From Swaminathania salitolerans (GTDB lineage Bacteria > Pseudomonadota > Alphaproteobacteria > Acetobacterales > Acetobacteraceae): a DNA stretch of 64,000 nucleotides. Below are positions 1 to 64,000 of the stretch, piece by piece. Each line of letters begins with the position of its first letter. The stretch's first letter is position 1. Both the position numbers and the translations under genes were made by a program. Under the pieces are notes generated by a model. The model was not told where the DNA came from and searched no databases. It was given only the letters and a program-made list of their open reading frames with translations. The stretch is from positions 1-64,000 of the forward strand of contig NZ_BJVC01000008.1 in the NCBI RefSeq assembly GCF_007988945.1, given 5' to 3'.

Positions 1-1
1 T

Positions 2-64
2 CAGCAGACGATGCTGTTGCATCTCGTGCACAAGCGCGTCGAACAAGGCGTATCGCCTGTTTGA
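2..64 (+). CDS. C-terminal tail of a gene entering from the left (tentative)
   Basis: Frame 2 is open from the window edge to a TGA at 62-64 and reads about 20 residues, beginning QQTMLLHLVHK. Its third codon positions are mostly G or C, as in the neighbouring genes. The tail is too short to assign to a family. It could equally be chance open frame, because another frame stays open slightly longer (to about 129). The stretch from 65 to 194 shows nothing recognisable. Confidence 0.25.
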   Translation, partial: QQTMLLHLVHKRVEQGVSPV

Positions 65-194
65 TGGCGTTGCTCCTGGCCACCGGGTTGAGGGCCAATC
101 CCGGCCCCGATGAACTCGGCATGTCGTGATAGGCTTCATCGGGCGTGCGTCCAGCCAGACAGGATCCAGGCCGGAGCGGCGCGGGGCAGAGCCC

Positions 195-1355
195 TTACTT
201 CAGAACGATCTGACGGCCCGCGCCATAGATGTGGTAGAAAGAGCTCGCAGGCATGTAGTCGACAAGGGGCTCGCCATTTGCGTCGATGTGATCGATCCAG
301 CCGCCATTGAGCCTCTCCGGTGCGAAACGTTCCAGAAAACCATGCGCGAAACGATCTGCTTCGTTGCCATGCGTCATTGAATAAGGCGCGCCATGCAGGA
401 GACGCAGTAATTCGGTCTGCGCCCAGATCCGTGACGCGTGCCCTGTGATAACCCTGTTTTCGGTCATCGAATCGTATACGCGGGAGGTCGACATGTCGCA
501 TCCGCTGACGAAACCGGCCCGGAACAATCCTTCGGCCGTCTCGAGCAGCCATGAACGATCCGCTTCGTCGCAGCGGGACAGCCGCGCATAGTCACGCAGC
601 AGCCAGCTCCATTCGAAGAGATGCCCGGGCTGTACCTGATTCTGTCCTCCTGCCTTCAGAGGCGTCCAGCGGTAATCGAAAAATTCGAGCAACAGGCCAG
701 AGCTCCGGTCGATCAGACGCGTTCTGGCCAGATCGATCAGTTTACGGGCGCGCTCCAGATAGAATGCATCGCCCGTGGCTTCGAAAACCGCGAGATAGGC
801 TTCCAGAAGATGCATATGGGGGTTCTGGCTGCGAAGCGTTCCGCTGTCCGGAATGCTGTCCAGATAGCCTTCATTGGGTGCGGTGAAGATCAGATCGATC
901 TCTTCGGCAATCAGTCGGGCCATTTTGCGATCTTCGGGGCGATCGGCCATGCGTATGGCCCAGCCATAGGCGAAAAGAATGAAGGCATGGGCGTACAGAT
1001 CGCGTTTTGTGCTGGCAGGGCGTCCTTCGGGATTTACGGAAAAGACCCAGCCTGCCGAACCGTCTCCGCGATGATAGAGCGCCTCGACCGTGTCCAGACA
1101 TGTGAGTGCCTGATCCATGCCGTCATGCAACGTGTCGATCGTTGCCCGGCAATAGGTCGCGATCTGGCGGGCCTGAACCATGAGTCGCAGGGCGCCGAGG
1201 CGAACCGGTCCGGCCTGCCAGTCGAGTCTTTCATGAAACAGGCGGCGTTTCGTATCGAAACCTGCCTCACGCCAGAGAGGCAGCGCCTTGTCGACCAGCC
1301 ATTCGCGCCAGAGTGTCTGGGGAGTACGGACTTGCTGAGGGGTGCTGCTCGTCAT
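195..1355 (-). CDS. AGE-family sugar isomerase/epimerase (mannose isomerase or N-acylglucosamine 2-epimerase type)
   Basis: The 386-residue protein has the usual length of the (alpha/alpha)6-barrel AGE family, which interconverts aldoses and ketoses or epimerises N-acyl sugars in the cytoplasm. Family hallmarks are YAHAF in the first half, QNPHMHLLEA near the middle, QPGHLFEWSWLL in the second half and ASSFYHI near the end. These histidine- and glutamate-rich strands line the active site in characterised members. The gene starts 18 bp after hldE on the same strand, so the two are probably co-transcribed. The context suggests sugar-nucleotide or LPS precursor supply. Which sugar is used (mannose, mannose-6-phosphate or N-acylglucosamine) cannot be read from the sequence. 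Confidence 0.85.
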   Translation of the reverse strand: MTSSTPQQVRTPQTLWREWLVDKALPLWREAGFDTKRRLFHERLDWQAGPVRLGALRLMVQARQIATYCRATIDTLHDGMDQALTCLDTVEALYHRGDGSAGWVFSVNPEGRPASTKRDLYAHAFILFAYGWAIRMADRPEDRKMARLIAEEIDLIFTAPNEGYLDSIPDSGTLRSQNPHMHLLEAYLAVFEATGDAFYLERARKLIDLARTRLIDRSSGLLLEFFDYRWTPLKAGGQNQVQPGHLFEWSWLLRDYARLSRCDEADRSWLLETAEGLFRAGFVSGCDMSTSRVYDSMTENRVITGHASRIWAQTELLRLLHGAPYSMTHGNEADRFAHGFLERFAPERLNGGWIDHIDANGEPLVDYMPASSFYHIYGAGRQIVLK

Positions 1356-1373
1356 TTACCTGGAATTTCGGCC

Positions 1374-2846
1374 TCAATGGTCGCCCGGATCGGCCATACT
1401 GGCTCCGGCCGGCGTTCTCTTCTTGATTTTACTGACGATCGAAGTCGTCGATCGACCTGATACCAGATCGGCGAGCACGACGCGACCGCCGCCGGATCTG
1501 ACGAGATCGGCACCGACGACCTCATCCTCGGTATAGTCGGCCCCCTTGACCAGAACGTCGGGTCTGAGCGCGCGTATCGTCTCATAGGGCGTATCCTCGT
1601 CGAAGATGACGACGAGATCCACATCGCGCAGCGCGCCCATGACGGTGGCGCGGGCCGTCTGGTCCTGCAGGGGGCGTTCCGGTCCCTTGAGACGCCGGAC
1701 GGAGGCATCGCTGTTCAGGGCAACGACGAGCTTGTCCCCATGCTGTGCCGCAGCGCGGATCAGCGCCACATGGCCGGGGTGGAGCAGATCGAAACAACCA
1801 TTCGTGAAAACGATCCGTGCGCCGTGCTGGCGCCATGCCTCGATCGTCTCGACCGCATCGTCCCGGGTTGCGAACACACTGTCATCGGCGATCTCCGATT
1901 TCAGAGCCGCGCTGAGTTCGGCGCGCGAAACCGTGGCCGTACCGAGCTTGCCGACGACGATCGAGGCAGCGCTGGTCGCAATGACCATGGCCGTCCTGAG
2001 ATCCTCTCCAGCCGATATCATGCTCGCGATCGTCGCGACCACCGTATCGCCTGCGCCCGAAACATCGAAGACCTCGGATTTGCGGACATGGGCATGGGTC
2101 AGTGCGCCATCGGTCTCGAGCAGGGTCATCCCTTCCTCGGAGCGCGTCACGAGCACGTTTCCCCCGAAGCGGGATTGTGCGGCTTGCGTCGCGATGCGGA
2201 TTTCGGCGTCGTTGCGTACCGGCAGCCCCGTTGCCGCCGCAAGTTCGCTCCGGTTCGGCGTGATCAGATAGGCACCCCGGTAAGCCGAGAAATCCCTGCG
2301 TTTGGGATCGACCACGACAGGCACGCCCCGCAAGCGTGCGGTTTCCATGATCGCGTCCAGAACGGCATCGCTCAGGACACCCTTCGCATAATCCGAACAG
2401 ATGACGACATCCGCCCTGCTCACCGCCTCGCGCGCGGCGGAGATCAGCTTCGCCTCCATGGCCGGAGTCATGCTCACATTCGGTTCGTCGTCTATACGGA
2501 CGATCTGTTGTCGTCCGCTCAGCACGCGCGTCTTGGTGATGGTCGTCCAGCCCCCGTCCGGGACGACGAGCGAAAGATCGATATCGCTCCGGTCCCGGAT
2601 CGCCCGGTCGAGATCCTGTGCGGCCTGATCCGCGCCGACCAGCCCCACGAGGGTGACGGCGCATCCGAGGGCTGCGGCATTCATGGCGACATTGGCCGCA
2701 CCGCCCGGAACGGCACTATGCTGCGCTCTGAGCAGGACCGGCACCGGTGCTTCAGGGGAAATGCGATCGACCGAGCCATGAACGTAGCAGTCGAGGAGAA
2801 GGTCTCCCACGATCGCAACCCGACCGAATGTGAAGTCACTGAGCAT
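1374..2846 (-). CDS. hldE: Bifunctional heptose 7-phosphate kinase / heptose 1-phosphate adenylyltransferase
   Basis: HldE makes ADP-heptose precursors for the LPS inner core. The 490 residues contain an N-terminal PfkB/ribokinase domain (about 1-320) with the kinase signature DVSGAGDTVVA. A C-terminal nucleotidyltransferase domain (about 345-475) contains FTNGCFDLLHPGHV, the HxGH adenylyltransferase motif. Length and domain order match the fused enzyme of Gram-negative bacteria. The ATG at 2846 gives MLSDFTFGRVAIVGDLLLD, in line with known N-termini. It is the first gene of a two-gene unit with the AGE-family isomerase. Confidence 0.95.
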   Translation of the reverse strand: MLSDFTFGRVAIVGDLLLDCYVHGSVDRISPEAPVPVLLRAQHSAVPGGAANVAMNAAALGCAVTLVGLVGADQAAQDLDRAIRDRSDIDLSLVVPDGGWTTITKTRVLSGRQQIVRIDDEPNVSMTPAMEAKLISAAREAVSRADVVICSDYAKGVLSDAVLDAIMETARLRGVPVVVDPKRRDFSAYRGAYLITPNRSELAAATGLPVRNDAEIRIATQAAQSRFGGNVLVTRSEEGMTLLETDGALTHAHVRKSEVFDVSGAGDTVVATIASMISAGEDLRTAMVIATSAASIVVGKLGTATVSRAELSAALKSEIADDSVFATRDDAVETIEAWRQHGARIVFTNGCFDLLHPGHVALIRAAAQHGDKLVVALNSDASVRRLKGPERPLQDQTARATVMGALRDVDLVVIFDEDTPYETIRALRPDVLVKGADYTEDEVVGADLVRSGGGRVVLADLVSGRSTTSIVSKIKKRTPAGASMADPGDH

Positions 2847-3010
2847 GAAGCATTACCAATCCGCCAGAAGACGTTTTCGCCGGACAGGAGACCCGGCCCG
2901 CTGTCACGATCCTTCCGGTATCCGTCTCGTCCTGTCCTGCCATCGGGTGTCGCTCTTGGCAATGCCGGGCATCCGGCGCAGGACGGGGGCCGGAGGGCAG
3001 AGCGCAGGAG

Positions 3011-3044
3011 GCGCGGGAACAGGGGCGCGGGAACAGGGCGCGGG
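3011..3044. repeat. 14-bp tandem repeat in the hldE/protease intergenic region
   Basis: Two exact copies of GCGCGGGAACAGGG (3011-3024 and 3025-3038) are followed by a partial third copy. They lie in the 294-bp gap between the divergent hldE and protease genes (2847-3140). Apart from this array the gap shows no gene; an open frame there is compositionally poor. Confidence 0.7.
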
Positions 3045-3140
3045 AGAGATGCCGGTCAGGGGGAAGAGAGATGGCATTCGGATGTTTCTGCGCTATCGTG
3101 CCCGCATGACCCAGCTCTTCGTCCCGATCGTGGTTTTGTG

Positions 3141-4322
3141 ATGCGTCTTGTTCTCGCCTTGCTCGTGCTTGCCGCGTTCGGTGTCGCGCAGGCCTCTGCC
3201 CTGCCTGCCTTTCTCGAGAAATTCCTGCCGCATCCGCCCCATCCGCCGAGTCATCCGGCCATACCTGCGGTGCCCTCGGCCAAGACTGTCCAGATACCGC
3301 CCCAGGCCCCGGTTCCCGACGGCACGCCCGCATTGCCGCCCGTTCTCGTGCAATCCGGGCCCCTGTCCTTCGCGCCTCTGGTCCAGCGGGTCATTCCGGC
3401 CGTCGTGAATATCGCGATCACACAGATCAGCAGCGAAGGCGGGGGCAGGATTCCTGCGCAGATCAGGGGGACGCCGCTCGAGAAGCGCTACCGTGAGAAG
3501 ATGCAACGCCATCAGGAGGAAATTCTCGGGGCGGGATCCGGTTTCATTATCGATCCCTCGGGCATCATCGTGACCAACGATCATGTCGTCGGTGACGCGG
3601 ATAACGTGACGGTCTCCCTCTCGAACGGTCAGGAGCTTCCGGCGAAGCTGATCGGCGTCGATGCCCTGACCGATATCGCGGTGATCAAGGTGGAGTCGCC
3701 CAAGCCTCTCCCCTATGTCACCTGGGGAGACAGTCACAAGGTCAATGTCGGCGACTGGATTCTCGTCGCAGGCAATCCGTTCGGATTCGGATCGTCGGTC
3801 AGCGCAGGGATCGTCTCCGCACGGGGGCGCGATCTCGGAGCGGGATCGCTCGACGATTTCCTGCAGCTGGACGCTCCGATCAATCCGGGCAATTCCGGCG
3901 GTCCTGCCTTCAACATGAGAGGTCAGGTCGTTGCCGTGAATGCCGCCATGGTTTCCCCTGCAGGCGGCTCGGTGGGGATAGGCTTCGGAATCCCGTCCGA
4001 AATCGTCGCGCCCATCGTCGACGAGATCCGCCGGACCGGCCATGTCGATCACGGCTGGCTCGGCGTTACGCTCGATGACGGAGACGGATCGGTCGTGCTC
4101 GTCGATGTCGACCGGAACGGGCCGGCGATGAAGGGCGGGCTTCTGAAAGGGGACAAGGTGATCGCCATCAACGGGGCGCCAGTCCAGAACGGGCGCGCCC
4201 TGCTTCGCATCGTGGCGGCGGACAAGCCGGGCAGCGCCGTTACTTTCTCGGTAATCCGCAAGGGGAAAACCAAAGTGATCGTTCTGCCGGTCGGCAAACG
4301 TCCCCCGGATGTGGATGAATGA
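3141..4322 (+). CDS. DegP/HtrA-like periplasmic serine protease with one PDZ domain
   Basis: This is a trypsin-like protease of the HtrA family, expected to act in periplasmic protein quality control. The 393-residue product starts with a signal peptide (about residues 1-20, hydrophobic core ending AQASA) and a proline-rich linker. The catalytic triad is visible: His148 in TNDHVVG, Asp178 in TDIAVIK and Ser252 in NPGNSGGPAF. A single PDZ domain covers about residues 290-385, so the architecture is closer to DegS than to two-PDZ DegP. The upstream open frame is much longer, but that part is antisense to hldE and has no signal peptide; the ATG at 3141 directly precedes the signal sequence. A response regulator and sensor kinase follow on the same strand. 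Confidence 0.92.
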   Translation: MRLVLALLVLAAFGVAQASALPAFLEKFLPHPPHPPSHPAIPAVPSAKTVQIPPQAPVPDGTPALPPVLVQSGPLSFAPLVQRVIPAVVNIAITQISSEGGGRIPAQIRGTPLEKRYREKMQRHQEEILGAGSGFIIDPSGIIVTNDHVVGDADNVTVSLSNGQELPAKLIGVDALTDIAVIKVESPKPLPYVTWGDSHKVNVGDWILVAGNPFGFGSSVSAGIVSARGRDLGAGSLDDFLQLDAPINPGNSGGPAFNMRGQVVAVNAAMVSPAGGSVGIGFGIPSEIVAPIVDEIRRTGHVDHGWLGVTLDDGDGSVVLVDVDRNGPAMKGGLLKGDKVIAINGAPVQNGRALLRIVAADKPGSAVTFSVIRKGKTKVIVLPVGKRPPDVDE

Positions 4323-4366
4323 CCACACAGCCCTTTCTTCTGAGGCGTAACTGAAAGATAATGAGG

Positions 4367-4398
4367 TCACTGTAAAGTGAGGGGTGGGAATCCCACCC
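4367..4398. promoter_or_regulatory. Two adjacent inverted repeats upstream of the response regulator
   Basis: Positions 4367-4380 hold TCACT-4-AGTGA. Positions 4382-4398 hold a perfect palindrome, GGGTGGGA-a-TCCCACCC. Both lie in the 96-bp gap between the protease stop and the response regulator start. They could be operators for autoregulation by the OmpR-type regulator or by another factor. The second could also form an RNA hairpin. No known consensus was recognised. Confidence 0.45.
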
Positions 4399-4418
4399 GC
4401 TGGAGTCGAGGACTGACC

Positions 4419-5099
4419 ATGCGTATTCTGCTTGTCGAGGATGATCCAACCGTCAGAAGCTTCATCGTCAAGGGTCTGAAGGAAACCGGACATCTCGTCG
4501 AGGAAGCCGATAACGGCAAGGACGGTCTGTTTCTCGCCGTGAGCGAGAATTTCGATATCATGATTCTCGACCGTATGTTGCCGGGCGGCATAGACGGTCT
4601 GCGTATTCTGGAGACGCTTCGCGCACAGAACAACGCGACCCCGGTCCTGCTGCTATCCGCTCTGGCCGATGTGGATGAGCGCGTGGCCGGGCTCAAGGCT
4701 GGCGGCGACGATTACATGACCAAGCCGTTCGCCTTCTCCGAGCTTCTTGCGCGCGTGGAAGCGCTTGCCCGCCGTGGCAGCGCCGAACAGGCGCCGCAGA
4801 CGAAACTCGTGGTGGCCGATCTCGAGATGGATCTCCTGTCCCGGACGGTGAAGAGAGGCGAAGAGAAGATCGACCTGCAACCGCGGGAGTTCCGGCTGCT
4901 CGAGTTCCTGATGCGCCATGCAGGCCAGGTCGTGACGCGCACGATGCTGCTCGAGCGCGTATGGGACTATCATTTCGACCCGCAGACCAACGTCATCGAC
5001 GTGCATGTCTCGCGGCTGCGGCAGAAGGTGGACAAGCCTTTCGAGACCGCGCTGATCCATACGATTCGCAACGCGGGCTATATCCTGCGCGCCAACTGA
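4419..5099 (+). CDS. OmpR/PhoB-family response regulator
   Basis: This is a DNA-binding two-component response regulator of 226 residues. The receiver domain (about 1-115) has acidic pocket residues in LLVEDDPTV, the phospho-acceptor Asp51 in LDRMLPGG and the conserved Lys102 in MTKPF. The C-terminal winged-helix domain (about 125-225) carries LQPREFRLLEFLMRH and a DVHVSRLRQKVD recognition region. The ATG at 4419 begins MRILLVEDD; an upstream in-frame ATG at 4377 would add an unlikely tail across the palindromes. It is followed 18 bp later by its cognate histidine kinase. The neighbouring protease suggests envelope stress as a signal, but that is inference. Confidence 0.93.
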   Translation: MRILLVEDDPTVRSFIVKGLKETGHLVEEADNGKDGLFLAVSENFDIMILDRMLPGGIDGLRILETLRAQNNATPVLLLSALADVDERVAGLKAGGDDYMTKPFAFSELLARVEALARRGSAEQAPQTKLVVADLEMDLLSRTVKRGEEKIDLQPREFRLLEFLMRHAGQVVTRTMLLERVWDYHFDPQTNVIDVHVSRLRQKVDKPFETALIHTIRNAGYILRAN

Positions 5100-5117
5100 T
5101 CGGGACAGGTCGTTTTC

Positions 5118-6530
5118 ATGAGGTTCAGCCTCTCGCGCTTTCCCATGCTCAGATTATGGTGGAAGCGCGCCTGGCGGTTCCGTTCTGCAGGACTGGGGTT
5201 CTCCCTGGCCTACGGTCTGGTTTTCGCTCTCTCCGCCACGCTGTTCCTGACCTTTCTCTGGTGGCACACGATCGGGGCGCTCGAGCGCGAGGTGGGACAG
5301 GCCGTGGACGCCGACGCGCACGGCCTTGCCGAGCGCTGGATGCAGGGCGGTCTTCCGAGCCTGCAACGCGCCATCCAGGATCGCCTCGATCAGGATGTCG
5401 AGGATCAGGATCTCTATCTCCTCATCACGCCCGGAGGAAAGAGGCTGGCGGGCAACATGCCCGCCTGGCCCGAAGCCGTGCAGCGGGCAGATCGCTTCTA
5501 TACGCTGAAGATCAGCCGTGCAGGCAATACGGCCACGGCGGCGCTCCATGCCTATATCCTGCCCGATGGGCTGCAACTGCTCGTCGGGCGCGACATCCGG
5601 GGGCGCGATATCCTGCGGCGGGTTCTGACCGAAACCTTCCTGTGGTCGTGGCTGATGGTGACGGCGCTGGCGGTCGGCGGCGCCTGGGTGGTGCGCGGCA
5701 TATTCAAGCGGATCCTGAGTTCGATCGCCCGCACCACCACCGCGCTCGCGACCGGCGATATGCGCCAGAGGATGCCGCTCGTCGGGAACGACGTGGATCT
5801 GGTGGCCCATTCGATCAACCGTATGCTCGACCGGATCTCACGACTCATGGAAGGGGTGAAACAGGTCTCCAATTCGATCGCGCACGATCTCAGGACACCG
5901 ATCACCCGCGCCCGCAATCGTCTGGAAGATGCAGCGCTTCATGCGCGCACGACCGAGGAGATGCATGAGGCGATTTTCCGGGCGGTAGCGGATCTGGATC
6001 ATGTGACCTCGGTCTTCGATGCGCTGATGCGTATCGCCCAGATCGAGGCCGGAGCCCGCCGCGCTGCATTCGAGACGACCGATCTCATCAGGCCGCTGCA
6101 CGACATCGCCGAACTCTACGAGGCCACGGCGGAAGAGGCCGGGCTTCAGATCGCTCTCGATCTTCCTCCCCGTCTGCGTTTTCACGGCGATTCCCGCCTG
6201 ATACAGCAGGCAGTCGCCAATATGATCGACAATGCCATCAAGTTCTCGCCCGCAGGGACGACGGTGACGCTCCGGGCGAGCGTGTCCGGCGCGCTGGTCC
6301 GTATCAGCGTGACCGATGAGGGACCCGGCATGTCGGAGGACGATCTCATGCGCGCTTCGGAGCGGTTCTTCCGGGCCGATCAGGCGCGCAATACCCCCGG
6401 TGCGGGACTAGGCCTGTCTCTGGTGCAGGCCGTGGCCCAGCTCCATGGTGGCAGCCTCAGCCTCGAACCGTTGCAGCGCGGGCTGCGTGTCGTGCTGAGT
6501 CTGCCCGTCGAGGAGCCGGCATCGGCCTGA
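5118..6530 (+). CDS. Two-component sensor histidine kinase
   Basis: This is an inner-membrane sensor kinase of 470 residues, probably the partner of the preceding regulator. Two membrane helices (about 25-52 and 175-198) flank a periplasmic sensor region of about 120 residues with no recognisable ligand fold. A HAMP segment (about 198-250) leads to the HisKA dimerisation helix with His256 in IAHDLRTPITRARN. The ATPase domain (about 355-468) shows the N box ANMIDNAIKFSP, G1 box DEGPGMSEDD and G2 box GAGLGLSLVQAV. Downstream, 6531-6643 holds a long-loop inverted repeat (TGACAGG at 6538-6544, CCTGTCA at 6571-6577) that might terminate the operon. Confidence 0.93.
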   Translation: MRFSLSRFPMLRLWWKRAWRFRSAGLGFSLAYGLVFALSATLFLTFLWWHTIGALEREVGQAVDADAHGLAERWMQGGLPSLQRAIQDRLDQDVEDQDLYLLITPGGKRLAGNMPAWPEAVQRADRFYTLKISRAGNTATAALHAYILPDGLQLLVGRDIRGRDILRRVLTETFLWSWLMVTALAVGGAWVVRGIFKRILSSIARTTTALATGDMRQRMPLVGNDVDLVAHSINRMLDRISRLMEGVKQVSNSIAHDLRTPITRARNRLEDAALHARTTEEMHEAIFRAVADLDHVTSVFDALMRIAQIEAGARRAAFETTDLIRPLHDIAELYEATAEEAGLQIALDLPPRLRFHGDSRLIQQAVANMIDNAIKFSPAGTTVTLRASVSGALVRISVTDEGPGMSEDDLMRASERFFRADQARNTPGAGLGLSLVQAVAQLHGGSLSLEPLQRGLRVVLSLPVEEPASA

Positions 6531-6643
6531 CACGGCCTGACAGGGCCCGGGCGGCGCGATGGGGCGAAATCCTGTCATAGACTTAACCAAGTCTTCATGT
6601 ATCCACCACAGGGCAGTAATGTGGACATGATTAGTACAACTTC

Positions 6644-6985
6644 ATGGCCCATGGTTTCGTCGCAGTCCTCTGCCTGTCCGGTCTGATCTGTGCGCTCGGC
6701 ATTGCGAAAGCGGCCGAGGCAGAAGACATGGCAAAACCGATCCCGACCGATATGGTCGAGGACGAAAAGACCCCTATGGCGGTCACCAGCGACACACTGG
6801 AATACTGCCGCTCCCTCTCCCGCAAGGTGCACAACACCCTGCACAGGGCTTCCGATATTCCGGGCTCTGTCATCAGCCAGGCCATGTATCTCGAGCATGA
6901 GGGCGAGCGGCTCTGTGCGCACGGGCATCTGCGCGCGGGGATCACCCATGAGAGACGGGCGCTCGCTGTTCTCACCCGTTCGTGA
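6644..6985 (+). CDS. Small secreted protein of unknown function
   Basis: The 113-residue product has an N-terminal signal peptide (hydrophobic LCLSGLICALGIAKA, likely cleaved near residue 23). The mature domain of about 85 residues has two cysteines, in EYCRSL and ERLCAHG. The pattern (YC ... EGxRLC-x-GHLRAGI ... RRAL) resembles small conserved periplasmic hypotheticals that I associate with acetic acid bacteria. The two cysteines could form a disulfide. No clear ribosome binding site precedes the ATG, but an in-frame stop at 6632 limits alternatives. A hairpin terminator follows. Confidence 0.7.
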   Translation: MAHGFVAVLCLSGLICALGIAKAAEAEDMAKPIPTDMVEDEKTPMAVTSDTLEYCRSLSRKVHNTLHRASDIPGSVISQAMYLEHEGERLCAHGHLRAGITHERRALAVLTRS

Positions 6986-7008
6986 GCGGGCGCGGCGCTC
7001 TATCGCTC

Positions 7009-7043
7009 GGCGCGGCTTCGGGCTAATCCGGTGCCGCGCCTTT
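7009..7043 (+). terminator. Probable intrinsic terminator
   Basis: GGCGCGGC (7009-7016) pairs perfectly with GCCGCGCC (7033-7040). A nested CGG/CCG pair lies in the loop and TTT follows. It sits 24 bp after the small secreted gene and before ydiJ. Confidence 0.6.
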
Positions 7044-7114
7044 CGTGACTCCGGGGTTCCGTCTCCGGGGATCTACCGGCGCATTCCTTGCGAGTGTCCC
7101 GGGGATGGGTTGCC

Positions 7115-10100
7115 ATGAACATGATAGCGGTTCTCGATCAGGTTCCGGGAAATGACGCGAATCACGTCTCTTTTCTCGAGGCCCTGAAGGAAGAGGGATT
7201 CGAGGGCGAGATCGAGACAGGTCACGATGTGCGCCTCGTTCATGCGACCGATAACTCGATCTATCAGCGTCATCCCGAGGCGGTTGTCTTTCCCCGTCAT
7301 CGCCCGGATCTCGTCCGGTTGGCACGTCTGGCGGGAGAGGCGCGTTTCCGTTCGGTGGTTCTGGCGCCGCGCGGAGGGGGCACCGGTACGAACGGGCAGT
7401 CCCTGACCGCGGGTATCGTGGTGGATCTGTCCCGTCACATGAACCGGATCCTCGAGATCGATCCGGTGGGAAAATGGGTCCGGGTCGAACCCGGCGTCGT
7501 GAAGGATCAGCTCAATGCGGCCGTCGCGGCGCATGGCCTCTTCTTCGCGCCTGAACTCTCGACATCCAATCGCGCCACGATCGGGGGCATGATCAGCACG
7601 GATGCGAGCGGGCAGGGCAGTTGTACCTACGGCAAGACGCGCGATCATGTTCTTTCGGTTTCGACGGTTCTGCTCGGGGGAGAGAGTCTCGAGACCGGCC
7701 CCTGCGACGAGGCCGCCCTTGCCGGGCTGAGATCCGGCACGGGACGTGTGGCCGAGATCGTCGGATGCGTGGCCGATATCTGGGAGGCCGAGAAAGAGAC
7801 GATCGCCCGTGTCTTTCCCCCTCTGAATCGCTGCCTGACCGGATATGATCTGCGTCATCTGCGCGATGACGAAGGGCGGTTCGATCTGACCGGTCTCCTC
7901 TGCGGATCCGAGGGAACGCTCGGATTCCTGGCCGAGGCGAAGCTGTCGCTTCTCGAGATCCCGACGCATTCCATTCTCGTCAATATCCGCTACGACAGCT
8001 TCATGGATGCGCTGCGCGACGCGCGCGCGCTGATCGCCCTCAGGCCGCTTTCCATCGAGACGATCGACTCCAGGGTTCTCGGCCTCGCCATGCAGGATTT
8101 CATCTGGGATTCGGTCGAGGCGTATTTCCCCCAGGACGAGGCCGGCCCGGCGCAGGGGATCAATCTCGTCGAGTTTGCCGGTCACGACGCTGCCGCGCTG
8201 AGAGAGACGGTCGAGGCCTTTCTCGTGCATCTGCGGCAGGACGGAACCGTACGCAGACGGGGGCATACGCTCGCCGAGGGACGGAACGCGGTCGCCCGGG
8301 TCTACGCCATGCGCAAGCGTGCGGTCGGGCTTCTGGGCAATGTCCAGGGAGAGGCGCGCCCGCAGCCTTTCGTCGAGGACACGGCGGTCCCACCGGAACG
8401 GCTTGCGGCGTTCATCGAGGAATTCCGGGCCCTGCTCGACGCATACGGGCTCGATTATGGCATGTTCGGCCATGTCGATGCGGGTGTGCTCCATGTCCGA
8501 CCGCTTCTGGATATGCGCGATCCGGCACAGGCTGCGCTCATTCGCCCGCTGAGCGATGCTGTGTTCGCTCTCACGCGTCGCTATGGCGGGCTGCTCTGGG
8601 GAGAACACGGCAAGGGTGTGCGCTCCGAATATGTTCCTGCCGTTTTCGGGCCGCTCTATCCCTCTCTGCAGCGCATCAAGACGGTGTTCGACCCTTTCAA
8701 CCAGCTCAATCCGGGCAAGATCGCGACACCGGAAGCGCAGCAGGAGGAGACGGGCGGCCTGTTGCAGATCGACCGGGTTCCGTTTCGCGGCGATCAGGAT
8801 CGCCAGATCCCCGATCCTGTCTGGAAAGGTTTCGGGGCCGCGATGCATTGCAACGGTAACGGCGCCTGTTTCAACTACGATCAGGACGATCCGATGTGCC
8901 CGTCCTGGAAGGCGACGCGGGACAGGCGGTTTTCCCCGAAGGGACGGGCCTCGCTTTTCCGCGAATGGGTGCGTCTGCAGAGCCGCTCGGGCGCGGATAT
9001 CGCCGCGCTCGAGCGGCTCTCGATCGCGCGGCCCATCCGGTCGGCAGTGCGGGCCATTCCGGCGACGTTCCGCCGCCGCGCGCACGCGCCGCAGGATTTC
9101 TCGCACCGGCTCTATGACAGCCTCGCGACCTGTCTCGCCTGCAAATCCTGCACGAGCCAGTGTCCGGTGAAGGTGGATGTGCCCGATTTCCGCGCGCGTT
9201 TTCTCGCTCTCTATCACAGACGCTACGCGCGCCCCCTGCGCGATTACGCGGTCGGTTTCATCGAATACGGTCTGCCGGTCCTTTCGAAGGTCTCGCGGAT
9301 CTACAATGTCGCAGCCGGTTTCGCGCCGATGAAGCGCTTCGTGGCGCGTTGCCTCGGCCTTGTCGACATGCCCTCGATGGGCCGGGCGACGCTGACGGAA
9401 ACATGCCGGAGATGGAACGTCCTCCCCGCAACTCCCGAACGTCTCGCGCTTCTCAGCCCGGGGGAGCGGAGCCGGTCGGTCGTGCTCCTGCCCGATATGT
9501 TCACCCGGCATTTCGAGCCGGGTCTCGTATCCGCTTTCGTGGAGCTTGCGGCGCGCTGCGGCCAGCAGGTCTATCTGGCGGAGAGCCTCGCCAGCGGAAA
9601 GCCGCTTCACGTTCACGGGTTTCTCGGGCTTTTCGCATGGCAGGCGCGCCGTAATGCCGCCTGGCTGCGCGGTCTTGCCTCGGCCAATGTGCCGATCGTC
9701 GGGCTCGATCCTGCAATGACGCTCATCTACCGGCAGGAATACCGGAAGCTCGCCGGGGTCGGGACCGTGCCCGATGTGCTGCTTCCGCAGGAATGGCTGC
9801 AGGACGTTCTGCCCGTCTTGCCCGCGCAGGGCGATCGGGACGGGACGGCGTATGTCTATCTCGGGCATTGCACCGAAAAAACGGCCCTGACGGGTTCCGG
9901 CGCGGCCTGGCAGGATCTTTTCGGGCGGGTTGGCGTCCCGCTCGCCATCGGCAAGACCGGATGCTGCGGCATGTCGGGCACGTTCGGCCATGAAGCGCGC
10001 AATGTGGAAACGTCGCGCGTGATTTTCGAGCAGTCCTGGGGGCCTCATCTCGACCGGGACAGGACGCTGCGCGTTCTTGCGAGCGGCTATTCCTGCCGGA

Positions 10101-10186
10101 GCCAGGTCGAGCGGTTCCGCGGACGGTCCCTCGATCATCCGCTTTGCGTGCTGCTCGAACGCCTCAGAGAAAGACGGATCTCCTGA
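7115..10186 (+). CDS. ydiJ: YdiJ-type FAD/4Fe-4S D-2-hydroxyacid (D-2-hydroxyglutarate) dehydrogenase
   Basis: YdiJ proteins oxidise D-2-hydroxy acids such as D-2-hydroxyglutarate and pass electrons onward through Fe-S clusters. The 1023-residue product matches the family's length. The FAD-binding part has PRGGGTGTNGQ and PELSTSNRATIGGM, with TDNSIYQ near the N-terminus. A cysteine-bearing segment (MHCNGNGACFNY, about residue 580) precedes a ferredoxin-like CLACKSCTSQCPVKVDVP. The C-terminus carries GKTGCCGMSG, a CCG-domain motif. The gene stands alone. The ATG at 7115 aligns with known N-termini and follows a GGGGATGGG stretch; an upstream in-frame ATG at 7088 adds nine unconvincing residues. 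GlcD/GlcF-type glycolate oxidase is a less likely reading because both halves are fused here. Confidence 0.92.
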   Translation: MNMIAVLDQVPGNDANHVSFLEALKEEGFEGEIETGHDVRLVHATDNSIYQRHPEAVVFPRHRPDLVRLARLAGEARFRSVVLAPRGGGTGTNGQSLTAGIVVDLSRHMNRILEIDPVGKWVRVEPGVVKDQLNAAVAAHGLFFAPELSTSNRATIGGMISTDASGQGSCTYGKTRDHVLSVSTVLLGGESLETGPCDEAALAGLRSGTGRVAEIVGCVADIWEAEKETIARVFPPLNRCLTGYDLRHLRDDEGRFDLTGLLCGSEGTLGFLAEAKLSLLEIPTHSILVNIRYDSFMDALRDARALIALRPLSIETIDSRVLGLAMQDFIWDSVEAYFPQDEAGPAQGINLVEFAGHDAAALRETVEAFLVHLRQDGTVRRRGHTLAEGRNAVARVYAMRKRAVGLLGNVQGEARPQPFVEDTAVPPERLAAFIEEFRALLDAYGLDYGMFGHVDAGVLHVRPLLDMRDPAQAALIRPLSDAVFALTRRYGGLLWGEHGKGVRSEYVPAVFGPLYPSLQRIKTVFDPFNQLNPGKIATPEAQQEETGGLLQIDRVPFRGDQDRQIPDPVWKGFGAAMHCNGNGACFNYDQDDPMCPSWKATRDRRFSPKGRASLFREWVRLQSRSGADIAALERLSIARPIRSAVRAIPATFRRRAHAPQDFSHRLYDSLATCLACKSCTSQCPVKVDVPDFRARFLALYHRRYARPLRDYAVGFIEYGLPVLSKVSRIYNVAAGFAPMKRFVARCLGLVDMPSMGRATLTETCRRWNVLPATPERLALLSPGERSRSVVLLPDMFTRHFEPGLVSAFVELAARCGQQVYLAESLASGKPLHVHGFLGLFAWQARRNAAWLRGLASANVPIVGLDPAMTLIYRQEYRKLAGVGTVPDVLLPQEWLQDVLPVLPAQGDRDGTAYVYLGHCTEKTALTGSGAAWQDLFGRVGVPLAIGKTGCCGMSGTFGHEARNVETSRVIFEQSWGPHLDRDRTLRVLASGYSCRSQVERFRGRSLDHPLCVLLERLRERRIS

Positions 10187-10270
10187 AACGGGGGCAGGGC
10201 GGACATACCCGGCGCTACGACGCCCGGGTCGATTGACAGGTGCGATGAGGCATTCTATTCGCGCATTACG

Positions 10271-10293
10271 CAAATGATAGTCGTTCTCATTTG
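10271..10293. promoter_or_regulatory. Fur box upstream of the TonB receptor
   Basis: CAAATGA and TCATTTG are separated by 9 bp, and the interior AATGATAGTC resembles the Fur consensus. The site lies 28 bp before the TonB receptor start, where Fe-Fur would block transcription under iron-replete conditions. Confidence 0.75.
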
Positions 10294-10321
10294 AGGGCGA
10301 TCCGCGTCTTGTTGCAGGGAT

Positions 10322-12586
10322 ATGATGATCGTCTCGTTACGCCGGAGTCTGGCTGTGTCCGTATGTCTTCTGGTCGCACCGGCCTGTGCGTTTGCCGGGA
10401 GCGATCGAGGCGATGAAACAGACGCCCCGGCTCATGCCTCGCGCGGGACCGCTATCGGGCCCGGAGAGGGGACGGAGCCGGAAACCCGATCCGATTCCGG
10501 GTCGGATTCCGGGTCTGACTCCGATTCCGGGTCCGACACCGATCCGCTGGCGCCACGCAGGCCGGTCCGGGAGACGATCCGGGTCTCGGGGCGGCGCCCG
10601 CCTTTTCTCGCCCGTGCGACGCAAGCTGCGACAAAGAGCGACACGCCGCTCGAGCTGATCCCCCAGAACGTCACGGTCATCACCCGCCAGCGCATGACGT
10701 TACTCAATGCACGCACGCTCTCCGAGGCGATCCGTTATACGGCCGGTGTTTCCGATTACGGCTCCAAGGACGATCCTCGCGGATATTTCGGCACGATCCG
10801 GGGATTTTCGCCCGATATCTATCTCGATGGCACGCGGGCACCGGATGCGAGTAGCGCACAATCCTTCAGCATCGAACCCTGGGGGCTGGAAGAAATGGAT
10901 GTCCTGCGTGGGGCCTCTTCGGCCCTGTACGGATCGGGGCAGCTCGGCGGGATCGTCAACGCCGTCAGCAAGCGTCCGCGCCCGGACCAGACCGATGAGC
11001 TATCGTTCCAGACGGGTGCCTATGGCCGCGTTCAGGGCGCGGCAGATCTGGGCGGTGCGTTCGATGGCGACAAGGCCTGGCTGTGGCGGCTGAACGGTCT
11101 GATCCGCAAATCCGGCAGCTATGCACGCAATATCAGGAACAACGAGATCTATGTGGCGCCCGCTCTGAGCTGGCGCCCGGACCGGGAGACGGTCTTTACG
11201 CTTCTGTCCAGTTTCGAACAGCTCGATGCGGGATCGACGGCGCAGTTCCTTCCGGCATCGGGAACGGTATTTCCGTCCCGCTGGGGGCGGATCGCTCGCA
11301 ATATCCTGACCAGCGATGCCGATTACGACGTGTATTCCAAGCGACAGGCGGCGGTGGGGTATCACTTCGCGCATGAGATCCTGCCGCACTGGTCCATCGT
11401 CCAGAACATGCGATACGCTCATCTCGATGTTCTCTACCGTTTCGTGACGACGACCGGGCTGTCCGCGAGCCAGAGAGAGATCGCCCGTCGTGCGCTGAAC
11501 CAGCAGGGCAACTACAACACGGTCACGCTCGATACGCGTTCGGTCGCCACATTCGCGACGGGATTGCTGCATCATACCGTTCTGACCGGCATCGATTTCC
11601 GGAGCGATTTTCTCGCCAACCGGCGTGGACAGAGAGCGGCGCCGTCGCTCGATCTCTATGCACCCCGATATCGCAGGATCGTCTGGCCCGCCTATGCCTC
11701 GACGATCAGCACCAACCAGACCGGAACCGATACAGGGCTCTATGTTCAGGATCAGTCCCGGTTCGGGCGATGGTTCCTGACCCTTTCGGGGCGGGGCGAT
11801 TTCACGCAGGGTCTGACGGTGGACAACCGGAGCGGGGGAAGAACCCCGCAGGAAAACGACGCGTTCACCGGAAGGGTGGGGCTGGTCTATCGTTCGGGTG
11901 CGGGTCTGAATCCCTATATCTCCTATGCGACGTCGTTCCAGCCGGTCACCGGCACGGATGTGTCGGGCAAGGCCTTCGTTCCCATGACCGGGCGGCAGAT
12001 CGAGGCGGGCGTGAAATATCGCCCCGCGCCGCTGCGCGGTCTGGACGATCTCATGCTGACGGCCGATGTCTTCTCGCTGACCGAAAACAATGTCCTGACC
12101 CCGGATCCGGTCAACACGTCCTTCAGCGTCCAGACCGGACAGCAGAGAACCCGGGGCGTCGAATGCGAGGGCTCCGGGCGGCTTCCGGGAGGGATCGATT
12201 TCATCGCAAGCTTCACCTGGCAGGACCCGCGCGTGACCCGCTCGAATGTCGTCGCCCGGATCGGGCAGCGTCCGGTGACGGTGCCGTCGCATATGGCCTC
12301 GTTCTTCCTCAGTCGCGATGTCGCGCTCGAAGGGCCGTGGCACGCCGGTATCGGGAGCGGAATGCGCTATACAGGCAATACGGCAGGCGCCCTGCCAGCG
12401 ACTTTTCTGGTGCCTTCGCAGCTCGTCTGGGATCTGGAAGCGCATCTCGATCGCGGGCGCACGCGTCTGAAACTCAACGGAACGAATATTGCGGATCGTC
12501 GCTATGTAGCGATCTGCACGCGGGATACGGCCTGCGCCTGGGCGCCCGGTCGGGCCTTTTTCCTGACTCTTTCGCAACGGTGGTAG
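10322..12586 (+). CDS. TonB-dependent siderophore receptor (FhuA/FhuE/FpvA type)
   Basis: This is an outer-membrane transporter for ferric siderophores, 754 residues. The signal peptide is residues 1-25 (ending ACAFA). It is followed by a disordered linker with Ser-Asp/Gly repeats (about 57-75). The plug domain (about 95-215) contains TPLELIPQNVTVI and EEMDVLRGASSALYGSGQLGGIVN. A 22-strand barrel follows and ends in the typical aromatic C-terminus FFLTLSQRW. A Fur box lies just upstream. Downstream genes are convergent, so it is monocistronic. The siderophore is unknown, and no synthesis genes are nearby. ATG codons at 10322 and 10325 are both possible; GCAGGGA precedes them. Confidence 0.93.
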   Translation: MMIVSLRRSLAVSVCLLVAPACAFAGSDRGDETDAPAHASRGTAIGPGEGTEPETRSDSGSDSGSDSDSGSDTDPLAPRRPVRETIRVSGRRPPFLARATQAATKSDTPLELIPQNVTVITRQRMTLLNARTLSEAIRYTAGVSDYGSKDDPRGYFGTIRGFSPDIYLDGTRAPDASSAQSFSIEPWGLEEMDVLRGASSALYGSGQLGGIVNAVSKRPRPDQTDELSFQTGAYGRVQGAADLGGAFDGDKAWLWRLNGLIRKSGSYARNIRNNEIYVAPALSWRPDRETVFTLLSSFEQLDAGSTAQFLPASGTVFPSRWGRIARNILTSDADYDVYSKRQAAVGYHFAHEILPHWSIVQNMRYAHLDVLYRFVTTTGLSASQREIARRALNQQGNYNTVTLDTRSVATFATGLLHHTVLTGIDFRSDFLANRRGQRAAPSLDLYAPRYRRIVWPAYASTISTNQTGTDTGLYVQDQSRFGRWFLTLSGRGDFTQGLTVDNRSGGRTPQENDAFTGRVGLVYRSGAGLNPYISYATSFQPVTGTDVSGKAFVPMTGRQIEAGVKYRPAPLRGLDDLMLTADVFSLTENNVLTPDPVNTSFSVQTGQQRTRGVECEGSGRLPGGIDFIASFTWQDPRVTRSNVVARIGQRPVTVPSHMASFFLSRDVALEGPWHAGIGSGMRYTGNTAGALPATFLVPSQLVWDLEAHLDRGRTRLKLNGTNIADRRYVAICTRDTACAWAPGRAFFLTLSQRW
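10489..10551 (+). repeat. In-frame 12-bp repeats encoding a Ser-Asp/Gly linker
   Basis: Degenerate copies of GATTCCGGGTCG and the half-unit GACTCC encode an SDSG-type low-complexity linker between the signal peptide and plug domain of the TonB receptor. Confidence 0.7.
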
Positions 12587-12655
12587 AGGACCGGTGCCGG
12601 AGGACCGCTGCCAGAGGACTGGTGCCAGAGGACTGGTGCCAGAGGACCGGATCGG
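12586..12655. repeat. 14-bp tandem repeat, five copies, between convergent genes
   Basis: Five consecutive 14-bp units follow the pattern GAGGACYGGTGCCA, with two identical central copies. They begin on the last base of the TonB receptor stop codon and fill most of the 81-bp gap to the hrpB stop. No spacer structure and no clear terminator are present. Confidence 0.85.
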
Positions 12656-12667
12656 TCGATCCGTAGC

Positions 12668-15184
12668 CTAGCGTCTGCGCGCGGGCGGGGCGGCGAGGGC
12701 GGGATTCTCCGGCCAGTCATGGCGGGGGTATCGCCCCCGCATGTCACGGCGCATATCCGCCCAGCCCGTGGACCAGAAAGAAGCGAGATCGGCCGTGATC
12801 GCCTGGGGGCGTCCGGCAGGGGAAAGCAGCGCGAAGCGTAGAGAGACGCGTCCGTTGGCGAGGCGAGGTGTCTCCCTGAGACCGTAATAGGATTGCGCCC
12901 GGGCGGAAACGAGAGGAACGGGCGCGCAATAATCGATCCGCGCCGTCCCACCGGGGAGGGTGAGAGACGCCGGGAGATCCTGATCGAGTTGCCTCAGCGC
13001 CGGATAGGGCAGGATCTGACGCAGGAGCGCGTGCAGATCGAGCGTCTGGATCTGGGCGAGACGGGTCACGCCCTCGAGATAGGGGGCGAGCCATTCCTCC
13101 AGCGTTCCGCCGAGTTCCTCATCGCCGAGATCGGGCAGGGTTTCGTCGAGACAGGCGCGTGCCAGAGCGAGACGGGCGCGGAACTGGTGGCAGGCATCGG
13201 TCCAGGGCAGGCTGCCCGTCAGATCGGCACGGATACGCGACAGAATGAGCGCGCGGGCTTCTTCCGGACTTGCCGGGACCGAACGGTCTCGCAGGACCAG
13301 TGTTCCCAGTCGCAGGCGTTTGCGGGCGATGACGCTGCCGGTCGAGGGGTCGAGCGCGGTCTCGATCTGCTCGCTCATGCGGGCGAGGAGCGTTCCGGGC
13401 AGGTTGGCGGCATCGAGCGCGGCGGCAAGACAGATCTCGGTCGCCGTACGGACATGGAGGGCCGGAGCCACGAGCAGCGTTTCCCCGCAGAGGCCATCCG
13501 TTGCGGAAAGCCGCGCCGACCCGCCGCCCGAGAGCCGGTAGCGTCCGCGTTCGCCCGCCGCCTGTGCGACGCGGTCGGGGAAACCGGCAGCCAGAAGGGA
13601 GGCAACGCATCCCGGATCGTAGGCAATGCGCTGTTTCAGGCCGAGACGCGCCCGGTATCGCTGAGCCGATTGTCGGATACGTGCCAGACTGGCCCGATCC
13701 GCCGTGGGATGCGGCATGTCCCCTTCGATCACTGCGAGGCGATTGTGGATATCGGCAGGGATGAGCGGCTTTTTCTGTCCGGGAACGACGCGGATGCGCA
13801 AGGGGTCGCGCTCCTCGAGCAGGGCCGCAAGAAGAGCGGCCGTCGCTTTCTCCGGCCCCGATCGGGCCGCGCACATCATGGCGGCCAGACGCGGCTGGGT
13901 GCCCAGCCGTGCCATGGCCTTGCCGAGCGGGGTGATACGGCTATCGTCGTCGAGGGCGCCGAGCGTCCGGAGCAGCGCGATGGCCGCCTGGCAGGCGCCC
14001 GATGGCGGCGGGTCGAGCAGGGGAAGCGCTTCCGGCGCCGTGCCCATGACCTCGCGCCAGGCCGCAGTATCGAGACAGTGACCCGAGAGATCGCTCGAGA
14101 GAATTTCGGGCAGGTCATGCAGGGCGAGACTCCGGCCTGTGGCTTCGGTCCACAGACGATAGGCGATGCCCGGTGCCTCACGCCCGGCGCGTCCGGCCCG
14201 CTGCGTTGCGGTCGCACGCGATATGCGTATCGTCTCGAGACGCGACAGGCCCGAACCGGGGTCGAGCCGGGGCGTGCGATGAAAACCGCCATCGACGACG
14301 ATCCGTACCCCCGGCACGGTGAGGGAGGTCTCGGCAATCGAGGTGGCGAGAACCACTTTCCGTTCCGTCTGCGGGCTGAGGGCCAGATCCTGTTCCCGCG
14401 TGTCGAGCTCTCCATAGAGCGGAAGAATACGGAGATCGAGATCGGAGAGGAGCGCGGCGCAGCGCCGGATTTCTCCCGCGCCGGGAAGAAAGGCGAGAAT
14501 ATCGCCGTCCTCGGAGGCAAGAAGGCTGCGCACGGCGCGCGCCACAGCCTCGGGCAGATCGCGCAGGGCAGCGATGTCCCTCGGGGCATGACGGATGTCG
14601 AGCGGAAATCCGCGCCCTTCGCTCTCGATGAGCGTGGCATCGAGCAGGGAGGCGAAAGCGCGGCCATCGGTGGTGGCCGACATGGCCACGAGACGAAGCT
14701 CCGGCCTCAGGCTGCGCTGCAGATCGCAGGCGAGTGCAAGAACCGTGTCGAGATCGAGCGAGCGTTCATGCACCTCGTCGAACAGGATGCCAGCCACGCC
14801 CTCGAGCAGAGGATCGCCCAGAAGGCGACGCAGCAGAAGCCCTTCGGTGACGACCTCGATGCGGGTCTCTGCGCTGACTGCGGAATCGGTGCGGGTGCGG
14901 AAACCGACCGTGCGTCCCGTTTCCTCCCCCAGAAGCGCCGCCATCCGTCTGGCGGCACTGCGCACGGCGACCCGTCTGGGTTCCACCACGAGCAGCCGTC
15001 CGTCCTGTCGCCACGGGGCTTGCAGAAGATGAAGCGGCACCAATGTTGTCTTGCCTGCGCCCGGTGGCGCGACAAGGACGGCATTGCGCCCGGCATCGAG
15101 TGTTGCGATCAGCTCGGGAAGCGTTGCCGAAACCGGAAGGACGGGAAGCGAAATGAGATTGGCGGGCAATTCAGGACCGGTCAT
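12668..15184 (-). CDS. hrpB: ATP-dependent helicase HrpB (DEAH/RHA family)
   Basis: This is a DEAH-box RNA helicase-like protein of 838 residues, the usual HrpB length; its cellular role is poorly defined. Motif I is APPGAGKTT, motif II is DEVH inside ILFDEVHERS, motif III is MSATTDG and motif VI is ATQRAGRAGR. An HA2 region (about 400-490) and the HrpB-specific C-terminal domain follow, with a late SFWSTGWADMRRDMRGRYPR segment. The open frame extends 85 codons upstream, antisense to the neighbouring gene. The ATG at 15184 (MTGPELPANLISLPVL) is preferred because HrpB proteins start shortly before the LPVLPVSATLPEL segment. Confidence 0.92.
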   Translation of the reverse strand: MTGPELPANLISLPVLPVSATLPELIATLDAGRNAVLVAPPGAGKTTLVPLHLLQAPWRQDGRLLVVEPRRVAVRSAARRMAALLGEETGRTVGFRTRTDSAVSAETRIEVVTEGLLLRRLLGDPLLEGVAGILFDEVHERSLDLDTVLALACDLQRSLRPELRLVAMSATTDGRAFASLLDATLIESEGRGFPLDIRHAPRDIAALRDLPEAVARAVRSLLASEDGDILAFLPGAGEIRRCAALLSDLDLRILPLYGELDTREQDLALSPQTERKVVLATSIAETSLTVPGVRIVVDGGFHRTPRLDPGSGLSRLETIRISRATATQRAGRAGREAPGIAYRLWTEATGRSLALHDLPEILSSDLSGHCLDTAAWREVMGTAPEALPLLDPPPSGACQAAIALLRTLGALDDDSRITPLGKAMARLGTQPRLAAMMCAARSGPEKATAALLAALLEERDPLRIRVVPGQKKPLIPADIHNRLAVIEGDMPHPTADRASLARIRQSAQRYRARLGLKQRIAYDPGCVASLLAAGFPDRVAQAAGERGRYRLSGGGSARLSATDGLCGETLLVAPALHVRTATEICLAAALDAANLPGTLLARMSEQIETALDPSTGSVIARKRLRLGTLVLRDRSVPASPEEARALILSRIRADLTGSLPWTDACHQFRARLALARACLDETLPDLGDEELGGTLEEWLAPYLEGVTRLAQIQTLDLHALLRQILPYPALRQLDQDLPASLTLPGGTARIDYCAPVPLVSARAQSYYGLRETPRLANGRVSLRFALLSPAGRPQAITADLASFWSTGWADMRRDMRGRYPRHDWPENPALAAPPARRR

Positions 15185-15236
15185 AATGACCTGTATGGCG
15201 CGTCCATGGGGCGGTCGGCAAATTCCTCTGTCTTTC

Positions 15237-17444
15237 ATGGTCGTACCGATGCTGCGTTCGCTCGCCCTGCTCGTTTTCGTTCTTGCGCCGTTTCTGGGCC
15301 ACGCTGCCCGGGCAGCGGAAAGCCTGCCCGTGATCACCGCCCATGACACCGCGACGCTGGTCACGGATCGCGATCGCGCTTCCCCCGGGGAGACACTGGG
15401 TGTGGGGTTGCGTCTGCAGCTCAAACCGGGCTGGCACACCTACTGGCTCAATCCGGGCGATGCAGGCGAGGCGCCACGTCTGGAGACCGATGCGGCGGGC
15501 GCGCTGACGGGGCAGGCCAGTCGGATCCTGTTCCCGACCCCGGTGCGCATCAGCGAAGGCGGGCTGATGTCCTACGCCTATACAGGCGACGTCCTGCTGC
15601 CCCAGGAGCTGCACCTCTCAGGTCCGGCCTCCGGGGATGCGTCCGGACATGTGACCCTGAAGGCGCATGCCGAATGGCTCGTCTGCGCCGCGACCTGCGT
15701 GCCGGAGCACGGCGATTTCACGGTAACGCTTCCCGTGGACCGGGCCCCCGTGAGTAATGTCTCCGCGAATCAGGGCCCGAGGGATCGGGCCAGCCCCTCT
15801 CCCGCTATGCGGGGCGACGCATCGCCCCAGGCCGGGCTTTTTCACGATGCGCTGCAGGCGCGTCCCGTTCCCTCGCCTTTCCGCGCCAGCGTCTCGCCGG
15901 ATGGCGTTCTCGAACTCGAGGGACAGGGGCTTTCGCCCCGATCCGTTCACAAGGCATGGTTCATGCCTTCGGCGAGCGGCGTGATCGATCAGGTCGCGCC
16001 CCAGAAACTCGCAACGGCTCCCGGCCGGATCAGCCTCGATCTGCGCTGGGTCGAAGGTGCAGAAAAACCGCATGATCTCTCGGGGATCGTCGTCTTGCAG
16101 GACGATGCGGGTCAGCAGACGCCGCTCTGGATCGATGCGCCTCTCTCCGCCGGATCGGCGGGGGCTGGCGGCAGTGGCGCGGCTCCGGTGGACGCACAGG
16201 ATGCGGCGCATGAGGCCCTTGCGCCGTCCCTCTTGCGGATGCTGGTTTTCGCTTTTGCGGGCGGGCTTATTCTCAATCTCATGCCCTGCGTCTTCCCGGT
16301 TCTTGCCATGAAGGCGTTTTCTCTCGCCCGATTGGGGGGGAGTGCCCGCAGGGCGCAGATCGGCAGTGCCCTGGCCTATACGCTGGGCGTGATGGGCAGC
16401 TTTGCCGCGCTCGGCGCCGCCATGATCGTGCTGCGCGGCGTCGGATCCGCGGCGGGATGGGGGTTCCAGTTCCAGTCACCTGTTTTCGTCATAGGTGTGG
16501 CCTGGCTCCTGGTCGCGATGGCGCTCAATCTGCTCGGCGTATTCGAAGTGACCTCGGGTCGCCTCGGTCAGGACGTCGTGCCGCGCCACGGACCATGGGG
16601 CGATATGCTGACCGGGTTGCTTGCCGTTATCGTGGCAACGCCCTGCACGGCGCCGTTCATGGGGGCTGCCATCGCGGGGGCTCTGGGTGGCCCGGCCTGG
16701 TCGGGGATGATCATCTTCATTGCCATGGGGCTCGGTCTGGCCGCACCCTATCTCGCAATCGCGACCATTCCGGTTCTGGCACGGCATATGCCGAAACCGG
16801 GGGCATGGATGGCAGTGCTGAAACAGGCGCTCGCATTTCCGCTTCTCGCCACCTCGGTGTGGCTGCTCTGGGTCGCCTGTATCCAGCGCGGTGCGATGAT
16901 CGTGCCGATCGCTTTGGGGGGGGCAGTCGGGATCGGACTTGCGGGGTGGCTGTTCGGTCTGGCGCAGCGTCGGGCGATGATCGCTGGCGGCTCCGCCGCG
17001 GTCACGACCGGCCGTATTCTGTCCGTTCTGGTTCTGGTCCTTGTCGGCGCTGCCCTATGGCAGGTTCCGCAGGAGGTGGCACCGCCCATGCGCGGCGGAG
17101 ACGGGACGGCGGAAAAAGCGGTTCCATACTCTCCTGAAAAGCTGACAGCGCTGAGAAAGGAGGGAAAGCCGGTGTTCATCGACATGACGGCGGCCTGGTG
17201 CATCACCTGTATGGTGAATGAGCGCGTGGCACTGCAGAAGGCGCCGGTGCAGAAGGCGTTTGCCGAGAAGGGGATCGTCTACATGAAAGGCGACTGGACG
17301 AATCGCGACCCCTCGATCAGCGCCTTTCTGCGCGATCACGGCCGTGACGGCGTGCCGCTCTATGTCTATTACGCCCCCCATCGCGACGGAGCGATCCTCC
17401 CCCAGATCCTGACCGTTTCCACCGTTCTGGACGCCATACGCTGA
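15237..17444 (+). CDS. DsbD/ScsB-type thiol:disulfide interchange protein
   Basis: This inner-membrane protein carries reducing power from cytoplasmic thioredoxin to periplasmic thiol proteins. It has 735 residues. The signal peptide is about residues 1-25 (ending AARA). A periplasmic N-terminal domain contains the cysteine pair in LVCAATCVPEHG. A membrane domain of about eight helices (about 330-620) has conserved cysteines in NLMPCVFPVLAMKAF and VATPCTAPFMGA. A C-terminal thioredoxin-like domain has the CxxC motif in AAWCITCMVNE. The long N-terminal domain is like ScsB, the copper-resistance DsbD relative. It is divergent from hrpB. Starts at 15198 or 15249 are also possible; 15237 gives a good signal peptide. 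Confidence 0.9.
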   Translation: MVVPMLRSLALLVFVLAPFLGHAARAAESLPVITAHDTATLVTDRDRASPGETLGVGLRLQLKPGWHTYWLNPGDAGEAPRLETDAAGALTGQASRILFPTPVRISEGGLMSYAYTGDVLLPQELHLSGPASGDASGHVTLKAHAEWLVCAATCVPEHGDFTVTLPVDRAPVSNVSANQGPRDRASPSPAMRGDASPQAGLFHDALQARPVPSPFRASVSPDGVLELEGQGLSPRSVHKAWFMPSASGVIDQVAPQKLATAPGRISLDLRWVEGAEKPHDLSGIVVLQDDAGQQTPLWIDAPLSAGSAGAGGSGAAPVDAQDAAHEALAPSLLRMLVFAFAGGLILNLMPCVFPVLAMKAFSLARLGGSARRAQIGSALAYTLGVMGSFAALGAAMIVLRGVGSAAGWGFQFQSPVFVIGVAWLLVAMALNLLGVFEVTSGRLGQDVVPRHGPWGDMLTGLLAVIVATPCTAPFMGAAIAGALGGPAWSGMIIFIAMGLGLAAPYLAIATIPVLARHMPKPGAWMAVLKQALAFPLLATSVWLLWVACIQRGAMIVPIALGGAVGIGLAGWLFGLAQRRAMIAGGSAAVTTGRILSVLVLVLVGAALWQVPQEVAPPMRGGDGTAEKAVPYSPEKLTALRKEGKPVFIDMTAAWCITCMVNERVALQKAPVQKAFAEKGIVYMKGDWTNRDPSISAFLRDHGRDGVPLYVYYAPHRDGAILPQILTVSTVLDAIR

Positions 17445-17456
17445 CGCCTTTCCCTG

Positions 17457-17477
17457 CGGGAGGTGGGGGTCCTCCCG
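17457..17477. terminator. Possible bidirectional terminator hairpin
   Basis: CGGGAGG (17457-17463) pairs with CCTCCCG (17471-17477) across a 7-base loop. It lies between the stops of the convergent DsbD-like and lipoprotein genes. No T-run follows on either strand. Confidence 0.4.
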
Positions 17478-17484
17478 ACCTGCC

Positions 17485-17772
17485 TTAAAATCCGCCTGCG
17501 CCGGTTTCCATGATGGGGCCGGAGAATCTGGAGCGGTGTCGGCCTGACCCTGTGCCTGTGGAAAGCGGTTCCTGTGTGCCGGTTCGGGAGTCGGTGGGCA
17601 CGGCGACGCCCGTCCGGCCGATCGGCCTCAGGAGCGCCGCCCGGCTGTCATCCTCCGGCGGAGGGGGCGGATGGGAACAGGCACAGAGACAGAAGGCGAT
17701 GACGGCAGCCGTGAGCGTCGGGAGCGAACGGCGCGGGCGGGAGAAGCGACGGGACGTCGATGTCGGGATCAT
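17485..17772 (-). CDS. Small putative lipoprotein, translationally coupled to the AraC regulator
   Basis: The 95-residue product begins with a basic N-region (TSRRFSRPRR) and a hydrophobic segment that ends in a lipobox-like LCAC, followed by a proline-rich tail. This predicts a lipid-anchored envelope protein. The rest is low complexity and matches no family I recognise. Its ATG overlaps the TGA of the upstream AraC-type gene (ATGA at 17769-17772), an arrangement that usually indicates a real coupled gene. The coding call is moderate because the C-terminal half is compositionally simple. Confidence 0.55.
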   Translation of the reverse strand: MIPTSTSRRFSRPRRSLPTLTAAVIAFCLCACSHPPPPPEDDSRAALLRPIGRTGVAVPTDSRTGTQEPLSTGTGSGRHRSRFSGPIMETGAGGF

Positions 17773-18707
17773 TGCCAGATATCCTCGTTCATGGCGCGAT
17801 ACCGGTCCGGGCCGACGGTACGGATCCGGGCGATATCCCGATGGGGGGGCAGGCCGTAAAGCGCGCGATATTCGCGGGTAAAATGGGAGGGGCTTTCATA
17901 GCCGACGGTGAAACCGGCCTCCGTGGCGAGACGGTTCTCGTCGAGCATCAGCCGCCGGGCCTCTCTGAGCCGGAGGCGTGTGCGATACTGAACGGGCGAC
18001 AGACCGGTCACAGCCTGGAATTTCCGGAAAAACGTCGATGAGGCCATTCCGGCATGACGCGCGAGCTCGGCGGTCGGGATATCGGTCATGAAATGCGCCC
18101 GCAGGCAGGCGAGTGCGCGGTTGATCCGCGAGGCATCGCTCTTCCTGTCGGCAATCTCATGCAGCACATGGTTCTGTGCGCCCTGGAGCACGCGATAGAT
18201 CAGTTCGCGCTTGAGCATGGGCACGAGAAACGCCCTGTCTTCCTCCCGGTCGAGGCAGACCAGGATACGGCGCAACACATCGAGAAGATCCTCGGTCATG
18301 GGGCTGAGGCCGAGACTGGCGCGCTCGGGAGAGCGCAGCCCGGGATCGGCGTGGGTTTCGGCGATGACGGTTGCGATCTCGTCCGGATCGAAGGCGATAC
18401 AGGCGGCAAGATAGGGGGCTTCCGGCGTGGCGCGCGTAATGTGTCCTGAGAGGGGGAGATCGACCGTCGCCACGAGATAATTGTTCTGATCGTAGGTGAA
18501 GCCCCGTTCGCGGATGCGTATCGCCTTGGCACCCTGGATGATGACATAGATCCGCGGCTTATGGACCACCAGCAAGGGATCCGTCGTGCAATCCGAGCGA
18601 TACAGGGTCAGGAAGTCGATCGCCGTCTTGTTGCTTTTCTGCGGGCTGTGCCTGCGGACACGCGCCTGTATCTCGTCGAGAAGATCTGTTTTGTCCTGCA
18701 GGATCAT
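17769..18707 (-). CDS. AraC-family transcriptional regulator with AraC_N (YqhC-like) domain
   Basis: The 312-residue regulator has an N-terminal effector domain of the AraC_N type (about 20-175), with LLVVHKPRIYVIIQGAK. Two helix-turn-helix units lie at the C-terminus (about 210-305), including FFRKFQAVTGLSPVQY and GYESPSHFTREYRALYGLPP. Relatives such as YqhC control aldehyde reductase genes. Here the divergent neighbour is a short-chain dehydrogenase (138-bp gap), the likely target. The longer upstream frame is antisense to that dehydrogenase, so the ATG at 18707 (MILQDKTDLLDEI) is chosen. The small lipoprotein gene overlaps its stop codon. Confidence 0.9.
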   Translation of the reverse strand: MILQDKTDLLDEIQARVRRHSPQKSNKTAIDFLTLYRSDCTTDPLLVVHKPRIYVIIQGAKAIRIRERGFTYDQNNYLVATVDLPLSGHITRATPEAPYLAACIAFDPDEIATVIAETHADPGLRSPERASLGLSPMTEDLLDVLRRILVCLDREEDRAFLVPMLKRELIYRVLQGAQNHVLHEIADRKSDASRINRALACLRAHFMTDIPTAELARHAGMASSTFFRKFQAVTGLSPVQYRTRLRLREARRLMLDENRLATEAGFTVGYESPSHFTREYRALYGLPPHRDIARIRTVGPDRYRAMNEDIWQ

Positions 18708-18845
18708 GCGCGCAGGAGACCGGGAAAGAGAGGAAAAGGCAAGTTTTGCGGAGTGCGGCGATAACGCCTGTCGGAAAGGGCGTCGCAGGATGCGCGGGTC
18801 GGAACGGGATGGCCCGTCCCGCATGTCAGGGAAAGGAACCCGCTC

Positions 18846-19577
18846 ATGACCACACGTGTCGCTCTCGTGACCGGCGCCAGTCGCGGCATCGGTGCTGCCA
18901 TTGCCATCCGTCTCGCTTCGGAGGGCTTCGATATCGCCTTTTCCTGTTCGGGCGACCCGTCCTCGGCGCAGGAGACAATCGAGCGGATCGAGGCGCTGGG
19001 GCGCCGTGCTCTGGCGATCCAGGCAGACGGCAGAACCACGGCAGGCAACGAGAAGGTCGTCGACGAGACCGTCGCTCGATTCGGACGTCTCGACGTTCTC
19101 GTCTGCAATGCCGGACTCTATCCCAGGGGTACGGTTGACGATATCGCTCTCGAGACCATCCAGGCCGGTCTCGATCTCAATGTGCGCGGTCCCATGGTCG
19201 AGACGATCCGTGCCGTCGCCCATATGCGCGCCGGCGGGCGGATCGTGCTGATGGGATCGGCCTTCGGCGAGCGCGCACCGCTACCGGGTCTGTCGCTCTA
19301 CGCAGCGACGAAGGCTGCCTTGCGGGGATTTGCGAAAGGGGTTGCGCGCGATCTCGGGGATCGGGGCATCACGATCAATGTGGTCGAACCCGGACCAGTG
19401 AACACCGCCATGAACCCGTCAGATACCGATGCCGCCCGTATCCTGGCCGGTCATGTGGCGACGGGACGCTATGGCGAGATCGAGGATATTGCCCGGGTCG
19501 TTTCCTTCCTCGTCGATGAGAAGGCCGGTTATATCACCGGTACGTCACTGACCGTCGATGGCGGTCTGACTGCCTGA
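18846..19577 (+). CDS. Short-chain dehydrogenase/reductase (SDR, classical)
   Basis: This is an NAD(P)H-dependent oxidoreductase of 243 residues. The nucleotide-binding motif is TGASRGIG (about 9-16), followed by NAG in LVCNAGLYP. The catalytic Ser is in LMGSAFGE and the Tyr-x-x-x-Lys pair is in LYAATKAALRGFAK. ITINVVEPGPVNTAM and the C-terminal ITGTSLTVDGG fit the FabG-like classical group. The sequence does not fix the substrate. AAGGA precedes the ATG. It is divergent from the AraC regulator, which probably controls it, perhaps in response to an aldehyde or ketone. Confidence 0.9.
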   Translation: MTTRVALVTGASRGIGAAIAIRLASEGFDIAFSCSGDPSSAQETIERIEALGRRALAIQADGRTTAGNEKVVDETVARFGRLDVLVCNAGLYPRGTVDDIALETIQAGLDLNVRGPMVETIRAVAHMRAGGRIVLMGSAFGERAPLPGLSLYAATKAALRGFAKGVARDLGDRGITINVVEPGPVNTAMNPSDTDAARILAGHVATGRYGEIEDIARVVSFLVDEKAGYITGTSLTVDGGLTA

Positions 19578-19724
19578 AGGCACAGCGTTTCCCGGCTCCG
19601 GCAGATGACGTTCACGGCAGTGACTGTCACAGCAGGGCGGGGAGACGCTGCCTCGGCGCGTATGCGTTCCGGACGCAAGCGGGGATATCCGCAAAGCCGG
19701 TCCTCAGGAAGTATCTTTTTGGGG

Positions 19725-19750
19725 AAAAAAGGCTGCGATCCTTGCGATCG
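19725..19750 (-). terminator. Possible terminator for tRNA-Phe
   Basis: On the minus strand CGATC-5-GATCG forms a short stem, followed by CAGCC and a run of six T. It starts 4 bp after the tRNA 3' end. The stem has only five pairs. Confidence 0.4.
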
Positions 19751-19753
19751 TCA

Positions 19754-19829
19754 TGGTGCCCAAGGGCGGAATCGAACCACCGACACTGCGATTTTCAGTC
19801 GCATGCTCTACCAACTGAGCTACTTGGGC
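19754..19829 (-). tRNA. tRNA-Phe (GAA)
   Basis: The 76-nt cloverleaf has the CCA end encoded (19754-19756). The acceptor stem is GCCCAAG/CTTGGGC. The D arm contains AGCTCAGTTGGTAGAGC and the T arm contains GGTTCGATTCC. The anticodon loop is CTGAAAA, giving anticodon GAA. It lies 28 bp after yacG, an arrangement common in alphaproteobacteria. Confidence 0.97.
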
Positions 19830-19857
19830 ACCGGCACCTTGCGGTGTGAAAGGGGGT

Positions 19858-20070
19858 TTACTCCATGAACTCACGGGGATCAAGCAGGGAGGCGGCGATT
19901 TTTTCTTCCTCGTCTCCGGAAGAGGCGGGCACGCTGTAATCCTCGTTGAACCACCGGCCGAGATCGATATCGGCGCAGCGTTTGCTGCAGAAGGGACGGA
20001 AGGTCTCGATCGCAGCTTTGCGACAGACCGGGCAAGGTCTGGCCGGACCGGATCTGGCTGAGGACGTCAT
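19858..20070 (-). CDS. yacG: DNA gyrase inhibitor / zinc-binding protein YacG
   Basis: YacG is a small zinc protein that binds DNA gyrase and limits its activity in E. coli. The 70-residue product shows the zinc-binding cysteines in CPVCRK and [15 protein letters not shown], followed by the acidic tail typical of the family. The ATG (20070) overlaps the stop codon of the RNase E/G gene by four bases, indicating translational coupling. A much longer overlapping frame on this strand is a shadow of the RNase gene. Confidence 0.92.
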
Positions 20071-21155
20071 GGCGTGAATCTCCAGTAGCGATCCGGAAAA
20101 CCGGGCTCCATGTCGAGCATGAGGCGCGCACCGAAGGCCAGAGCGAAGGCATCGAGCGCACAGGGGTCTTTTTCGAGCGCATGGCAGACGGCAAGCGATG
20201 CAGCAAGTCTGGGCGTCCGACCGGAACGATGGCGCTCGTGCCCGTTCAGGATCTGGCGCAGGGCCGCGAGGCCGATGCCGATCGGAGACCGTACCAGCTC
20301 GTGCAGTGGGGGGCGCCCTCGCGTGCGCACCAGCTCCAGAAGGCCGAGCGATGTCGCTCCCAGTATCCTGGCCTGCATGGGATCGCTTGCAAGCGCCTTG
20401 CCGAGAAACGGGACCAGAGCCGCACGCTTGCGCTGGGGTATCCCGGCGGGATCGACGAACAGCGCACCGCTGAGATTGCGCATCCGTATCTCGCGGGCGA
20501 GAGGAACGAACGAGTCCCGGTTGGCGGTGAACGTATCGACATGCCCGCGCCTGTCCGGTTCGGGGTCGTCCAGATCGATGGCGATCAGGGCGGGCGTCGG
20601 GGTGAAGGTGGCTCTGATCCCGTGCGCCAGCATGGCCTCGGGGGTCATCAGCTCTGCGCATTCGGCGGCAAGAACGTCGTCGATGGCGCGCGGGACCCTT
20701 TTCAGCCGGGAGCGCAAAGGCGTTGGAATATGGGGGATGAGTGCCGGATTGTCATGGCAGAGCGGCACATCCGGAAAGCGGGTCGCGATTTCCTCGAGCG
20801 GCGAGGGGCCAGGCGCCAGGAGCCGGGGGCCGGAGTCCCCGGAGTCCGCTATGCTGTGGGGATCGCCTGCCGGCTTGAGACGCAGGCCCTTGCCGTTCTG
20901 GGGGCTGCGCGTGACGCGCGCGCGAACGAGGGTACCCTCCTGATGCGTGCCGGTCAGAAAACCGTCTGTACCGTCGCCCAGGGTAACGAAGGCGCCGCCG
21001 AGTGCGGGCATGCAGCTCCGGACCCTCACGAGATGACGATCGCCGAATCCGTCAGGGCTTCCGGGCCGCCAGAGTGCGAAGTCGATCAGAAGATCCCCGT
21101 CGCAGATCGCGATCCACGCCTCGCCCGGAGACCAGGCGATGCGGCATTCCGTCAT
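20067..21155 (-). CDS. Short ribonuclease E/G-family protein
   Basis: This is a member of the RNase E/G family, whose enzymes cleave RNA in rRNA maturation and mRNA decay. At 362 residues it is well below the usual 450-500 of RNase G. An S1-like segment at the N-terminus (about 40-95) is followed by the DNase I-like catalytic region, with acidic residues in [13 protein letters not shown] and ALFVDPAGI. The CPxC zinc-link motif of RNase E/G is not seen. The gene overlaps maf and yacG by four bases at either end, as in the rng locus of other alphaproteobacteria. Full catalytic activity is uncertain. Confidence 0.8.
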
Positions 21156-21760
21156 GGGAGAAAACGGGCTTTCTGGCCGCGCAGCAGCTGGGCCGTTTCG
21201 AACAGGGGCAGGCCGATCACCCCCGAGGGACTGCCGCCGACATATCGGATGACCGAGGCCGCGGCGCCCTGAAGCGCATAGCCTCCGGCCTTGCCCGCCC
21301 AGTCGCCCTGATCGAGCAGCGCGTTCAGCTGAGCCTCGGACAGGCGCGAGAACGTTACAGCCGTCTCGACCAGTCTTTCGGCCATCCGCCCTTCGGGCCA
21401 ATGCGCGCTCGGCACCAGGGATACGGCCGTCAGAACGGTATGGCGCCGCCCCGAGAGCATACGGAGGCAGGATTCCGCTGTCGCCCTGTCTTCGGCCTTG
21501 GGCAGGATACGGCGACCGACCGCGACGATCGTATCGGCCCCCAGAACCAGCGCGGGCGACTCGCAGCGCTCCGCAACGACTTCGGCCTTCATCCGTGCCA
21601 GACGCGCCACGCAGCCGCGCGGCGATTCGTTCTGGCGCGGGGATTCGTCGAGCGCAGCCGCCTCGATCCGGTCGGGAACGATCCCGATCTGGCGCAGGAG
21701 ATCGATCCGCCGGGGCGAGGCCGAGGCGAGAATCAGCGCCGGCCGTATGCCATCGGTCAC
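21152..21760 (-). CDS. maf: Maf-family nucleoside triphosphate pyrophosphatase
   Basis: Maf proteins hydrolyse non-canonical or methylated nucleoside triphosphates to monophosphates. The 202-residue product has the N-terminal signature LILASASPRRIDLLRQIG, the metal-binding GADTIV and the late segment GKAGGYALQGAAA. These are the usual Maf motifs at normal length. Translation appears to start at a GTG (21758-21760). It ends by overlapping the RNase E/G start and follows infA by 12 bp, so these genes form one housekeeping operon. Confidence 0.94.
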   Translation of the reverse strand: MTDGIRPALILASASPRRIDLLRQIGIVPDRIEAAALDESPRQNESPRGCVARLARMKAEVVAERCESPALVLGADTIVAVGRRILPKAEDRATAESCLRMLSGRRHTVLTAVSLVPSAHWPEGRMAERLVETAVTFSRLSEAQLNALLDQGDWAGKAGGYALQGAAASVIRYVGGSPSGVIGLPLFETAQLLRGQKARFLP

Positions 21761-21772
21761 GAAAGAGCGCTC

Positions 21773-21991
21773 TTACTTGAAGCGGAAGGTGATGCGGCCT
21801 TTGGAAAGGTCGTATGGGGTCATTTCGACGTTGACGCGGTCACCGGCCAGAACGCGGATGCGGTTCTTGCGCATCTTTCCGCTCGTATGGGCCAGAATGG
21901 TGTGTTCGTTGTCGAGCGTGACGCGGAACATGGCGTTGGGCAGCAGCTCGGTCACGGTGCCGCTGAATTCGATCATGTCTTCTTTTGACAT
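21773..21991 (-). CDS. infA: Translation initiation factor IF-1
   Basis: The 72-residue OB-fold protein binds the ribosomal A site during initiation. The sequence is near-canonical, starting [13 protein letters not shown] and ending [13 protein letters not shown], with the RNA-binding [17 protein letters not shown] lies just upstream of the ATG. The 130 bp between hisD and this start contain two short hairpins on the minus strand, CGGCAG-8-CTGCCG and GCCGAC-5-GTCGGC. They may belong to a leader or internal promoter region. Confidence 0.98.
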
Positions 21992-22121
21992 CTGAGTCCT
22001 TACGATATGGGTGCTGGATCGGGCCGACGACGTGTCGGCAGGAAAAATTCTGCCGCGTATGTGCGGACTGGCGGCCGTTCCGTCAAGTTTCTTGGCATTC
22101 TGAAGGGGGAAAGCGGCGCGT

Positions 22122-23429
22122 TCAGTCCTGCGCCGCCCCCAGAGCGTCGAGTCGGGCGGTCAGGCTCGAAGCGTGTGCGTCCAGTCCTTCGGCCCGCGCG
22201 AGTCGGGCGCCTGCAGGGCCCACGGCACGCAAAGCGTCGGGACCGGCAGCGATCGAAGTGCTGCGTTTGAGGAAATCGAAGACCGAAAGCCCCGAAGCGA
22301 AGCGGGCCGTACGGCTGGTGGGCAGGACGTGATTCGGGCCGCCGACATAATCGCCCACGGCTTCAGGGCAGTAACGTCCGAGGAACAGCGCGCCGGCATG
22401 GCGGATTTGGGCTGCGAAGTCCTCCGGCGCATCGAGCATGATCTCGAGATGTTCGGATGCGAAATCATTGGCGATCTGCGCGGCTTCCTGCCAGTTCCGC
22501 ACGATGACGACAGCGCCGTGATCGGCCCAGGAGCGACCGGCGATGGCGGCGCGAGGCAGGGTCCTGAGCTCGTTTTCGACTGCGGCAACCACCTGCCGGG
22601 CGAAAGCCGCGCTGTCGGTGATGAGAACGGCCTGCGCCAGCTCGTCGTGTTCGGCCTGGGCCAGCAGGTCGAGCGCGACGAACCGCGGATCGTTGCGGTC
22701 GTCGGCAACGATCACGACCTCGGAGGGGCCTGCGATGGAATCGATGCCCACATGGCCGAAAACCTGACGTTTCGCCTCGGCGACATAGGCATTGCCCGGG
22801 CCTACGATCCGGTCCACCGGAGCGATGCTGGCGGTGCCATAGGCGAGGGCGGCCACGGCCTGCGCGCCGCCGACACGATAGATCTCGGTCACACCGCTAA
22901 GGCGCGCCGCGGCCAGAACGAGCGGGTTGAGCACCCCGTCGGGACAGGGGACGCACATGGCGATGCGGCCGACACCCGCCACCCGGGCGGGCAGGGCGTT
23001 CATGAGGACCGAGGAAGGATAGGCTGCCTTGCCTCCCGGCACATAGAGTCCGACCGCATCGAGCGGCGTCCAGCGCATGCCCAGCGTGAGGCCGGCTTCG
23101 TCGGTGTAGGACATGTCGCGCGGCAGCTGGGCCCGATGGAACGACTCGATACGCTGCGCTGCCAGAGACAGGGCCTCGAGAAGGTCGCCCTCGACGCGAT
23201 CTGCCGCCTGCGCGATCTCGTCCTCGCCGATGCGGATCGTGTCCGGGGCAAGGGTCAGCCTGTCGAACCGGGCCGTATAGGCGCAAAGCGCGTCGTCCCC
23301 GCGCCTGCGAATGTCAGCGATGATCTCACTGACGGGCGTGCTCACCCCGGTTTCCACAGCGCCCCGATCCGCGAGGAGCGTAGCGAGTCGGGTGGAGAAA
23401 TCGGCCTCTGTCGTCTCGAGCCATTTCAT
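22122..23429 (-). CDS. hisD: Histidinol dehydrogenase
   Basis: HisD catalyses the last two oxidations of histidine synthesis (histidinol to histidine, NAD+, zinc). The 435-residue product has the normal length. The zinc and catalytic region [12 protein letters not shown] is present, as are [10 protein letters not shown] and [11 protein letters not shown]. The gene's ATG overlaps the hisG stop by four bases, so both are translated as a pair at the head of the operon that runs to yacG and tRNA-Phe. Confidence 0.96.
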
Positions 23430-24169
23430 GCCGCTTTCTCCTGCAGGGCGTCGCGAAACCGTTCGATGAGCGCGCGAATGGCTTCGGGGCGGGTCTTGAG
23501 TGCGACACGATTGACGATCAGCCGGCTGGTGACGTGCGCGATGACCTCCGTCTCGCGCAGACCGTTGGCCTTGAGCGTCGAACCCGTATCCACGAGATCG
23601 ACGATGATGCTGGCCATATCGAGTGTCGGGGCAAGCTCCATCGCGCCATGGAGATGGACGATCTCGGCATTGATGCCCTGCGTCGCGAAATGACGACGCG
23701 TGATGGTGGGGTATTTCGTCGCTACACGAATATGTGAGCTGGCTACCGCGGTTTCCTCATGCCGTGCATCGACCGGGCGGGCGATCGAGATGCGGCATCC
23801 GCCGATTCCCAGATCGAGGGGGGCGTAGATATCGGGATAATCGAATTCCATGAGCACATCGGCGCCGCATACGCCGATCTGGGCCCCTCCATGGGCTACG
23901 AAGGTCGCCACATCGAAGGACCGTACCCGTACCACGTCCACCTGAGGATCCTGCGTCGGAAAGCGCAGGCTGCGTGTGCCTTCGCCGATCGCGCTTCCGT
24001 CATGGAACAGCCCCGTGCGCTCCAGAACCGGGCCGAGCGCCTTGAGGATGCGCCCCTTCGGAAGGGCCAGAACGAGCGGGGCATCGCTCGCGACGCAGGA
24101 AGACGTGGCGCATGGCGATGCGGCACGCGGTGCATCGGGGGAGGAGTCGGGGGCGGTCAGGGCAGTCAT
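23426..24169 (-). CDS. hisG: ATP phosphoribosyltransferase, short form
   Basis: HisG catalyses the first, feedback-regulated step of histidine synthesis. The 247 residues lack the C-terminal regulatory domain of the long form. Short-form enzymes need HisZ, which is not in this window. Motifs include LALPKGRIL near residue 35, GICGADVLMEF and the phosphoribosyl-binding DLVDTGSTLKANGL. The first 30 residues are a non-conserved Ser/Ala/Pro-rich extension, so the true start may be internal. GTG (24172) and ATG (24169) are adjacent candidates at the far end. Confidence 0.94.
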   Translation of the reverse strand: MTALTAPDSSPDAPRAASPCATSSCVASDAPLVLALPKGRILKALGPVLERTGLFHDGSAIGEGTRSLRFPTQDPQVDVVRVRSFDVATFVAHGGAQIGVCGADVLMEFDYPDIYAPLDLGIGGCRISIARPVDARHEETAVASSHIRVATKYPTITRRHFATQGINAEIVHLHGAMELAPTLDMASIIVDLVDTGSTLKANGLRETEVIAHVTSRLIVNRVALKTRPEAIRALIERFRDALQEKAA

Positions 24170-24480
24170 CACGCAGCAAGGCTATCACATTCCGGGCCTT
24201 GCCAGAACCGGGGTGGCACGAGGTTTTTGCCACGGCATGTTCTTCCGTGGCCCGACCGGAAAAAGGCGCGCGCGCTCCCGTCGTGTCCCCTTCGTTCTGC
24301 CCCGCCCTTCATCCCGGCCCCGATGTGCGCAAGGCCCCGGGCCGGACTTCGTGCGGGAACGGGCCTCACGCATGAATGAGCTGCGCGGCTCATCCGATCG
24401 CGCAATGCAGTGCAACCTGGAAGGGGGCTTGATCGCTAGGTCCCTATCCCTGACGCCTGCTTGCCCCCAAGGAGCCTCCC
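24170..24480. other. 311-bp intergenic region between hisG and the aldo/keto reductase
   Basis: This divergent gap must contain promoters for both genes. The only clear element is the ribosome binding site AAGGAG just before the reductase ATG at 24481. Overlapping open frames are GC-rich shadows with no recognisable protein. No repeat or RNA was seen. Confidence 0.5.
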
Positions 24481-25350
24481 ATGTCCCGTGATAACTTTTC
24501 TCCCGATCTGGCTTCGGCCACGCCTCTCGCAAATGAGGAATATCTTCACCTCGCGCTCAATGACGGCACCCGGATTCCCCAGCTCGGCCTCGGTGTCTAC
24601 AAGACGCCTGCCGACGAAACGGCGGAGATCGTCCGTCATGCCGCCAAAACCGGTTACAGGATGGTCGATACCGCTTCATTCTATGGCAATGAAAGCGGTG
24701 TCGGAGATGCCTTGCAGGATTATCCGGACCTCTATGCCGTAACCAAGCTCTGGGCCACCGATATGGGGCGGGACGCCACATTGCGCGCCTTCGACGAAAG
24801 CGCGAAGAAGCTGCGCCACGATCCCGTCGATCTCTATCTGATTCACTGGCCGATGCCGAAAAAGGATCTTTATGTCGAGACATGGAAGACGCTGATCTCC
24901 CTGAGGGAGGAAGGACGCGTCACGTCGATCGGCGTATGCAATTTCGAGCCGGAACACCTCACGCGCCTGATCGAGGAAACCGGCGTCGCGCCGGTGCTCA
25001 ACCAGATCGAGCTGCATCCGTCCTTCCAGCAGAAGGAGCTGCGGGCTTTCAACGAGGCGCACGATATCCGGACGGAAGCCTGGAGCCCGCTCGGACGCGG
25101 CGCAGGGCTGGATAACGAGATCGTTGCCGGTATCGCCAGAAAACACGGCAAGAGCGCGGGTCAGGTGGTGATCCGCTGGCACCTCGATCTCGGAAACATC
25201 GTGATTCCCAAATCGGCCAATCCGAAGCGGATCGACGAGAATTTCGATGTGTTCGATTTTTCTCTGGATGAGGACGACATGGCGAAAATCGCGACGCTGG
25301 ATCGCGCGGACGGCCGTACCGGCCCCGACCCCATGACCGCCGATTTCTGA
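24481..25350 (+). CDS. Aldo/keto reductase (2,5-diketo-D-gluconate reductase-like)
   Basis: This is an NADPH-dependent aldehyde/ketone reductase of the AKR superfamily, 289 residues in a TIM barrel. The catalytic tetrad is visible as Asp63 and Tyr68 in VDTASFYGNE, Lys89 in VTKLW and His122 in LIHWP. The cofactor segment IPKSANPKRIDENF fits AKR5-type 2,5-diketo-D-gluconate reductases. Acetic acid bacteria produce such ketogluconates, which makes that substrate plausible but not proven. A strong AAGGAG lies before the ATG. The gene is convergent with the carboxylase gene. Confidence 0.9.
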   Translation: MSRDNFSPDLASATPLANEEYLHLALNDGTRIPQLGLGVYKTPADETAEIVRHAAKTGYRMVDTASFYGNESGVGDALQDYPDLYAVTKLWATDMGRDATLRAFDESAKKLRHDPVDLYLIHWPMPKKDLYVETWKTLISLREEGRVTSIGVCNFEPEHLTRLIEETGVAPVLNQIELHPSFQQKELRAFNEAHDIRTEAWSPLGRGAGLDNEIVAGIARKHGKSAGQVVIRWHLDLGNIVIPKSANPKRIDENFDVFDFSLDEDDMAKIATLDRADGRTGPDPMTADF

Positions 25351-25369
25351 CGCGCTTCCCGCCCCATGA

Positions 25370-25394
25370 CACGCCGCGCCCGAGGCACGGCGTG
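25370..25394. terminator. Possible shared terminator hairpin
   Basis: CACGCCG pairs with CGGCGTG across an 11-base loop in the 69-bp gap between two convergent stops. No T-run follows. Confidence 0.35.
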
Positions 25395-25419
25395 CTGCCT
25401 GCCCAGGAACCGGGCGGGC

Positions 25420-28400
25420 TTACGGGTTCTCCTGCGCAAGCACCATGATCGTCTGCCCTGCCCTGGCCAGCCCGCCGGGCGCAACACGCACGGCGCGTAT
25501 CGTCCCGGCGGCAGGAGACTGGACCGCGATCTCGATCTTCATGGATTCGAGCATCGCAACGGTCTGACCGGCGGAGACGGTTTCGCCTTCCGAAACCAGA
25601 ACCTGCCAGACATTGCCCGCGATGCTGCTCTCTATGGCGATTTCGCCCTCGTCGAGCGGCCTGTCATCCTCCGTAGAAAGCACGGCGTCCCCGCTCTCGA
25701 AGCGGTCGAGACCTGCTTCGATCCAGTAGCGGCGTTCTGCCTCGAACGCTTCGGCCTGATGTGCACGGAACGTCGCGATTTCGGAGCGGTTCCGATCGAG
25801 GAACGCCTCATATTCCGACAGGGAGAGCGTGCCCTCCTCGATGCGCGGTGCGTAACGGCCTAAAGGGAAATCCCGCCGGATTACCTCGAGTTCCCCGGTG
25901 GAGACAGGGAAGAAGCGCAACTGGTCGAAAAAACGGAGCAGCCACGGCTTGCCGCCGAAAGCGTCGGGCAGCCGGTAGCGTACCCACATCTGAAGCGTCC
26001 GGCCGATGAACTGGTATCCGCCCGGCCCCTCCATGCCGTAGACGCACAGATAGGCGCCGCCGATCCCGACCGAGTTCTCGGCCGTCCATGTGCGGGCCGG
26101 ATTGTATTTCGTCGTGACCAGACGATGGCGCGGATCGAGCGGGGTTGCGACAGGGGCGCCAAGATAGACATCCCCGAGGCCCATGACGAGGTATCGTGCA
26201 TCGAAAACGAGGTCCTGAACGGCTTTTGTCGTCTGGAGTCCGTTGATGCGGCGAATGAACTCGATATTGCTCGGGCACCATGGGGCATTGGGGCGCACCG
26301 TGGTTGCGTATTTCTCGATGGCGAGCCGACAGGCCGGGTCGTCCCAGGAGAGCGGGAGATGGACGGTGCGCGACTGCACCCTGATATCGCGGTTTTCCGT
26401 TACGTCGCGCCACAGGGTCGAGAGATACGAGAGCAATGAGGGGAGCGGCAATTTTTCCGGAACATAGTGGATTTGCAGGGACCGGATGCCGGGGGTGAGA
26501 TCGATGACACCGGCAGGACAGTCGTGTTCGAAGGCCTGCATGAGCGCGTGGACACGAAAGCGCAGCGCGATATCGAGGGTGGCTTCCCCGATCTCGACGA
26601 GAAGCGCAGTGTCGCCTGCCAGACGGGCAACGAGACCTAATGCACCTTCACCGAGGGAGAGAACGACGGGGCTTTGCGGCCGGACGGGCGCCCAGGGCAC
26701 GACCCGTGGCGACAGGGTGGCGATTTCAGCATTCTGCGCGAGGGAGAGGCGCCGGGCGGTTTCGAGATCGACGGGCACGAACCGGAGGCGGTCGCCTGCG
26801 CGGAGCTGGCCCAGCTGCCACAGATCGGCCTCGATGATCGTGACGAGACAGACAAACCCCCCGAGACTGGGACCGTCCGGCCCGAGAATGACAGGCATGT
26901 CTCCGGTGAAGTCCACCGCACCTATGGCATAGGGATTGTCGTGAATGTTCGAGGGATGAAGTCCCGCCTCGCCGCCGCTGTCACGCACCCATTCGGGACG
27001 TGGCCCGATCAGGCGGATTCCGGTTCGGTTCGAATTGAAATGAACCTCCCATTCGGCAGCGAGAAAGGTCTCGACATAGGCAGGGGTGAAATATTCGGGC
27101 GCGCCGTGCGGACCGTAGATCACACGCAGAATGCGTGTTGCGCCGGTTTCGTCCTGAGGGACAGGATACAGCTCCGGCGCGAGCGATGCGCCTTCGACCG
27201 GAACGGGCGACCGGTCCGGAGATCCGAGATGCAGAACGTCTCCCGCCCGTATCGCGCGCCCGGCATGGCCGCCGAACTGCCCGAGGGTGAAGGTGGCGCG
27301 GCTGCCCAGATAGGCCGGAACCGCAAGACCTCCATGGAGGCAGAGCATTGCCCGCGTACCCTTGCGCGCCGTGCCGAGGGTCAGGGTTTCTCCCGCACCG
27401 ATCCGCAATACCGTTCCCATCGCGCAGGGGCGGTTGTCGATGGAAACTGGAATATCCGCCCCGGTCACGACGGCCAGCGTCTCGCGCGTGAAACGCAGTA
27501 TCGGTCCGCTCATCGTGATCTCGAGACCGGGGGTCTCCGGAGGATTGCCGAGGAGTGCGTTGCCGAGCCGGAAAGCGCGACTATCCATGGGGCCCGAGGG
27601 CGGTACGCCGACATTCCAGTAGCCGAGACGCCCGGGATAATCCTGGATCGTCGTCTGTGTGCCTCCTGAAATCACGTCGATGCGTGCCGTCTCGAAGGCG
27701 AGCGTCTCGAGGCAGCGCGTCCAGGGCGCCCCTGTCAGGAATGGCTCGAAGGCCAGGATCTGCCGCAGATAGGTCCGGTTCGTTTCCGTGCCGTACAGGC
27801 GTGTGGCTGCCAGTGCATCGTCGAGCCGTGCGATTGCTGCTTCCCGAGAGGGGGCATGGGCGATGAATTTCGCCACCATGGGATCGAAGAAGGGGGAGAT
27901 CTCGACGCCCGCTTCGAGCCAGCCATCGATCCTGAGGCTGCCTTTATCGGATGGCGGGAAAGCGACTTCGGTCAGCAGGCCGGGTGCTGGCTGGAAATTC
28001 TTGCCCGGATCCTCTGCGTAAAGTCGCGCCTCGATCGCATGGCCGGAGGGTTTCAGCCCCGAGGCGAGCTGTTCCAGAGGGGGGAGCGTTCCCGCCTCCA
28101 GCTCGATCATCCAGCGCACCAGATCGACACCCCAGACCTCTTCGGTTACGCCGTGCTCGACCTGGAGGCGGGTGTTCACCTCGAGGAAATACCAGCCCCT
28201 CGTGATGCTGTCATAGACGAATTCCACAGTGCCGGCGTTGCGATAAGATACCGCCCTGCCAAGCCGGATGGCTGCATCGCACAAGGCGTCGGCGAGACCG
28301 TCCGGCAGGCCCGGGGCCGGTGTTTCCTCGATGACCTTCTGATTGCGTCGCTGCACCGAGCAGTCACGCACGCCCAGCGAAATCACGCCTCCACGGCCAT

Positions 28401-29049
28401 CGCCGAAAATCTGCACTTCGAGATGGCGCGCGCGCTCGATGAATTTCTCGACGAAGACGCCCGCATCGCCGAAATTATTGCTGCCGAGCTGACGGACGGT
28501 CTCGAAAATCCCGGTCAGTTCCGTCTCGTCGCGGCAGATACGCATGCCTATTCCGCCGCCGCCAGCCGTGCTTTTGAGCATGACGGGATAGCCGGTCCGT
28601 GACGCTGCCGCACAGGCTTCCTCGACCGAGGAAAGCAATGGAGACCCTTCCAGAAGAGGGACGTCCTGCGATGCGGCGAGAGCGCGGGCCTCATGTTTGA
28701 GGCCGAAGGCGCGCAGATGATCCGGCTCGGGCCCTATGAAAATCATGCCCGCATCGGCGCAGGCCTGCGCGAATGCGGCATTCTCCGAGAGGAAGCCATA
28801 ACCGGGGTGAATTGCCGAAGCGCCGGTTTCCCGGGCGATTGCGATGATGCGTTCGGCCTGCAGGTAGGTCTGTGCGGCACTGCCTTCGCCCAGGCAGATA
28901 GCGATATCCGCCTCGCGGACATGGCGGCTCGCGACATCGGCTTCAGCATAGATGGCGACGGGAGAAATGCCCATCTGACGCAGCGTACGGATGATCCGGC
29001 AGGCAATTGCGCCGCGATTGGCAATCAGTATGCGATCGAATATCGGCAT
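25420..29049 (-). CDS. Biotin-dependent guanidine (urea-type) carboxylase
   Basis: This family carboxylates urea or guanidine with ATP and bicarbonate. The 1209-residue protein holds, in order, a biotin carboxylase (about 1-450, with KSTAGGGGIGM and the catalytic EVNTRLQVEHGVTE), a KipA/AHS2-like domain (about 475-790, starting TTIQDYPGRLGYWNVG), a KipI/AHS1-like domain (about 800-1010) and a C-terminal biotinyl domain with MLESMKIEI. Databases would usually say urea carboxylase. The guanidine-I riboswitch on its leader and the DUF1989 pair and allophanate hydrolase across the intergenic region favour guanidine; the product would be carboxyguanidine. The ATG at 29049 gives the canonical MPIFDRILIANRG start. 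An in-frame ATG at 29106 abuts the aptamer and would add 19 residues. Confidence 0.9.
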   Translation of the reverse strand: MPIFDRILIANRGAIACRIIRTLRQMGISPVAIYAEADVASRHVREADIAICLGEGSAAQTYLQAERIIAIARETGASAIHPGYGFLSENAAFAQACADAGMIFIGPEPDHLRAFGLKHEARALAASQDVPLLEGSPLLSSVEEACAAASRTGYPVMLKSTAGGGGIGMRICRDETELTGIFETVRQLGSNNFGDAGVFVEKFIERARHLEVQIFGDGRGGVISLGVRDCSVQRRNQKVIEETPAPGLPDGLADALCDAAIRLGRAVSYRNAGTVEFVYDSITRGWYFLEVNTRLQVEHGVTEEVWGVDLVRWMIELEAGTLPPLEQLASGLKPSGHAIEARLYAEDPGKNFQPAPGLLTEVAFPPSDKGSLRIDGWLEAGVEISPFFDPMVAKFIAHAPSREAAIARLDDALAATRLYGTETNRTYLRQILAFEPFLTGAPWTRCLETLAFETARIDVISGGTQTTIQDYPGRLGYWNVGVPPSGPMDSRAFRLGNALLGNPPETPGLEITMSGPILRFTRETLAVVTGADIPVSIDNRPCAMGTVLRIGAGETLTLGTARKGTRAMLCLHGGLAVPAYLGSRATFTLGQFGGHAGRAIRAGDVLHLGSPDRSPVPVEGASLAPELYPVPQDETGATRILRVIYGPHGAPEYFTPAYVETFLAAEWEVHFNSNRTGIRLIGPRPEWVRDSGGEAGLHPSNIHDNPYAIGAVDFTGDMPVILGPDGPSLGGFVCLVTIIEADLWQLGQLRAGDRLRFVPVDLETARRLSLAQNAEIATLSPRVVPWAPVRPQSPVVLSLGEGALGLVARLAGDTALLVEIGEATLDIALRFRVHALMQAFEHDCPAGVIDLTPGIRSLQIHYVPEKLPLPSLLSYLSTLWRDVTENRDIRVQSRTVHLPLSWDDPACRLAIEKYATTVRPNAPWCPSNIEFIRRINGLQTTKAVQDLVFDARYLVMGLGDVYLGAPVATPLDPRHRLVTTKYNPARTWTAENSVGIGGAYLCVYGMEGPGGYQFIGRTLQMWVRYRLPDAFGGKPWLLRFFDQLRFFPVSTGELEVIRRDFPLGRYAPRIEEGTLSLSEYEAFLDRNRSEIATFRAHQAEAFEAERRYWIEAGLDRFESGDAVLSTEDDRPLDEGEIAIESSIAGNVWQVLVSEGETVSAGQTVAMLESMKIEIAVQSPAAGTIRAVRVAPGGLARAGQTIMVLAQENP

Positions 29050-29104
29050 GGGATATCTTGCTCCGAGAGTGCGCACAAGCAGCCGTCCTCTCGAACGGTG
29101 CAAC

Positions 29105-29210
29105 ATGTTCTCCCGGGCTTTTGTCCCGCCGTGTAACCCCGCTTGCGCAAGGCCGCCCGCTCTCGGACCAGCCAGCCGATCCGTCGGATCGAATGCGGAA
29201 CCCTAGCGCG
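29105..29210 (-). ncRNA. Guanidine-I (ykkC) riboswitch in the carboxylase leader
   Basis: On the minus strand the conserved blocks appear in family order: CTAGGGTTCCG (from 29206), a GATCCG-ac-(C)GGATC type stem, CTGGTCCGAGAG, a CTTGCGCAAG stem, and ACACGGCGGGACAAAAGC followed by CCGGGAGA ending at 29109. These are the diagnostic blocks of the guanidine-I aptamer. The carboxylase ATG follows 60 nt later. Downstream, CGAGAG (29093-29088) can pair with CTCTCG (29069-29064), which touches the GGAG ribosome binding site. Alternatively the aptamer's CCGGGAG can pair with CTCTCGG. This points to translational control. Confidence 0.9.
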
Positions 29211-29243
29211 CCAGATGTCGACTTTCATGACGATGCGTATGGT

Positions 29244-29249
29244 CGTCAA
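29244..29249 (-). promoter_or_regulatory. Possible -35 element for the carboxylase transcript
   Basis: TTGACG on the minus strand lies about 40 bp upstream of the aptamer core. A weak GAAAGT follows at 17-bp spacing (29226-29221), which would start transcription just before the riboswitch. The -10 match is poor. Confidence 0.3.
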
Positions 29250-29310
29250 GAGCGCAGATTGTTTTATCGGAACGTAACGAACATATATCGTTTCGCTTGA
29301 ACAATTTTAA

Positions 29311-29339
29311 TTGCACCTTCCTTTCCGATGACGTTATGA
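29311..29339 (+). promoter_or_regulatory. Probable promoter for the permease/guanidine operon
   Basis: TTGCAC (29311-29316) and TTATGA (29334-29339) are separated by 17 bp. The predicted transcription start is near 29346, directly at the 5' edge of the rightward aptamer. The region between the two aptamers (29211-29345) is unusually AT-rich for this genome, consistent with back-to-back promoters. Confidence 0.45.
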
Positions 29340-29348
29340 AAAACAGGA

Positions 29349-29452
29349 AGCAGCTAGGGTTCCGATTCGGTCTTTGCCGAATGACTGGTCCGAGAGCGCG
29401 CGGCCTTGCCATATGCAAGGTTACACGGCGGGACAAAAGCCCGGGAGATATC
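29349..29452 (+). ncRNA. Guanidine-I (ykkC) riboswitch in the permease leader
   Basis: The conserved blocks are in order: CTAGGGTTCCG (from 29354), the stem ATTCGG-6-CCGAAT (29365-29382), CTGGTCCGAGAG, the stem CCTTGC-5-GCAAGG (29404-29420), ACACGGCGGGACAAAAGC and CCGGGAGA ending at 29448. It is strongly similar, block for block, to the minus-strand copy 150 bp away. Guanidine binding is expected to switch on the downstream permease, DUF1989 and allophanate hydrolase genes. Confidence 0.93.
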
Positions 29453-29459
29453 TGATGCC

Positions 29460-29504
29460 GGAAATGGCGTCGCATATCTCCTGCGAGATGCGTGCGTCAT
29501 TTCC
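29460..29504 (+). promoter_or_regulatory. Expression platform hairpin of the permease riboswitch
   Basis: Outer arms GGAAATG (29460-29466) and CATTTCC (29498-29504) enclose an inner stem, GCAT-AT-CTC (29472-29480) with GAGATGC (29485-29491). ATATCTCC (29474-29481) is also perfectly complementary to GGAGATAT (29444-29451) at the 3' edge of the aptamer, so the two folds exclude each other. No T-run follows, which favours control of translation. CATTTCC could otherwise pair with the downstream GGGAAGGA ribosome binding site. Confidence 0.5.
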
Positions 29505-29527
29505 AACCGACTTGATTCGGGAAGGAT

Positions 29528-29629
29528 ATGACGATGAAACGGCGCAAGATCTCGGTTACGACCGATACGGTTGCTGACACCTCTTTCGGAGCGATGCTCC
29601 CTTTCCCGCTCCCGATTCCGGCAGCATGA
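29528..29629 (+). CDS. 33-residue leader ORF overlapping the permease start
   Basis: A short frame starts with ATG at 29528, directly after a strong GGGAAGGA ribosome binding site. It reads MTMKRRKISVTTD and ends PLPIPAA. Its TGA overlaps the permease ATG (ATGA at 29626-29629). The permease has no strong ribosome binding site of its own, so coupled translation through this ORF is plausible. The peptide has a basic start and a proline-rich end and resembles nothing I know. A second overlapping frame (29454-29577, 40 residues) also starts just after the aptamer. Neither is proven to be translated. Confidence 0.45.
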   Translation: MTMKRRKISVTTDTVADTSFGAMLPFPLPIPAA

Positions 29630-31182
29630 TCGCCGACGATATACGCGTGAAGACGCGTCATCCCGCAGGACGACAGAAGGTCGCGTCCACCTCGCTGAAG
29701 GATGAGGAGCGTCTCGCGCTTTTCGGCTATCAGCAGGAGCTGCGCCGGGATCTCGGTCCTTTCGCCTCCTTCGCTGCGGGATTTTCCTTCGTTTCCGTCC
29801 TCACGACGGTTTTCGAGATGTTCCCTCTCGGATACGGGTTCGGAGGACCCGTCTTTTTCTGGACGTGGCCGCTGGTCTTTTTCGGCCAGTTCTGCGTCGC
29901 GCTGTGCTTTGCCGAGCTGGCCGCGCGTTTTCCCGTAGCCGGGGCGATCTATCAATGGTCGACGCGTCTCGCATCCCCCGGCATCGGCTGGATGGCGGGC
30001 TGGCTCACGCTGATCGGTTATATCGTCAGTGTGTCTGCGATCGCGATTGCCATGCAGTCGATTTTGCCGAGCTTGTGGGACGGTTTTCAGCTCGTCGGCG
30101 GCAGTGCGGACATCACCACCCTGACAGGTGCGGAAAACGCGATCATTCTCGGTACGCTCACCATCCTGACGAGTACTCTGATTTCCTGCATAGGCGTGCG
30201 GATTTCCGCTTTCGTCACCGTTGCGGGCGTCTATGCCGAGATGCTGGGGCTCTGTCTTCTGATCGCAGCGCTTTTCATGAATATACGGCGGGGCTTTTCG
30301 GTGACGATGGATATGACCCATCTCTCACCCGGCATGACGCCGCACGGCGCGTTTCTCGCTTCCATGCTCATGGCCGTATATGTGATGTACGGGTTCGACA
30401 GTGCGGCGGAGCTTTCGGAAGAAACGCGCCGGCCCGATCTCGTTGCGCCCAAGGCGATCGTGCGGTGTCTGCTCCTCTCTTTCGTGGCAGGCGGGCTCGT
30501 GATTCTCGGGACATTGATGGCAGCACCCTCGCTCGGCTCCGGTGAGCTCGCGACGATCGGTATCCCCTATGTCATTCACGCGATCACATCGGGCGTCACC
30601 GGTCATATCCTTCTGGCGACCGTAGCCATTTCGGTCTTTTCCGCAACGATCGCCATCCAGACCTCTGCCTCGCGTGTCCTGTTCTCCATGTCGCGGGACG
30701 GGGTCATACCGGGATGCAGGCGCCTGGGCGGAATCTCGTCGCGGACCGGAACGCCGATCACGGCCACGATCGTGGTCGGCATCCTGAGCATAGGGTTTCT
30801 CTGGGTCAATTTCGGGGATGCGTCCCTTTTCAGTGCGATCACCGCATCTGCCGTTACTGTGACCTATCTTGCTTATCTGATGGTGACCCTCCCGCTCCTG
30901 GTCCGGCGCGTGCAATGGCTGCGCGGCGGAAGCCCGAGCTATGGCTTCAGGGTGAAGGGACGCACATGGCGCGCGGGCGTCAATATCGTCGCCGTCGTGA
31001 GCGGGGCGGCCTTTTTCATCAATACGCTCTGGCCACGCATGGCCGTGTTCGATCCCTCCGGAGAGCGTCCCGGCATGGTGGCGTTTCCGGTTGTCTTTCT
31101 CGGTGCTGCGCTCGGGCTGGGACTGATTCTCCGGAAGATCCGGTCTGCTCGCCGGGATCATTTTTCTCACAAGGAACTCTGA
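29626..31182 (+). CDS. APC-superfamily permease, probable guanidine (or guanidine-compound) transporter
   Basis: This is an integral membrane transporter of the amino acid-polyamine-organocation superfamily, 518 residues and about twelve helices. A soluble N-terminal stretch of about 45 residues includes LKDEERLALFGYQQELRRDLG, a pattern common at the start of APC permeases. The helix 1 substrate region reads FASFAAGFSFVSVLT, and later VYVMYGFDSAAELSEETRRP is typical of the family. It is the first large gene downstream of the guanidine-I riboswitch and sits in one operon with the DUF1989 and allophanate hydrolase genes. The context, not the protein, suggests guanidine as substrate. Confidence 0.85.
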   Translation: MIADDIRVKTRHPAGRQKVASTSLKDEERLALFGYQQELRRDLGPFASFAAGFSFVSVLTTVFEMFPLGYGFGGPVFFWTWPLVFFGQFCVALCFAELAARFPVAGAIYQWSTRLASPGIGWMAGWLTLIGYIVSVSAIAIAMQSILPSLWDGFQLVGGSADITTLTGAENAIILGTLTILTSTLISCIGVRISAFVTVAGVYAEMLGLCLLIAALFMNIRRGFSVTMDMTHLSPGMTPHGAFLASMLMAVYVMYGFDSAAELSEETRRPDLVAPKAIVRCLLLSFVAGGLVILGTLMAAPSLGSGELATIGIPYVIHAITSGVTGHILLATVAISVFSATIAIQTSASRVLFSMSRDGVIPGCRRLGGISSRTGTPITATIVVGILSIGFLWVNFGDASLFSAITASAVTVTYLAYLMVTLPLLVRRVQWLRGGSPSYGFRVKGRTWRAGVNIVAVVSGAAFFINTLWPRMAVFDPSGERPGMVAFPVVFLGAALGLGLILRKIRSARRDHFSHKEL

Positions 31183-31183
31183 C

Positions 31184-31921
31184 GTGATCAAATCTGCGCA
31201 GATACCCTCCACCGCTGCGGTTCTCTACCGGGAGACGATCCCGGGAGGCGGACACCGATCTCTCGTCGTCAAGGCGGGATGGCAATTGCGGCTGACTGCG
31301 TGCGACAGAAACGCCAATCTGGCACTGGTCGCGTTCAATGCCGCTCTGACAAGCGAAAGACTGAACCTTCCCGATACGCTCAAGGCCCAGCATACGGCCT
31401 TTCTCACGAAGGGACATTGCCTTCACTCCGATATGGGGCGCGTCCTGCTTGCGATTACCGAGGATCGCTGCGGCTGGCATGACTGTTTCGGAGGCGTTCT
31501 CAATGCGGTCGAGACGGAAGAGAAATACGGCTCCGGGCGGTTTCAGGATCTGCGAAACGCCTTCTTTCGCAACGGTTACGATAATCTGCTTGTCGAACTC
31601 GGGAAATGGGATCTCGACGCACGGGACATTCCGATGGTCGTCAATCTCTTCAGCAAGGTGGCGGTCGGGTCCGGGGGCGTGCTTCGTTTTGTCCCCGATC
31701 ATGCGCAGCCGGGTCAGGATGTGGTGCTTCACGCGCTGATGGATACGCTCGTCGTCATGACGGCCGTACCGCACCCGATGGATCCGTCCCCGTCCTACAC
31801 ACCCGGTTCCGTCTCATTCGCCATCGAGGACGCATCGGATCCCGCCGCTCTGGACGCCTGTCGCCGGTCCTGCGGGGAAAACGAACGCGCCTTTCGCAAC
31901 ACCGAAATTTTCTGTCTGTAA
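31184..31921 (+). CDS. DUF1989 protein (urea carboxylase-associated type 1), probable carboxyguanidine deiminase subunit
   Basis: This is one of two DUF1989 proteins formerly called urea carboxylase- or urea amidolyase-associated. Pairs of them have been shown to form a carboxyguanidine deiminase (CgdAB) that converts carboxyguanidine to allophanate and ammonia. The 245-residue product shows SDMGRVLLAITEDRCGWHDCFGG-type metal-site residues (the Cys and His in RCGWHD) and NLFSKVAVG. It starts at a GTG (31184) two bases after the permease stop, with AAGGA upstream. Which Cgd subunit it is cannot be decided here. Confidence 0.85.
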   Translation: MIKSAQIPSTAAVLYRETIPGGGHRSLVVKAGWQLRLTACDRNANLALVAFNAALTSERLNLPDTLKAQHTAFLTKGHCLHSDMGRVLLAITEDRCGWHDCFGGVLNAVETEEKYGSGRFQDLRNAFFRNGYDNLLVELGKWDLDARDIPMVVNLFSKVAVGSGGVLRFVPDHAQPGQDVVLHALMDTLVVMTAVPHPMDPSPSYTPGSVSFAIEDASDPAALDACRRSCGENERAFRNTEIFCL

Positions 31922-31934
31922 GGGAGTACGCCGG

Positions 31935-32582
31935 ATGACCATGAGCGCGAGCCAACGCGATCCCGTCAATGCCGTGTTTCGCCATGTTATCGGTGCGGGA
32001 GAGCCGGGAATTTTCGACGTGAAGAAGGGGCAGACGCTGCGCCTTCTGGATCTGGAAGGTAACCAGGCGGTCGATACGCTTTTCTACAATGCACGCAATA
32101 TCCGTGAACGGTACGACGCGCAGCGCACCATCCGTCGGCAGAATGCCTTGTTCCTGACGACAGGTACGGTGCTGTATTCCAGTCTCGGGCACCCGATGGC
32201 GACGATCACTGCCGATACCTGCGGTCGGCACGATACGCTCGGCGGGGCCTGTGCGCAGGAAAGCAACACCACACGTTATGCGGCCGACCGGTTTCATATG
32301 CATGCGTGCCGCACGAACTTCCTTTGCAGCTGCCTCAATGACGGGCGGTTGACCAAGCGCGATCTGACCGCGAACGTGAATTTCTTCATGAACGTTCCCG
32401 TCGAGCCGGATGGCTCGCTGGTCTTTGCTGATGGCGTGTCGGCACCGCTCAAATATGTGGAAATGCGCGCGGAGATCGATCTGATCGTCGTCATTTCCAA
32501 TTGTCCACAGCTGAACAATCCCTGCAATGCCTGGAATCCGACACCCACGGAGGTCATCGTCTGGGACGATACGGCAGCCTGA
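31935..32582 (+). CDS. DUF1989 protein (urea carboxylase-associated type 2), probable carboxyguanidine deiminase subunit
   Basis: This is the second DUF1989 protein of the pair, 215 residues. It begins with a beta-rich fold (GEPGIFDVKKGQTLRLLDL, then GNQAVDTLFYNA). Probable metal ligands lie in TCGRHDTLGG and FHMHACRTNFL. The C-terminal NCPQLNNPCN motif is typical of the family. GGGAG precedes its ATG, 13 bp after the first DUF1989 gene. Together the two are expected to deiminate carboxyguanidine, the product of the divergent carboxylase, in the cytoplasm. Confidence 0.87.
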   Translation: MTMSASQRDPVNAVFRHVIGAGEPGIFDVKKGQTLRLLDLEGNQAVDTLFYNARNIRERYDAQRTIRRQNALFLTTGTVLYSSLGHPMATITADTCGRHDTLGGACAQESNTTRYAADRFHMHACRTNFLCSCLNDGRLTKRDLTANVNFFMNVPVEPDGSLVFADGVSAPLKYVEMRAEIDLIVVISNCPQLNNPCNAWNPTPTEVIVWDDTAA

Positions 32583-32615
32583 GATCGCTCCCCCGAGCCA
32601 GTATTTGCGAAGTAG

Positions 32616-34430
32616 ATGAAGATGATCGAATTGCCGCGACTCGACCTCCAGACCCTGCATGCCGCCTATCGCGACGGCGCTTTTACGCCTCGGATCCTGA
32701 TCGATGCCTTGCGCGATCGGGCCATGGCGCTTAACGACTATTATCGCGCCTTTATCCATATTCTGGATCCGTCGGAACTCGAGCCGGTCCTGCACCGTCT
32801 CGAGCGTGGGACGATGGACGACTTTCCGCTCTACGGTGTACCGTTTGCGATAAAGGACAATATCGATCTGGCGGGGGTGCCCACGACGGCAGCCTGTCCG
32901 GCTTTCGCCTATACGTCCGACAGATCGGCGACCGTCGTGGAGCGGCTTCTGATGCTTGGCGCCGTTCCCGTCGCGAAAACCAATCTCGACCAGTTCGCCA
33001 CCGGACTCAGCGGCACACGGTCCCCCTACGGAATCTGTCGCAACGCTGTGTCCGACCGGCATCCTTCCGGCGGATCGAGCTCCGGCTCTGCCGTCTCTGT
33101 CGCTCTCGGGCTCGCAAGTTTCGCCCTTGGCACGGATACTGCCGGTAGCGGACGCATTCCGGCCGCCTACAACAACCTCGTCGGTCTCAAGGCGAGTTGC
33201 GGACTGATTTCGACCCGGGGTGTCGTCCCCGCCTGCCGTAGCCTCGATTGTACGACCCTCCTGACCGCATCGGCAGGGGAGGCCAGTCATCTGCTCGCGC
33301 TTCTGGCGCAGTACGACCCGCTGGATGACTATAGCCGCCGTAATCCGCAATGGAACGGGGCCGCAGGGTTCGGCACGGTATCGGCCGGTTTCCGCTTCGG
33401 CGTGCCCGAAGGGGCAGAATTCGCGGGATGCGTCGAAAGTCCGGCGCTTTTCGCGCAGGCGGTTTCGCGCCTCGAGGCAATGGGAGGCATCGCCGTTTCC
33501 GTCGATCTCTCGGCTTTTCTGGAGGCGGCACGGCTGCTTTACGAAGGCCCCTGGGTTGCCGAGCGTCATCTCGTGGTCGAGGCGCTTCTCGCGCGAGAGC
33601 CGCAGGCGATCTTGCCCGTCATTCGCGATGTGCTGGCGAAAGCGCCCGACTATGCGGCGACGGACGTGTTTTCCGCTTTCTACAGGCTTCGCAAACTCAA
33701 ACGCCGGTGCGATGCCATCCTCGATAATCTGTCTTTTCTGCTGACGCCGACCATGCCGAGGCCGGTGACTCTCGCCGAACTCGAGGCGCAGCCGGTTGCG
33801 GCGAATTCCCTGCTCGGGACCTACACGAATTTCGTCAATCTCCTCGATTACGCGGCGGTGGCCGTACCGTCGGCCTTCATGACCGATGGCCTGCCCTGGG
33901 GCGTGACGCTCGTCGGCAGGTGTTTTACGGATCAGTATCTTCTCAGCGTTGCGGACGCATTTCAGAGAAAATCGGCGCTGCGACTCGCCTGCGATCGCGG
34001 CCTTCCGGGCGCGCCGCCGTCGCGTCCGGTGACTGGAGACCGGATCAGGATCGTCGTTTGTGGCGCCCATCTCGACGGGTTGGCGCTCAACTGGCAATTG
34101 CGTGCACGCGGCGCGTCCCTGATCGAAGCGACGACGACCGCGCCGTGCTACCGGCTTCATGTTCTGGCGGGAGGGGAGCCATTGCGGCCCGGGCTGGAGA
34201 AATGCGCTGAGGGAGGCGCAGCCATTGCCGTGGAGGTATGGGAGATGCCTCAGGTCGAACTCGGTTCGTTTCTCGCCCAGATTCCCGAGCCTCTCGGGCT
34301 CGGCAGGATCGAGCTTGCAGACGGGCGCCGGGAGACGGGGTTTATCTGCGAGGGACTCGCCCTCGCTGCTGCGAAGGACATCACTGCCAGCGGCGGCTGG
34401 CGTGGCTGGCTTCAGGCGCAGGATGTGTGA
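32616..34430 (+). CDS. atzF: Allophanate hydrolase
   Basis: Allophanate hydrolase converts allophanate to two ammonia and two CO2. The 604-residue protein has an N-terminal amidase-signature domain (about 1-450) with the Ser-cisSer-Lys triad: Lys in PFAIKDNIDLAG and serines in HPSGGSSSGSAVSVALG. GTDTAGSGRIPAA is also present. A C-terminal domain (about 465-600) of the type found in AtzF follows; in relatives it decarboxylates the N-carboxycarbamate intermediate. The gene closes the riboswitch-controlled operon, 33 bp after the second DUF1989 gene. The symbol is by family (AtzF/DUR2-like). Confidence 0.92.
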   Translation: MKMIELPRLDLQTLHAAYRDGAFTPRILIDALRDRAMALNDYYRAFIHILDPSELEPVLHRLERGTMDDFPLYGVPFAIKDNIDLAGVPTTAACPAFAYTSDRSATVVERLLMLGAVPVAKTNLDQFATGLSGTRSPYGICRNAVSDRHPSGGSSSGSAVSVALGLASFALGTDTAGSGRIPAAYNNLVGLKASCGLISTRGVVPACRSLDCTTLLTASAGEASHLLALLAQYDPLDDYSRRNPQWNGAAGFGTVSAGFRFGVPEGAEFAGCVESPALFAQAVSRLEAMGGIAVSVDLSAFLEAARLLYEGPWVAERHLVVEALLAREPQAILPVIRDVLAKAPDYAATDVFSAFYRLRKLKRRCDAILDNLSFLLTPTMPRPVTLAELEAQPVAANSLLGTYTNFVNLLDYAAVAVPSAFMTDGLPWGVTLVGRCFTDQYLLSVADAFQRKSALRLACDRGLPGAPPSRPVTGDRIRIVVCGAHLDGLALNWQLRARGASLIEATTTAPCYRLHVLAGGEPLRPGLEKCAEGGAAIAVEVWEMPQVELGSFLAQIPEPLGLGRIELADGRRETGFICEGLALAAAKDITASGGWRGWLQAQDV

Positions 34431-34443
34431 GACGCGGGCTGCA

Positions 34444-34464
34444 TGCACTTACCGCGTGTGCATC
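34444..34464. terminator. Possible shared terminator hairpin
   Basis: ATGCAC pairs with GTGCAT across a 9-base loop between the convergent allophanate hydrolase and dnaB stops. There is no T-run, so the call is weak. Confidence 0.3.
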
Positions 34465-34492
34465 GACCTCACGACACCTGCCCCACGCGGTC

Positions 34493-35998
34493 TCACATGT
34501 CGTGAACCGTGTCGAGATCGCCAAAGCGCGTGAATTCGCCCTCGAAATAGAGAGGGATCGTGCCGGTCGGTCCGTGACGCTGTTTTTCCAGTATGAGTTC
34601 CGCCTTGTTATGGACGAGCGCCATCTTGCGTTGCCATTCCTCCATGGCGACCTGGTATTTGTCCATGCTCTCATAGGCGCTGTCTTTGGGCATGCGCTGC
34701 TGGAGATAATATTCGTCGCGGTAAACGAACATGACCGCGTCGGCGTCCTGCTCGATCGAACCGGATTCACGCAGATCTGAGAGCATGGGACGCTTGTCCT
34801 CGCGGGATTCGACCTGTCGCGAGAGCTGGGAAAGAGCGATCACCGGAACGGAAAGCTCCTTTGCTATCGCTTTCAGGCCCTGTGTGATCATCGAGATCTC
34901 GAGCACGCGGCTTTCGGGTTTGGTGCCGATCGCCGGGCGCATCAGTTGCAGATAATCCACCACGACAAGGCTCAGCCCCTTGGTTCTTGCCAGGCGGCGG
35001 CAGCGCGTACGCATGGCGGACAGGGAAATGGCAGGTGTATCGTCGATATGCAGGGGCAGTTCGGACAGTTCGCGTGAAACCCGCACGAAGCGGTCGAACT
35101 CGCGCTGTCCGATATCGCCGCGGCGGATTTTCTCGCCGGAAACCTCCGATTGCTCGGAGAGGATTCGCGTGGCGAGCTGTTCGGACGACATTTCGAGGGA
35201 GAAGATGGCGACGGCCCCGCGGGGTTTCGTGCCCTTGTCCTCGGCTTCGCGTAATAGCGCCCGCGCCGCGGAGAAAGCGATCTTGGTCGCGAGGGCCGTC
35301 TTGCCCATGGCCGGACGTCCGGCGAGAATGAGCAGATCGGATGGATGGAGCCCGCCCGTCTTCTTGTCGAAATCGCGCAGGCCCGAGGTAAGCCCGGAGA
35401 CATCGCCCGTTCTCTGGAATGCCTGTTCGGCGACCTGGAGCGCGCCGGTCAGCGCGCGCTCGAACGTGACGAACCCGCCATCCTGTCCCTTGTCGGTCGC
35501 GAGCTTGAAAAGGGTCTCCTCGGCGGCAGCGATCTGGTCACTGCCCTCGAGATCGGCACGGGCGCCATAGGCATTGTTGACGACGTTCTCGCCGATCTCG
35601 ATCAGCTGTCGGCGGATCCATGCATCATGGATGGCGCGGCCGTAATCGCCCGCATTGACGATACCGACCATGGCCATGAGAAGCTGGCCCAGATATTGCG
35701 GGCCGCCCACCTCGTCGAGCAGGCCGGAATGTTCGAACTCGGCACGCATCGTGATGGGATCGGCCAGCATTCCGCGATCGATTCGCCGTGCGATGGCCTC
35801 GAAAATGCGTCCATGCAGGGGATCGGCGAAATGCGCCGCGATCAGGAAATCCGAGACGCGTTCATAGGCCTTGTTGTTGGTCAGGAGCGCACCCAGAAGG
35901 GCACGCTCCGCCTCGGGATTGGCGGGAGGCGAACGCCGGAGGAGGGCAGTCAGGCCGTCATCGGCCGCGGGGCGGTCTTGGGTATCGGTCATCGTCAC
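34493..35998 (-). CDS. dnaB: Replicative DNA helicase DnaB
   Basis: DnaB is the hexameric 5'-3' helicase of the replication fork. The 501-residue product has an N-terminal domain (about 20-120, with NPEAERALLGALL) and a RecA-like C-terminal domain (about 190-495). The Walker A motif is AGRPAMGKTAL. LSLVVVDYLQLMRP forms the Walker B region and DLRESGSIEQDADAVMFVYR is the DnaB signature. GTG at 35998 or the ATG two codons later (35992) can serve as start. No primase or plasmid genes are nearby, so this appears to be the chromosomal copy. Confidence 0.96.
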   Translation of the reverse strand: MTMTDTQDRPAADDGLTALLRRSPPANPEAERALLGALLTNNKAYERVSDFLIAAHFADPLHGRIFEAIARRIDRGMLADPITMRAEFEHSGLLDEVGGPQYLGQLLMAMVGIVNAGDYGRAIHDAWIRRQLIEIGENVVNNAYGARADLEGSDQIAAAEETLFKLATDKGQDGGFVTFERALTGALQVAEQAFQRTGDVSGLTSGLRDFDKKTGGLHPSDLLILAGRPAMGKTALATKIAFSAARALLREAEDKGTKPRGAVAIFSLEMSSEQLATRILSEQSEVSGEKIRRGDIGQREFDRFVRVSRELSELPLHIDDTPAISLSAMRTRCRRLARTKGLSLVVVDYLQLMRPAIGTKPESRVLEISMITQGLKAIAKELSVPVIALSQLSRQVESREDKRPMLSDLRESGSIEQDADAVMFVYRDEYYLQQRMPKDSAYESMDKYQVAMEEWQRKMALVHNKAELILEKQRHGPTGTIPLYFEGEFTRFGDLDTVHDM

Positions 35999-36051
35999 GG
36001 CATCTCTCTATCACGACCGGAGACGATTCGGACATGCCGACACGCGGTAAT

Positions 36052-37482
36052 CTAGTCCATGTGCGATCGTTCGAGATGCTGGTCGCTCCCATGGATACGG
36101 CACAGGGTCTCGGGAGAAAGAACGCTCTCGAGAACCGCTTCGGGAACGAGTTTGCGCTCGCGCACCAGTTCGATCACGCCCCGACCCGTCCTGTGCGCTT
36201 CCAGCGCGATTTCCGTGGCGGTTTCGTAGCCGATATAGGGATTGAGCACCGTGACCAGACCGATGGAATGGGTCACCATCGCATGGAGATGTGCGGTGTT
36301 GGCCGTGATTCCCCTGATGCATTTCTCTTCGAGGGTCAGGCAGGCCGCGACCAGATGGGTCAGGCTCTTGAAGAGACTATGGGCGATGATCGGTTCGAAG
36401 GCATTGAGCTGGAGCTGACCGCCCTCGGCCGCCATGGTCACCGTAAGGTCGTTGCCGATCACCTCGAAGGCGACCTGGTTCACCACCTCCGGAATGACCG
36501 GGTTGATCTTGCCGGGCATGATGGAAGAGCCCGATTGCACGGGTGGCAGATTGATCTCGTTGAATCCCGCGCGGGGGCCGGAAGACAGCAGACGCAGGTC
36601 GTTGCAGATTTTCGAGAGCTTGACCGCAAAGCGCTTGAGCACGCCCGACAGCTGCACGAAGGCGCCGCAATCCTGCGTCGCCTCGATCAGGTCGCTCGCG
36701 GTGAGAAGCCCCAGCCGGGTGATCCGGTTGAGATGGGTGCAGACCCGTTCCGGAAATTCGGGATGTCCGGCGATACCCGTGCCGATTGCGGTTCCCCCGA
36801 GATTGATCTCGCTGATCAGGAGGATCGCCTCGGCAAGCCGTTTCTGATCCTCCTCAATCATGATGGCGTAGGTCGTGAATTCCTGACCGAGCGTCATGGG
36901 CACGGCATCCTGAAGCTGGGTTCGACCCATTTTCAGAACGTCGTGAAACGCGACCGCTTTCGCTTCGAAACCCGATCGCAGGACGCCCATGGCACCGCAG
37001 AGCGTATTGACGCCGTGGATCGTGGCGATGCGCAGCGCCGTCGGATACACGTCATTCGTGCTCTGGCCCATATTGACGTGATCGATCGGATGAAGCGCCG
37101 TATACTCGCCGCGCTCCCGGCCCAGATGCTCGAGCGCCCGGTTGGCGATCACCTCGTTCGCATTCATGTTGGTGGAGGTTCCCGCCCCTCCCTGGATCAC
37201 ATCGACCACGAACTGGTCGTGCAATGCGCCTGCGCGGATATCCTCGCAGGCAGCCACGATCGCATCCTTGCGGCGCTCATCCAGAAGGCCGAGATCGTGA
37301 TTGGTCAGAGCCGCGGCCTGCTTGATGGCGGCCAGAGCGTTGATCAGCTCGGGATAGGACGAGATCGTCCGGCCCGTGATGGGAAAATTCCCGACCGCCC
37401 GCAAGGTGTGAATTCCGTAATAGGCCTCTGCGGGAATCTCGAGGGTTCCGAGCAGATCGTGCTCCGTGCGCGTTCCTGACAT
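36052..37482 (-). CDS. aspA: Aspartate ammonia-lyase
   Basis: AspA interconverts L-aspartate and fumarate plus ammonia. The 476-residue protein has the superfamily signature GSSIMPGKINPVIPEV and other active-site strands: GTSTNMNANEVIANRALE, HPIDHVNMGQSTNDV and TTYAIMIEEDQKRL. The segments match AspA better than fumarase C or argininosuccinate lyase. It is a single-gene unit. A strong 8-bp hairpin lies just before its ribosome binding site. Confidence 0.93.
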   Translation of the reverse strand: MSGTRTEHDLLGTLEIPAEAYYGIHTLRAVGNFPITGRTISSYPELINALAAIKQAAALTNHDLGLLDERRKDAIVAACEDIRAGALHDQFVVDVIQGGAGTSTNMNANEVIANRALEHLGRERGEYTALHPIDHVNMGQSTNDVYPTALRIATIHGVNTLCGAMGVLRSGFEAKAVAFHDVLKMGRTQLQDAVPMTLGQEFTTYAIMIEEDQKRLAEAILLISEINLGGTAIGTGIAGHPEFPERVCTHLNRITRLGLLTASDLIEATQDCGAFVQLSGVLKRFAVKLSKICNDLRLLSSGPRAGFNEINLPPVQSGSSIMPGKINPVIPEVVNQVAFEVIGNDLTVTMAAEGGQLQLNAFEPIIAHSLFKSLTHLVAACLTLEEKCIRGITANTAHLHAMVTHSIGLVTVLNPYIGYETATEIALEAHRTGRGVIELVRERKLVPEAVLESVLSPETLCRIHGSDQHLERSHMD

Positions 37483-37494
37483 GATTTCGACCCC

Positions 37495-37516
37495 TCCCTG
37501 ATGGAGCGATCAGGGA
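37495..37516. promoter_or_regulatory. Perfect inverted repeat in the aspA leader
   Basis: TCCCTGAT (37495-37502) and ATCAGGGA (37509-37516) are perfect complements around a 6-base loop. The repeat ends 12 bp before the aspA ATG. On the aspA strand it adjoins the GGAGGGG ribosome binding site, so it could act as an operator or an RNA hairpin. Confidence 0.45.
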
Positions 37517-37618
37517 AGGACAGTCCGTCTGTCGGGGCAAGTCACAAAGATCGGCCCCTCATGCACATGGCGGGAGGGTGGTATGCGAAAGGCGACCCCG
37601 CGCCTTTTTTCCGGGGTG

Positions 37619-38713
37619 TCAGCCCGCCGGTCCTGCCGGTCCGGCATGAGGCGGGGCCGCCGCAGCGGTCACGGCCTGGACGGGCTCGGCGGAATCGACG
37701 ACCACGAGCAGATCGCCTGCGATCGGCGTGGGGGTGCGGTCCTTCGGCAACAGGGCGCGGAACCGCCCATCATAGCTGGCGGCTTGTTCGTACTGGACGT
37801 CGAGAAGACCGTTCCTGTCCATGAACACGTTGAGGCTCGCCGGGATACGGATGCAGCCTTCGGACGCGGGATGACCCAGACGCTGCTCGAGGAAATCCGG
37901 GTCGGTTGCGTGAATCTCGAGCCGGATATCGCCCGTTTCGTGATCGGCACGCCAGCCCTTGACTGCATTGTGCCAGCCCATATCCCAGACCCGCATGCCC
38001 TTCGCCCCGATGCCACGAATGCCGTTGCGGTTCTTCGTGCCGAGTGCCCGGTAACCGAGACGGTCGGTCGTGTTCGGAAAGACGCCCACGGGCGTGATGT
38101 AGTAATATTTGCGGCCTGCCCGCCCGGTGGAGACCGGCGTGCCGCCGAGCGCTTCCCAGGAAGCGGTACCCGGCAGGGCGAGTACGAAGCTCAGCCTTTG
38201 CACCCTTGGGTTGCGGTCGACCACCATGAGTAGCTGGGGACGATCTATGGGGGTTCCCGTCCGGGCGATCATGGCATGGGCCAGACGGATGAAGCGCTGT
38301 CGTATTTCGGGGGTATAGGTCGAAAAGCGCGCAACCTTGCGTTTCATCGACCGGGTCAGTCGCGCCGCTTCCTCGCGTGCCTTCTCATCCGACAGGACGG
38401 GCAGCGGCGGAATGATGACGGGAGCGGACGCATTGTCGGCGGTCTGTGCCTGTGCCTGCGTCTGTGCCTCCGCTTGTGCCTGCGGCACGCCGGAGGGCGA
38501 AATGGTCGCTTCGGGGGCCGGACGGTCCTGCGTCGCGGCAGGCATGGCCGGATCCTGGCTCCGGGCCTCGGCCCGGGGAAGAATGACACAGGCCGCTAAC
38601 AGACAAATCACCATCGCATGACGCGATGCAGGGAGGGGGAGCGCCGGAGAGAACCGCTCCCGGTTGGGCGGACTCCCGATGGCGAAACGCCGGAAGAAGG
38701 CGCGTCTGGCCAT
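37619..38713 (-). CDS. L,D-transpeptidase-family (YkuD-like) periplasmic protein
   Basis: YkuD-type enzymes make 3-3 peptidoglycan cross-links or attach lipoproteins, using a catalytic cysteine. The signature is near the C-terminus: His in LEIHATDPDFLEQR and SEGCIRIP, the SxGCxR/H-type motif. Upstream lie a basic N-region, a hydrophobic signal segment (MVICLLAACVILPRAEA, from 38614) and a Gln/Ala repeat linker (AQAEAQTQAQAQ). The start is uncertain: 38713 gives a long basic leader (364 residues), 38614 starts at the hydrophobic stretch, and the frame is open to 38929. It follows the S9 peptidase gene on the same strand. Confidence 0.85.
   Translation of the reverse strand: MARRAFFRRFAIGSPPNRERFSPALPLPASRHAMVICLLAACVILPRAEARSQDPAMPAATQDRPAPEATISPSGVPQAQAEAQTQAQAQTADNASAPVIIPPLPVLSDEKAREEAARLTRSMKRKVARFSTYTPEIRQRFIRLAHAMIARTGTPIDRPQLLMVVDRNPRVQRLSFVLALPGTASWEALGGTPVSTGRAGRKYYYITPVGVFPNTTDRLGYRALGTKNRNGIRGIGAKGMRVWDMGWHNAVKGWRADHETGDIRLEIHATDPDFLEQRLGHPASEGCIRIPASLNVFMDRNGLLDVQYEQAASYDGRFRALLPKDRTPTPIAGDLLVVVDSAEPVQAVTAAAAPPHAGPAGPAG
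38445..38486 (-). repeat. 6-bp repeats encoding an Ala/Gln linker
   Basis: Seven degenerate hexamers based on TGTGCC (plus strand) encode alternating Ala and Gln/Thr/Glu in the linker of the L,D-transpeptidase, between the signal segment and the catalytic region. Confidence 0.65.
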
Positions 38714-38959
38714 GATCGGCAGCGGCGAAGAGGGCGTCACGGCGGGAGGCGCGGCGGCAGGGCGCGCGATAATAGCCGCCTCAGGCAGTCCGCCGGATCC
38801 TGCGGACGCAGGCGGAAGCGCGCATCCGTGAACATGCCCGACCGGTTCTTCCGGCTTTCCGGTGTGCGGCGTCGTGACGCCGGTCCTTTCTCTCTGTCGC
38901 ATCGTGTCTCCAGGCCCCGGCGGTATCAACGTCCGGCGGTCATGCGGGTTCAGCCGGGG

Positions 38960-40936
38960 TCAGGGCGCTCCGTTTCCTGACCGGGGCTGGTTCAGATATC
39001 GGTCGAACCAGTCGAGGATCCGCCTGCGGGCATCCGCTGCATGGGCGGTCCCTCTCATGCCATGGCCCTCGCCGGGATAGATGACAAGACGGCTCGGAAT
39101 CGAGAGGGTGCGAAGCGCATGGTAGAATTCCAGACTCTGCGCGGGAGGACATTCGACGTCGTTCGCGCCGACATAGAGGAATGTCGGTGTCCTGACCTTC
39201 TTGATGAAGGTCATGGGAGACGAGCGGGCATAGATCTCCGGATCGTCATAGACGGTCGCACCGAAAAAGGGCGGCATCCATGCGTCGATACCGTTCTGGC
39301 CGTAATAGGACTGCCAGTTCGCAACGCCGCCCCCGGCGGCGGCGGCCTTGAACCGGTCGGTCTGGGTCACGATCCACATCGTCATGTACCCGCCGTAGGA
39401 ATAGCCGGTTACCGCAAGCCGCGTATCGTCGATCAGCGCCGTTTTCTCGAGCGTGTCGATCCCGCGCAGGATATCGCGCAGATCGCCATGACCGAAATCG
39501 CGTCGATTGGCCATCGTGAAGGCCTCGCCCTGCCCGTAGCTCCCTCTCGGATTGGGCATGAACAGATCGTATCCGGCCTCGAGAAAGCCGCGGGCATCTC
39601 CCGTCTCGCGCAGATAGCGTGGGGTAACGGCGGAAGAGGGGCCGCCATGGACGATGGTGATCATCGGCGCCTTGCCGTCCCGCATCATGGCCGGAGCGCG
39701 GTGTTTCGGAGAGAGGTGCCAGCCCTGGACGGTCAGCCCGTCGCTGGACCAGGTCACGCTCCGGGCGTCGACAGCCAGGGGGACAGAGCTGTTGAGACGG
39801 GTGATCTGTTTCCAGTGGCCGATGGGCCCCGCCCATAGTTCGGGAGCCCGGACGAAATTCTGCCGCACGACCACGCTCTGGCCTGCGGCGCAGACGAGGC
39901 GCGGCTCTCCGCTACCGTCGGACAGGAGGTCGTCGCTGGAGACGGAAAGCGTCGGGCCGCGATCGAGTGCGCGCATGACTGTGCGCGCGCCGGAGAGTCC
40001 GGATGCGACGAGACGACCGTCGCACCAGGTGAGGCCGGTGACCGTATCGGTCCTGTCCTTCGTGAGATTGACCGGCTCGGCCCCGCTTCGCGTGAGGTCG
40101 AGCTGAAAGGCATCGCCGCCGAAGAAGCCGAAATCGCTCATCAGTCCCGCGATGAAGGCGACACGCGTCCCGTCGGGCGAGACGGCAGGCAGCCCGATCT
40201 GCCGGGTCAGCCCATGCGTATAGAGAATGGTTTCCCTGCCCTCGCTGAAACGCGAGAGATGAGCCTCCCACCAATGGGCGTCACCATTCCCCTGGGCGAC
40301 CGTGCCGATGAAAGCCGGTCGGTCGCCTTTCTGCCAGTCATATTCATAGACATAGAGAGAGGCGGGCGACTGCCACGTCAGATGCCCCTGTTCGATCAGG
40401 GCGATACGCTGCTCGTCTTCCGTCCTGTCGATCTCGCCTGTCTGGGGTGCCCCGGCCTGGAGCGCGCCGGGATCGCGCCGGGCATTCGCGATCGCCAGCA
40501 CGGCGAGCTGTCCCTGCGGTCCGTAACGGAGCGCCTGGAGAGACCCGGTGAATCTGAGCAGGACATGAGCCGCCCGACCGTCGCGCGAGACGGCCAGAAC
40601 CTGGCGTTTGCGCGTTTTCGGAATGGCCGAGATATAGGCGAGGGTCTGTCCGTCCGGGCTCCAGCTCGGGCTGGATAGAACGCAGCCGGTACAGGGAGGG
40701 GCAATCGTGATGCTCTGACCGGAGCGCAGATCCCGCAGAACGAGCTCCGGCGGCGATGGGGTATCCGCTCCGGCATGCTCGACCGTGTGCAGAGAGGCGA
40801 GAACGGAACCGTCGGGCGAAAGCGTCGGTGCGGAGAAACCGTGCAGCGGTTCGGCATATGCCGGGCCGACCGGCCCGAAAGCGAGAAAAATCGCTCCACC
40901 TGCGAGGCAGGAGAGCAGGGAACGCGAGACGGGCAT
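38960..40936 (-). CDS. S9-family (prolyl oligopeptidase/acylaminoacyl-peptidase type) serine peptidase, exported
   Basis: The 658-residue peptidase has a signal peptide (about 1-25, ending GPAYA). The N-terminal beta-propeller (about 30-390) has WD-like repeats such as SPSWSPDGQTLAYI. The C-terminal alpha/beta-hydrolase domain (about 400-650) carries the nucleophile Ser in TGYSYGGYMTMW, the Asp in VGANDVECPPAQS and the His in PGEGHGMRG. It probably degrades peptides in the periplasm. The gene starts 10 bp after the RND transporter stop, so they are likely co-transcribed. The ATG at 40936 begins the signal peptide; the longer frame upstream is antisense shadow. Confidence 0.92.
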   Translation of the reverse strand: MPVSRSLLSCLAGGAIFLAFGPVGPAYAEPLHGFSAPTLSPDGSVLASLHTVEHAGADTPSPPELVLRDLRSGQSITIAPPCTGCVLSSPSWSPDGQTLAYISAIPKTRKRQVLAVSRDGRAAHVLLRFTGSLQALRYGPQGQLAVLAIANARRDPGALQAGAPQTGEIDRTEDEQRIALIEQGHLTWQSPASLYVYEYDWQKGDRPAFIGTVAQGNGDAHWWEAHLSRFSEGRETILYTHGLTRQIGLPAVSPDGTRVAFIAGLMSDFGFFGGDAFQLDLTRSGAEPVNLTKDRTDTVTGLTWCDGRLVASGLSGARTVMRALDRGPTLSVSSDDLLSDGSGEPRLVCAAGQSVVVRQNFVRAPELWAGPIGHWKQITRLNSSVPLAVDARSVTWSSDGLTVQGWHLSPKHRAPAMMRDGKAPMITIVHGGPSSAVTPRYLRETGDARGFLEAGYDLFMPNPRGSYGQGEAFTMANRRDFGHGDLRDILRGIDTLEKTALIDDTRLAVTGYSYGGYMTMWIVTQTDRFKAAAAGGGVANWQSYYGQNGIDAWMPPFFGATVYDDPEIYARSSPMTFIKKVRTPTFLYVGANDVECPPAQSLEFYHALRTLSIPSRLVIYPGEGHGMRGTAHAADARRRILDWFDRYLNQPRSGNGAP

Positions 40937-40946
40937 GTCGGGCCTT

Positions 40947-43900
40947 CTAGGATTCCGAGGACAAGGAGGGTGCGGCGGGTACGATGCGCCCTGGACGGTG
41001 CGGGAAGACGCGATGCCAGAGCCTCGTTCCGAAACGGCCGACCGCATCCATATAGAGATAGACGACGGGCGTCGTGTAAAGGGTCAGCAGCTGGCTGATC
41101 AGCATGCCGCCGACGATGGCGACGCCGAGAGGACGGCGCATCTCCGCGCCGTATCCGTGTCCGGTCATGAGAGGCACGGCACCGAGCGCCGCGGCAAGGG
41201 TGGTCATCAGAATCGGACGGAACCGCGTCAGACACGCCTCGTAGATCGCCTCACGCGGGGTGTGGCCGAGCTCCTTTTCGGCATAGAGCGCGAAATCGAT
41301 CATAAGGATCGCATTCTTCTTCACGATGCCGGTGAGCAGGATCATGCCGATCATCGCGATGAGGCTGAACGACTCCCCTCCGATCCAGAGTCCCAGGATC
41401 GCGCCGATCCCGGCAGAGGGCAGGGTCGAGAGGATCGTAAAGGGATGGATCAGGCTCTCATAGAGAATGCCGAGCACGATATACATGGCGAACAGGGCCG
41501 CGACGAATGCCAGAAGCTCGTTGATCAGCATCTCCTTCGTCTCTCCCGCCAGGCCGGAGAGCGAGCCCGATAGCCCCGGAGGCGCGCCCATGTCCTTCAG
41601 GGTCTGCTCGATCAGCTTGCGCGCATCCTCGAAGGTTTTCCCGTCCGCGACGTCGAAGCTGATCGCCGTTGCGGTCATGCCGTCTTCATGCTCGATCTCC
41701 ATGGCGGTCGGCTCCATGACGAGACTGGCCACGTTGATCAGGGGAATCATCGTCTCGACCGAGGAGGCGACGGCGGAACCGTTGGAATTGCCGCCGGTGA
41801 TCTGGTTTGCGATCGCATTGCGCAAGGAGGCCTGGCTGAGCTGTGTTGCCGTGGAGGCCGTGGCATTGCCGCTCGCCCGGACCCGGATCTGGTTCGAGCG
41901 TACGGCGCCTGCCGGTGTGCCGGATGCGGTGGAGATCCAGGTACTGCGCAGCATTTCGGGCGATTTGCGATAATCCCGGGCGACTTCGAGCACGACGGAA
42001 TGGGTGGTGATCTCGGTATGGATGCGGGAGGCGACGGTCTGGCCGTAGGCGTCGTAGAGCACGTTGCCCACGAGCTGCGGCGTGACCAGATAGCGTGCCT
42101 CGGTATCGCGTTGCAATCTGACATGGACCGAGGCGCCGTGCCCCTCGATATTGGTCATGACCGAGGTCATCATCGGATCCTTGCGCAGTCTTGCGACGAG
42201 GCGCGGTATCCAGATCCTGAGTTCCTGGGGGTCCTGATCGCGCAGGACATAGCGATAGGTGCCGTTCTGGCGCTGGCCGCCGCCGCTATTGGGATCGCCG
42301 GCCGAGAAGAAAGCCGTCTGCAAACCCGGCATCGCGCCGAGTTTCCTGCGGATGCTCTCGACGATCTGTTTGTCGGTGCGGGTACGGGTGCGCTTGTCCG
42401 AGAGCCGGGCGAAGAGCTGGCCGTTGCTGTTGCTGTTGTTCCAGCTCGTGAGAGACAGCACGTCCGGATCCTGCTTCATCACGGCGCCCACGAAATGGAT
42501 CCTTCTGGTGATTTCCGAGAAGGACATCGTGTCGTCGCCACTCACCGATCCGCCGATCAGGGAGATGTCCTGGGCCGGGATTCCGGTTTTCGGCATGAGG
42601 ACGATCGAGGCGATCAGGACGACGAAACTCAGGGGGAGCGTCAGGAAGGTCAGGACATGATGACGCAGGGCGAAACGCAGGCTGCGACCGTAAAGGGCGA
42701 TGACGGTTTCGAGCAGGATGTCGATCCCGCGGACAAGGCGGTCGCGCAGACCGCGCCCGGTCGGCGTCTCGTGCTCCACGTCCAGCCAGTAGGCACACAT
42801 CATCGGCGTGAGCGTCAGGGACAGGACGAGCGAGATGAGCAGCGCCGAGACGATGGTCATCGCGAATTCATAGAAGATCGCGCCGACCTGACCGGGGATG
42901 AACAGAAGGGGAATGAACACGGCAACGAGAGAGGCCGTGATCGACAGCACGGTGAACCCGATCTCTGCGGAGCCGCGCAGGCTGGCGCTCATGCGGTCCA
43001 TGCCCGCTTCCATATGGCGCGCGATGTTCTCGAGCACGACGATCGCGTCGTCGACGACGAAGCCCACGGCGATGGTGAGGGCCATGAGCGACATGATGTC
43101 GAGTGTGAAATTCTGCCATTTCATCACGGCGATCGTACCGATGAGCGCGATCGGCACCGTCACCGCCGGGATGATGGTCGAGCGCAGACGCCGCAGGAAG
43201 ACGAGAATCACGACGATCACGAGGATGATCGAGACGGCAAGGGTGAGCTGGGTATCGTCCAGCGAGGCGCGGATGCTCGAAGACAGGTCGATCGCGGTAT
43301 CCATCTCCACCCCGGGAGGCAGGACCGACCGCAATACCGCCATGCGTTCGCGCACCGCATCCACGATCCGGACGGTATTGGCCTTGGGCTGCCCGCGAAC
43401 GATCAGGGTAATCGCGGGTTTGTTGTTGAAATAACCCGCCTGGTACAGATCCTGAACGCTGTCCGTCACCTCGGCCACGGAAGAGAGACGGATCGGGTTG
43501 ATGTTGTTGCGGTATCCGATGATCAGGTCGCGATACTGAGCGGCATCCTTCGCCTGGTCGTTCGTCTCCAGCATCAGGCGCTGTCCGCCGGAATCGAGAA
43601 AACCTTTCGGCGTGTTCGCGTTTGCCGAGGCAAGAGCCTGACGTACGTCCTCGAAACCGATCCCCCATTTGTAGAGGGCATAGGGATTGACATCGACTCT
43701 CACGGCCGGGGCCGACGAGCCGACAGCCTGTACATGGCCCACGCCCTTGATCTGCGCCAGCAGGGGCTTGACCCTGATCTGGGCCAGATCGAAGAGTTTG
43801 GGCAGGGTCATGACGTCGGATGTCAGGGAGAGAAGATAGACCGGCTGGGCGGTCGGATCCTGCTTGTAGGCAAAGGGATCGCGATCGAGCGTGCCTTTGG

Positions 43901-44258
43901 GCAGATCGGCGCGTGCCGCGCGCAAGGCGGCCTGCACGTCCCGGAGCGCCCCGTCTATGTTGCGCGACTGTACGAAATCGAGGCGGATATAGGCAAAGCT
44001 GTTATCGCTTTCCGACTCGATCCGTTTGACCCCCGAGATCTGGCCCAGATACCGCTCGAGCGGCGTCGTCACGGAGCTGACCATCTGCTCCGGACTCGCT
44101 CCGGGCTGCTCGACCTCGACATTGATGGTGGAGGACCCGATATCCGGCAGGCTCGCCACGGGCATGAGCGGATAGCAGATGGCGCCCGCAGCGAGCAGCG
44201 AGACGGCAAGCAGAATCGTCGCCACGGGTCGCAGAATGAAGAGACGGCAGAAATTCAT
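40947..44258 (-). CDS. RND-family multidrug efflux permease (HAE1/MdtBC-like)
   Basis: This is a proton-driven inner-membrane efflux pump of 1103 residues, slightly long for the family. N-terminal helix 1 (LFILRPVATILLAVSLLAAG) leads into two large periplasmic loops. Helices 2-6 lie at about 340-480 and contain the proton-relay Asp pair in VGFVVDDAIVVLENI. The second half repeats the fold (helices 8-12, with GIVKKNAILMIDFA). PVYLLSLTSD and the overall shape resemble MdtB/MdtC. No membrane fusion protein or outer-membrane channel gene is adjacent, so it must use partners encoded elsewhere. Confidence 0.92.
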   Translation of the reverse strand: MNFCRLFILRPVATILLAVSLLAAGAICYPLMPVASLPDIGSSTINVEVEQPGASPEQMVSSVTTPLERYLGQISGVKRIESESDNSFAYIRLDFVQSRNIDGALRDVQAALRAARADLPKGTLDRDPFAYKQDPTAQPVYLLSLTSDVMTLPKLFDLAQIRVKPLLAQIKGVGHVQAVGSSAPAVRVDVNPYALYKWGIGFEDVRQALASANANTPKGFLDSGGQRLMLETNDQAKDAAQYRDLIIGYRNNINPIRLSSVAEVTDSVQDLYQAGYFNNKPAITLIVRGQPKANTVRIVDAVRERMAVLRSVLPPGVEMDTAIDLSSSIRASLDDTQLTLAVSIILVIVVILVFLRRLRSTIIPAVTVPIALIGTIAVMKWQNFTLDIMSLMALTIAVGFVVDDAIVVLENIARHMEAGMDRMSASLRGSAEIGFTVLSITASLVAVFIPLLFIPGQVGAIFYEFAMTIVSALLISLVLSLTLTPMMCAYWLDVEHETPTGRGLRDRLVRGIDILLETVIALYGRSLRFALRHHVLTFLTLPLSFVVLIASIVLMPKTGIPAQDISLIGGSVSGDDTMSFSEITRRIHFVGAVMKQDPDVLSLTSWNNSNSNGQLFARLSDKRTRTRTDKQIVESIRRKLGAMPGLQTAFFSAGDPNSGGGQRQNGTYRYVLRDQDPQELRIWIPRLVARLRKDPMMTSVMTNIEGHGASVHVRLQRDTEARYLVTPQLVGNVLYDAYGQTVASRIHTEITTHSVVLEVARDYRKSPEMLRSTWISTASGTPAGAVRSNQIRVRASGNATASTATQLSQASLRNAIANQITGGNSNGSAVASSVETMIPLINVASLVMEPTAMEIEHEDGMTATAISFDVADGKTFEDARKLIEQTLKDMGAPPGLSGSLSGLAGETKEMLINELLAFVAALFAMYIVLGILYESLIHPFTILSTLPSAGIGAILGLWIGGESFSLIAMIGMILLTGIVKKNAILMIDFALYAEKELGHTPREAIYEACLTRFRPILMTTLAAALGAVPLMTGHGYGAEMRRPLGVAIVGGMLISQLLTLYTTPVVYLYMDAVGRFGTRLWHRVFPHRPGRIVPAAPSLSSES

Positions 44259-44306
44259 TACGTCTCCATAGCAAAAAAACGCCTCTGGATATTGTCGATC
44301 TTCTGC

Positions 44307-45272
44307 TCAGCCTGTGATCTTTTCGCGATCATGCGGCACGGGCGCCCCTGCGAGCCGCTCCGCCGTCTCTTCGCATCCCGGGGATGAGGGGGCCTCCGGC
44401 GCGATCCGGTCCGGTTTGCGCGCGCGGGTGGAGGCCCGGGGCGGTATGGCGAGGCGGGGCATCGAACCCGGGCACCCGCTGGGCTGATTCAGATAATAGA
44501 GCTCTGCGAGCCGTATCGGGAGGAGGTCCATCAGCCGGGAGCCGAAGACGAGCCATCCGGGAAAGACGATCCGTCGTTTCCGGCGGGCGAGCCCGTGCAT
44601 GATATGGCGGGTGGCCGTTGCGGTGCTGACGAGGCCGGGCATCGGGAACCGGTTGTTCTCGATCATCGGCGTCGCGACGAAGCTGCAACAGACGCTCGAG
44701 AGCAGGATCCCGGCGCGGCGGCTATAGGCGCCGCTTGCCACGAGAAACCGGTCCAGAGCCGCTTTCGACGCCGAATAGGACGGCGTTCCCGGATAGGAGA
44801 CGAGCCCTGCAACCGAGGCGATCGCGCAGATCTGGCCGCGCTGACCCCGGAGCGTGCCGCCCCTGCGACGCGGTTGCGCCTTCATGCGTTCCATCATCGG
44901 AAGAATGGCATTGAGCGCCCCGTCGAGATTGACCGCCATCATGTAACGGATCTGGTCGGGCGTTTCGAAGGCCGCATCCTCCGTCCCTGCCGGTTGCATG
45001 CCGCCGGTCACGCCGGCACAGACCAGCAACAGATCGACCGACCGCCCGGAGGCGCTGCGGCACCATTCCGCCATGCCGTCCCGGTCGGTCACATCGAGGC
45101 AGCAGCACCGGACATCCGCGCCTCTCGACTCGCAGTCCTGCCCCGTCCGGGACAGGGCCCCGGCATCGCGATCGAGGAGATGAAGCATGCGCCCGGGGGC
45201 GGCGAGCGAAAGCGCCAGAGCGCGACCGATGCCCGAGGCAGCACCGGTGATGAAGACGATCCTGTAATCCAT
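44307..45272 (-). CDS. Short-chain dehydrogenase/reductase with C-terminal extension
   Basis: This SDR oxidoreductase has 321 residues. The cofactor motif TGAASGIG (about 9-16) is followed by an acidic LLDRDAG, suggesting NAD(H) preference. Further on are LVCAGVTGG, the Ser in IASVAG and the Tyr-x-x-x-Lys of PSYSASKAAL. The late FPGWLVFGSRLMDLLP resembles membrane-associated SDRs. The last 50 residues are Pro/Arg-rich and not conserved. The gene lies between yhaN (10 bp upstream) and the RND pump (48 bp downstream) on one strand. The ATG at 45272 (MDYRIVFITGAAS) is preferred to a longer frame. Confidence 0.88.
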   Translation of the reverse strand: MDYRIVFITGAASGIGRALALSLAAPGRMLHLLDRDAGALSRTGQDCESRGADVRCCCLDVTDRDGMAEWCRSASGRSVDLLLVCAGVTGGMQPAGTEDAAFETPDQIRYMMAVNLDGALNAILPMMERMKAQPRRRGGTLRGQRGQICAIASVAGLVSYPGTPSYSASKAALDRFLVASGAYSRRAGILLSSVCCSFVATPMIENNRFPMPGLVSTATATRHIMHGLARRKRRIVFPGWLVFGSRLMDLLPIRLAELYYLNQPSGCPGSMPRLAIPPRASTRARKPDRIAPEAPSSPGCEETAERLAGAPVPHDREKITG

Positions 45273-45282
45273 GAGAGGAATG

Positions 45283-48200
45283 TTACACGGTGTGTCTGGT
45301 CGCGCCAGACCGTACGGAGAGACTCTCCGGCTCCGCCAGATGGGCATGATGGGTCAGGAACAGGATCTGCGTGGTGCGCGAGAGATCCGTCAGGATATCC
45401 ATTCCTGCCCGGGCGCGGGCTTCGTCGAAGGTGATGAACAGATCGTCGGCAAGGAATGGAAGGACGATCCCGCGCGCCTGTGCCTGCTCGACGGCGGATA
45501 GTCTCAGGGCGAGGAAGAGCTGGTCGCGCGTGCCCTCGCTCATCTGGCCGGGTCGAACGAAGCCCTGCTCCCCGGCGCGGATCCCCACCAGTTCGGGCGT
45601 TCCGCTGTCGAGAACGGTCAGGCCCTGATACCGGCCCAGGGTCAGCCGGCCGAACAGATGCGACGCGCCCTGCAGGAGCGGATTGGTATGTTCCGGACGC
45701 TGCCGTGTCGCGACCCGGTGAAGGAGGAGCGACTGTATGCGCGCGCTTGCCCAGCGTTCGGCCTCGATCGCCATTTCGGCGCGGCAGGTTTCCATCTCCA
45801 GAGCGGCATCCCGTGCCAAATCCTCCCCCTCGATATGGCGACGCTGCTCGTCGATCTCTCCTTGTCGTCGCACGGCTTTTTCGCGCTCCTGCCGCTTTGC
45901 GTCCCTGCGTGTTTCATGCTCGGCGATCAGGGCGGGCAGGATATCGGGGTCGGTTTCGGAGGCGGCCTGTCTGAGCGTTTCGAGCGCGAGACCGTCGCCG
46001 CTCCGGCAGATGGCCGATCTGAGGCGGTCCATCTCCTCCAGGCGGGCATGACAGACGGAGCTTCGGGCGAAGACGGCGCGCAAGGACTCCATGTCCTGCG
46101 TGCCCGAACGCGAGAACCAGTCCGCAAGCTGCGCCTCGCAGGCGGTCAGACTGCGCTGATGCGTTCCGATCTCGGCATTCGCCTCCGCGATTCCCCGGTC
46201 CAGTTTCGCAGCGTGGTCGGCGTCTATCGTGGCTGTCTCCAGTGCCAGGACGCATTCGGCCATCCTGTCCGCCAGAGCGCGTTCGGACAGCGCGTCCTGC
46301 GGGGCCAGCCGCGTGAGAAACGCGCGGAATGAGTCTTCGAGATCCCGAAGAGCCTCATCTTCCCGGGCGAGACGCTCCCGGTGACGGAGCAGGGTCTCGG
46401 TGTCGCGTCGCCGCGTCTCCATGAGGGCAAGTGTGGCGCTGTCGCAGCGCGTCAGATCCGGACGCAACCGGAGAACGTTGCTCCAGGCGGCGTCGAGCCG
46501 GTCTTCGGCATGAGACAGTGCCTCTTCCTCACGATCCAGCGCGTCCAGCCTCTTGCGATGCTGTTCGGCGTCCTGCTGGCGCGTGCGGATGCGGGTTTCG
46601 TTCTGCTCCCATCCCTCGAGCACGGTCGAGGCATGAGCGATGGCGTCGCCGAGGCTGCTCCATGCGCGACCGGCTCTCTCCTGCCGGTCCGTCGGGTCTT
46701 CCGGGCAGGCCGTTGCGTCGGATGCGCTGCCGGGCGGGACCCCGGCCTCTTCCGGCCCGGGACTGCCGTCGCGCCCGGGAAGGGCAGGACCCGGAAAGGC
46801 GGGAAAGGGGGGGACGAGCTGGCGCAGCGCCTCGAGATGGCGGTCGCGATGGCACTGGATGCTTGCCCGCTCGGCCGTCAGGGTCGCCTGGGCAGAGAAT
46901 GCAGCGCAGGCGCGCGCGCGCCGGGCGAGCCAGCCCGGCAGATGCTCCGGATCGAGAGCCGGCAGTCCGGATGCGGCCAGTTCCCGTGACCAGAGCGCGG
47001 CTTCGTTCTTCCGGGCCTCCCGGGAGGAGGCCAGAGCGTTTTCGGACTGACGGCGGTCCAGCGCATTGCGTTCGAGCGCCTGTTCGAGTGCCGCCAGTCG
47101 TGCCGTCTTTTCCGCCGCAGCGAAGCGGCGATCGGCGAGCGCGTCGCTTCGGGCGCGTGCGCTTTCATAGGCTGCGATATCGTCCGGCCCGGGTCGGGTC
47201 GGTTGCGCGATCAGGGCCGAGAACAGGGCGTTTCTCTCGCGTCTGACCGTCTCGAGCGTCGCAGCCGAGACGATCTCCTCACGTTCGAGCTGCCTCAGCT
47301 CGAGTTCGAGCGTTTCGCGCACCCGATCCTGTTCCCGGAGCGCCTCCAGAGCGTTGCGCTCTGCCTCGATACGGCTCCGCCACAGATCGCGGGCCTGTGT
47401 CAGCCGCGTTTCATCCGGGATCGCCATGGCGTCGAGGGCGGCGACACTGCCTTGCCAGGGCGCGAGATCGCGCATCGCCTGCGCGCATTCGGCCCTGTTT
47501 CCGGCCAGGGACCGGTCTAGGCGCTCGAGGGCGCGATCCGGATCTTCACCCCGTTCCGCCTGACGGAGCGCAATGCGCAGGGCATCGACCGGATAGGCGG
47601 GAAGTGCGTCGAGCCTGAGCATCGTCTCGTCGAGCGCGTGTTGCGCGAGGCTGCGTGCGGCCTGCCATTCGGTGCGTCGGCGGGCGAGCCGCTCCGTCTC
47701 GTCGCAGAGGGGACGCATGATCCCGATGAGGGCGAGATCGGGCAAGGCGTCACGTATCGCTTCGGGCGTTCCTTCGAGGCCTTGCGCCTTCAGATCGCTC
47801 TCGAGCGCCCTCATGGCGGCCTGGTCTTCGGAAAGCGCCTGCTCCCGGGCGGCACGCGCAGCGAATGCGGCGCGAAAATCCCCGATCGTGGTTTTATGGG
47901 CAAGAATCGCGGTATCGGGTTTGCACGCCGCCCTCAGGGGCAGGAGGCCTTCGCGCTTGCGCACGGCATCGTCGCGCTCCGCGCGAAGATCGGCCCATTC
48001 CTTCAGAAGCGCATGGAAGCGGGAGGTTTCCTCAACCGAGAAGAGGGCGGGGGTGTACGCCGCATGTTCGGCTTCGAGCGTCTCGAGCCTGCGCAGATCG
48101 GGGAGGATACGTCCGCTGCGCTGGAGGCGCGTGAGGCTGGCTTCCTCGTCGCGCAAGGCCTGATCGAGCGTCGTCAGGGTCTTTTCGAGTGTGCGGGCTT

Positions 48201-48840
48201 CACGCGTGAGGGCGACCCAGTCCTGCGTATCGCTTGCGGCGCGGGACAGCGTGTCCCTGGCGGTCCGGTAGCGCCTGCCGAGCTCGTGCAGCCGGGTCGC
48301 ATTGCGTCCCGTGCCTTTCTTCCAGAGGGCGCTGGCCTGCCGGTCGAGGGAGTCGCGCACGCTGCGCACCGTATCGAGGCCGAACCCGGCAGCAAGAAGC
48401 TGCTCCCCGAGATCTCCCTCCAGCGCCGCCATCGTCTCGCCCCCGTGACGGAGGCGCTGATGGTCGAGACTCCACATTCGCTCGAAACGCTCCCGGTCCA
48501 CGCCGCCGAGCCAGCGCAGGAGCAGGTTCTCGTCGCATTCGGTCGTGTCGTCGCCGTTTCGCAGGGTGCGTACGCGTCCCCTGCGGCGGATCATGTCGAG
48601 CGTTTCGTCTCCCTGGGCAAGGCGTGCGCCCACGCGAAGCATGTCGGCATCGAATTGCCAGTCCTGCCCCTTGTGATGGGGAAAACCGAAGAGCAGATCG
48701 CTCACGGCCTGCATGAGTGTCGATTTTCCCGCCTCGTTCGGTCCGTGCAGGATATGCAGATCGCAGGCGGGCTGCCCGAAATCGAGCGTTTTCCCGGCAA
48801 ACCCGCCGTAACGGATGAGGTCGAGCCGTGCGATTCTCAT
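45283..48840 (-). CDS. yhaN: SbcC/Rad50-like ATPase of the YhaN family
   Basis: This is a large SMC-like ATPase (1185 residues) that partners a Mre11-like nuclease in DNA end processing. The N-terminus has LDLIRYGGFAGKTLDF and Walker A HGPNEAGKSTL. A long coiled-coil-rich region (about 190-1000, rich in Glu, Arg, Ala, Leu) follows. The C-terminal ABC signature region MSEGTRDQLFLALRLSAVE and Walker B LPFLADDLFITFDEAR complete the ATPase, with LTHHAHL as the H-loop. There is no obvious zinc-hook CxxC, as in YhaN-type proteins. Its ATG overlaps the yhaO stop by four bases. Confidence 0.88.
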   Translation of the reverse strand: MRIARLDLIRYGGFAGKTLDFGQPACDLHILHGPNEAGKSTLMQAVSDLLFGFPHHKGQDWQFDADMLRVGARLAQGDETLDMIRRRGRVRTLRNGDDTTECDENLLLRWLGGVDRERFERMWSLDHQRLRHGGETMAALEGDLGEQLLAAGFGLDTVRSVRDSLDRQASALWKKGTGRNATRLHELGRRYRTARDTLSRAASDTQDWVALTREARTLEKTLTTLDQALRDEEASLTRLQRSGRILPDLRRLETLEAEHAAYTPALFSVEETSRFHALLKEWADLRAERDDAVRKREGLLPLRAACKPDTAILAHKTTIGDFRAAFAARAAREQALSEDQAAMRALESDLKAQGLEGTPEAIRDALPDLALIGIMRPLCDETERLARRRTEWQAARSLAQHALDETMLRLDALPAYPVDALRIALRQAERGEDPDRALERLDRSLAGNRAECAQAMRDLAPWQGSVAALDAMAIPDETRLTQARDLWRSRIEAERNALEALREQDRVRETLELELRQLEREEIVSAATLETVRRERNALFSALIAQPTRPGPDDIAAYESARARSDALADRRFAAAEKTARLAALEQALERNALDRRQSENALASSREARKNEAALWSRELAASGLPALDPEHLPGWLARRARACAAFSAQATLTAERASIQCHRDRHLEALRQLVPPFPAFPGPALPGRDGSPGPEEAGVPPGSASDATACPEDPTDRQERAGRAWSSLGDAIAHASTVLEGWEQNETRIRTRQQDAEQHRKRLDALDREEEALSHAEDRLDAAWSNVLRLRPDLTRCDSATLALMETRRRDTETLLRHRERLAREDEALRDLEDSFRAFLTRLAPQDALSERALADRMAECVLALETATIDADHAAKLDRGIAEANAEIGTHQRSLTACEAQLADWFSRSGTQDMESLRAVFARSSVCHARLEEMDRLRSAICRSGDGLALETLRQAASETDPDILPALIAEHETRRDAKRQEREKAVRRQGEIDEQRRHIEGEDLARDAALEMETCRAEMAIEAERWASARIQSLLLHRVATRQRPEHTNPLLQGASHLFGRLTLGRYQGLTVLDSGTPELVGIRAGEQGFVRPGQMSEGTRDQLFLALRLSAVEQAQARGIVLPFLADDLFITFDEARARAGMDILTDLSRTTQILFLTHHAHLAEPESLSVRSGATRHTV

Positions 48841-50111
48841 GGCGCGTCACCTTCGGACCCGTCGGAAAGCCGCGCGAGCAATGTTTCGGAAATACGGGGG
48901 AGGAGCGTATCCCAGTCCCCCGACCGGATCAGGGCCAGAAGCGAGCCGGGTACGGGCGTGTCGAGAGGGAGGGTTCCGAGGCAGGCTTCGAGATCGTCCC
49001 TGATCTGCGCGCGCAGGGCCGGATCTTCCGCGGCCTCGCGGAGAAAACCGGCGATTGCATCGTCGTCCCGGCCTGCGGGGGAGAGGGAGGCTGTCCTTTC
49101 GGGCGGCCGCGTCTCGATGACCAGTTTCTCGAGTTCGACCGTTCCGCCGCTCATCGCCGCCAGATGGAGTATGGCTTCCCGCAGGGCCTGCGGCTGTCGC
49201 GCGAGTGTCTGATGCAAGGAGGTTTCCCCGCACAGGGTCAGGCGCAGGATGAAGAGCCTCTCCGGATCGCGTCCGGCGACGGAACGGAGCAATGCGCCGA
49301 TACGCTCGTGCAGGGCGGAGTCCTGTTCGATCCCGGTGCAATCGAGCGTTTCATGCGTCCACCGGACATCGTCGCAAAGGACGGGATCGACCGCGCAGAC
49401 GGCCCCGTCGCGCACGGTCACCAGCACGGCGCCCTTTTCGCCCTGCTCGTGGATGTGCCGACCCTGCAGAACGCCGGGAAAGACGATGTGAGGCGAGGGG
49501 CCGGCGATCATGCGTTCATGCACATGGCCGAGCGCCCAGTAATCGTAGCCGAGCGCGGCCAGTCCTTCCTGCGTGCAGGGCGCATAGGTTTCGTGCCGTC
49601 CGTGTCCCGAGAGGGAGGTGTGCAGAACGCCGATATTGAAATAGCCGGGGACGGGGGGCGGATAGAACCGGGTCATGTCGTCTGGAACGTGACGGGAGGC
49701 GAAACTCTGGCCATGAAGCGCGACCCCGAGCGTGTCGATACGGAACGTCTCCGGCGCCTGCGACGGAAAACGGGCGACCCCTTCGGGGAGCGGAAGGTCA
49801 CGCGTCAGGACCGAGACCGCATCGTGATTGCCCTGGAGGAGAAAGACACGGATATTGTGGGAGAGCAGACGCCCCAGGGCGCGCGCCATGTAGAGACCCG
49901 TGCCGATGGTCTTCCAGGAGCCGTCATAGAGATCGCCGGCGATGACGACGAAGGCCACGTCTTCGCGCAATGCCGTCTCGACCAGCGTGTCGAGCGCCTT
50001 GCGCGAGGCATTGCGAATGCGGGAAAGTGACAATCCCTCGTGCTGCGCAAGCCCGCGAAGTGGGCTATCGAGATGAAGATCGGCCGCATGCAGAAAGCGA
50101 AAGGAGCTCAT
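48837..50111 (-). CDS. yhaO: Mre11/SbcD-like DNA repair nuclease of the YhaO family
   Basis: This is a calcineurin-like metallophosphoesterase, 424 residues, predicted to be the nuclease half of a DNA end-processing complex with YhaN. The metal-binding motifs are in order: HAADLHLDS (N-terminus), VIAGDLYDGS, LLQGNHDAV, VLHTSLSGH and ALGHVHER. A C-terminal cap and YhaN-binding region fill about 280-420. The four-base overlap with yhaN supports a stable complex. It is the first gene of the tight minus-strand run that continues to the S9 peptidase. Confidence 0.9.
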   Translation of the reverse strand: MSSFRFLHAADLHLDSPLRGLAQHEGLSLSRIRNASRKALDTLVETALREDVAFVVIAGDLYDGSWKTIGTGLYMARALGRLLSHNIRVFLLQGNHDAVSVLTRDLPLPEGVARFPSQAPETFRIDTLGVALHGQSFASRHVPDDMTRFYPPPVPGYFNIGVLHTSLSGHGRHETYAPCTQEGLAALGYDYWALGHVHERMIAGPSPHIVFPGVLQGRHIHEQGEKGAVLVTVRDGAVCAVDPVLCDDVRWTHETLDCTGIEQDSALHERIGALLRSVAGRDPERLFILRLTLCGETSLHQTLARQPQALREAILHLAAMSGGTVELEKLVIETRPPERTASLSPAGRDDDAIAGFLREAAEDPALRAQIRDDLEACLGTLPLDTPVPGSLLALIRSGDWDTLLPRISETLLARLSDGSEGDAP

Positions 50112-50205
50112 CAGCGTCTTGTAGCAGAGTTTTCCGGCCCTGCGTCAGGCGCCTTGTCCGACCCATGACGAGATTACCAGAAGAGATCTGCCGGGCTCGG
50201 CGATC

Positions 50206-52056
50206 ATGATTCCCGCAGACAATATCCTCCTCCTTCTCGTCATGGCTGCCCTGAGCAGTCTTCTGGCCCGGCTTCTTCGCAATCTCGTGCCGCTTCCCCT
50301 GATCCAGATCCTGCTCGGCGTCGTCGCTGCGAGTCTCGGGGTTCGTATCGGGCTCGAGCCCGATCTCTTCATGCTGGTTTTCCTGCCGCCTCTCCTGTTC
50401 GCGGATGCGTTCCGGATGCCGCTGAGAGAATTCCACGAATTGCGCGGTACGATCTTCTTTCTGGCTTTCGGCCTCGTGGTGCTGAGCACGGTCTTTTGCG
50501 GATACGCCATACACTGGCTCATCCCCACGCTCGATCTCGCTTGCTGCTTCGCTCTGGCCGCAGCGCTCTCGCCGACGGACACGGTTGCCGTAACCAGTCT
50601 GATCGCGGGGCGACATGTGCCCGAACGCATGATCCATATCCTGTCTGGCGAAGCGCTTTTCAACGATGCATCGGGGCTCGTCTGTTTCCGCTTCGCCACG
50701 GCTGCGGCCATGACCGGGGTCTTTTCCTACCGTCAGGCTTTCGGCGGCTTTCTGCTCGTCGCACTCGGCGGGATGGGAGTGGGCGCGCTGATCGCCTATG
50801 GAGCGGCACGGATCAATCGTGTTCTGCTGCGGCGCGGTTTCGACGATCCGCCCTTGCAGATCACGCTCATGGTCCTGCTCCCGTTCTCGACCTATATCGT
50901 GGCCGAGAGGCTCGGTGGGTCCGGGATACTGGCCTCGGTGGCCGCCTGCATGGTCATCAAGATGATGGGCGTGATCGAGGAAGCCAATACCGCGACACGG
51001 CTCCAGGCGACGACGGTCTGGACGATGCTGAGCTACGTCTTCAACGCCCTGATCTTCCTGCTTCTCGGGCTCCAGCTTCCGTCTCTGCTCGATCGGGGTA
51101 TGGAGCTGGCCCATGCGCGTCATGTGACGCTGATCCAGCTCGTGACGCTCGTTGCGGCCGTGTACGCCATCATGAGCCTCCTGCGTCTGGCTGGGCTCTG
51201 GCTCTCGATCCTGCGACGCTGGCTCGTTTCCCGCTGGATGCATAAATCCTTCGCCTGGCCGGGCGTTCTGAGCTCGGTTCTGCTGACCTTTGCCGGGGTG
51301 CGCGGTGCGGTCACGCTTGCAGCGGTGCTCTCCCTTCCCGTCGCAGGCGCGGGGATGGACGGATTCCCCGATCGCGAGCTGATCGTGACGATCGCAGCCG
51401 GTGTGATCGTCATGTCGCTGATCGGCGCGGGGCTGATCATGCCGGCCTGTATCCGGTTCATCCCGCCCGAGGGGACGGACCGCCATGCCCTGGAGGAACG
51501 CATGGCGCGTCAGACGCTGCTGCGCGCAGCCCTGGAGCGCCTGCAGCAGGAAAAGCACGCGCATGACGCAGGCCGTGGACGGGGCGCCCAACCGGACACC
51601 GGGCCTGATGAAGTGCCGGATACCGCCCAAGGTGCTGTACAGGATGCCGCCCGGGATGCGGCCCAAGGTGCGGCCCAGGGTGCGACGCAGGGTACCGCAC
51701 AGGCTGCCGTGCAGCAGATGGGTCAGGGCGGCCAGCGGGGCGGGGACGGCACGAGCGAGGATGAGGCGATCCGTCAGGATGTGATCGACCGGCTCGGACA
51801 AAGCTACGAGAATCGTCTGAACCAGATCGACGAGGCCCGGCAGATCACCCCCATGAACCGTCATCTTGCGCTCAGGCGTGAGCGGATCGAGCTCGCTCTG
51901 CGTCTCGTCCTGTTGAGGGCCCAGCGTCAGGCGCTCCATTCCCTGTTTTCGGAGCGGAAGATCAACGATCAGACGGAATGGGAGCTGGAGCAGGAGCTCG
52001 ATTTCGAGGAACAGCTCTTGAGGGCGCGGGTGCAGCGGCTTCCTCAGGACATCTGA
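50206..52056 (+). CDS. CPA1-family Na+(K+)/H+ antiporter
   Basis: This inner-membrane cation/proton exchanger has 616 residues. About twelve helices occupy residues 1-430, with SPTDTVAVTSLIAG and SGEALFNDASGLVCF, where the Asp pair of CPA1 transporters lies, and later FAGVRGAVTLAAVLSLP. The cytoplasmic tail (about 430-616) contains a helix, then a low-complexity Ala-Gln-Gly repeat (about 471-510), then a second charged helical region. The family regulates pH and sodium. It starts 94 bp from yhaO in the divergent direction. The ATG at 50206 puts helix 1 at the N-terminus. Confidence 0.9.
   Translation: MIPADNILLLLVMAALSSLLARLLRNLVPLPLIQILLGVVAASLGVRIGLEPDLFMLVFLPPLLFADAFRMPLREFHELRGTIFFLAFGLVVLSTVFCGYAIHWLIPTLDLACCFALAAALSPTDTVAVTSLIAGRHVPERMIHILSGEALFNDASGLVCFRFATAAAMTGVFSYRQAFGGFLLVALGGMGVGALIAYGAARINRVLLRRGFDDPPLQITLMVLLPFSTYIVAERLGGSGILASVAACMVIKMMGVIEEANTATRLQATTVWTMLSYVFNALIFLLLGLQLPSLLDRGMELAHARHVTLIQLVTLVAAVYAIMSLLRLAGLWLSILRRWLVSRWMHKSFAWPGVLSSVLLTFAGVRGAVTLAAVLSLPVAGAGMDGFPDRELIVTIAAGVIVMSLIGAGLIMPACIRFIPPEGTDRHALEERMARQTLLRAALERLQQEKHAHDAGRGRGAQPDTGPDEVPDTAQGAVQDAARDAAQGAAQGATQGTAQAAVQQMGQGGQRGGDGTSEDEAIRQDVIDRLGQSYENRLNQIDEARQITPMNRHLALRRERIELALRLVLLRAQRQALHSLFSERKINDQTEWELEQELDFEEQLLRARVQRLPQDI
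51620..51732 (+). repeat. In-frame 12-bp-type repeats encoding Ala-Gln-Gly
   Basis: Degenerate copies of GCCCAAGGTGCG and related 12-bp units encode a run of AQGA-type repeats in the cytoplasmic tail of the antiporter. Confidence 0.7.
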
Positions 52057-52076
52057 GATGCCGCCACCCGGGAGCA

Positions 52077-52113
52077 CGGGATATTCCCGATCCCTATCCC
52101 GATCCCTATCCCG
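52077..52113. repeat. 12-bp direct repeat and hairpin between convergent genes
   Basis: CCCGATCCCTAT occurs twice in tandem (52086-52109) with a partial third copy. CGGGATA (52077-52083) can pair with TATCCCG (52107-52113), so the element could also act as a terminator for the convergent antiporter and isomerase genes. Confidence 0.55.
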
Positions 52114-52162
52114 GGCGCGGTGAGACCGATGCGGTTTCCGGCCTCTGCGTTACCGGCGCGGA

Positions 52163-53062
52163 TCAGCCGAGATTGCGCTTGGCGAGTTCCTCACGCATCG
52201 TCCTGAGCATGAAACGCGACGAGTCCTCGGCGCGCTCTTCCCAGGCGAAGACGCAGGAGGACAGGACCCCGTCGAAGCGGATTTCCGCCAGCGTGTCGAA
52301 GAAGAGCTTCCAGTCGATATCCCCCTGCCCGATATCGAGATGCTGATGCACACGGACTTTCGCGCCCGGAGGATTGACGATGTAGCGCAGCTCGGAAGAT
52401 CCGCGATGGTCGAACGTATCCGCCACCCTCACATGGGCGAGAATATCTGCGGCTTCCTTCAGCATGGCCGCCATATCGCCCCCGTAGAAGAAGGTATGGG
52501 GCACGATATAGGACATCTTGACCGCATCGGAGCCGATATTGCGGATGATATCGATGGCCGGGTGGAAGGTCTCCACCCAGTCTTCGGGATGCGGTTCGAG
52601 AGAAAGGGTGATGCCCGAACGCTCGAGAATGGGGACCAGATCGTCCATCGAGCGCCAGAATGCGTCCTCGCAGGTCTCCGGTGTAGCGACCCCCGGCGGC
52701 AGCCCCGCCGAGCGCTCGGGCGAGGTGCCGCGCCCGAATTCGGAAACCATGAGAGGGCATTCCATCTCCGAGGCGATTTCGATGGCACGACGCCAGTAGC
52801 GCATCGCGGCCCGGCGTTCCTCCTCGACAGGGCTGGCCCAGCGATACATGGGCTGGAGCGTGGCGAGCTCGGTGCCGTGCTCGCGTATGGCCCGCTTGAA
52901 TTCCCGGATACGTTGCGAGGTGGCGCGGGGCATGACCCACCATTCGAGAAAATCCGAGCGGGGAGAGAGCTCTATGCCATCAAAACCGTAATCCGCCGTG
53001 ACCCTGGCGATCTCCGGCAATGAGAGGTGGCGTTGCATATAGGGATCGAGAACGAGTTTCAC
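52163..53062 (-). CDS. TIM-barrel sugar phosphate isomerase/epimerase family protein (IolE/IolI-like)
   Basis: This 299-residue protein belongs to the xylose isomerase-like TIM-barrel (AP endonuclease 2) family. The N-terminus MKLVLDPYMQRHLSLPEI leads to GFDGIELSPR. Probable metal ligands lie in LSLEPHPED (Glu), the HVRVADTFDHR stretch (His and Asp) and QGDIDWKLFFDTL. The family includes inosose dehydratases and ketose epimerases. The sugar is not indicated and no transport or dehydrogenase gene adjoins it, so function stays general. Upstream, 53063-53274 holds only a TTGCC pentamer array. Confidence 0.85.
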   Translation of the reverse strand: MKLVLDPYMQRHLSLPEIARVTADYGFDGIELSPRSDFLEWWVMPRATSQRIREFKRAIREHGTELATLQPMYRWASPVEEERRAAMRYWRRAIEIASEMECPLMVSEFGRGTSPERSAGLPPGVATPETCEDAFWRSMDDLVPILERSGITLSLEPHPEDWVETFHPAIDIIRNIGSDAVKMSYIVPHTFFYGGDMAAMLKEAADILAHVRVADTFDHRGSSELRYIVNPPGAKVRVHQHLDIGQGDIDWKLFFDTLAEIRFDGVLSSCVFAWEERAEDSSRFMLRTMREELAKRNLG

Positions 53063-53217
53063 CCTTGGGGCTCCTTCGGCAGAGGCATTCCGGCGTCCTG
53101 CCTCCCCATCGTCCGGATGTATCCGGGCGGTGTCCGGGGCGGGCAGGTCGGCGCCAGATTAGGCAATGCCGACGCCCCGCGTCGCGACGGGGATGATCAA
53201 ATCCGATCATGCCCCAT

Positions 53218-53240
53218 GCCTTGCCTTGCCTTGCCTTGCC
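53218..53240. repeat. TTGCC pentanucleotide repeat
   Basis: Four exact TTGCC units (53221-53240) follow a GCC. They lie about 160 bp upstream of the sugar isomerase start and just after the MscS channel gene's stop. A pentamer array of this size is a candidate slippage site. Confidence 0.7.
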
Positions 53241-53274
53241 GCGCCCGATCCGGGCTGCCCCCCCGGAGCAGGTG

Positions 53275-54477
53275 TCAGGACCGGGGGCGGATATCCGGCC
53301 CGTCGTACTGGCTGCCGGGTGCGGGACGGTTGACCGGCGGCGAAACGAGGCTGTCCGGCCATGCGGGGCTGTCGGGCGTGCCCGGCACGATTGCGGTACG
53401 ATCGCGCGGCAGGGACTGGGGCAGCTCCTCACGCAGGCGCTTGAGCATGCGCTCGCGCAGATCGCAGCAGAGATTCCACATGCAGTTCGCGTCGTTCGCC
53501 CCCGCGATGAGGCGGATCGAGATGACCGTGGCATTGCTGTCGACCACCTGACAGCCGACCGATCCCATGTCGTGATCCCAGTCCGTGCTTTTCTCGAGCT
53601 CCTCAAGGAAGAACTTGCGGACGGTTTCGACCGGGGTCTGGTAGTCGAGCCAGAGGAAGAGCGAGCCGATGAGCGATGGCGAGCTATGCGTCCAGTTCTG
53701 GAACGGGTTTTCGAGAAAATAGGCGATCGGCACGATATAGCGGCGGCGGTCCCAGGTGCGCAGGACCACATAGGTGGCATTGATCTCCTCGACATAGGCC
53801 CAGTCGCCGTTGAGGATCAGCATGTCCTCCATGCGGATGGGCTGGGTGATGGCGATCTGGATACCGGCGATCAGGTTGGACAGGGCCGGGCGGGCAGAGA
53901 GACCGACGACGAGGGAGGCGGCACCGGCGGAAGCGAAGAGCGAGAGACCGTATTGTCTGACGGATTCGAACACCATCAGGGCAGCCGCGACCGTGATGAC
54001 CCCGAACGTGATCTCGATCAGGCGTCGCAGGATCCGGATCTGGGTCTGGTGAGACCGCACCGTGATGTCATCGACATGTTCGCGGTTGGCGATCCGGTCG
54101 AGATATTTGTCCGTTCCGAACCGGAACGCCTTGATGAGACCGAAACCGATCGTGATGATGAAGGAGAACGCGAAGAAATGCCCGAGGAACTGGGTCGTGG
54201 ACGGCGCGAAGCCGGTCGTGGCCGGAAGGGCGGCACTCGCGGCCACGATCATCAGAAGCACGCGGATGTGGTTCTGGAGCCGGGCTATGGTCTCGTGGAT
54301 GAAGGCGATGCGCTTGAGACCGGGAAGACGGGGAAGCGCCTCGGTGATGAGCCTGCTGAACAGGAGTGCGATCAGGGCCGCCGCCACGAGGAGAAGGGTC
54401 GAGGCGAGTGCGGGCGGGAGCCAGTCAAACCATGCGAGGAGTCTCGACATGGAGTGCACATAATCTTTCTTGATCAC
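53275..54477 (-). CDS. MscS-family mechanosensitive ion channel
   Basis: This inner-membrane small-conductance-type channel releases solutes on osmotic downshock. It has 400 residues. Four to five helices occupy about 1-215. The pore helix region SLFASAGAASLVVGLSARPAL is followed by the beta domain with ITQPIRMEDMLILNGDWAYVEEI and TYVVLRTWDRRRYIVPIAYFLENP. The C-terminal alpha/beta domain ends in a Pro-rich tail. GTG at 54477 is chosen as start because AAGGAAGA sits three bases upstream; an ATG at 54450 lacks such a site, and the longer frame beyond is not credible. Confidence 0.9.
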   Translation of the reverse strand: MIKKDYVHSMSRLLAWFDWLPPALASTLLLVAAALIALLFSRLITEALPRLPGLKRIAFIHETIARLQNHIRVLLMIVAASAALPATTGFAPSTTQFLGHFFAFSFIITIGFGLIKAFRFGTDKYLDRIANREHVDDITVRSHQTQIRILRRLIEITFGVITVAAALMVFESVRQYGLSLFASAGAASLVVGLSARPALSNLIAGIQIAITQPIRMEDMLILNGDWAYVEEINATYVVLRTWDRRRYIVPIAYFLENPFQNWTHSSPSLIGSLFLWLDYQTPVETVRKFFLEELEKSTDWDHDMGSVGCQVVDSNATVISIRLIAGANDANCMWNLCCDLRERMLKRLREELPQSLPRDRTAIVPGTPDSPAWPDSLVSPPVNRPAPGSQYDGPDIRPRS

Positions 54478-54740
54478 AGGTCTTCCTTGCTGTCTTCCGG
54501 CCTGTCCTGCCGGATCTCGGAGCGGTATTATCACTTTAATGTGATGTAACCGGGAGGGGGCGTCAACGACCCTAACTTGCGAGCCCGGCCCCGTTTCCCA
54601 TGAAAGAACGGTAAGAAAAGCCCATTGGTGCCCCGGTTCTCCTGGCGTCGGCTCTCCTGTGCGTCGGTGCCACCCCGGGGCGCAGGCCGCCACCCCGGGG
54701 AGGCTCTTCGTTCAGGCCGGGGGCGGGCTGGGAGGCGGGG

Positions 54741-55694
54741 TCAGGGGCGCTCGGGGCGCCGGGCCAGATGACGGGCCAGAAGCGTGCAGAGAAAGAGCTG
54801 GATCTGATGATAGATCATCAGCGGCAGTACCACCGTTCCCACGATCGACGCGGGAAACAGGATGTTGGCCATGGGCACGCCGGTCGCGAGCGATTTCTTC
54901 GAACCGCAGAGCATGAGCGAGATCGCGCTTTCCTCGGAAAAGCCGGATATCCGTCCGAGGAGCCGTGACAGAAACAGGACGAGAACCAGAAGCGCCAGAT
55001 CGAGTCCCGCGGTCAGGGCCAGATCCGGAAGGGAGATGCTGTGCCAGAGCCCCTGGAAGACGGCATGGCTGAATGCGGTATAGACGACAAGCACGATCGA
55101 ACCGCGATCGGTCAGGGAAAGCAGTTTCCTGTTGCGTCTCGCCCAGTCTCCAAGACGCCGGTGCAGGATCTGACCCAGACCGAAGGGCAGCAGAAGCTGG
55201 GTTGCGATATCGATGACGGCCTGTCCGGACCAGACTCCGCCGCGGCGGATGATCATCCCTACGAGCACGGGGGTGAGGACGATTCCCGCGAGATTGGAGA
55301 GCGTCGCGGCACAGATCGAGGCCGGGACGTTTCCGCGGGCGATGGAGGTCAGGGCGATCGAGCTCTGCACGGTGGAGGGCAGACAGCACAGAAAGAGAAG
55401 CCCCTGCCACATATCGGGTGTGAGAAGATGCGGAAAGAGCGCCCGCAGGGCGAGGCCGAGCAGGGGAAAGAGCAGGAATGTGCAGGCGAGCACGCTGCCC
55501 TGCAAACGCCAGTCGCGCACGCTTTCCAGAACAGCTTGCGGCTGCAGACGCGCGCCCTGGAGAAAGAACATGATGGCGATGCAGAGGGTCGTCAGATGGG
55601 CGAGGACGGTCGCGCCCAGTCCATGACAGGGCAGGATTGTCGCAAGCCCGATGGCGGCGATCAGACTCAGGAGAAAGGGGTCGAGCTTCGGCAT
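54741..55694 (-). CDS. Bile acid:sodium symporter (BASS)-family transporter, YfeH-like
   Basis: The 317-residue membrane protein has about ten helices and resembles the SBF-like group typified by YfeH. Characteristic segments are IAIMFFLQGARLQ, FLCCLPSTVQSSIALTS and LMLCGSKKSLATGVPMANI. Substrates in this family range from bile acids to organic anions, and none is indicated here. A TTG start 12 codons upstream is possible, but the ATG at 55694 (MPKLDPFLLSLI) begins right at helix 1 and follows AGGAG. It is divergent from the NudK-like gene. Confidence 0.88.
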   Translation of the reverse strand: MPKLDPFLLSLIAAIGLATILPCHGLGATVLAHLTTLCIAIMFFLQGARLQPQAVLESVRDWRLQGSVLACTFLLFPLLGLALRALFPHLLTPDMWQGLLFLCCLPSTVQSSIALTSIARGNVPASICAATLSNLAGIVLTPVLVGMIIRRGGVWSGQAVIDIATQLLLPFGLGQILHRRLGDWARRNRKLLSLTDRGSIVLVVYTAFSHAVFQGLWHSISLPDLALTAGLDLALLVLVLFLSRLLGRISGFSEESAISLMLCGSKKSLATGVPMANILFPASIVGTVVLPLMIYHQIQLFLCTLLARHLARRPERP

Positions 55695-55888
55695 GGCGGA
55701 GATTTCTCCTGCATCGGGCCTTTTTGGCAAGAGCGTCCCCTGCGGCCCTTCGTTTCGCCGGAGGGCGGGAGCGTGAACGGGACGCTTGCGCGCGGCGATG
55801 CCGTGCGCGACCCTTCTTTACAGGCATGTCGCGCATATGACGCGTGCGCAGATCGGGCGCGTATCACGGGCAGGGAGGGAGCGAGATC

Positions 55889-56581
55889 ATGACGGAGCAC
55901 GATACGGGCGAGGCGCGGGGTTCGGACGGGATGCGGCGGGATGATGAAGGGCCGGGCACGGAGATACGCGGAGGGGCGGAAACGGATGAGCGGATATCGA
56001 TCGTCGGGGAGGCGCGTCTCTCCGATGGCTGGGGGAAACTCACGCAATACACGCTCGCCTATCGCCGCCGGGACGGAACACGACAGACCCTGTCGCGCGA
56101 GGTCTACGACCACGGGGATGGCGCTGCGATCCTGCTCTACGACCGGTCGCGCAATACCGTCCTGCTGACACGGCAGTTCCGGCTTCCGGTCTATCTCGGT
56201 GGCGACGGATCCGGGTTCGTCGAGGTTTGCGCGGGCATGCTCGATGCGCGCGCGCCCGAGGCGGCAATCCGCAAGGAGGTCGAGGAGGAGACAGGCGTGA
56301 GCGTCGGTGAGATCAGCGAGATCGGCCGGTATTACATGAGCCCCGGTTCGTTGAGCGAGCGGCTGCATTGTTTCGTCGGTGCCTATAGCCGGGCCATGCG
56401 TACCGGCCCGGGCGGCGGTCTGGTCGAGGAGGGCGAGGAGATCGAGGCTCTCGAGATCGGATTTCCCGAAGCCATGGCCATGATCCGGGACGGGCGGATC
56501 ATGGATGCGAAGACCGTTCTGCTTCTTCAGTACGCGGCGCTGGAAGGGCTCTGTTCGGTTCGGCCCGCTGCGGGACCCTGA
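55889..56581 (+). CDS. NUDIX hydrolase, GDP-mannose pyrophosphatase NudK-like
   Basis: NudK-type enzymes hydrolyse GDP-mannose and related sugar nucleotides. The 230-residue product has an N-terminal Gly/Glu/Asp-rich extension of about 35 residues. The NUDIX domain has REVYDHGDGAAILLYD and VLLTRQFRLPVYL, and its box is the NudK variant, in which PEAAIRKEVEEETG carries the metal-binding glutamates. GRYYMSPGSLSERLHCFVG is also typical. GGGAGGG precedes the ATG at 55889. It is a single gene divergent from the BASS transporter. Confidence 0.87.
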   Translation: MTEHDTGEARGSDGMRRDDEGPGTEIRGGAETDERISIVGEARLSDGWGKLTQYTLAYRRRDGTRQTLSREVYDHGDGAAILLYDRSRNTVLLTRQFRLPVYLGGDGSGFVEVCAGMLDARAPEAAIRKEVEEETGVSVGEISEIGRYYMSPGSLSERLHCFVGAYSRAMRTGPGGGLVEEGEEIEALEIGFPEAMAMIRDGRIMDAKTVLLLQYAALEGLCSVRPAAGP

Positions 56582-56647
56582 TCGATCCCGGTATTGTGAC
56601 CGGCACGGCGCAGGGAGGCGCTGGCAGAGAGGAAAAAAGAACCTTAT

Positions 56648-56677
56648 CTTTCGAAAGCTCTTCTTTCGTTTGGAAAG
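56648..56677. promoter_or_regulatory. Two CTTTC/GAAAG inverted repeats, probable DeoR-type operator
   Basis: CTTTCGAAAG (56648-56657) is a perfect palindrome. Six bases later comes CTTTC-gtttg-GAAAG (56663-56677). DeoR-family sugar regulators often bind TTTC-containing repeats. The site lies just upstream of the deoR-like gene, which suggests autoregulation and control of the sugar genes that follow. Confidence 0.55.
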
Positions 56678-56701
56678 AATGCGATGACCGGGGAGGGATG
56701 G

Positions 56702-57478
56702 ATGTCGGCGGGTGTGGGGCGTGCAACGCTCAAGCGACGGTTGGCGATCATCGATGCTGTAAGACGGCTGGGATTCGCCCGTACCGAGACCCTTGCCGAG
56801 CTGTTCGATGTGTCCTCCGTGACGATCCGTTCGGATCTGGCCTATCTGCAGAACCAGAACCTCGTGATCAGGGTCAATGGCGGCGCCAGGCCCTGCCTGG
56901 ACAGGATGCCCGTATCGTCCGGCGACGAGCCGCCCGATATCGCCGGATGTCATGCTTTGGCCCGTCAGGCCGCGCGTCGGATCGGTGCGGGACAGACGGT
57001 GTTTCTCGATAATTCCCGGGCCTCGTCCCTTGTTCCGCTCCATGCCCTGTCCGGGGCGTTGCGCTTCCTCGTGAACGGGCTCGACAGTTTTCATCTCGCA
57101 AGCCGGAGCTGCGACTCCACGATCGCCCTGCTCGGTGGCAGCTATGACCGGCAAGGTCTTCCGGTTGGCGATCCGGCTGCGCGGCAGGCCCTCTCGTTCT
57201 ACGAGATCGATTTCGCCATCCTTGCCGTCTCGCATGTCACCGAAGACCGCGTCGTCTGTCTGGACCGGAGCGGGAACTGCCTCGAGGCCGCGTGCGGACA
57301 GGCGGAGCGTGTCCTGCTTCTGCATGTTCCGGACGGACGGGCGTCGGAGGGCGGCCCCGTGATCGGGCGGGACGCCCGGATGGAGGTGATCGGGCGGGAC
57401 GCCCGTGAGGGGATAACCGGGCGGGATGCCCGCGAGGAGAATCCCGGCTCCCGATCCGCCGTGTTCTGCACTGAGTGA
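56702..57478 (+). CDS. DeoR/GlpR-family sugar regulator with a repeat tail
   Basis: This repressor of sugar catabolism genes responds to a phosphorylated sugar. The 258-residue product has an N-terminal helix-turn-helix (about 10-65; TETLAELFDVSSVTIRSDL and VIRVNGGA) and the DeoR sensor domain (about 85-225), with FLDNSRASSLVP and LLGGSYDRQGLPVGDPAA. The final 40 residues hold three 9-residue repeats centred on GRDAR, not seen in the family. The ATG at 56702 has GGGAGGG in front; 56684 is an upstream alternative that crowds the operator. A kinase and a GatZ-like gene follow 85 bp downstream. Confidence 0.87.
   Translation: MSAGVGRATLKRRLAIIDAVRRLGFARTETLAELFDVSSVTIRSDLAYLQNQNLVIRVNGGARPCLDRMPVSSGDEPPDIAGCHALARQAARRIGAGQTVFLDNSRASSLVPLHALSGALRFLVNGLDSFHLASRSCDSTIALLGGSYDRQGLPVGDPAARQALSFYEIDFAILAVSHVTEDRVVCLDRSGNCLEAACGQAERVLLLHVPDGRASEGGPVIGRDARMEVIGRDAREGITGRDAREENPGSRSAVFCTE
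57359..57439 (+). repeat. Three 27-bp in-frame tandem repeats at the end of the DeoR-type gene
   Basis: Units at 57359-57385, 57386-57412 and 57413-57439 each contain a hairpin-capable CGGGCGGGACGCCCG or close variant. They encode (V/I)(I/T)GRDAR plus two residues. Confidence 0.85.
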
Positions 57479-57563
57479 CGGAGAGAGACCGTGATCGCAT
57501 CCGCGTCCTTCTGCCCCTCATCGCGCCTGAGACTTTTTCCTGTTCACTGAGGATTGCCGGATC

Positions 57564-58550
57564 ATGATGTCCCTCTCAAAGGCGGGCGGTGCCCCCGAAG
57601 CTCCCTGTTGCGTGGTCACGATCGGAGAGATCGTGGTGGAGATCATGGCCGAAACGCCCGGAACCGGTTTTATGGAGCCTCTGGCCCTGAAAGGGCCTTT
57701 TCCCTCCGGTGCTCCGGCCATCTTCATCGATCAGGTCGCGCAACTCGGTATGCGTTGCGGGCTCATCTCCGCGGTGGGACGGGACGATTTCGGAACGCTC
57801 AATGTCACGCGCCTCGCCCGCGATGGCGTCGATGTCTCGGCAATCCAGCAGATCGACTCCTATGCGACGGGAAGCGCGTTCGTCCGCTACCGCCCCGATG
57901 GCAGCCGTGACTTCGTCTATAATATCCGCGAGGCCGCCTGTGCCCGCACGACGCTGAACGATGCCGCGCGCAGCCTGCTGGGCAAGGCGACCCATTTTCA
58001 TGTCATGGGCTCCTCCCTCTTCTCCTTCCGGATCATCGATGCCGTAACCACCGCCCTGCGTGAGGTGAAGGCGCAGGGCGGTACGGTGTCGTTCGACCCC
58101 AATATCCGCAAGGAAATGCTCGATATCCCCGAAATGCGCGCGGCGCTCGAGCTGATGCTGCAGGAATGCGACATCTTCCTGCCGAGCGGCCCCGAGCTGC
58201 TTCTCTTCAGTGAGGCCGATACCGAGGAGGACGCGATCCGGGAGATTCTGGCGCTCGGCGTGTCCGAGATCGTTCTGAAAAAGGGGCAGGATGGCGCCTG
58301 CGCGTTCAGCAACGAGGGATCGTTCCCTATGCCACCCTTTCCGGTGACGGAGCGCGATCCCACCGGGGCGGGGGATTGTTTCGGCGCCACCTATGTCACC
58401 TGCAGGCTTTCAGGCCGGTCGGTGGAGGAAAGCCTGCGTTACGCCAGCGCCTCGGGGGCGCGCGCCGTAACCGTGCAGGGGCCGATGGAGGGCGTCTCCA
58501 CCTTTGCGGAACTCGACCGTTTCATCGCCCAGTCAGGAAATCCGGCATGA
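57564..58550 (+). CDS. PfkB-family sugar kinase (probable tagatose kinase)
   Basis: This ribokinase-fold sugar kinase has 328 residues. CVVTIGEIVVEIMAE opens the fold, and the signature near the C-terminus is RDPTGAGDCFGATYV, with the catalytic Asp in GAGD. Its partner genes, a DeoR regulator upstream and a GatZ-like gene whose start overlaps its stop (ATGA), match sets assigned to D-tagatose phosphorylation. Two adjacent ATG codons can serve as start (57564, 57567), both after GAGGA. 2-keto-3-deoxygluconate or fructose as substrate cannot be excluded from sequence alone. Confidence 0.85.
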   Translation: MMSLSKAGGAPEAPCCVVTIGEIVVEIMAETPGTGFMEPLALKGPFPSGAPAIFIDQVAQLGMRCGLISAVGRDDFGTLNVTRLARDGVDVSAIQQIDSYATGSAFVRYRPDGSRDFVYNIREAACARTTLNDAARSLLGKATHFHVMGSSLFSFRIIDAVTTALREVKAQGGTVSFDPNIRKEMLDIPEMRAALELMLQECDIFLPSGPELLLFSEADTEEDAIREILALGVSEIVLKKGQDGACAFSNEGSFPMPPFPVTERDPTGAGDCFGATYVTCRLSGRSVEESLRYASASGARAVTVQGPMEGVSTFAELDRFIAQSGNPA

Positions 58551-59797
58551 CACAGACAGATCTTACCGAATTGCGTGGTCGTTACGACCGGGGAGAAAAT
58601 CCCGGTCTGACATCCGTCTGTTCGGCTCATCCTCTGGTGATAGAGGCGGCCCTGGTCCATGCCGCCGACCGGGGACAATCCGCGCTGATCGAGGCCACCT
58701 GCAACCAGGTCAATCAGGATGGCGGATATACGGGCATGACCCCCGCATCGTTCCGGGACTTCGTTTTCGGTATCGCCGGGCGTGTGGGCTTTGCGCGGGA
58801 AAGGATCATTCTGGGGGGGGATCATCTCGGCCCCAATCCCTGGAAGTCGCTTCCCCCCGAGGCGGCGATGCAGAAGGCCGAACTCATGATCGCGGCTTAT
58901 GCCGGGGCGGGATTTACGAAGCTCCATCTCGATGCCAGCATGGGATGCGCAGGAGAAGCCGCGCATCTGCCGGACGAGATCGTGGCCGAACGCGCCGTTC
59001 GTCTCGCGCGTGCCGCAGAGGCGGCTGCGCCGGGAAAGGCCTGTTACGTTATCGGGACCGAAATCCCGACTCCGGGCGGTGCGACCGAGGCGCTCGATCA
59101 CGTCGTGCCGACGACCCCGGACGCCGTGAAAAAGACCTATGCGGTGCATGAGGCCGCTTTTCGTGCTGCACTGCCCGATATGTGGCCGCGTGTCATCGGA
59201 ATCGTCGTGCAGCCCGGAGTCGAGTTCGGCCATGACGATGTGGCGATCTACGCGCCCGAACCCGCCCGCGATCTCGTCGCGACCCTGGCGAAGCTCCCCG
59301 GCCTCGTATTCGAGGCGCATTCGACCGATTATCAGCCCGGCGCGTCGTTATCCCGGCTCAGGAAGGACGGTTTCTGTATCCTGAAGGTCGGTCCCGAGCT
59401 GACCTTCGCCCTGCGTGAGGCGCTGTACGGTCTCGACGCCATCAGGATGTTCCGTACGCCCGGGGCGGAGTCCCTGCCCGACACGATGGAGGCGGTCATG
59501 TTGCGCTCTCCCGCTGACTGGCGCAGCCATTATCACGGCACCCCTGCCGAGCAGCGTGTGCTGCGTCATTTCAGCTACAGCGATCGTATCCGCTATTACT
59601 GGCCTGCTCCGGAAGCGAGAAAGGCGGTCGATGCGCTTTTGTCTGATTCCGGAGGGGCGACCATTCCGGAGACCATGCTGAGCCAGTATCTGCCGCGGTT
59701 CCTCGAACGGGTGAAATCGGGCGTGCTGAAGGCAGAGCCGCGCGAGATTCTCATCCAGTCGGTAAGAGACGTGCTCGAACGATACGAAACGCGTTGA
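58547..59797 (+). CDS. GatZ/KbaZ-like protein (class II tagatose-bisphosphate aldolase subunit or tagatose-6-phosphate epimerase)
   Basis: The 416-residue protein belongs to the GatZ/KbaZ family. Typical segments are GLTSVCSAHPLVIEAAL, EATCNQVNQDGGYTGMTP, ILGGDHLGPNPW, KLHLDASMGCAG and FEAHSTDYQP. In E. coli, GatZ is a chaperone-like subunit for the aldolase GatY. No GatY/KbaY gene is present here. Lone GatZ homologues next to a tagatose kinase have been linked to 4-epimerisation of tagatose 6-phosphate, a plausible role. The start overlaps the kinase stop by four bases. Confidence 0.85.
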   Translation: MTQTDLTELRGRYDRGENPGLTSVCSAHPLVIEAALVHAADRGQSALIEATCNQVNQDGGYTGMTPASFRDFVFGIAGRVGFARERIILGGDHLGPNPWKSLPPEAAMQKAELMIAAYAGAGFTKLHLDASMGCAGEAAHLPDEIVAERAVRLARAAEAAAPGKACYVIGTEIPTPGGATEALDHVVPTTPDAVKKTYAVHEAAFRAALPDMWPRVIGIVVQPGVEFGHDDVAIYAPEPARDLVATLAKLPGLVFEAHSTDYQPGASLSRLRKDGFCILKVGPELTFALREALYGLDAIRMFRTPGAESLPDTMEAVMLRSPADWRSHYHGTPAEQRVLRHFSYSDRIRYYWPAPEARKAVDALLSDSGGATIPETMLSQYLPRFLERVKSGVLKAEPREILIQSVRDVLERYETR

Positions 59798-59886
59798 TCG
59801 CGTCTTGACGCGGCGCCCGCTTCGCCCCTCTGACTGAACCTGTCATCGTGACAGACGGATGGACGGCTTCGGGGGGCGTGGGACAG

Positions 59887-60888
59887 ATGATGAAAAGCTG
59901 GCGAGCGCGATGCGTGCGAAGGGCGATGGCTGAGGCCCTTATGGCAGCACTCGTGCTTTGGTGCGTATCGCCCCGGATGTCTTTCGGTGCGTCTTCCCAT
60001 GAGGTGCCCGGTAGAGCATCGGGTATGGCGCCCGATACGCGTTTTGCGACGGCCCGGACTGCGACGGCCCGGACTGCGACGGCCCGGACAGAGATGACCG
60101 GGACGGAGATGACTGGGGTCAGGATGACCGGGACCGACCGGATCTCCTTCCCGGCCGGAGATCGCGCGCGGATCGCCCGTCTGCTCGACGATCGCCCCGC
60201 CGGTCGCGACATGGCGTCGCGTCTCGACTGGGTGTCCGCAAAGCTGCTGGGAACGCCCTATCTTGCAAATACCCTGATCGGAGGACCGGAGGTGCCGGAA
60301 GCCCTCGTTATCCGTCTGGACGGGGTGGATTGCTATACCTTCATCGATCTCGCGCGTGCGCTCGCCTTGGCACGGGATACGGCCGATTTCATTCCCGTTC
60401 TGAAACAGACGCGGTATCGCGATGCACAGGTGCAATTCGATCACCGTCGTCATTTCCTGACGGACTGGGTCGCCTTCGCGCCCCGTAATGCCCGCGATAT
60501 CACGGCCACGCTCTCACCTCATGCGCGCCATATCCGCAAGAGGCTCAATCTGCGTGCGGATGGCGGGCATTACATCCCGGGTTTGCCGGTGCGGTCGCGC
60601 GACGTGACGTTCCTGCCGCCGCAAGCCGTGACACCGGAGGTGCTGGACGGGATCCGGACAGGCGATGTCATCGGGATCTATACGGCTCTCGACGGGCTGG
60701 ATGTGACCCATACCGGTCTTGCGATACGCAAGCGGGACGAAACGGGCAGGGAAGACGTCTATTTCCGCAATGCCTCGTCGCTCAAAGCCAACAGGAAGGT
60801 CGTCGATACGCGGCTCGTCGATTATGTGCGCAACAAGCCGGGGATCGTGGTGCTGCGCATGACCGGGATATCATCCCCGGGCCGGTAA
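59887..60888 (+). CDS. DUF1460 family exported protein (NlpC/P60-like amidase fold)
   Basis: The 333-residue product has a signal peptide (about 1-35, hydrophobic AEALMAALVLWCVS). A repeat-rich linker (about 54-83) is built from ATART and EMTGT units, and the DUF1460 domain spans about 95-325. Its catalytic candidates are the Cys in GVDCYTFIDLARAL and the His in VTHTGLAI, as in NlpC/P60-type cell-wall amidases. DUF1460 proteins are thought to act on cell-wall peptides. ATG codons at 59887 and 59890 follow GGGACAG; a GTG at 59848 is a weaker option. Its 3' end overlaps the convergent GNAT frame. Confidence 0.85.
   Translation: MMKSWRARCVRRAMAEALMAALVLWCVSPRMSFGASSHEVPGRASGMAPDTRFATARTATARTATARTEMTGTEMTGVRMTGTDRISFPAGDRARIARLLDDRPAGRDMASRLDWVSAKLLGTPYLANTLIGGPEVPEALVIRLDGVDCYTFIDLARALALARDTADFIPVLKQTRYRDAQVQFDHRRHFLTDWVAFAPRNARDITATLSPHARHIRKRLNLRADGGHYIPGLPVRSRDVTFLPPQAVTPEVLDGIRTGDVIGIYTALDGLDVTHTGLAIRKRDETGREDVYFRNASSLKANRKVVDTRLVDYVRNKPGIVVLRMTGISSPGR
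60046..60135 (+). repeat. Two adjoining 15-bp tandem arrays, three copies each
   Basis: GCGACGGCCCGGACT-type units occupy 60046-60090 and GAGATGACCGGGACG-type units occupy 60091-60135. Both are in frame and encode ATART and EMTGT pentapeptides in the DUF1460 protein linker. Confidence 0.88.
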
Positions 60889-61222
60889 GGCCGGATCCTC
60901 TCCCGGGATCGCGTGCCCGGTCTTCTCCCTGGAGCGGTACGCCGAACATCACGTGGGGCGCGGTGGCAAAGCAGGCAAAGCCGTTACGGGCATAGAGCCG
61001 CCTTGCTGCCTCGAGGATCGTGTGCGTCCACAAGACGATACGTCGATATCCGCATGACCGGGCAAAGGCGATAAAGGGGCGCACCAGAGCATCGCCGATC
61101 CCCCGGTTGCGCGCGAAACGTTCCACATGGAGCAGGCGCAGTCTTGCGATGCGATCGCCCTCATCCGTTACGAACACGGCCCCGGCGAGGAGGCGATCCG
61201 TCCCGATACCGGAATCTGACAT
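60782..61222 (-). pseudogene. GNAT acetyltransferase remnant (N-terminally short)
   Basis: The 146-residue frame carries the core GNAT acetyl-CoA region: RLRLLHVERFARNRGIGDAL followed by CGYRRIVLWTHTILEAARRLY and ARNGF. In relatives, often fused behind a MarR domain, this region is preceded by roughly 60 more GNAT residues. Here only about 25 residues precede it. The usual C-terminal strand also gives way to a low-quality Arg/Pro-rich tail overlapping the DUF1460 gene by 107 bp. The start abuts a Fur operator. I read it as a truncated or decaying gene, although expression from the ATG at 61222 is possible. Confidence 0.5.
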
Positions 61223-61228
61223 ATCCGT

Positions 61229-61253
61229 TAAGAATTGTTGACAACGATTCTTA
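61229..61253. promoter_or_regulatory. Fur box upstream of the second TonB receptor
   Basis: This is a 25-bp near-perfect palindrome. Its arms are TAAGAAT and ATTCTTA, with GTTG and CAAC inside; only the central base and one symmetric pair break it. It fits an iron-responsive Fur operator. It lies 43 bp before the chosen receptor start and 7 bp before the divergent GNAT remnant. Confidence 0.8.
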
Positions 61254-61295
61254 TTTGCAAGAATGAAGGGCCGGATATCATCGTCAGATCGGAAT

Positions 61296-63590
61296 ATGAG
61301 CGTGTTTGTGTCGAGCCGGAACGTTTCGTCCTGTTGTGTCGCGTTGTTCTGCCTTCACGGTATCGCTCTGGCCGACGATCTGACGACCGGCAAAACGGGG
61401 CACAAGCAGGAAGAGGCCGGGGCGGCCTTGCCCCGGTCGCAGGGCCGGATGCCCGGGGCCGGAAAAACAGACGAGGTCATCGTCGTCTCCGCAACCGGCC
61501 TATCCCATGCGACAGCGACGACAAAGACCCGGACTCCGATCATCGAATCGGCGCAGACGATCTCGATCGTCACACGCGAGGAAATCGAGTTGCGCGCGAC
61601 CCCGACCATTGCCGATGCGCTGTCCTATATGGCGGGTGTGCAGGCCGAGCCCTCGGGCGTGGATAATCGCGTGGATGAGGTTTCAGTGCGCGGCTTTGGG
61701 GCAGGCGGCTTTTCGTCCAACAACAATTTTGTCGATGGGTTGCGTCTGCCGTCGGGCGGGCAATGGACACGCACATCGTTCGATCCGTTTGCCCTCCAGC
61801 AGATCGAGGTGCTGAAAGGGCCGTCTGGCGCGCTTTATGGCCAGACAGCGCCCGGTGGTATCGTCAATCTCACCACCAAGCGCCCGACCGGGAAATCGCA
61901 TGGCGAATTCTTCCTCCAGACCATCGGCTATACCAGGCTCGGCAACTGGCAGGGTCAGGCCTCGGGTGACGTCTCCGGCAAACTCAACAAATCCGGTACG
62001 GTGCGAGGACGGATCGTTGCAGTGGCCCGTTATGGCGGCACGCAGGTCAATGATGTGAATAGCGGGCGGTATTATGTCTCGCCCAGCCTGACATGGGCCT
62101 ATGCGCCGGGGTCGAGCTGGACGCTGCTGGCGCAGTATCAACGTGATACCGGTGGCTCGACCTTCCAGTTCCTGCCCATGACCGGCACACTTGTGCCGTC
62201 CAGGGGGCGCTATATCCGCAATGACGAGAACATAGGCGAGCCCGACTGGAACACCTTCGACCGCACGCAGGTGCTGACGGGGTCGTTCCTCGAACACCGC
62301 TTCAACAAGAGCGTCACGCTGCGCAACAACACGCGCTACACCTATCTGGATAACCTTTATCGCTCGACCGTGCTTTCGGGCGATACGCTGACGAAATGCA
62401 CTGCCAGCATCAGGGGATGCGTGCCCTATCAGACCGTCAATCGACGGGCTGTCGAAGGACGCGGGCGCTCGCAGGGTGTGGCGACAGATACCCAGCTCGA
62501 GATCAGGGCCAGAACGGGCATGGTGCGTCATACGCTGCTGTTCGGCACGGATTATTTCTACACAAACTGGGAAAGCTCGCGCGATCTGGTCAGTTCGGCG
62601 CTTGTGCTGCCCCTGCTGGATATCTTCGACCCGGTTGCGCGTGGCACGGCCGGTTATTCGGCCGGTCTGGCGCCGCAGGTTTATGGCGCTACGGAATCGC
62701 AGCAGAACGGTCTGTATTTTCAGGACCAGATGAAGATCGAAAAGCTCTATATCACGGTCGGCGGTCGTCAGGACTGGGCGCGCGACAATACCCTCAATAT
62801 CCTGACCAGAAAGCGCTATCCGAACGATAATGACCGCTTCACATGGCGTGCGGGGGCTGTCTATCGCACCGAAATCGGTCTGGCGCCCTATTTCAGCTAT
62901 GCCACGTCATTCCAGCCGCAGGTGTCCGACCCCTCCACCGCGCTCGACAACAAGCCTTTCAGGCCGACGACAGGCGACCAGTATGAGGCCGGGCTGCGCT
63001 ATCAGTACGGAAAGAGCATTTATGTGACCTTCGGCGGGTATCAGATCACCCAGCAGAATGTGACGACGCCCGCGCCGAACGGTCAGCTTTGCGGTACGGC
63101 GACATGCCTTGTGCAGACGGGCGAGATGCGTGTGCGCGGTCTCGAACTGGAAGGTCGTGCGACCCTGCCCTGGGATATGGCGGTTATTTTCACCGGGACG
63201 CGCAGCGATGCCCGGATCACGGAGTCCAACACGGTTTCGCAGATCGGTAACACCATGCCCCAGGTCCCGAAATGGATGGCCTCTCTCTTTGTCGATCAGC
63301 GCCTCCTGCATGGCGCCCTGCGTGGTGCGGGGTTCGGCGGCGGCGTGCGTTATACGGGACGATCCTGGGGGGATACCGGCAACAGTCTTGCCATTCCGGG
63401 CTATACGCTTTTCGATATGTTCCTGCGTTACGATTTCGGTGTGGCGCGACCGCGCTATGAAGGCCTTTCCTTCTCCCTGAACATGCGCAACATCGCCAAT
63501 CGCCGTTTCGTTGCCACATGTACCGCTGTCTCTGCCTGTTATTACGGGCAGGGGCGCAGCGTCACGATGCGTCTGGAGTATCGCTGGTGA
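61296..63590 (+). CDS. TonB-dependent siderophore receptor (ferrichrome/coprogen type)
   Basis: This outer-membrane ferric-siderophore transporter has 764 residues. The signal peptide spans about 1-26 (core VALFCLHGIALA). The plug domain (about 70-200) contains TISIVTREEIELRATPTIAD and QQIEVLKGPSGALYGQTAPG. The barrel ends with the aromatic terminus TMRLEYRW. It resembles FhuE/FpvA-type receptors. A strong Fur palindrome lies upstream. An ATG at 61263 would sit only 10 bp from that operator, so 61296 is preferred. A membrane protein gene overlaps its stop (GTGA), forming an operon that continues past the window. Confidence 0.92.
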   Translation: MSVFVSSRNVSSCCVALFCLHGIALADDLTTGKTGHKQEEAGAALPRSQGRMPGAGKTDEVIVVSATGLSHATATTKTRTPIIESAQTISIVTREEIELRATPTIADALSYMAGVQAEPSGVDNRVDEVSVRGFGAGGFSSNNNFVDGLRLPSGGQWTRTSFDPFALQQIEVLKGPSGALYGQTAPGGIVNLTTKRPTGKSHGEFFLQTIGYTRLGNWQGQASGDVSGKLNKSGTVRGRIVAVARYGGTQVNDVNSGRYYVSPSLTWAYAPGSSWTLLAQYQRDTGGSTFQFLPMTGTLVPSRGRYIRNDENIGEPDWNTFDRTQVLTGSFLEHRFNKSVTLRNNTRYTYLDNLYRSTVLSGDTLTKCTASIRGCVPYQTVNRRAVEGRGRSQGVATDTQLEIRARTGMVRHTLLFGTDYFYTNWESSRDLVSSALVLPLLDIFDPVARGTAGYSAGLAPQVYGATESQQNGLYFQDQMKIEKLYITVGGRQDWARDNTLNILTRKRYPNDNDRFTWRAGAVYRTEIGLAPYFSYATSFQPQVSDPSTALDNKPFRPTTGDQYEAGLRYQYGKSIYVTFGGYQITQQNVTTPAPNGQLCGTATCLVQTGEMRVRGLELEGRATLPWDMAVIFTGTRSDARITESNTVSQIGNTMPQVPKWMASLFVDQRLLHGALRGAGFGGGVRYTGRSWGDTGNSLAIPGYTLFDMFLRYDFGVARPRYEGLSFSLNMRNIANRRFVATCTAVSACYYGQGRSVTMRLEYRW

Positions 63591-63883
63591 AAGCGGATGT
63601 TTTCTTTCCGCTCCTCGGGGTGGGTCTCGCTCTTGGCTCGTGTCTCCTGATCTATCTTGCTTCCCATCAGCAGAAAATGCTGCGCGCTCGGCTGAAGCCG
63701 CGCCGGGTCGTTCCGGCTGCGACACTGCTCATGGTGTTTTCGGGTTCCGCGTTCTGCCGGACCACGAGCTGCCTGACCGGTCTGTTCATGACCGCGATTT
63801 GCTTCATGATCGTACTGACATCCCTGCCGGTTCTCGTCGCAGGGGGGCGTTACAGAGGTGAGTGCAGGGACATGCGGCGATGA
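63587..63883 (+). CDS. Small inner-membrane protein, DUF3325-like
   Basis: The 98-residue protein has three predicted helices (about 6-26, 44-61 and 66-90). LIYLASHQQKMLRARLKP after helix 1 is the pattern of DUF3325 proteins, which accompany TonB receptors and PepSY or DUF3649 proteins in iron-uptake operons. Their exact role is unclear; handling of the siderophore after uptake has been suggested for related sets. The GTG start overlaps the receptor stop and its own stop overlaps the next ATG. The family assignment is from pattern memory only. Confidence 0.7.
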   Translation: MKADVFFPLLGVGLALGSCLLIYLASHQQKMLRARLKPRRVVPAATLLMVFSGSAFCRTTSCLTGLFMTAICFMIVLTSLPVLVAGGRYRGECRDMRR

Positions 63884-64000
63884 ACACGAAGCGGCGCAGC
63901 ATGCGCCATTGGCCGCTCGGACTCTGCGCCGGATTGATACCGGGCGCGTTTCTCGCGCTCGGTATCATGATCATGGCCGGTTTTGCCTGCGATGCGCAGG
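63880..64000 (+). CDS. Start of a membrane protein gene cut by the window edge
   Basis: Forty codons are visible, beginning MNTKRRSMRHWPLGL. A basic N-terminus is followed by a hydrophobic segment (AGLIPGAFLALGIMIMAGFA), so this is an inner-membrane or exported protein. The ATG overlaps the preceding stop. In comparable operons this slot is often a DUF3649 or PepSY-type protein, but too little is present to decide. Confidence 0.6.
   Translation, partial: MNTKRRSMRHWPLGLCAGLIPGAFLALGIMIMAGFACDAQ

Follow-up and report, generated by a model that had tools for sequence, protein, structure and literature searches.

Head-to-head guanidine-I aptamers probably control both halves of the guanidine carboxylase pathway in Swaminathania salitolerans

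Results

Guanidine carboxylase genes on both sides of a 576-bp region

The DNA analyzed here, called the window, is a 64,000-nucleotide stretch of Swaminathania salitolerans (contig NZ_BJVC01000008.1, positions 1 to 64,000). Its minus strand encodes a guanidine/urea carboxylase (25420–29049; TIGR02712, 1752 bits, 1209 aa). The plus strand encodes an APC permease (29626–31182; PF13520; TIGR03428 at 530 bits, under its cut-off of 740), the carboxyguanidine deiminase subunits CgdA (31184–31921; UAAP1, TIGR03425) and CgdB (31935–32582; UAAP2, TIGR03424), and an allophanate hydrolase (32616–34430; TIGR02713). The next gene, dnaB, is on the opposite strand. In an alignment with urea amidolyase 5i8i, residue D713 of the carboxylase took the place of N1330, and an aspartate at this position may mark guanidine use. 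TIGR02712, TIGR03425, TIGR03424, and TIGR02713 were all matched above their own cut-offs, indicating a complete guanidine carboxylase gene set. It matches the pathway as given in the excerpt of PMC12186494.

Between position 29049, the likely start of the carboxylase, and position 29626, where the permease begins, lie 576 bp. The original prediction, made from the DNA letters, had both arms fed from one region of 580 bp; the single region was found and its size is corrected to 576 bp. The minus strand has another in-frame ATG (29106), 19 codons ahead of the likely carboxylase start and a few nucleotides past the aptamer tail GGGAGA, which could serve as a Shine-Dalgarno (SD) sequence. The Rfam scan of the window also found a tRNA gene (19757–19829, minus strand).

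Two divergent guanidine-I aptamers

All 64 kb were searched with cmscan. RF00442 (Guanidine-I) matched the minus strand at 29217–29108 (carboxylase arm; 76.4 bits, E = 8.1e-12) and the plus strand at 29344–29449 (permease arm; 86.6 bits, E = 4.3e-14). Both matches exceeded the gathering score of 63 and spanned model positions 1–107, and they were the only RF00442 matches in the whole 2.92-Mb genome. Two divergent guanidine-I riboswitches had been predicted, with a covariance-model search of both strands as the check, and the search returned such a pair with 126 bp between them. The four conserved blocks ran in order on each outward strand, as described beforehand, and the predicted inverted repeat around an AT-rich region was identical in 90 of 116 alignment columns. 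When the window was dinucleotide-shuffled 100 times, the head-to-head core pattern never occurred. One aptamer was expected to face the carboxylase and the other the permease operon. They do face the TIGR02712 gene (minus) and the permease operon (plus), except that a short open reading frame (ORF; 29528 or 29534 to 29629) precedes the permease.

The ykkC guanidine-I class has relatives with PRPP and ppGpp as ligands (excerpt of PMC6031431), and the aptamers might sense one of these instead of guanidine. We consider this scarcely credible. At 28950–29700, a search with all Rfam models at E up to 5 gave no match to any other riboswitch family, and the sole extra match was to a miRNA, whose 17.9 bits fell short of the cut-off of 70. 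Moreover, guanidine pathway genes face both arms. By match, lack of a rival family, and gene context, both arms were confirmed at the sequence level as guanidine-I aptamers.

Divergent pairs in other genomes

RF00442 matches (E up to 0.001) were found in 10 of 200 genomes of the family, 23 of 299 of the order, 38 of 387 of the class, and 57 of 397 of the phylum; these samples overlap, and the large ones were searched with stricter scoring filters. By hand count in their union, 7 of 114 distinct RF00442-positive genomes had a divergent pair within 1 kb. They were the window genome, an Acidomonas genome (G036), four Gluconobacter genomes (G243, G263, G291, and G368; 4 of 26 in that genus), and G987 from another class. 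The window genome belongs to Acetobacteraceae, as do the Acidomonas and Gluconobacter genomes. The window's own genus was sampled by the window genome alone.

We also scanned 84,980 species for two cores 116–176 bases apart, using exact letters only. Nine stretches were obtained: four from Gluconobacter, one from Acidomonas methanolica, three from Paenibacillus, and one from a Chloracidobacterium MAG. Seven of the nine had two divergent Guanidine-I matches. The stretch from Gluconobacter roseus (L102) had one match and ends within the other arm, and both arms were seen in G263. The Chloracidobacterium stretch (L108) had no RF00442 match and was rejected as a chance core pattern. Eight stretches were thus true pairs, five acetobacterial and three from Paenibacillus. 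This count is a lower bound, as the scan misses variant cores, contigs shorter than 3 kb, and pairs with a larger gap (431 in G987). Eight true tight pairs per 84,980 species, together with the 7 of 114 genomes above, bear out the claim that the layout is uncommon. No divergent guanidine-I pair was found in viral contigs. In L068 (G095), L086 (G577), and L087 (G645), one contig carried two guanidine-I aptamers in the same orientation, separated by 7 to 17 kb.

The carboxylase was divergent from permease–cgdA–cgdB–allophanate hydrolase in all five acetobacterial relatives, with the G368 contig ending inside the carboxylase. The sister genus (G258, G280, and G322) had a single aptamer followed by cgdA–cgdB–carboxylase–allophanate hydrolase. 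In Paenibacillus, one arm led to the deiminase genes and the other to an APC permease; the one such permease compared shared 22% identity with the window permease over 368 positions. The carboxylase lay behind the deiminase genes in L103 and L106, the two Paenibacillus stretches traced to that point; L105 was traced over a shorter distance. In the wider pair of G987, one arm led to deiminase–carboxylase–hydrolase genes and the other to an NMT1-like protein that probably serves an ABC importer as its binding protein.

An AT-rich spacer between the aptamers

The spacer (29218–29343) is 126 bp long with 39.7% GC, compared with 63.6% for the window, and only 0.016% of 126-bp segments sampled every 10 bases were equally AT-rich. 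It presumably holds both divergent promoters. The aptamer 5′ ends were 127–136 apart in the six pair genomes (the window genome, Acidomonas, and the four Gluconobacter genomes). A candidate permease-arm promoter consists of TTGCAC (29311–29316) and TATGAA (29335–29340) with 18 nt between them, on the plus strand. For the carboxylase arm, the candidate −35 element is TTGACG (29244–29249, minus strand), with a weak −10 element; its TTGAC was present in 6/6 pair genomes. The candidate hexamers kept a near-constant distance to the aptamer in 6/6 pair genomes. The window promoters did not exceed shuffles (7/12 for the permease-arm candidate), and a strict promoter scan found none for the permease arm. 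A Magnetospirillum class I aptamer at 119,571–119,680 (minus strand) has a mapped transcription start at 119,678 (excerpt of PMC9549626), and transcription starts at the aptamer edges of the window would fit this precedent.

The permease-arm leader

Three candidate helices were found in the permease-arm leader (plus strand). H1 (29444–29481) would pair the aptamer tail GGAGAUAU (29444–29451) with AUAUCUCC (29474–29481), around an inner hairpin GAUGCC/GGCGUC. H2 (29460–29504) would pair GGAAAUGGCG (29460–29469) with CGUCAUUUCC (29495–29504). H3 (29500–29523) would pair the anti-SD UUUCC (29500–29504) with the SD GGGAA (29519–29523). H2 is incompatible with both H1 and H3. The SD and anti-SD shift jointly, from UUUCC/GGGAA in the window to UCUCC/GGAGA in relatives; H3 counts from MAFFT alignment A2 omit four relatives, in which the SD was set one column off. 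H2 showed no covariation, with 91.7% of cells paired compared with 31.7–60% when slid, and carried an A–C mismatch in 5/6 pair genomes. The permease linker was nearly invariant over three genera, and the spacer was not. By eye, several single leaders of the family showed the same helix order with other letters.

The SD of this arm starts a short ORF (29528–29629, plus strand) of 33 codons from 29528 or 31 from 29534, and did so in 6/6 pair genomes (27–40 codons). The ORF stop and the permease start overlap by 4 nt (ATGA) in the window and G243. In three Gluconobacter genomes, a GTGA overlap was one among several possible permease starts, and in G036 the earliest possible start was 12 nt beyond the first base of the stop codon. 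No SD was seen ahead of the window's permease start. The stop/start overlap and the lack of an SD at the permease start suggest that the leader ORF may be translationally coupled to the permease. Among other leaders, L013, L024, L026, and L027 of the same family have a 13–45-codon ORF whose stop codon shares an ATGA with a possible next start, and in L046, L053, and L060, from another family of the class, a post-aptamer SD starts a 24–25-codon ORF of unlike sequence.

In the Rfam register, the permease-arm P1 stems were the lowest six among 62 distinct aptamers, with 2–3 of 6 pairs. An initial reading of this P1 as broken was dropped: 4–5 pairs (−2.7 to −4.8 kcal/mol) form once a one-nucleotide bulge or a small internal loop is allowed, and the P1 of leader G152 was weaker still (−1.8 kcal/mol). 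The bulged stem, and a P1 3′ strand resembling that of the carboxylase arm, would suit a reading in which one aptamer is functional and the other is a decaying duplication copy. This is very improbable in our view, as both arms exceeded the cut-off in 6/6 genomes of three genera and the permease linker was almost unchanged.

The carboxylase-arm leader

The SD region of the carboxylase arm, CUCUCGGAG (29061–29069, minus strand), is complementary to UCCGAGAG of the aptamer core (29160–29167, minus strand) and to UUCGAGAG of the linker. The candidate SD-side pairing with the core is CUCUCGGA:UCCGAGAG. In the carboxylase arm of relatives, the sequence flanking the SD (CGUGUAACC or nearly so) matches GGUUACACG of the aptamer; the window has CUCUCGGAG in place of CGUGUAACC, matching UCCGAGAG. 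For the window itself, the SD duplexes were not significant with either the aptamer core (p = 0.166) or the linker (p = 0.058).

Carboxylase arms and sister-genus leaders taken together (n = 6) had stronger pairing between aptamer core and SD than other leaders (n = 15; p = 7e-4), a grouping chosen after the sequences had been seen. The prediction of this pairing preceded the duplex calculation but likewise came after the same sequences had been viewed. Linker:SD pairing showed no significant difference between the groups (p = 0.11). For both group tests, seven near copies were removed (both arms of G291 and G368, G322, G366, and G345b). The pair genomes by themselves gave p = 0.057.

Expression platforms compared across leaders

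Duplex tests were run on 28 leaders, a set that leaves out G345a, L003, L007, and L008 (G064, G156, G199). At p < 0.05, they supported tail:linker pairing in 1/28 leaders, linker:SD pairing in 3/28, and aptamer core:SD pairing in 3/28; the window's carboxylase arm was not among them. SD accessibility from RNAfold failed to separate the free, ON, and no-P3 states, being 0.50, 0.50, and 0.50 in the window's permease arm and 0.17, 0.23, and 0.17 in its carboxylase arm. A thermodynamic proof of switching was attempted and failed, ON and OFF being indistinct in RNAfold.

Transcription terminators were also sought. In 6/6 Paenibacillus pair leaders, the aptamer tail lay in a hairpin (−16.2 to −28.1 kcal/mol), and a T tract came immediately after it. 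No T tract was found between aptamer tail and start codon in the 12 acetobacterial pair leaders, the T tract of G368 lying behind the start codon, and none was found within 115 nt of the aptamer tail in G987. This test was used for pair genomes only, the tail being mis-set in at least one single leader (G022). A simple terminator scan returned nothing for the window or L107 and a single borderline site for G243, in its permease linker (1 vs 0.7 in shuffles); it carries little weight either way, since it misses the full Paenibacillus tail hairpins. The terminator-type hairpin formed by the same tail in 6/6 Paenibacillus leaders supports H1 as the ligand-free helix.

Both aptamers could instead be guanidine-I riboswitches that act mainly on transcription, via Rho-dependent termination in the untranslated leader. 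With no intrinsic terminator seen, Rho is left as a candidate, and class I is described as a transcriptional suppressor in the excerpt of PMC11410670. The joint change of SD and anti-SD argues against this mode of control, as does the transcriptional-looking hairpin and T tract found in 6/6 Paenibacillus leaders and before none of the acetobacterial start codons. We regard it as unlikely. From the sequences, we infer that both arms act on translation by different routes. Both platforms are working hypotheses drawn from complementarity, because few single leaders were significant, RNAfold was null, and H2 lacked covariation and carried a mismatch.

Balanced induction of the two arms by one ligand, which had been part of the original prediction, was not borne out: the linkers and apparent expression platforms differ, and the permease arm has a bulged P1 and a leader ORF.

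Mosaic arms

For four lineages, a tree grouping the aptamers by arm was compared with a tree grouping them by genome. The by-arm tree was shorter for the P1 5′ strand (13 vs 28 steps) and for P1b (58 vs 74 steps). For the P1 3′ strand plus P2, the by-genome tree was shorter (27 vs 32 steps). Informative columns favored the genome tree in 5 of 6 cases within the latter tract and in 0 of 17 upstream, a split with a probability of about 2e-4 under independence of columns; the pairing of stem columns weakens this figure. Paenibacillus arms showed no such mosaic.

These patterns suggest that the acetobacterial arms may have exchanged sequence by local gene conversion. Selection, chance, or shared ancestry could also have made the P2 stems of the two arms alike, and we hold this to be a real possibility, if not the probable one. 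The tract is just 28 columns, gaps were scored as a state, stem columns are non-independent, and Paenibacillus arms retain dissimilar P2 stems; the 5 of 6 against 0 of 17 split of informative columns speaks for conversion.

Apparent recurrence of the layout

Mapped on a tree of 34 carboxylases, presence of the pair took three changes, two of them forced by well-supported branches; three changes could equal one gain and two losses. The clade of the window carboxylase and the sister genus joined Paenibacillus and not the other sampled family members, with support of 94/91, just below the mark for firm support. This grouping hints at possible horizontal transfer. The divergent-pair layout is apparently recurrent and uncommon. 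The tree changes, together with the group differences in layout, transporter, and expression platform, argue for repeated origin.

Discussion

Two guanidine-I riboswitches on divergent mRNAs probably induce the two halves of the pathway, acting on translation by different routes. When guanidinium is present, the minus-strand carboxylase mRNA would be switched on, and so would the plus-strand mRNA for the importer, carboxyguanidine deiminase, and allophanate hydrolase. When no ligand is bound, the permease-arm aptamer would pair its 3′ tail with the linker (H1) and block H2, and the free anti-SD would pair with the SD (H3), giving the off state. With ligand, the aptamer would retain its tail, H2 would capture the anti-SD, and the SD would open; the short leader ORF would then be translated and coupled to the permease. 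In the carboxylase arm, the SD would be masked by the aptamer core and released as the aptamer folds. The sequence shared by the arms may derive partly from local gene conversion.

A broader scenario is also conceivable, though we think it rather doubtful. Head-to-head pairs would have evolved repeatedly to serve separate uptake and breakdown mRNAs, and the acetobacterial arms would be gene-converted and differently wired, with the enzyme induced before the importer. If so, carboxylase and importer would switch on at different guanidine levels. The locus offers a natural side-by-side comparison of two aptamer copies with different apparent platforms in one cell and one pathway. It could show if riboswitch pairs set the order of induction and if inverted aptamer copies evolve in concert. 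The parts are real and mostly ordinary, and the layout is apparently uncommon and recurrent.

The aptamers are like RF00442 guanidine-I (ykkC) riboswitches in sequence, structure, and gene context. The window differs in that one intergenic region holds a copy on each strand, apparently with two distinct translational platforms. A tandem riboswitch carries both aptamers on a single RNA ahead of one gene; here the aptamers are on opposite strands. Tandem and contiguous riboswitches (PMC9481103, PMC12452182) likewise place several aptamers in one intergenic region, but they control one gene or operon, whereas the window has two divergent units. Guanidine-I is among the classes not found in tandem in PMC9481103, and T-box plus guanidine tandems are reported for Bacillota in PMC12452182. 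The words 'divergent' and 'opposite' are absent from the main texts of both, and head-to-head pairs would add an architecture to those in the tandem-riboswitch literature examined. In the literature searched, a set that did not include the 2017 discovery paper, no description of a divergent guanidine-I pair was found.

The short leader ORF has a likeness in Mycobacterium tuberculosis, where a B12 riboswitch controls a short ORF before ppe2 and the downstream gene needs translation of that ORF (PMC11260477). That system differs in its ligand and is an OFF switch; coupling in the window is suggested by the overlap alone.

Two-riboswitch control of the guanidine carboxylase pathway is already published (PMC12186494, PMC12508155). 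Raoultella, Erwinia, and Klebsiella have a class I riboswitch and then a class II guanidine riboswitch downstream in the cluster (PMC12186494), and Vreelandella boliviensis has a two-riboswitch guanidine operon with class I and class II (PMC12508155). As proposed for the window, the carboxylase is switched separately from cgdAB and the importer. Those systems combine class I and class II in the same cluster, whereas the window has class I and class I on divergent units. What is new here is this class I plus class I divergent arrangement of an already known two-switch split.
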